From: an uncultured Ruminococcus sp.
GTDB lineage: Bacteria; Bacillota; Clostridia; Oscillospirales; Ruminococcaceae
DNA length: 11,127 nucleotides
Assembly: GCA_946537565.1 (NCBI GenBank)
Contig: CAMNFW010000052.1
Location: 1 to 11,127, forward strand
Direction: 5' to 3'
Each line of letters begins with the position of its first letter. Position 1 is the stretch's first letter. The notes under the pieces were generated by a model that was not told where the DNA came from, did not search any database, and saw only the letters and a list, made by a program, of their open reading frames with translations. Made by a program: the position numbers and the translations under genes. Shown in pieces: positions 1 through 11,127 of this stretch.

Positions 1-23
1 TTTTATAATAATAAAACAAAGAC

Positions 24-266
24 TTATTCAGCAGAGTTGAGAAGCTTAGCGAGCTGAGACTTCTTTCTTGCAGCCTTGTTCTTATGGATAAGACCATGAG
101 CGCAAGCCTGGTCAACCTTCTTGATAGCAACCTTTACAGCCTCTGGAGACTTCTCAGCGTTAGCGTTCTTGAGAACAGTCTTGAGGTTAGTCTTTCTTGC
201 CTTGTTTGAAGCAGCCTTTGTAGCGTTAACCTTAACTCTCTTCTTAGCAGATTTAATGTTTGGCAT
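24..266 (-). CDS. rpsT: 30S ribosomal protein S20
   Basis: This encodes an 80-residue, very Lys/Ala/Arg-rich protein beginning MPNIKSAKKRVKVNATKAA and ending KLLNSAE, the typical sequence and length of bacterial S20. S20 is a primary binder of 16S rRNA in small-subunit assembly. An ATG further upstream (at 335) would add 23 residues that do not resemble S20. The chosen ATG at 264-266 is preceded by a full AAGGAGGT ribosome binding site (276-283 on this strand), which fixes the start. It diverges from gpr, a common clostridial arrangement, and is driven by the strong promoter at 394-422, leaving a leader of about 120 nt with a hairpin. No terminator is visible in the 23 bases after the stop codon. 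Identification is very secure. Confidence 0.98.
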   Translation of the reverse strand: MPNIKSAKKRVKVNATKAASNKARKTNLKTVLKNANAEKSPEAVKVAIKKVDQACAHGLIHKNKAARKKSQLAKLLNSAE

Positions 267-353
267 TCTGTTTACACCTCCTTGTAACAGCGCCGGGTAT
301 AAAAACCGGACAGCTTGCAGATAATAGAAGCGCATACGGGTTTACACGCTTCC

Positions 354-376
354 GGCAGATGCAACGCACATCTGCC
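354..376 (-). other. hairpin in the rpsT 5' leader
   Basis: A perfect 8-bp inverted repeat, GGCAGATG (354-361) and CATCTGCC (369-376), flanks a 7-nt loop. It lies about 10-30 nt after the predicted rpsT transcription start. No T-run follows it on the minus strand, so it is not an intrinsic terminator. It could stabilise the 5' end of the mRNA or take part in regulation; neither can be decided from sequence. Confidence 0.5.
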
Positions 377-393
377 ATACTGAGACAATGATA

Positions 394-422
394 ATTATAG
401 CATTTTTTGCTGAATTTTTCAA
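394..422 (-). promoter_or_regulatory. sigma-A promoter of rpsT with extended -10
   Basis: Read on the minus strand, there is TTGAAA (417-422), a spacer of exactly 17 nt, and TATAAT (394-399). The bases TGC sit directly before the -10 box, so it is an extended -10 promoter. Transcription would start near 387 and give a leader of about 120 nt before the rpsT ATG. The near-perfect match fits a highly expressed ribosomal protein gene. Confidence 0.85.
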
Positions 423-446
423 TAGGCAAAACTGAAATATTCTGCT

Positions 447-476
447 GAATTTTTTGTGTGGATTTAAAGCATTATG
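447..476 (+). promoter_or_regulatory. candidate sigma-G-type promoter of gpr
   Basis: GAATT (447-451), exactly 18 nt, then CATTATG (470-476) matches the Bacillus forespore sigma-G consensus GMATR-N18-CATNHTA at all but one base in each box. Known gpr genes are expressed in the forespore under sigma-F/sigma-G, so the site makes biological sense. It would start transcription near 483, leaving about 11 nt of leader that just includes the GGAGG at 485-489. The short leader and the two mismatches keep this tentative. No convincing sigma-A promoter was seen on the plus strand here. Confidence 0.35.
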
Positions 477-494
477 CACAACATGGAGGGAAAT

Positions 495-1343
495 ATGAAT
501 ATCAGGACTGATCTTGCATTGGAGCAGATATCTGGCGGTGAGCTGCCGGAGGGTGTACACATAGCTGAAAGGGGCAGGAGTTTTAATATTACCGAGATAG
601 TTATAGACAATGACAGCTGTGCTGAGATGATTGGCAGGGGAAAGGGCAGGTATATAACCCTTGAGGGCGGAAGTCTGAGCCGTTTTTCTGATGATTATGA
701 GGACATGGCGCAGGAGCTGGCACAGGAGCTGAAAAGGCTTATACCTGAGGGTGATATACTGGTGGTCGGACTGGGGAACAGAGATATAACTCCCGATGCG
801 GTAGGTCCGCAGACGGCTGAAAAGGTTCTTGCTACAAGACATTTGCAGAATGAGCTGAATGAAGAGGAGGAAAGCTTTCTGACATCGCTGCGCAGGGTAA
901 GCACCTTTGCCGGTGGAGTAATGGGTCAGACCGGGATAGAGACAGCGGAAATAGTCCGTGGGATAATCCATGAGACAGACCCGTCTGGTATAATCGTTGT
1001 AGATGCACTTGCCTGTTCGGATATAAGCAGGCTGGGAACAACAATTCAGCTGACAGATACAGGCATATCGCCGGGCAGCGGAGTTTCAAACGCAAGAAAG
1101 GAGCTGTCGGAGAAGGAGCTTGGTGTGCCGGTTATTGCAGCCGGAGTGCCGACGGTGGTGGATATGCACACGATTGTCCGCAGTCTGACGGGACAGGACA
1201 TTGATAGTGAACTGCCAAACATGATGGTAACTCCGAGAGATATTGATCGTCTTACAGAACGTACTTCACAGCTTTTAGCCTTTGGGATAAATCTTGCGCT
1301 CCAGCCTGGATTGAGCTATAGTGATGTTATGGGATTGTTCTGA
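495..1343 (+). CDS. gpr: GPR endopeptidase, spore germination protease
   Basis: GPR is an unusual aspartic-type protease made as a zymogen in the developing spore. At germination it degrades the small acid-soluble proteins that coat spore DNA. The 282-residue product shows the family landmarks in order: IRTDLALE near the N-terminus, GRYITLEGG, VVGLGNRDITPDAVGP with Asp101, TRHL, GGVMGQTGIET, VVDALA with Asp170, TTIQLTDTGISPGSGVSN, LGVPVIAAGVPTVVD and a C-terminal MVTPRDID. Asp101 and Asp170 align with the two catalytic aspartates of the Bacillus enzyme (Asp127 and Asp193). The start is ATG 495, which has GGAGG 5 nt upstream; an in-frame ATG at 474 has no such site. Compared with Bacillus GPR (about 370 aa), a stretch of roughly 75 residues between GVPTVVD and MVTP is nearly absent. 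The usual downstream partner spoIIP is not present. Confidence 0.95.
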   Translation: MNIRTDLALEQISGGELPEGVHIAERGRSFNITEIVIDNDSCAEMIGRGKGRYITLEGGSLSRFSDDYEDMAQELAQELKRLIPEGDILVVGLGNRDITPDAVGPQTAEKVLATRHLQNELNEEEESFLTSLRRVSTFAGGVMGQTGIETAEIVRGIIHETDPSGIIVVDALACSDISRLGTTIQLTDTGISPGSGVSNARKELSEKELGVPVIAAGVPTVVDMHTIVRSLTGQDIDSELPNMMVTPRDIDRLTERTSQLLAFGINLALQPGLSYSDVMGLF

Positions 1344-1421
1344 GCGAGCCTGCACAGCTGCGAACGGCTGATGATATTGATAAAGATGCAGCTGTAAAAA
1401 AGAATGGGCAGTATAAATTAT
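1344..1421. other. convergent spacer with inverted repeat
   Basis: This short gap lies between the convergent ends of gpr and the cysteine-cluster gene. It contains an 8-bp inverted repeat, ACAGCTGC (1354-1361) and GCAGCTGT (1388-1395), with a 26-nt loop. The run after it on the plus strand is A-rich rather than T-rich, and no T-run follows on the minus strand, so it does not meet the rules for an intrinsic terminator in either direction. A loose structure protecting the two 3' ends remains possible. Confidence 0.4.
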
Positions 1422-1895
1422 TTATCTTAAGAGCAGCACCGGATAGCCTTCATAGTAAGGCTTTATAATTTCCGGGTGAGAGTCAGCATAGGTGAAAATT
1501 TCATCGGCAAGACCTTCTTTCAGCAGACCTGTAAGCTGAGACAGCGGACGTTCAAAAAGCTCCTTGCAGTCAGAAGCCAGTGCAATTACCTGTCTGTTTC
1601 CGAGACTCATTATGCGGTAGGGGAAAATACGGCAGACAAATGGCTTTTCATCACCGAGGATACAGCCGTTTTCAGACAGCGCCGGACAGGTGAAGGTCTG
1701 TTCATCGGACAGCTTATCGGGTTTGAAAACAAAGCCGCCCTCACAGGAAATGAAGGCAGTGCCGGGTCTGGCGGCGGTGATCTTTCTGCACATATCAGCT
1801 GAGAAAACCGGAGTTTCCCAGAGGTCATACAGATCGAATATACAGCAAAGCCTGCAATTGGAGCAGGCTTTTTTTGACAGTATTTTATTCAGCAT
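1422..1895 (-). CDS. YkgJ-type cysteine-cluster protein
   Basis: This is a 157-residue protein with an N-terminal CSNCRLCC (Cys11, Cys14, Cys17, Cys18). More cysteines follow at 36, 51, 70, 78 and 88, the last within the motif FVCRIFPYR, and at 110. The CxxCxxCC start followed by a C-P...C...CRxFP block is the signature of the YkgJ family (zinc- or iron-chelating domain, Pfam PF03692). Family members are thought to bind a metal or Fe-S cluster, but their biochemical role is mostly unknown. No signal peptide or membrane segment is seen, so it should be cytoplasmic. Its ATG lies inside the 3' end of tetR (7-nt overlap), with a weak AGGGA ribosome binding site at 1904-1908 on the minus strand. 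It is therefore probably translationally coupled to the repressor and under its control. Family call is firm; function is not. Confidence 0.85.
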   Translation of the reverse strand: MLNKILSKKACSNCRLCCIFDLYDLWETPVFSADMCRKITAARPGTAFISCEGGFVFKPDKLSDEQTFTCPALSENGCILGDEKPFVCRIFPYRIMSLGNRQVIALASDCKELFERPLSQLTGLLKEGLADEIFTYADSHPEIIKPYYEGYPVLLLR

Positions 1896-2548
1896 ATTTT
1901 TTGTCCCTGATCGTTGGAAGAAATCTCATTTGAGGCGGCTTTCAGCTCACCTCTGTGCTGGTCGATAATAAGGCGGATAGCGTTGTAAAGATAGGGTTTG
2001 AGAGTATCAAGACCGCAGGGTTCGCTGTAGAGAATAGCGGAGTAGCAGGTGGAAGAGACCAGCTCGATTATCATGAAGAGCATTATTTCCGGCTCCTTGA
2101 ATTCATAGGGAGCTTCGTTCAGCATATCGGAATAGACCTTGCGGAAGTCGATATCGTCCTCAGTATTCTTATTGAATATAGCGTTCTTGAAGATGCCCCA
2201 GCTGAGGTTTTTGGAAATAAAATTAAGAAGGACTTTATCCTTGCTGAACTGGTCGATTATATTATCCAGGAGCTTCATAAGCTTGTCCTCGAAGGAAAGC
2301 TTATTTTTTTCGGCTTCAACAGACTGGGCAGCGGTGCGGAATATCTGGCTTGCCTTGTGATAGATGAGTTTGTTGCGGATATCGTATTTATCCTTGAAGT
2401 AAAGATAAAAGGTACCTTTAGCAACCCCAGCCTTGCTGACGATTTCAGAGATTGAGGTTTTGCTGAAGCCTTTGGTGGTGAAGAATTCAAAGGCGGTTTT
2501 AAGAAGGGAATTTTCCTTCTGTTTTTTATTGATATCAATTTTTCTCAT
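1889..2548 (-). CDS. TetR/AcrR-family transcriptional repressor
   Basis: A 219-residue protein with a textbook TetR DNA-binding head. Residues about 14-60 form the three-helix HTH, including TSISEIVSKAGVAKGTFYLYF with the recognition helix near 43-51. The rest (about 65-215) is helical and variable, as expected for a ligand-binding and dimerisation domain; the ligand cannot be predicted. The start ATG (2546-2548) has AAAGAGG at 2557-2563, 8 nt away. It diverges from the MMPL transporter, the classic layout of a TetR regulator controlling an efflux gene. Three TGAC-N5-GTCA palindromes lie in the shared spacer and are the likely binding sites, so it probably represses both itself and the transporter operon until a substrate releases it. 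The minus-strand partner downstream overlaps it by 7 nt. Confidence 0.93.
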   Translation of the reverse strand: MRKIDINKKQKENSLLKTAFEFFTTKGFSKTSISEIVSKAGVAKGTFYLYFKDKYDIRNKLIYHKASQIFRTAAQSVEAEKNKLSFEDKLMKLLDNIIDQFSKDKVLLNFISKNLSWGIFKNAIFNKNTEDDIDFRKVYSDMLNEAPYEFKEPEIMLFMIIELVSSTCYSAILYSEPCGLDTLKPYLYNAIRLIIDQHRGELKAASNEISSNDQGQKIC

Positions 2549-2590
2549 AAAATAACCTCTTTACGGCAAATATCGGGATAGGCTAATACT

Positions 2591-2619
2591 ATTATACGTT
2601 ATAACAGACCCAGTGTCAA
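2591..2619 (-). promoter_or_regulatory. consensus sigma-A promoter of tetR
   Basis: On the minus strand there is a perfect TTGACA (2614-2619), a 17-nt spacer and a perfect TATAAT (2591-2596). Transcription would start near 2584, giving a leader of about 35 nt with AAAGAGG just before the tetR ATG. So strong a promoter for a repressor gene implies that it is normally held down by autoregulation. A palindrome, TTATA-CGT-TATAA (2592-2604), overlaps the -10 box. Confidence 0.85.
2606..2618. promoter_or_regulatory. degenerate fourth operator over the tetR -35 box
   Basis: AGAC-N5-GTCA differs by one base from the TGAC-N5-GTCA repeat found three times further on. It overlaps the tetR -35 box. Because any TTGACA box contains half of the motif, only the AGAC half is independent evidence. 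Confidence 0.4.
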
Positions 2620-2628
2620 TAGCAAAAA

Positions 2629-2645
2629 AATGACTATTAGTCATT
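2629..2645. promoter_or_regulatory. TetR operator O1, 17-bp palindrome
   Basis: AATGACTA-T-TAGTCATT is a perfect inverted repeat with 8-bp arms and a single central base, and contains TGAC-N5-GTCA (2631-2643). It lies 10 bp upstream of the tetR -35 box and between the two divergent promoters. It is the best-conserved member of the operator set. Its centre (2637) is 53 bp from O2. Confidence 0.75.
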
Positions 2646-2683
2646 AAAACTGAGAGGAAGAATTGTGCAGGTCTACAAAAATA

Positions 2684-2696
2684 TGACCAGAGGTCA
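2684..2696. promoter_or_regulatory. TetR operator O2
   Basis: TGACC-AGA-GGTCA is an inverted repeat with 5-bp arms that contains the shared core TGAC-N5-GTCA. It lies about 20 bp upstream of the transporter -35 box. Its centre (2690) is 53 bp from O1 and 33 bp from O3, close to five and three helical turns, so all three sites face roughly the same side of the DNA. Confidence 0.7.
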
Positions 2697-2715
2697 GAAA
2701 TTTTCAAAAAAGATA

Positions 2716-2744
2716 TTGACTATCGGTCATTTTTAGAATATACT
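2716..2744 (+). promoter_or_regulatory. sigma-A promoter of the MMPL/heptad operon
   Basis: TTGACT (2716-2721), a 17-nt spacer and TATACT (2739-2744) form a near-consensus promoter. The predicted start near 2751 gives a leader of about 45 nt ending in the GGGGGA ribosome binding site at 2784-2789. Operator O3 overlaps the -35 box. No second promoter is evident in the 51 nt before the next gene, so both genes are probably transcribed from here. Confidence 0.82.
2717..2729. promoter_or_regulatory. TetR operator O3 over the transporter -35 box
   Basis: TGAC-TATCG-GTCA repeats the same core as O1 and O2. It covers most of the -35 hexamer (2716-2721) of the transporter promoter, so a bound repressor would block RNA polymerase directly. 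Confidence 0.7.
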
Positions 2745-2795
2745 AATATACAGCAAATAAAGAATTATTACCATATTGAATAAGGGGGAAGAAAT

Positions 2796-4922
2796 ATGTT
2801 GAGGTTCGGTGAGTTTATCGCTAAGCATAAAGTGCTGATACTGCTGATAGGAATACTTCTTATTATCCCGTCCGGCATCGGTTATCTCAACACAAGAGTC
2901 AATTACGATATCCTGTCTTATCTGCCAAAGGATATAAATACTATGGTCGGTCAGGATATACTCAAAGATGAATTCGGTCAGGGCGGCTTTTCACTGGTCA
3001 TGGTGGAAGGAATGAGCCCGAAGGAAATTAAGGAAACGGCAGATAAAATATCTGAGGTGGAACACGTTTCAAGTGTCCTGTGCTACGATTCGCTGACGGA
3101 TATGAATATCCCGAAGGAAGTCCTTCCGAAAAAAGTCTTCGATTTTTTCAACAAGGACGACACAACTATGATGGCTGTGTTTTTCGATGACACCACATCC
3201 GCTGACGGTACCCTTGCTGCTATTGATACAATGAGGGAAATTACCGGCGAACAGTGCTTTATCAGCGGTATGTCCGCAATTACCGACGATATGAAGCACC
3301 TTTCAGACAGCGAGTCGATAATCTATGCTGTCATCGCTGTTATACTTACTTGCATTGTACTGGTCATTGCAATGGATTCATTCCTGATACCGGTTTTCTT
3401 CATGCTAAGCATAGGACTGGCGATAGTATGGAATTTAGGTTCAAATTTCCTCATGGGAGAGATATCATTCCTGACCCAGGCACTGGCATTGGTATTGCAG
3501 CTGGGTGTTACAATGGACTATTCCATTTTTCTCTGGCACAGCTATAAGGAACAGCTTGAAATTTACCCGACAGATAAAAATGAAGCAATGGCACACGCAA
3601 TTGCTAATACCATAGTTTCTGTTGTAAGCAGCTCCTTTACAACGGTTGCCGGCTTCCTTGCAATGTGCTTCATGAGCTTTACACTTGGACTTGACCTGGG
3701 AATAGTAATGGCAAAGGGAGTTGTGTGCGGCGTTATCGCCTGCGTAACAGTGCTTCCGGCAATGATCCTCATCTTCGAGAAGGCTATCACTAAAACCTCT
3801 CACAGAGATTTCATGCCAGGCTTCAAAAAGACCTCTTCGTTTATTGTTAAACACTGCGGCATCTTTCTTACAGCTGCAATTGTCCTGCTGATCCCTGCCG
3901 TTTACGGATATCAAAACTATGATGTTTACTATAAGCTGGACAGCACCCTTCCGGCGGACCTGGAAAGCGTTATCGCAAATACTAAGCTGAATGAGGATTT
4001 CAATATGCCCAGCACTCATATTCTCCTTGTCAGGTCTGATATGCCGGCTAAGGACGCTAAGGATATGATGAACGAAATGGAAGGCGTGGACGGTGTACAG
4101 TTTGCAGCCGGTTTCAATACACTGGTTGGCAGTGCGATTCCGGAGGAGGTAATTCCGGATTCTGTAAAGAGCATACTCAAAGGCGATGAATGGCAGATAA
4201 TGCTTATCGGTTCGGAGTATGAGGTCGCTTCTGACGAGGTAAACGAGCAGGTGGCTGCTCTTAATAAGATAGTTCAGAAGTACGATGAAAACGGTATGCT
4301 GATCGGTGAAGCTCCGGCTACCAAAGACCTTATCGAGATCACTGACCGTGACTTCAAGGTGGTAAGCATACTTTCTATAGCTGCAATTTTCCTTATCATA
4401 GCTATTACCTTCAAGTCGATATCACTGCCGGTAATACTTGTTGCAGTTATCGAGCTGGCAATAATGATTAATATCGGCATAGCTTATTTCATGGGAACTG
4501 AACTGCCCTTCATAGCTTCTGTGGTAGTCGGTACTATCCAGCTGGGCGCAACCGTTGACTATGCGATTCTTATGACCACAAGATACCGTGCAGAAAGATA
4601 CTCCGGCAAGGATAAAAAAGAAGCCGTCAGCATCGCTCTCAGTACATCAGTAAAATCTGTTATAACCTCAGCATTGGGATTTTTTGCGGCAACAGTAGGC
4701 GTTGCGGTATATTCTGAGATAGGTCTTATCTCATCGCTCTGTGTTCTGCTTTCGAGAGGCGCTCTTATCTCAATGGTGATAGTAATAACCGTGCTGCCTT
4801 CAATGTTCATGGTCTTCGACAGCCTTATCTGCAAGACCAGTGCAGGCTTCCTTCCAAAAGACCAGCACAGTAATAAGAATAACATGAATCAGCAGCCGAA
4901 GATCAGCCTTGCAAAAGGGTGA
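2796..4922 (+). CDS. MMPL/RND-family membrane transporter
   Basis: A 708-residue, twice-repeated membrane protein of the MMPL branch of the RND superfamily, which uses the proton gradient to move lipids or other amphiphiles. Each half has one membrane helix (about 13-31 and 355-373), an extracellular domain of about 140 residues (32-172 and 376-520), then five clustered helices (about 174-330 and 522-680). The hallmark motifs are LGVTMDYSIF with Asp241 and LGATVDYAIL with Asp588, at equivalent places in the two halves and matching the proton-relay aspartates of MMPL proteins. The ATG has GGGGGA 6 nt upstream. It follows a TetR-controlled divergent promoter and precedes the heptad-repeat protein by 51 nt, implying one operon. 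Many Firmicute MMPL proteins carry Leu/Gly heptads within a loop; this one has none. Substrate unknown; antimicrobial efflux or envelope lipid export are both plausible. Confidence 0.92.
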   Translation: MLRFGEFIAKHKVLILLIGILLIIPSGIGYLNTRVNYDILSYLPKDINTMVGQDILKDEFGQGGFSLVMVEGMSPKEIKETADKISEVEHVSSVLCYDSLTDMNIPKEVLPKKVFDFFNKDDTTMMAVFFDDTTSADGTLAAIDTMREITGEQCFISGMSAITDDMKHLSDSESIIYAVIAVILTCIVLVIAMDSFLIPVFFMLSIGLAIVWNLGSNFLMGEISFLTQALALVLQLGVTMDYSIFLWHSYKEQLEIYPTDKNEAMAHAIANTIVSVVSSSFTTVAGFLAMCFMSFTLGLDLGIVMAKGVVCGVIACVTVLPAMILIFEKAITKTSHRDFMPGFKKTSSFIVKHCGIFLTAAIVLLIPAVYGYQNYDVYYKLDSTLPADLESVIANTKLNEDFNMPSTHILLVRSDMPAKDAKDMMNEMEGVDGVQFAAGFNTLVGSAIPEEVIPDSVKSILKGDEWQIMLIGSEYEVASDEVNEQVAALNKIVQKYDENGMLIGEAPATKDLIEITDRDFKVVSILSIAAIFLIIAITFKSISLPVILVAVIELAIMINIGIAYFMGTELPFIASVVVGTIQLGATVDYAILMTTRYRAERYSGKDKKEAVSIALSTSVKSVITSALGFFAATVGVAVYSEIGLISSLCVLLSRGALISMVIVITVLPSMFMVFDSLICKTSAGFLPKDQHSNKNNMNQQPKISLAKG

Positions 4923-4973
4923 AGCTTAATTCGGAATGCGAAATTATAAATTAATATAGGGGGAGAGACATTT

Positions 4974-7859
4974 ATGAAAAATTATCAGAGAATTTTAGCA
5001 GGAGTTGTGGCAGCAGCTTGTTCAGCAGCAGCTACAGGTTCTATCGCATATGCAAAGAATAATAAAAATAATAATCAGGAGAGGACTGCTGTCAGTGTAA
5101 AGGGCGAAAGTGAAAAGGCTCCCCGTAAGGCTGCCCAGGGTAAAGCCAATAAGAATGAGACTGTGTATGTCCTCTGCAATAACGATTCATCGGTTAGGAA
5201 TGTGGTGGTCAGCGACTGGCTGAAAAATACCGGTGCTGCTTCTTCACTGGAGGATGTCTCTGATCTTGCGGATATCGTCAATGTCAAGGGCGATGAAGTG
5301 TTCTCCCAGTCCGGCGATGAGCTTAACTGGAGCGCTGGCGGCAGCGATATCTACTATCAGGGCACCACAGACAAGGAGTTGCCTGTTGATGTCACTATGA
5401 CCTATTACCTGGACGGCACCCAGATTTCTCCAGAAGCTCTTAAGGGCAAAAGCGGTCATGTTACTATCCGCTGGGATTATTCCAATAAGCTCAAAACTAC
5501 TAAGCTCATCGGCGGTGAACAGAAAGAGATATACGTTCCCTTCCTTACTGCCAGTGCTGCTGTTTTAGATACGAGTAAATTCCTCAACGTTGAAGCTGTC
5601 AACGGAAAAATTATCTCTGACGGCGAAAGAATAATCGCTGTCGGTGCAGCATTCCCAGGACTTACTGAAAGTCTTGGTCTTGGTGAAAATAAGGATATCG
5701 ACTTTGAGCTGCCGGAGTATTTTGAGATATCAGCTGATGTTACAGACTTTGAAATGGGTACATCAGTGACAGTTGTCTCTAACGAGATCTTCTCAAAGCT
5801 TGATATCGACGAAAATATGTCCTTTGACGATCTTACCGATAAGCTCACTGAACTCAGTGACGGTGCTAAAAAGCTCCAGGACGGTGCTGCTCAGCTGTAT
5901 GACGGTATTTCTACTCTCAGCAGCAAGTCCGGCGATCTCACTGAGGGCGTTGACAAGCTGAAAAACGGCGCAAAACAGCTCAGTGACGGTGCCGGTCAGT
6001 TAAGCTCAGGTTCAGCTCAGCTGACTGACGGCGCAAAATCTCTTGCAGATGGTGCAGCTGCCCTCAATGACGGTGCTAAGTCTGCAAAGGACGGTTCAAA
6101 ACAGCTCGCTGACGGTATCAGTGAGGCTGGAGCAGGTTCGGCAGAGCTTTCAAAGGGTGCAGATGAACTCAATAACGGCGCAGCAGATCTTGCCGAGGGC
6201 ATAAAGTCTGCTAAGGAAGGTTCAGATGAACTGGTCAAGGGCTATGAACAGGTTGATCAGGGTACAGCAGCTCTCAGTGAGGGTTCAGCTTCATTCAGCT
6301 CAGGTATTGCAGCTCTGGCTGACGGTGCAGCACAGGTGGATTCCGGTGCAGCACAGCTGTCTGAAAATATGACAGCGTTTGCTTCCGGAGCTTCACGGCT
6401 CAGCGAATCTGCCGATACCCTTTCAAAAGGAATCACCTCAGCTAAAAATGGTGCAGATGCTGTCAGCAGCGGTTTAAACTCCGCTAAGGCTGGTGCAGAT
6501 GAACTTGCTGCCGGTGCAGGTCAGCTTTCACAGGGTGCAGCTGAACTTTCAGCCGGTATGGATTCTGCAAAAGCAGGTGCAGATGCAGTCAGTGAGGGTA
6601 TAAACTCCGCAAAGACTGGTGCAGATACTCTTACAGCCGGCGCTCAGCAGCTTACAGAAGGTGCAGGCGAGCTTGAAGCTGGTCTTGTATATGCCGGTGC
6701 AAATCTTGATACCACTATCGCAGCAAATGAACAGGCTCTTGCAGCTTTACAGGCTGTATATGCTCAGTCTCCTTCCGAGGAGCTGGCTGCCGCTATTGGT
6801 ACTCTTCAGCAGACTATCGACGCTCAGAAACAGATCGCTCAGAGTATGGAAGAGGGCGGTCAGCTCAATAACGGCGCTGCTGCCATTTCAGCTGGCGCTC
6901 AGCAGCTTACAGGCGGTCTTGGTCAGCTTTCAGAGGGACTTTCCGCAGCTCAGACCGGTACTGATTCTCTCAGCCAGGGCATGACCTCACTCAATGACGG
7001 TGCGGCAGCTCTTTCAGCAGGCGCTCAGGATCTGGACGGCGGACTTGGACAGCTTTCAGCAGGCCTTGAAGCAGCACAGAACGGTACTGCTGATTTATAT
7101 AAAGGCATGATCGAACTTGACGAAGGCGGACAGCAGCTGGCTGCCGGTGCAGGACAGCTTTCAGATTATTCCGTGCTTCTCTCACAGGGTGCAGCTTCAC
7201 TTTCCGGCGGTGCATCACAGCTCAACGCAGGCGTTGGAACACTTTCAGCCGGAAGCACTGATCTTGTCGGCGGACTTGATACTCTTATCGCCGGCATAAA
7301 TCGACTTTCCGCAGGAAATCTCGCCCTCAACGGCGGTCTCGGTCAGCTTTACACAGGCTCGTTTACATTAACTGACGGCACTGCACAGCTGGCAGCCGGC
7401 GCACAGGCTCTTAACGGCGGTTTCGGTCAGCTTACTGCTGGCTCAGCTGCACTGGATAACGGTATTGCTCAGCTTTACAGCGGCAGCGGTCAGTTGTCCG
7501 GCGGTGCAGATACGCTTTATAAATCTCTCGTAACTTTCAAGACCGGTGCAGCTTCTCTCAGCAGCGGTGCAGATGAACTTTACACAGGCATCGGCACGCT
7601 CAGTGACGGTGCGGTCGCACTTATTGACGGTGTAGGACAGCTTCGTGACGGTGCTGAGCAGCTCAGCGGAGGCATGATAAAATTCAATGACGAAGGAATC
7701 AGCAGGATAACCGCTGCGGCTGACGAGCTTCTTCCCGGAATCACCGACCGCCTTAACGCTATCCGTGAGGCTTCTCAGGAGTACACCACCTATTCCGGAA
7801 AATCTGATGATATGGACGGCAGTGTCAGGTTCATTTATATGTTTGACGGAACAGATTGA
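4974..7859 (+). CDS. secreted Leu/Gly heptad-repeat rod protein
   Basis: A 961-residue exported protein. Residues 1-27 form a signal sequence with a hydrophobic core and an AYA cleavage site before KNN. Residues about 60-285 look like a globular, beta-rich domain. Residues about 287-902 are mostly xxxLxxG heptads (for example LSDGAKKLQDGAAQLYDG), with one break at about 570-625 made of Ala/Gln-rich helix-like sequence. The last 60 residues are non-repetitive, with no C-terminal membrane helix or LPXTG motif. This heptad is a recognised pattern (TIGR03057) found inside MMPL transporters and YhgE/Pip/EsaA-type surface proteins. Here it is a free-standing protein in the transporter operon. AGGGGGAG at 4958-4965 is its ribosome binding site. 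I infer an extracellular rod working with the MMPL pump, perhaps reaching through the cell wall. It could instead be an independent surface protein. Confidence 0.88.
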   Translation: MKNYQRILAGVVAAACSAAATGSIAYAKNNKNNNQERTAVSVKGESEKAPRKAAQGKANKNETVYVLCNNDSSVRNVVVSDWLKNTGAASSLEDVSDLADIVNVKGDEVFSQSGDELNWSAGGSDIYYQGTTDKELPVDVTMTYYLDGTQISPEALKGKSGHVTIRWDYSNKLKTTKLIGGEQKEIYVPFLTASAAVLDTSKFLNVEAVNGKIISDGERIIAVGAAFPGLTESLGLGENKDIDFELPEYFEISADVTDFEMGTSVTVVSNEIFSKLDIDENMSFDDLTDKLTELSDGAKKLQDGAAQLYDGISTLSSKSGDLTEGVDKLKNGAKQLSDGAGQLSSGSAQLTDGAKSLADGAAALNDGAKSAKDGSKQLADGISEAGAGSAELSKGADELNNGAADLAEGIKSAKEGSDELVKGYEQVDQGTAALSEGSASFSSGIAALADGAAQVDSGAAQLSENMTAFASGASRLSESADTLSKGITSAKNGADAVSSGLNSAKAGADELAAGAGQLSQGAAELSAGMDSAKAGADAVSEGINSAKTGADTLTAGAQQLTEGAGELEAGLVYAGANLDTTIAANEQALAALQAVYAQSPSEELAAAIGTLQQTIDAQKQIAQSMEEGGQLNNGAAAISAGAQQLTGGLGQLSEGLSAAQTGTDSLSQGMTSLNDGAAALSAGAQDLDGGLGQLSAGLEAAQNGTADLYKGMIELDEGGQQLAAGAGQLSDYSVLLSQGAASLSGGASQLNAGVGTLSAGSTDLVGGLDTLIAGINRLSAGNLALNGGLGQLYTGSFTLTDGTAQLAAGAQALNGGFGQLTAGSAALDNGIAQLYSGSGQLSGGADTLYKSLVTFKTGAASLSSGADELYTGIGTLSDGAVALIDGVGQLRDGAEQLSGGMIKFNDEGISRITAAADELLPGITDRLNAIREASQEYTTYSGKSDDMDGSVRFIYMFDGTD
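6438..6689 (+). repeat. two tandem 126-bp units in the heptad gene (pair 1)
   Basis: Codons 489-530 and 531-572 are two adjacent 42-residue units, each six heptads long. The first starts SAKNGADAVSSG and the second SAKAGADAVSEG, and they match along most of their length. This points to duplication of a block of six heptads and not of single heptads. Confidence 0.8.
6864..7115 (+). repeat. two tandem 126-bp units in the heptad gene (pair 2)
   Basis: Codons 631-672 and 673-714 form a second pair of 42-residue units, beginning LNNGAAAISAG and LNDGAAALSAG. They have the same six-heptad period as pair 1 but a different sequence, so they arose as a separate duplication. The pair lies just after the non-heptad break. 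Confidence 0.8.
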
Positions 7860-7879
7860 AATTGACAATCACATAACAG

Positions 7880-7910
7880 CGTCCGCAGTGTTTTCACTTA
7901 CAGCCGGACG
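7880..7910 (+). other. nested inverted repeat after the heptad gene
   Basis: CGTCCG (7880-7885) and CGGACG (7905-7910) enclose a second small hairpin, AGTG-TTTT-CACT (7887-7898). No T-run follows, so it is not itself a terminator. It may be a 3' structure of the operon transcript ahead of the real terminator at 7955. Confidence 0.4.
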
Positions 7911-7954
7911 GTATATATAGATCAAGCTATCTCCTTCTCCTTATATCAATACCA

Positions 7955-7994
7955 GCGAAACTGTCTCAGAAATGGGGCAGTTTTCGCATTTTTT
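7955..7994 (+). terminator. intrinsic terminator of the MMPL/heptad operon
   Basis: A long stem pairs GCGAAACTGTCTC with GGGGCAGTTTTCGC, with a one-base bulge and wobble pairs and a short loop. It is followed by six T residues (7989-7994). It lies about 95 nt after the heptad-protein stop codon and is the only good terminator between it and the cellulase gene. Confidence 0.85.
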
Positions 7995-8211
7995 CAGGTC
8001 TGTTCAAGATAACAGGAGCTGAGGATTTGCCGCCGGAGGGACTGTATATTTTATGTGCCGGTCAACGCTGAATTAAAATTAATTCACAGTAAATTAATAT
8101 TTGCGGTCTGACAGCAAAATTTGAAATAGCAATTAAGTACAAAAAAGCAATATAGTCATTGTGTGGTCTTCACAAATAATTTTGTCAATTGTATAAAATT
8201 AAAGATTTCCG
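7995..8211. other. AT-rich upstream region of the cellulase with two inverted repeats
   Basis: No gene is visible here. Two AT-rich inverted repeats stand out. The first is ATTAATT-N7-AATTAAT (8078-8098). The second is TAATTTT-N11-AAAATTA (8177-8201), whose spacer contains CAATTG and which ends 10 bp before the cellulase -35 box. Their position suggests possible regulator sites, but AT-rich DNA produces such repeats by chance, so this is tentative. Confidence 0.35.
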
Positions 8212-8240
8212 TTGACATTCTGTTCATTTTGTGTTACATT
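8212..8240 (+). promoter_or_regulatory. sigma-A promoter of the cellulase gene
   Basis: A perfect TTGACA (8212-8217), a 17-nt spacer and TACATT (8235-8240) with TGT directly before it form an extended -10 promoter. The predicted start near 8247 gives a leader of only about 29 nt containing AAGGAG at 8260-8265. The weaker -10 box leaves room for activation. Confidence 0.75.
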
Positions 8241-8275
8241 ATTAGTAACAATATTTATAAAGGAGTATGATAACC

Positions 8276-10738
8276 ATGAAAAAATTTAACAAGGCATTTT
8301 CCCTCTTGACTGCCTCTGTCATGGCATCGGGAATCTGCGCCGCAAACATCAGCAGCTTAGGCACTGCTGATGCTGCTTCTTCCTCAGCTGTAGCACTGGT
8401 TGAGGCTATGGGTCAGGGTTGGAATTTAGGCAACACCTTCGACAGCACCAATACCTGGACTAAACCGCTGACTCCAGAGGCTATCGAAACTGCCTGGGGC
8501 AACCCCGTTACCACCGAGGCTATGATCAAGGAGATCAAAAAGAGCGGCTTCAAGACTGTCCGCATCCCGATCACCTGGTATCAGATGATGTCCGACAGCG
8601 GCGTTCCCAATGAAGAGTGGCTGGCAAGAATCAAGCAGGTCGTTGATTACTGTATTGATAACGATATGTACGCTATCATCAACACCCACCACGATGAGGC
8701 TAATGCCGGCGGCTGGATAAACGGCACGGGCGTTTCCACTAAGTTCGCTACACTCTGGAAGAATATCGCTGAGTATTTCAAGGACTATGACCAGCACCTG
8801 GTATTCGAGGGCATGAACGAAGAGGATCTTGACAATGCCACAATGATGAGCCTCAATCAGACCTTCGTTGATACCGTTAGAGCTACCGGCGGCAATAATG
8901 CTAACCGTCTGCTTCTTGTTGAAGCTCAGGCTAACAACACTGACAAGGCTCTCGACAGCAGCTTCTCTGCTCCTAACGACAGCGCAAATATGCTGGCTGT
9001 TTCTGTTCATTACTATGAGCCTTCAACCTTCTGCGTTGCTAAGCTCAACAGCAACTGGGGTCATCAGGAAACCTGGGGCACTGCTTCTGATATCACTAAG
9101 ATGCAGAACCACCTCGACAGCCTCCAGAAAAAATTCATCGACAACGGCATCGGTGTTATCATCGGTGAGTACGGCGTTGACACCTCTTCTGCCGGCGGCA
9201 AGGATGACGCTTCTATGAAGAAGTTCCTTAAGGAAGTTTCAAACTATGCTCTCAGCAAGGACGGTATGTGTCCTGTTCTCTGGGATATGTCCGTAAAGAC
9301 CGGCACTAACGGCGGCGAAGGTGATATGTATTACTTCAACAGAAATACCCTTGAATGGTATGACCCTGAGATCAAGGAGATCTTCATTAACAATGACGGT
9401 TCTGTTGATACCTCCGGCAAGACCGACCGTGTAACTTTCAGCGCTGCTGATATTCAGAAAATCGACGAGAAGAGCGGCAAGCCTTACTATTATATTGACC
9501 TTTCTCCTTATAAAGAGTTTGACGTTAATCTTTCCTCTGCCGTTGTAAAGTTCAGCATGACTGCTTCCGGCAGCACCGAGGCAAGCGGCGATATCGCCTG
9601 CAGCTTCAATGTTAACGGAAATGACGAAAATCTTTATTATTCAAATATCGACACAGCTGTCGGTATCAATGATACCAGCGCAACTATCGACCTCTCCGGT
9701 GCCGAGCCCTTCAATGTTGAATGGGATAAGACCGGCGCTGTTACTAAAACTGTCGATGGTAAGATAGATATGGACTACCTTAAGTTCGAGAACTGGTGGA
9801 CATGGGCAAACAATGGCGACGCTTCTGTTGATTTCGACAGCGTTACTATCATCTTCGACGGCTATGTTACAAGCGATATCGCAGACGTTACAACTACTAC
9901 AAAGAATGTTACTACTACCACCACTGCTACTACCACTAAGACTCCTGTTACTACAACTACTACTGTTTCTACAGAAGAGGGTCAGACTACTACCACCACT
10001 GAGTATGTAAACTTTGAGGGCGTTCTCGGAAACGCTTTCGTAGCTGGTCAGATGGGCGGCTACAAGCACTTCAAGCTGGCTGATATGACTGAGGAAGACG
10101 GCGTTGTTGCAGCTGTTGACGGTGACGGTCAGTATGAAGCTTCATGGACAATAACCGGTGACGGTACAGGCTCTATCGAGTTCCTGGTTCTCCAGATAGA
10201 TCCTACTGAGGAGTTCGACAATCCTTTCACTACAGACGCATTCCCCGATCTTACACTTACTGTTGACAAGATCTATGTTGACGGAAAAGAGATCGCTTTC
10301 ACACAGAATGATGCCGCTTATAACCTCAGATACTATGAGAGCGGAATCGCTTCTTCAAGAGCTTACCTCAGAACTAACTGGGGCGTAAATGACGGTGTTG
10401 ACCTGGGTGTTGAGCCTGAGACAACTGTTATGAGCGAGATCAAGGTTCTCTTTACTGTTGGCGGTACAAACAGAGAAGGTACTTCTAATGTAACTCCTGT
10501 TGACGATAAGACTGTTTACGGTGATGCTAACCTGGACGGCAAGGTTACAGTTGCTGATGCAGTTGCTATTCTCCAGCACGTTGCACTTAAGGATAAGTAC
10601 GGTCTCGTTGATGAGGCTCTTAACAACGCTGACGTATACAGCAGAGGCGACGGTGTTACAGCTATGGACGCACTTTCTATCCAGAAGCTTGATGCCGGTG
10701 TTATCAAGTCACTTCCAGAGTCAGTACAGGCTTCATAA
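8276..10738 (+). CDS. cellulosomal GH5 endoglucanase with dockerin
   Basis: An 820-residue secreted enzyme. Residues 1-33 are a signal peptide. Residues about 38-375 are a GH5 barrel, most like subfamily 4, with GWNLGNTFD, TAWGNP, VRIPITW (Arg96), NTHHDE (His138), FEGMNEE with acid/base Glu182, HYYEP (His245), IIGEYG with nucleophile Glu298, and LWDMS (Trp336). It should cleave beta-1,4-glucan or a related hemicellulose. Residues 385-533 form an unassigned beta-rich module. Residues 539-576 are a Thr-rich linker. Residues 577-742 form a second unassigned beta-rich module; either may bind carbohydrate. Residues 748-820 are a type I dockerin, with a canonical calcium loop at 750-761 and an altered one at 786-798, for docking onto a cellulosome cohesin. 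ATG 8276 was chosen because ATG 8267 lies 1 nt from AAGGAG, too close to use. It has its own promoter and terminator. Confidence 0.94.
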   Translation: MKKFNKAFSLLTASVMASGICAANISSLGTADAASSSAVALVEAMGQGWNLGNTFDSTNTWTKPLTPEAIETAWGNPVTTEAMIKEIKKSGFKTVRIPITWYQMMSDSGVPNEEWLARIKQVVDYCIDNDMYAIINTHHDEANAGGWINGTGVSTKFATLWKNIAEYFKDYDQHLVFEGMNEEDLDNATMMSLNQTFVDTVRATGGNNANRLLLVEAQANNTDKALDSSFSAPNDSANMLAVSVHYYEPSTFCVAKLNSNWGHQETWGTASDITKMQNHLDSLQKKFIDNGIGVIIGEYGVDTSSAGGKDDASMKKFLKEVSNYALSKDGMCPVLWDMSVKTGTNGGEGDMYYFNRNTLEWYDPEIKEIFINNDGSVDTSGKTDRVTFSAADIQKIDEKSGKPYYYIDLSPYKEFDVNLSSAVVKFSMTASGSTEASGDIACSFNVNGNDENLYYSNIDTAVGINDTSATIDLSGAEPFNVEWDKTGAVTKTVDGKIDMDYLKFENWWTWANNGDASVDFDSVTIIFDGYVTSDIADVTTTTKNVTTTTTATTTKTPVTTTTTVSTEEGQTTTTTEYVNFEGVLGNAFVAGQMGGYKHFKLADMTEEDGVVAAVDGDGQYEASWTITGDGTGSIEFLVLQIDPTEEFDNPFTTDAFPDLTLTVDKIYVDGKEIAFTQNDAAYNLRYYESGIASSRAYLRTNWGVNDGVDLGVEPETTVMSEIKVLFTVGGTNREGTSNVTPVDDKTVYGDANLDGKVTVADAVAILQHVALKDKYGLVDEALNNADVYSRGDGVTAMDALSIQKLDAGVIKSLPESVQAS
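9890..10000 (+). repeat. ACT/ACC-rich microsatellite encoding the Thr linker
   Basis: Codons 539-575 are mainly threonine codons ACT, ACA and ACC in tracts of three to five, broken by a few Lys, Val, Pro, Ser, Glu and Gln codons. They encode the flexible linker between the two accessory modules of the cellulase. Such tracts are prone to slippage, so length may vary between strains. Confidence 0.85.
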
Positions 10739-10750
10739 AACATGAAAATA

Positions 10751-10784
10751 ATGGGCACTGATGTATGTCAGTGTCCATTTTTTT
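10751..10784 (+). terminator. intrinsic terminator of the cellulase gene
   Basis: ATGGGCACTG pairs with CAGTGTCCAT around an 8-nt loop, with one G-U pair, and is followed by seven T residues (10778-10784). It begins 12 nt after the cellulase stop codon. It makes the cellulase a single-gene transcription unit. Confidence 0.92.
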
Positions 10785-10818
10785 GTTTAGCCGTCAGCTG
10801 TCAGCTTTGGGCATAATT

Positions 10819-10843
10819 TGTCAGTGTCCGTAGTTTACACTGA
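10819..10843. other. second hairpin sharing the terminator arm sequence
   Basis: The 11-mer TGTCAGTGTCC from the terminator (10766-10776) recurs at 10819-10829. Here TCAGTGT (10821-10827) can pair with ACACTGA (10837-10843). No T-run follows. It ends about 18 bp upstream of the next promoter and may be a remnant of a duplicated terminator or a regulator site. A tandem GTCAGCT repeat lies just before it (10793-10806). Confidence 0.4.
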
Positions 10844-10861
10844 ACTTTCATTTGTATATCA

Positions 10862-10890
10862 TTGACTTTTGCGAAATAAGAATGTATAAT
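10862..10890 (+). promoter_or_regulatory. sigma-A promoter of the zinc-ribbon gene
   Basis: TTGACT (10862-10867), a 17-nt spacer and a perfect TATAAT (10885-10890). Transcription would begin near 10897, just upstream of AAGGGAGG (10906-10913). An in-frame ATG at 10901 would then have almost no leader, which supports the TTG start at 10922. Confidence 0.85.
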
Positions 10891-10921
10891 GAAAATAGAA
10901 ATGATAAGGGAGGCAGATAGA

Positions 10922-11127
10922 TTGTATTGTATAGCTTGTGGAAAACAGATAGACAGCGACGCAGTTTATTGCAATCACTGCGGTTTCAAACAGACTGATG
11001 ATTTAAGCACCTTTACTCCGCCCCTTGAGCCTGAAGCTCAGCAGGAAAACGATATTTTTGCCGCTGAGAAACTGAATGAGCAAAAACCAGAAACTCAGCA
11101 GGAAAATGATATTTTTGCCGCTGAGAA
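10922..11127 (+). CDS. zinc-ribbon protein, 3' end outside window
   Basis: The first 68 codons of a gene that runs off the window. The protein begins MYCIACGKQ, with cysteines at 3, 6, 17 and 20 in two CxxCG knuckles, the double-CxxC zinc ribbon often found at the N-terminus of Firmicute membrane or regulatory proteins. From about residue 38 it becomes acidic and Gln-rich and contains a 19-residue repeat with the core QQENDIFAAE. The start is a TTG at 10922, 8 nt after the strong site AAGGGAGG. The only in-frame ATG (10901) has no ribosome binding site and would put that sequence inside the coding region. A membrane or other functional domain may lie beyond the window. The zinc ribbon is secure; the role is unknown. 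Confidence 0.8.
   Translation, partial: MYCIACGKQIDSDAVYCNHCGFKQTDDLSTFTPPLEPEAQQENDIFAAEKLNEQKPETQQENDIFAAE
11037..11127 (+). repeat. 57-bp in-frame repeat in the zinc-ribbon gene
   Basis: A 57-bp (19-codon) period starts at 11037 and again at 11094. The first 34 bases of the two copies, beginning CTCAGCAGGAAAA, differ at one position. The second copy is cut by the window end, so the total number of copies is unknown. Confidence 0.85.

Follow-up and report, generated by a model that had tools for sequence, protein, structure and literature searches.

RND pumps of diderm bacteria work together with adaptors and outer-membrane channels; to our knowledge, little is known about how bacteria with a single membrane use such pumps. 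The nearest analogue of the pump and partner considered here is the mycobacterial MmpS/MmpL system. The accessible part of one report describes 125 Å hairpins in PD3 of MmpL5 that form a trimeric channel (PMC12346298); that of another describes the MmpL5 lumen as Met-lined and MmpS5L5 efflux as requiring the helical hairpin (PMC12501195). In the accessible text of both, the β domain of MmpS locks onto MmpL (PMC12501195, PMC12346298). The nearest regulatory analogue is FarR/FarE of Staphylococcus aureus. One source, as far as its accessible text goes, describes RND pumps in Gram-positive pathogens as having an undocumented role and then introduces FarE (PMC10019231). The excerpts available describe FarE as a pump for fatty acid efflux; in a strain with raised farE, phospholipid excretion was about tenfold higher than in the parent or farE deletion strains (PMC8844917, PMC10019231). 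According to the same partial text, FarE expression requires FarR, which is not what a plain repressor would lead one to expect (PMC10019231).

The window analyzed here, a stretch of 11,127 nucleotides from an uncultured Ruminococcus sp., encodes an MMPL/RND pump of 708 aa with 12 transmembrane (TM) helices and two compact extracellular domains (2796–4922, plus strand). It is followed by the gene for a secreted head-plus-hairpin partner of 961 aa, hereafter the rod (4974–7859, plus strand). The parts of this unit are ordinary but their combination is not: it is a widespread, conserved two-part export unit with an unusual partner. A record-level search of the open-access literature found no earlier description of the pump–rod pair. 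Going by the accessible descriptions of MmpS5L5 and MmpS4L4, the hairpin of MmpL5 is part of the pump and measures about 12.5–13 nm, whereas here it sits on the partner and reaches about 47–50 nm. The hairpin that MmpL4/5-type pumps carry in their second extracellular domain is absent from the corresponding domain of the window pump (residues 375–504). MmpS has a membrane helix, whereas the rod has a signal peptide; no MmpS model was found among the rod's Pfam and NCBIfam matches up to E 0.1, and our searches revealed no sequence relation between the partners. As in MmpS, an extracytoplasmic β domain is found on the partner, but in the rod this head is a predicted one, and the fold matches listed for it are mu-homology domains. 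With FarR/FarE, at least in its accessible descriptions, the window shares a TetR gene divergent from the MMPL/RND pump; in contrast to the window pump, FarE is given no secreted heptad partner in the available portions of the two reports (PMC8844917, PMC10019231).

The pump and its regulatory region

The pump matches PF03176 with 188.2 bits (cut-off 20.5) in two stretches that correspond to its two halves. In its predicted structure (AF2, mean pLDDT 82.3), we counted the 12 TM helices by eye. Extracellular domains of about 125–130 residues each follow TM1 and TM7 (residues 33–158 and 375–504), and neither contains a long insertion in the model. Asp 241 and Tyr 242 in TM4 (3516–3521, plus strand) and Asp 588 and Tyr 589 in TM10 (4557–4562, plus strand) are, we assume, the two proton-relay pairs of MMPL pumps; all are invariant among the 16 sequences of alignment A2 except Tyr 242, which is nearly so. 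The pump is the sole MMPL gene of the window genome; a third PF03176 match was judged from its sequence to be the SecD/SecF pair. The original prediction had given the boundaries and lengths of both genes exactly and had described the pump as heptad-free with only two compact extracellular domains, in agreement with the AF2 model, which lacks a coiled-coil insertion. Its label "split", however, is misleading, as the MMPL protein itself is complete.

Upstream of the pair lie rpsT (24–335, minus strand), gpr (474–1343), a gene for a CxxCxxCC protein (1422–1895, minus strand; 17.8 bits, under the cut-off of 23) and tetR, which encodes a TetR-family regulator (PF00440, 51.3 bits) and is divergent from the pump (1889–2548, minus strand). 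The 51-nt gap between pump and rod contains no terminator-like site. A terminator-like stem-loop followed by a T-run downstream of the rod (7957–7984, plus strand) may mark the end of the operon, although by itself it is weak, the scanned region holding 6 such sites versus 5.2 expected. An Rfam scan of the window returned nothing at gathering scores. Further downstream, a GH5 cellulase (8267–10738) with a promoter-like site at 8212–8240 has a dockerin-like C-terminus (17.3 bits, under the 22.9 cut-off) and may belong to a cellulosome; of 80 loci, only 7 have a GH5 homologue close to the pair.

Three 13-bp palindromes of the form TGACYnnnRGTCA lie in the 247-bp stretch that separates tetR from the pump: TGACTATTAGTCA (2631–2643), TGACCAGAGGTCA (2684–2696) and TGACTATCGGTCA (2717–2729). 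The third overlaps the −35 element of a promoter-like site for the operon (2716–2744, plus strand; 10/12 consensus positions). The promoter-like site for tetR (2591–2619, minus strand) matches at 12/12 positions with a 17-nt spacer, and both promoters are consensus matches only. Using tblastn, a tetR homologue was detected in 41 of 80 loci. A profile placed a TetR-like gene no more than 1.5 kb from the pair in 55 of 71 loci, in 42 of which it is upstream and divergent. All 40 tetR–pump intergenic regions of relatives with a divergent tetR (tblastn) carry 2–5 copies of the same palindrome consensus. At least two palindromes precede the pump in 40 of the 71 loci with enough upstream sequence, so control must differ in other clades. 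The idea of a wider TetR regulon outside this locus was rejected: the genome has 9 sites, against 10 in a reversed control. The 6 sites outside the locus are in predicted open frames, so that TetR appears to be local to the pump–rod unit. The predicted shared regulation of pump and rod is supported by the common operator-like sites, as judged from sequence.

The rod as a head with an inserted hairpin

The rod starts with a signal peptide (residues 1–27; 4974–5054, plus strand) with AYA before the cut, as assigned by eye. Its stretch 7–25 is the only hydrophobic one in the protein, leaving no TM helix after the signal peptide. No LPxTG-like motif was found in the rod. Lipoprotein anchoring was rejected for the window rod, its Cys 16 not lying in a convincing lipobox by eye; among 200 relatives, a lipobox pattern matched 10, of which 3 were judged clear. 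Some homologues are named "putative membrane protein" in one source.

The signal peptide is followed by a predicted β-sandwich head (residues 58–275; 5145–5798, plus strand), delineated from alignment A1 and the predicted structure. It is the most conserved part of the rod (majority fraction 0.67) and is modeled with pLDDT of about 90 over most of its length. Both the AF2 model and the fold-search matches, which span model residues 45–959, assign a C-terminal strand (residues 947–957; 7812–7844, plus strand) to the head. Pfam and NCBIfam contain no family for the head, and no solved relatives were found by sequence at E up to 1. A phmmer search with the whole rod gave 4 weak matches, mostly coiled coil. 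EsaA, Pip and MmpS are absent among the fold matches listed, an absence that excludes nothing. A search with the head only (residues 28–290) retrieved 6434 homologous proteins among 7994 candidates scored, and therefore the rod family is large; its nearest named members are from Ruminococcus.

Most of the remaining sequence consists of heptads. The rod scores 205.7 bits against TIGR03057 (xxxLxxG), above the cut-off and in 21 stretches, and no other gene in the window genome matches this model. Residues 291–925 contain 68 [LIVMF]xxG sites, with 49 neighboring pairs exactly 7 apart. This is far above chance: when the same residues were shuffled 500 times, such pairs numbered 0.6 on average and never more than 4.

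The heptads, as the sequences and the model indicate, form an antiparallel hairpin inserted in the β-sandwich head. An outgoing arm (residues 285–598; 5826–6767, plus strand) and a returning arm (602–936; 6777–7781, plus strand), both defined from the heptad pattern, arm-length comparison and AF2 model, flank a tip region with conserved NEQALAAL...SPSEEL...GTLQQTI (576–625; 6699–6848, plus strand). Among relatives, arm lengths covary over 27 length classes (r = 0.998), mostly by whole heptads; this comparison set aside 130 of 200 sequences with a tip score under 70 or no anchor. Since a longer or shorter arm on one side of the tip comes with a matching change on the other, a single long rod and a parallel coiled coil were rejected, and the AF2 model agrees with an antiparallel hairpin. 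The original prediction of about 600 residues of heptads in an exported protein stands, with one correction: because the heptads make up two hairpin arms, the rod has only about half the length expected of a single helix of 600 residues. We estimate its length at about 47–50 nm, with hairpins of relatives falling short of it by up to about 26 nm or exceeding it by up to 19 nm.

That both arms of a hairpin change length together by heptads is a known rule for chemoreceptors, whose cytoplasmic hairpin shows the same symmetric heptad indels around a conserved tip. The rod differs from these receptors (MCPs) in being extracytoplasmic, in its LxxG heptads and in its tip, and the MCP signaling domain (PF00015) is not among its Pfam matches up to E 0.1. 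Applied to other proteins, the symmetric-heptad test offers a simple way to spot hairpin rods from sequence alone. The partners of Lachnospiraceae type, with a center lacking LxxG, have arms of about 87/84 residues in three cases (L075, L083, L093); as they are irregular in some, they were left out of the count of symmetric-heptad cases. In the AF2 model of the window rod, two low-confidence breaks lie symmetrically about the tip (residues 435–445 and 755–765; 6276–6308 and 7236–7268), representing either a hinge or an artefact.

In each arm, positions a and e form the hydrophobic face that packs the hairpin, and position d holds Gly. For b, c, f and g, the outgoing arm has hydrophobic fractions of 0.00–0.05; the returning arm has 0.28 at b, 0.21 at f and 0.02 at c and g. 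The two arms together contain 5 methionines.

Conservation of the pair and the role of the head

We asked how regularly a heptad-free MMPL gene stands beside a gene for a heptad protein with a signal peptide. Such adjacency is the rule: the pump is directly upstream of the rod in 77 of 80 loci from public genomes and for 96 of 101 rod matches in 391 genomes of the window's class (thresholds of our choice, E 1e-10 for the rod and 1e-60 for the pump), with 68–392 nt between the matched regions. Rod-type partners are present in 100 of these 391 genomes. Most exceptions are at contig ends. Among the five unpaired rods of the 101, two begin at a contig end (G316, G162), one lies 330 nt from it (G214), and that of G039 counts as paired, because a pump fragment is directly upstream (L166); two of the three in the public set are also at contig ends (L060, L086). 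Only two rods are truly unlinked, the orphan L077 and that of G295. The latter genome is the one clear case of a rod and a pump kept in one genome but apart, each near a TetR-like gene (L152, L153).

Viewed from the pump side, 94 of 104 pumps scoring at least 430 bits are paired. The other ten comprise six with a diverged partner, one with a broken partner gene (G003), one at a contig end (G214) and two with no partner beside them (G120, G295). Below 430 bits, 2 of 22 are paired. All 47 loci with full flanks contain the pump, whereas 29 contain tetR, 5 the GH5 gene, 2 the CxxCxxCC gene and none gpr or rpsT; the conserved unit is therefore the pair and not its neighborhood. Apparent pump–rod fusions, open frames of 1508 and 1514 aa (G315, G206), proved to be separate genes. 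One genome (G300) holds, in addition to an intact pair, a pump-gene fragment (435 aa) followed by a partner-gene fragment (230 aa), both of which seem to have decayed together (L210, contig C14).

Next, we considered heptads in other settings. Elsewhere in Firmicutes they had been expected inside an MMPL loop or in YhgE-like proteins, and a sample of 249 genomes of the phylum contains both. Matches to xxxLxxG occur in 27 genomes: 12 with the rod family, 14 with a YhgE/Pip-type membrane protein and one (G483) with only an MMPL pump carrying heptads in cis. Such cis-heptad pumps (about 1030–1060 aa; L191:1052-4231, L192, L193 and L226:248-3424) also occur in three of the YhgE/Pip-type genomes (G412, G455, G604). 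In L191–L193 their heptads are between TM7 and TM8, and L191 ends in an SLBB domain. In YhgE/Pip and EsaA, the xxxLxxG heptads, which they have in common with the rod, lie between membrane parts. Whereas YhgE/Pip-type proteins have N-terminal and several C-terminal membrane helices, the rod has none after the signal peptide and a different head, and YhgE/Pip models gave no match to it. The YhgE/Pip N- and C-terminal models fire in all seven YhgE/Pip-type proteins scanned, in which the EsaA N-terminal model stays below cut-off; the other seven genomes were assigned by helix pattern alone. Weak matches in two chemoreceptor-like genes of one genome (L189; G400:C95) suggest that the xxxLxxG model can also respond to MCP-like helices.

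No MMPL gene was found within about 2.9–4.2 kb on either side of the 14 YhgE/Pip-type genes, whose products do not match the rod head, while all 12 genomes with the rod family have an MMPL gene next to it, five established through the class-sample pairing and seven more. Heptads alone thus do not predict an MMPL neighbor, but the rod head does: heptad homologs as such are regularly found without a pump, and those with the head are not. The refuting condition set with the original prediction, heptad homologs that regularly lack an MMPL neighbor, therefore has a divided outcome and does not overturn the pairing. Judging from sequence comparisons, it is the head, not the heptads, that goes with the pump, as there are partners in which the head persists but the heptads are gone. 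Six pumps of at least 430 bits have partners missed by the head profile, five of them almost without LxxG heptads. In profile comparison, the head of these five matches the rod head with a probability of 96.8 (E 2e-10, 181 columns) and the sixth with 95.2 (E 3e-8, 114 columns); adding four profile-found partners raises the value to 99.5. All ten partners of this larger alignment end in an apparent amphipathic helix of the type FWxRLLxLFG, as identified by eye.

A third kind of partner accompanies a distant MMPL subfamily (about 770–850 aa; L194–L209, e.g. L199:622-6589). In 14 of 16 cases the next gene encodes another kind of exported protein, suggesting that these pumps, too, need one. Where complete, it has about 1060–1200 aa, and once it is split into two frames; in 12 cases a TM helix lies close to where the available sequence ends. 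Of eight scanned for the GLUG motif, five are over the cut-off, two below it and one has none.

A proposed export machine and its alternatives

We consider it probable that pump and rod form one export machine, with the rod as an extracytoplasmic accessory subunit whose head lies near the pump and whose hairpin points outward. The proposal starts from computed features, namely conservation of the pair, shared operator-like sites, hairpin geometry and the predicted head fold; from these we infer head–pump contact, orientation, oligomeric state, repression and substrate as follows. The MMPL protein would act in the membrane as a complete proton-driven RND pump. The rod would be exported via its signal peptide, its N-terminal region and last strand folding into the β-sandwich head, from which the whole heptad region would emerge as one antiparallel hairpin of about 47–50 nm with the conserved tip at its end. 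By analogy with the MmpS β domain on MmpL, the head may face the membrane and rest on the extracellular domains of the pump or next to them. That this end of the rod is the one at the membrane is likely because both termini meet there, 3 of 200 relatives have clear lipoboxes and the diverged partners carry an amphipathic helix there. The hairpin would extend into the peptidoglycan wall or across it, acting as spacer and scaffold and perhaps forming bundles with further hairpins. TetR would repress both genes until released by the arrival of a small, probably lipophilic compound; a fatty acid or phospholipid as both cargo and inducer is a guess by likeness to FarR/FarE.

Of the interpretation offered originally, the two-gene unit of a pump and a separate exported partner with shared regulatory sites is retained, but the rod as a conduit or receptor stays a conjecture. 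A single LxxG hairpin has no lumen, so a lipophilic tunnel of the kind proposed for MmpL5 would need several. It is unlikely, in our estimate, that at least three hairpins bundle around an axis on a trimeric pump and so create, in trans, a wall-crossing tunnel with three to four times the length of the MmpL5 needle. The antiparallel geometry is that of MmpL5 PD3 as described in the accessible text (PMC12346298), and the cis-heptad pumps L191, L192, L193 and L226 exist, the first three with heptads at the same loop side as PD3. However, partners with the same head occur without heptads. The outward-facing residues at b, c, f and g are for the most part polar, and the two arms have 5 Met between them, whereas the MmpL5 lumen is Met-lined in the available description (PMC12501195). 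Such a composition speaks for a spacing or scaffolding role rather than for a tunnel that conducts lipids.

The rod could also be a substrate carrier whose head binds the exported compound, or a wall organizer holding the pump in place, in either case with no fixed complex. We regard this as improbable: arms that vary together mostly by whole heptads, between a conserved head and a conserved tip, fit a ruler or spacer better than a free carrier. Some Pip proteins are known as phage receptors, and with xxxLxxG heptads shared by the 14 pump-free YhgE/Pip-type proteins one might view pump and rod as separate envelope-stress proteins under one TetR, the rod being an adhesin or phage receptor with no role in export; this is very improbable, as those proteins lack the rod head, the head-bearing family is always beside MMPL in the same sample and distant MMPL pumps seem to need an exported protein as well.

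The recurrence of the pump–rod pair across many related bacteria points to an unstudied two-part machine that exports through a thick cell wall. Going beyond the accessory subunit favored here, one may tentatively speculate, with more doubt than confidence, that an RND machine spanning the wall is widespread in Gram-positive gut bacteria. An MmpS-like adaptor and an MmpL5-like needle would be combined in one secreted protein acting in trans, its adjustable hairpin would measure the wall and guide lipophilic cargo, and cousins would use heptad-free and GLUG-headed partners. With a dedicated exported partner present in 100 of 391 genomes and nearly always adjacent to the pump, the role of RND pumps in single-membrane bacteria becomes testable by single-gene deletion.
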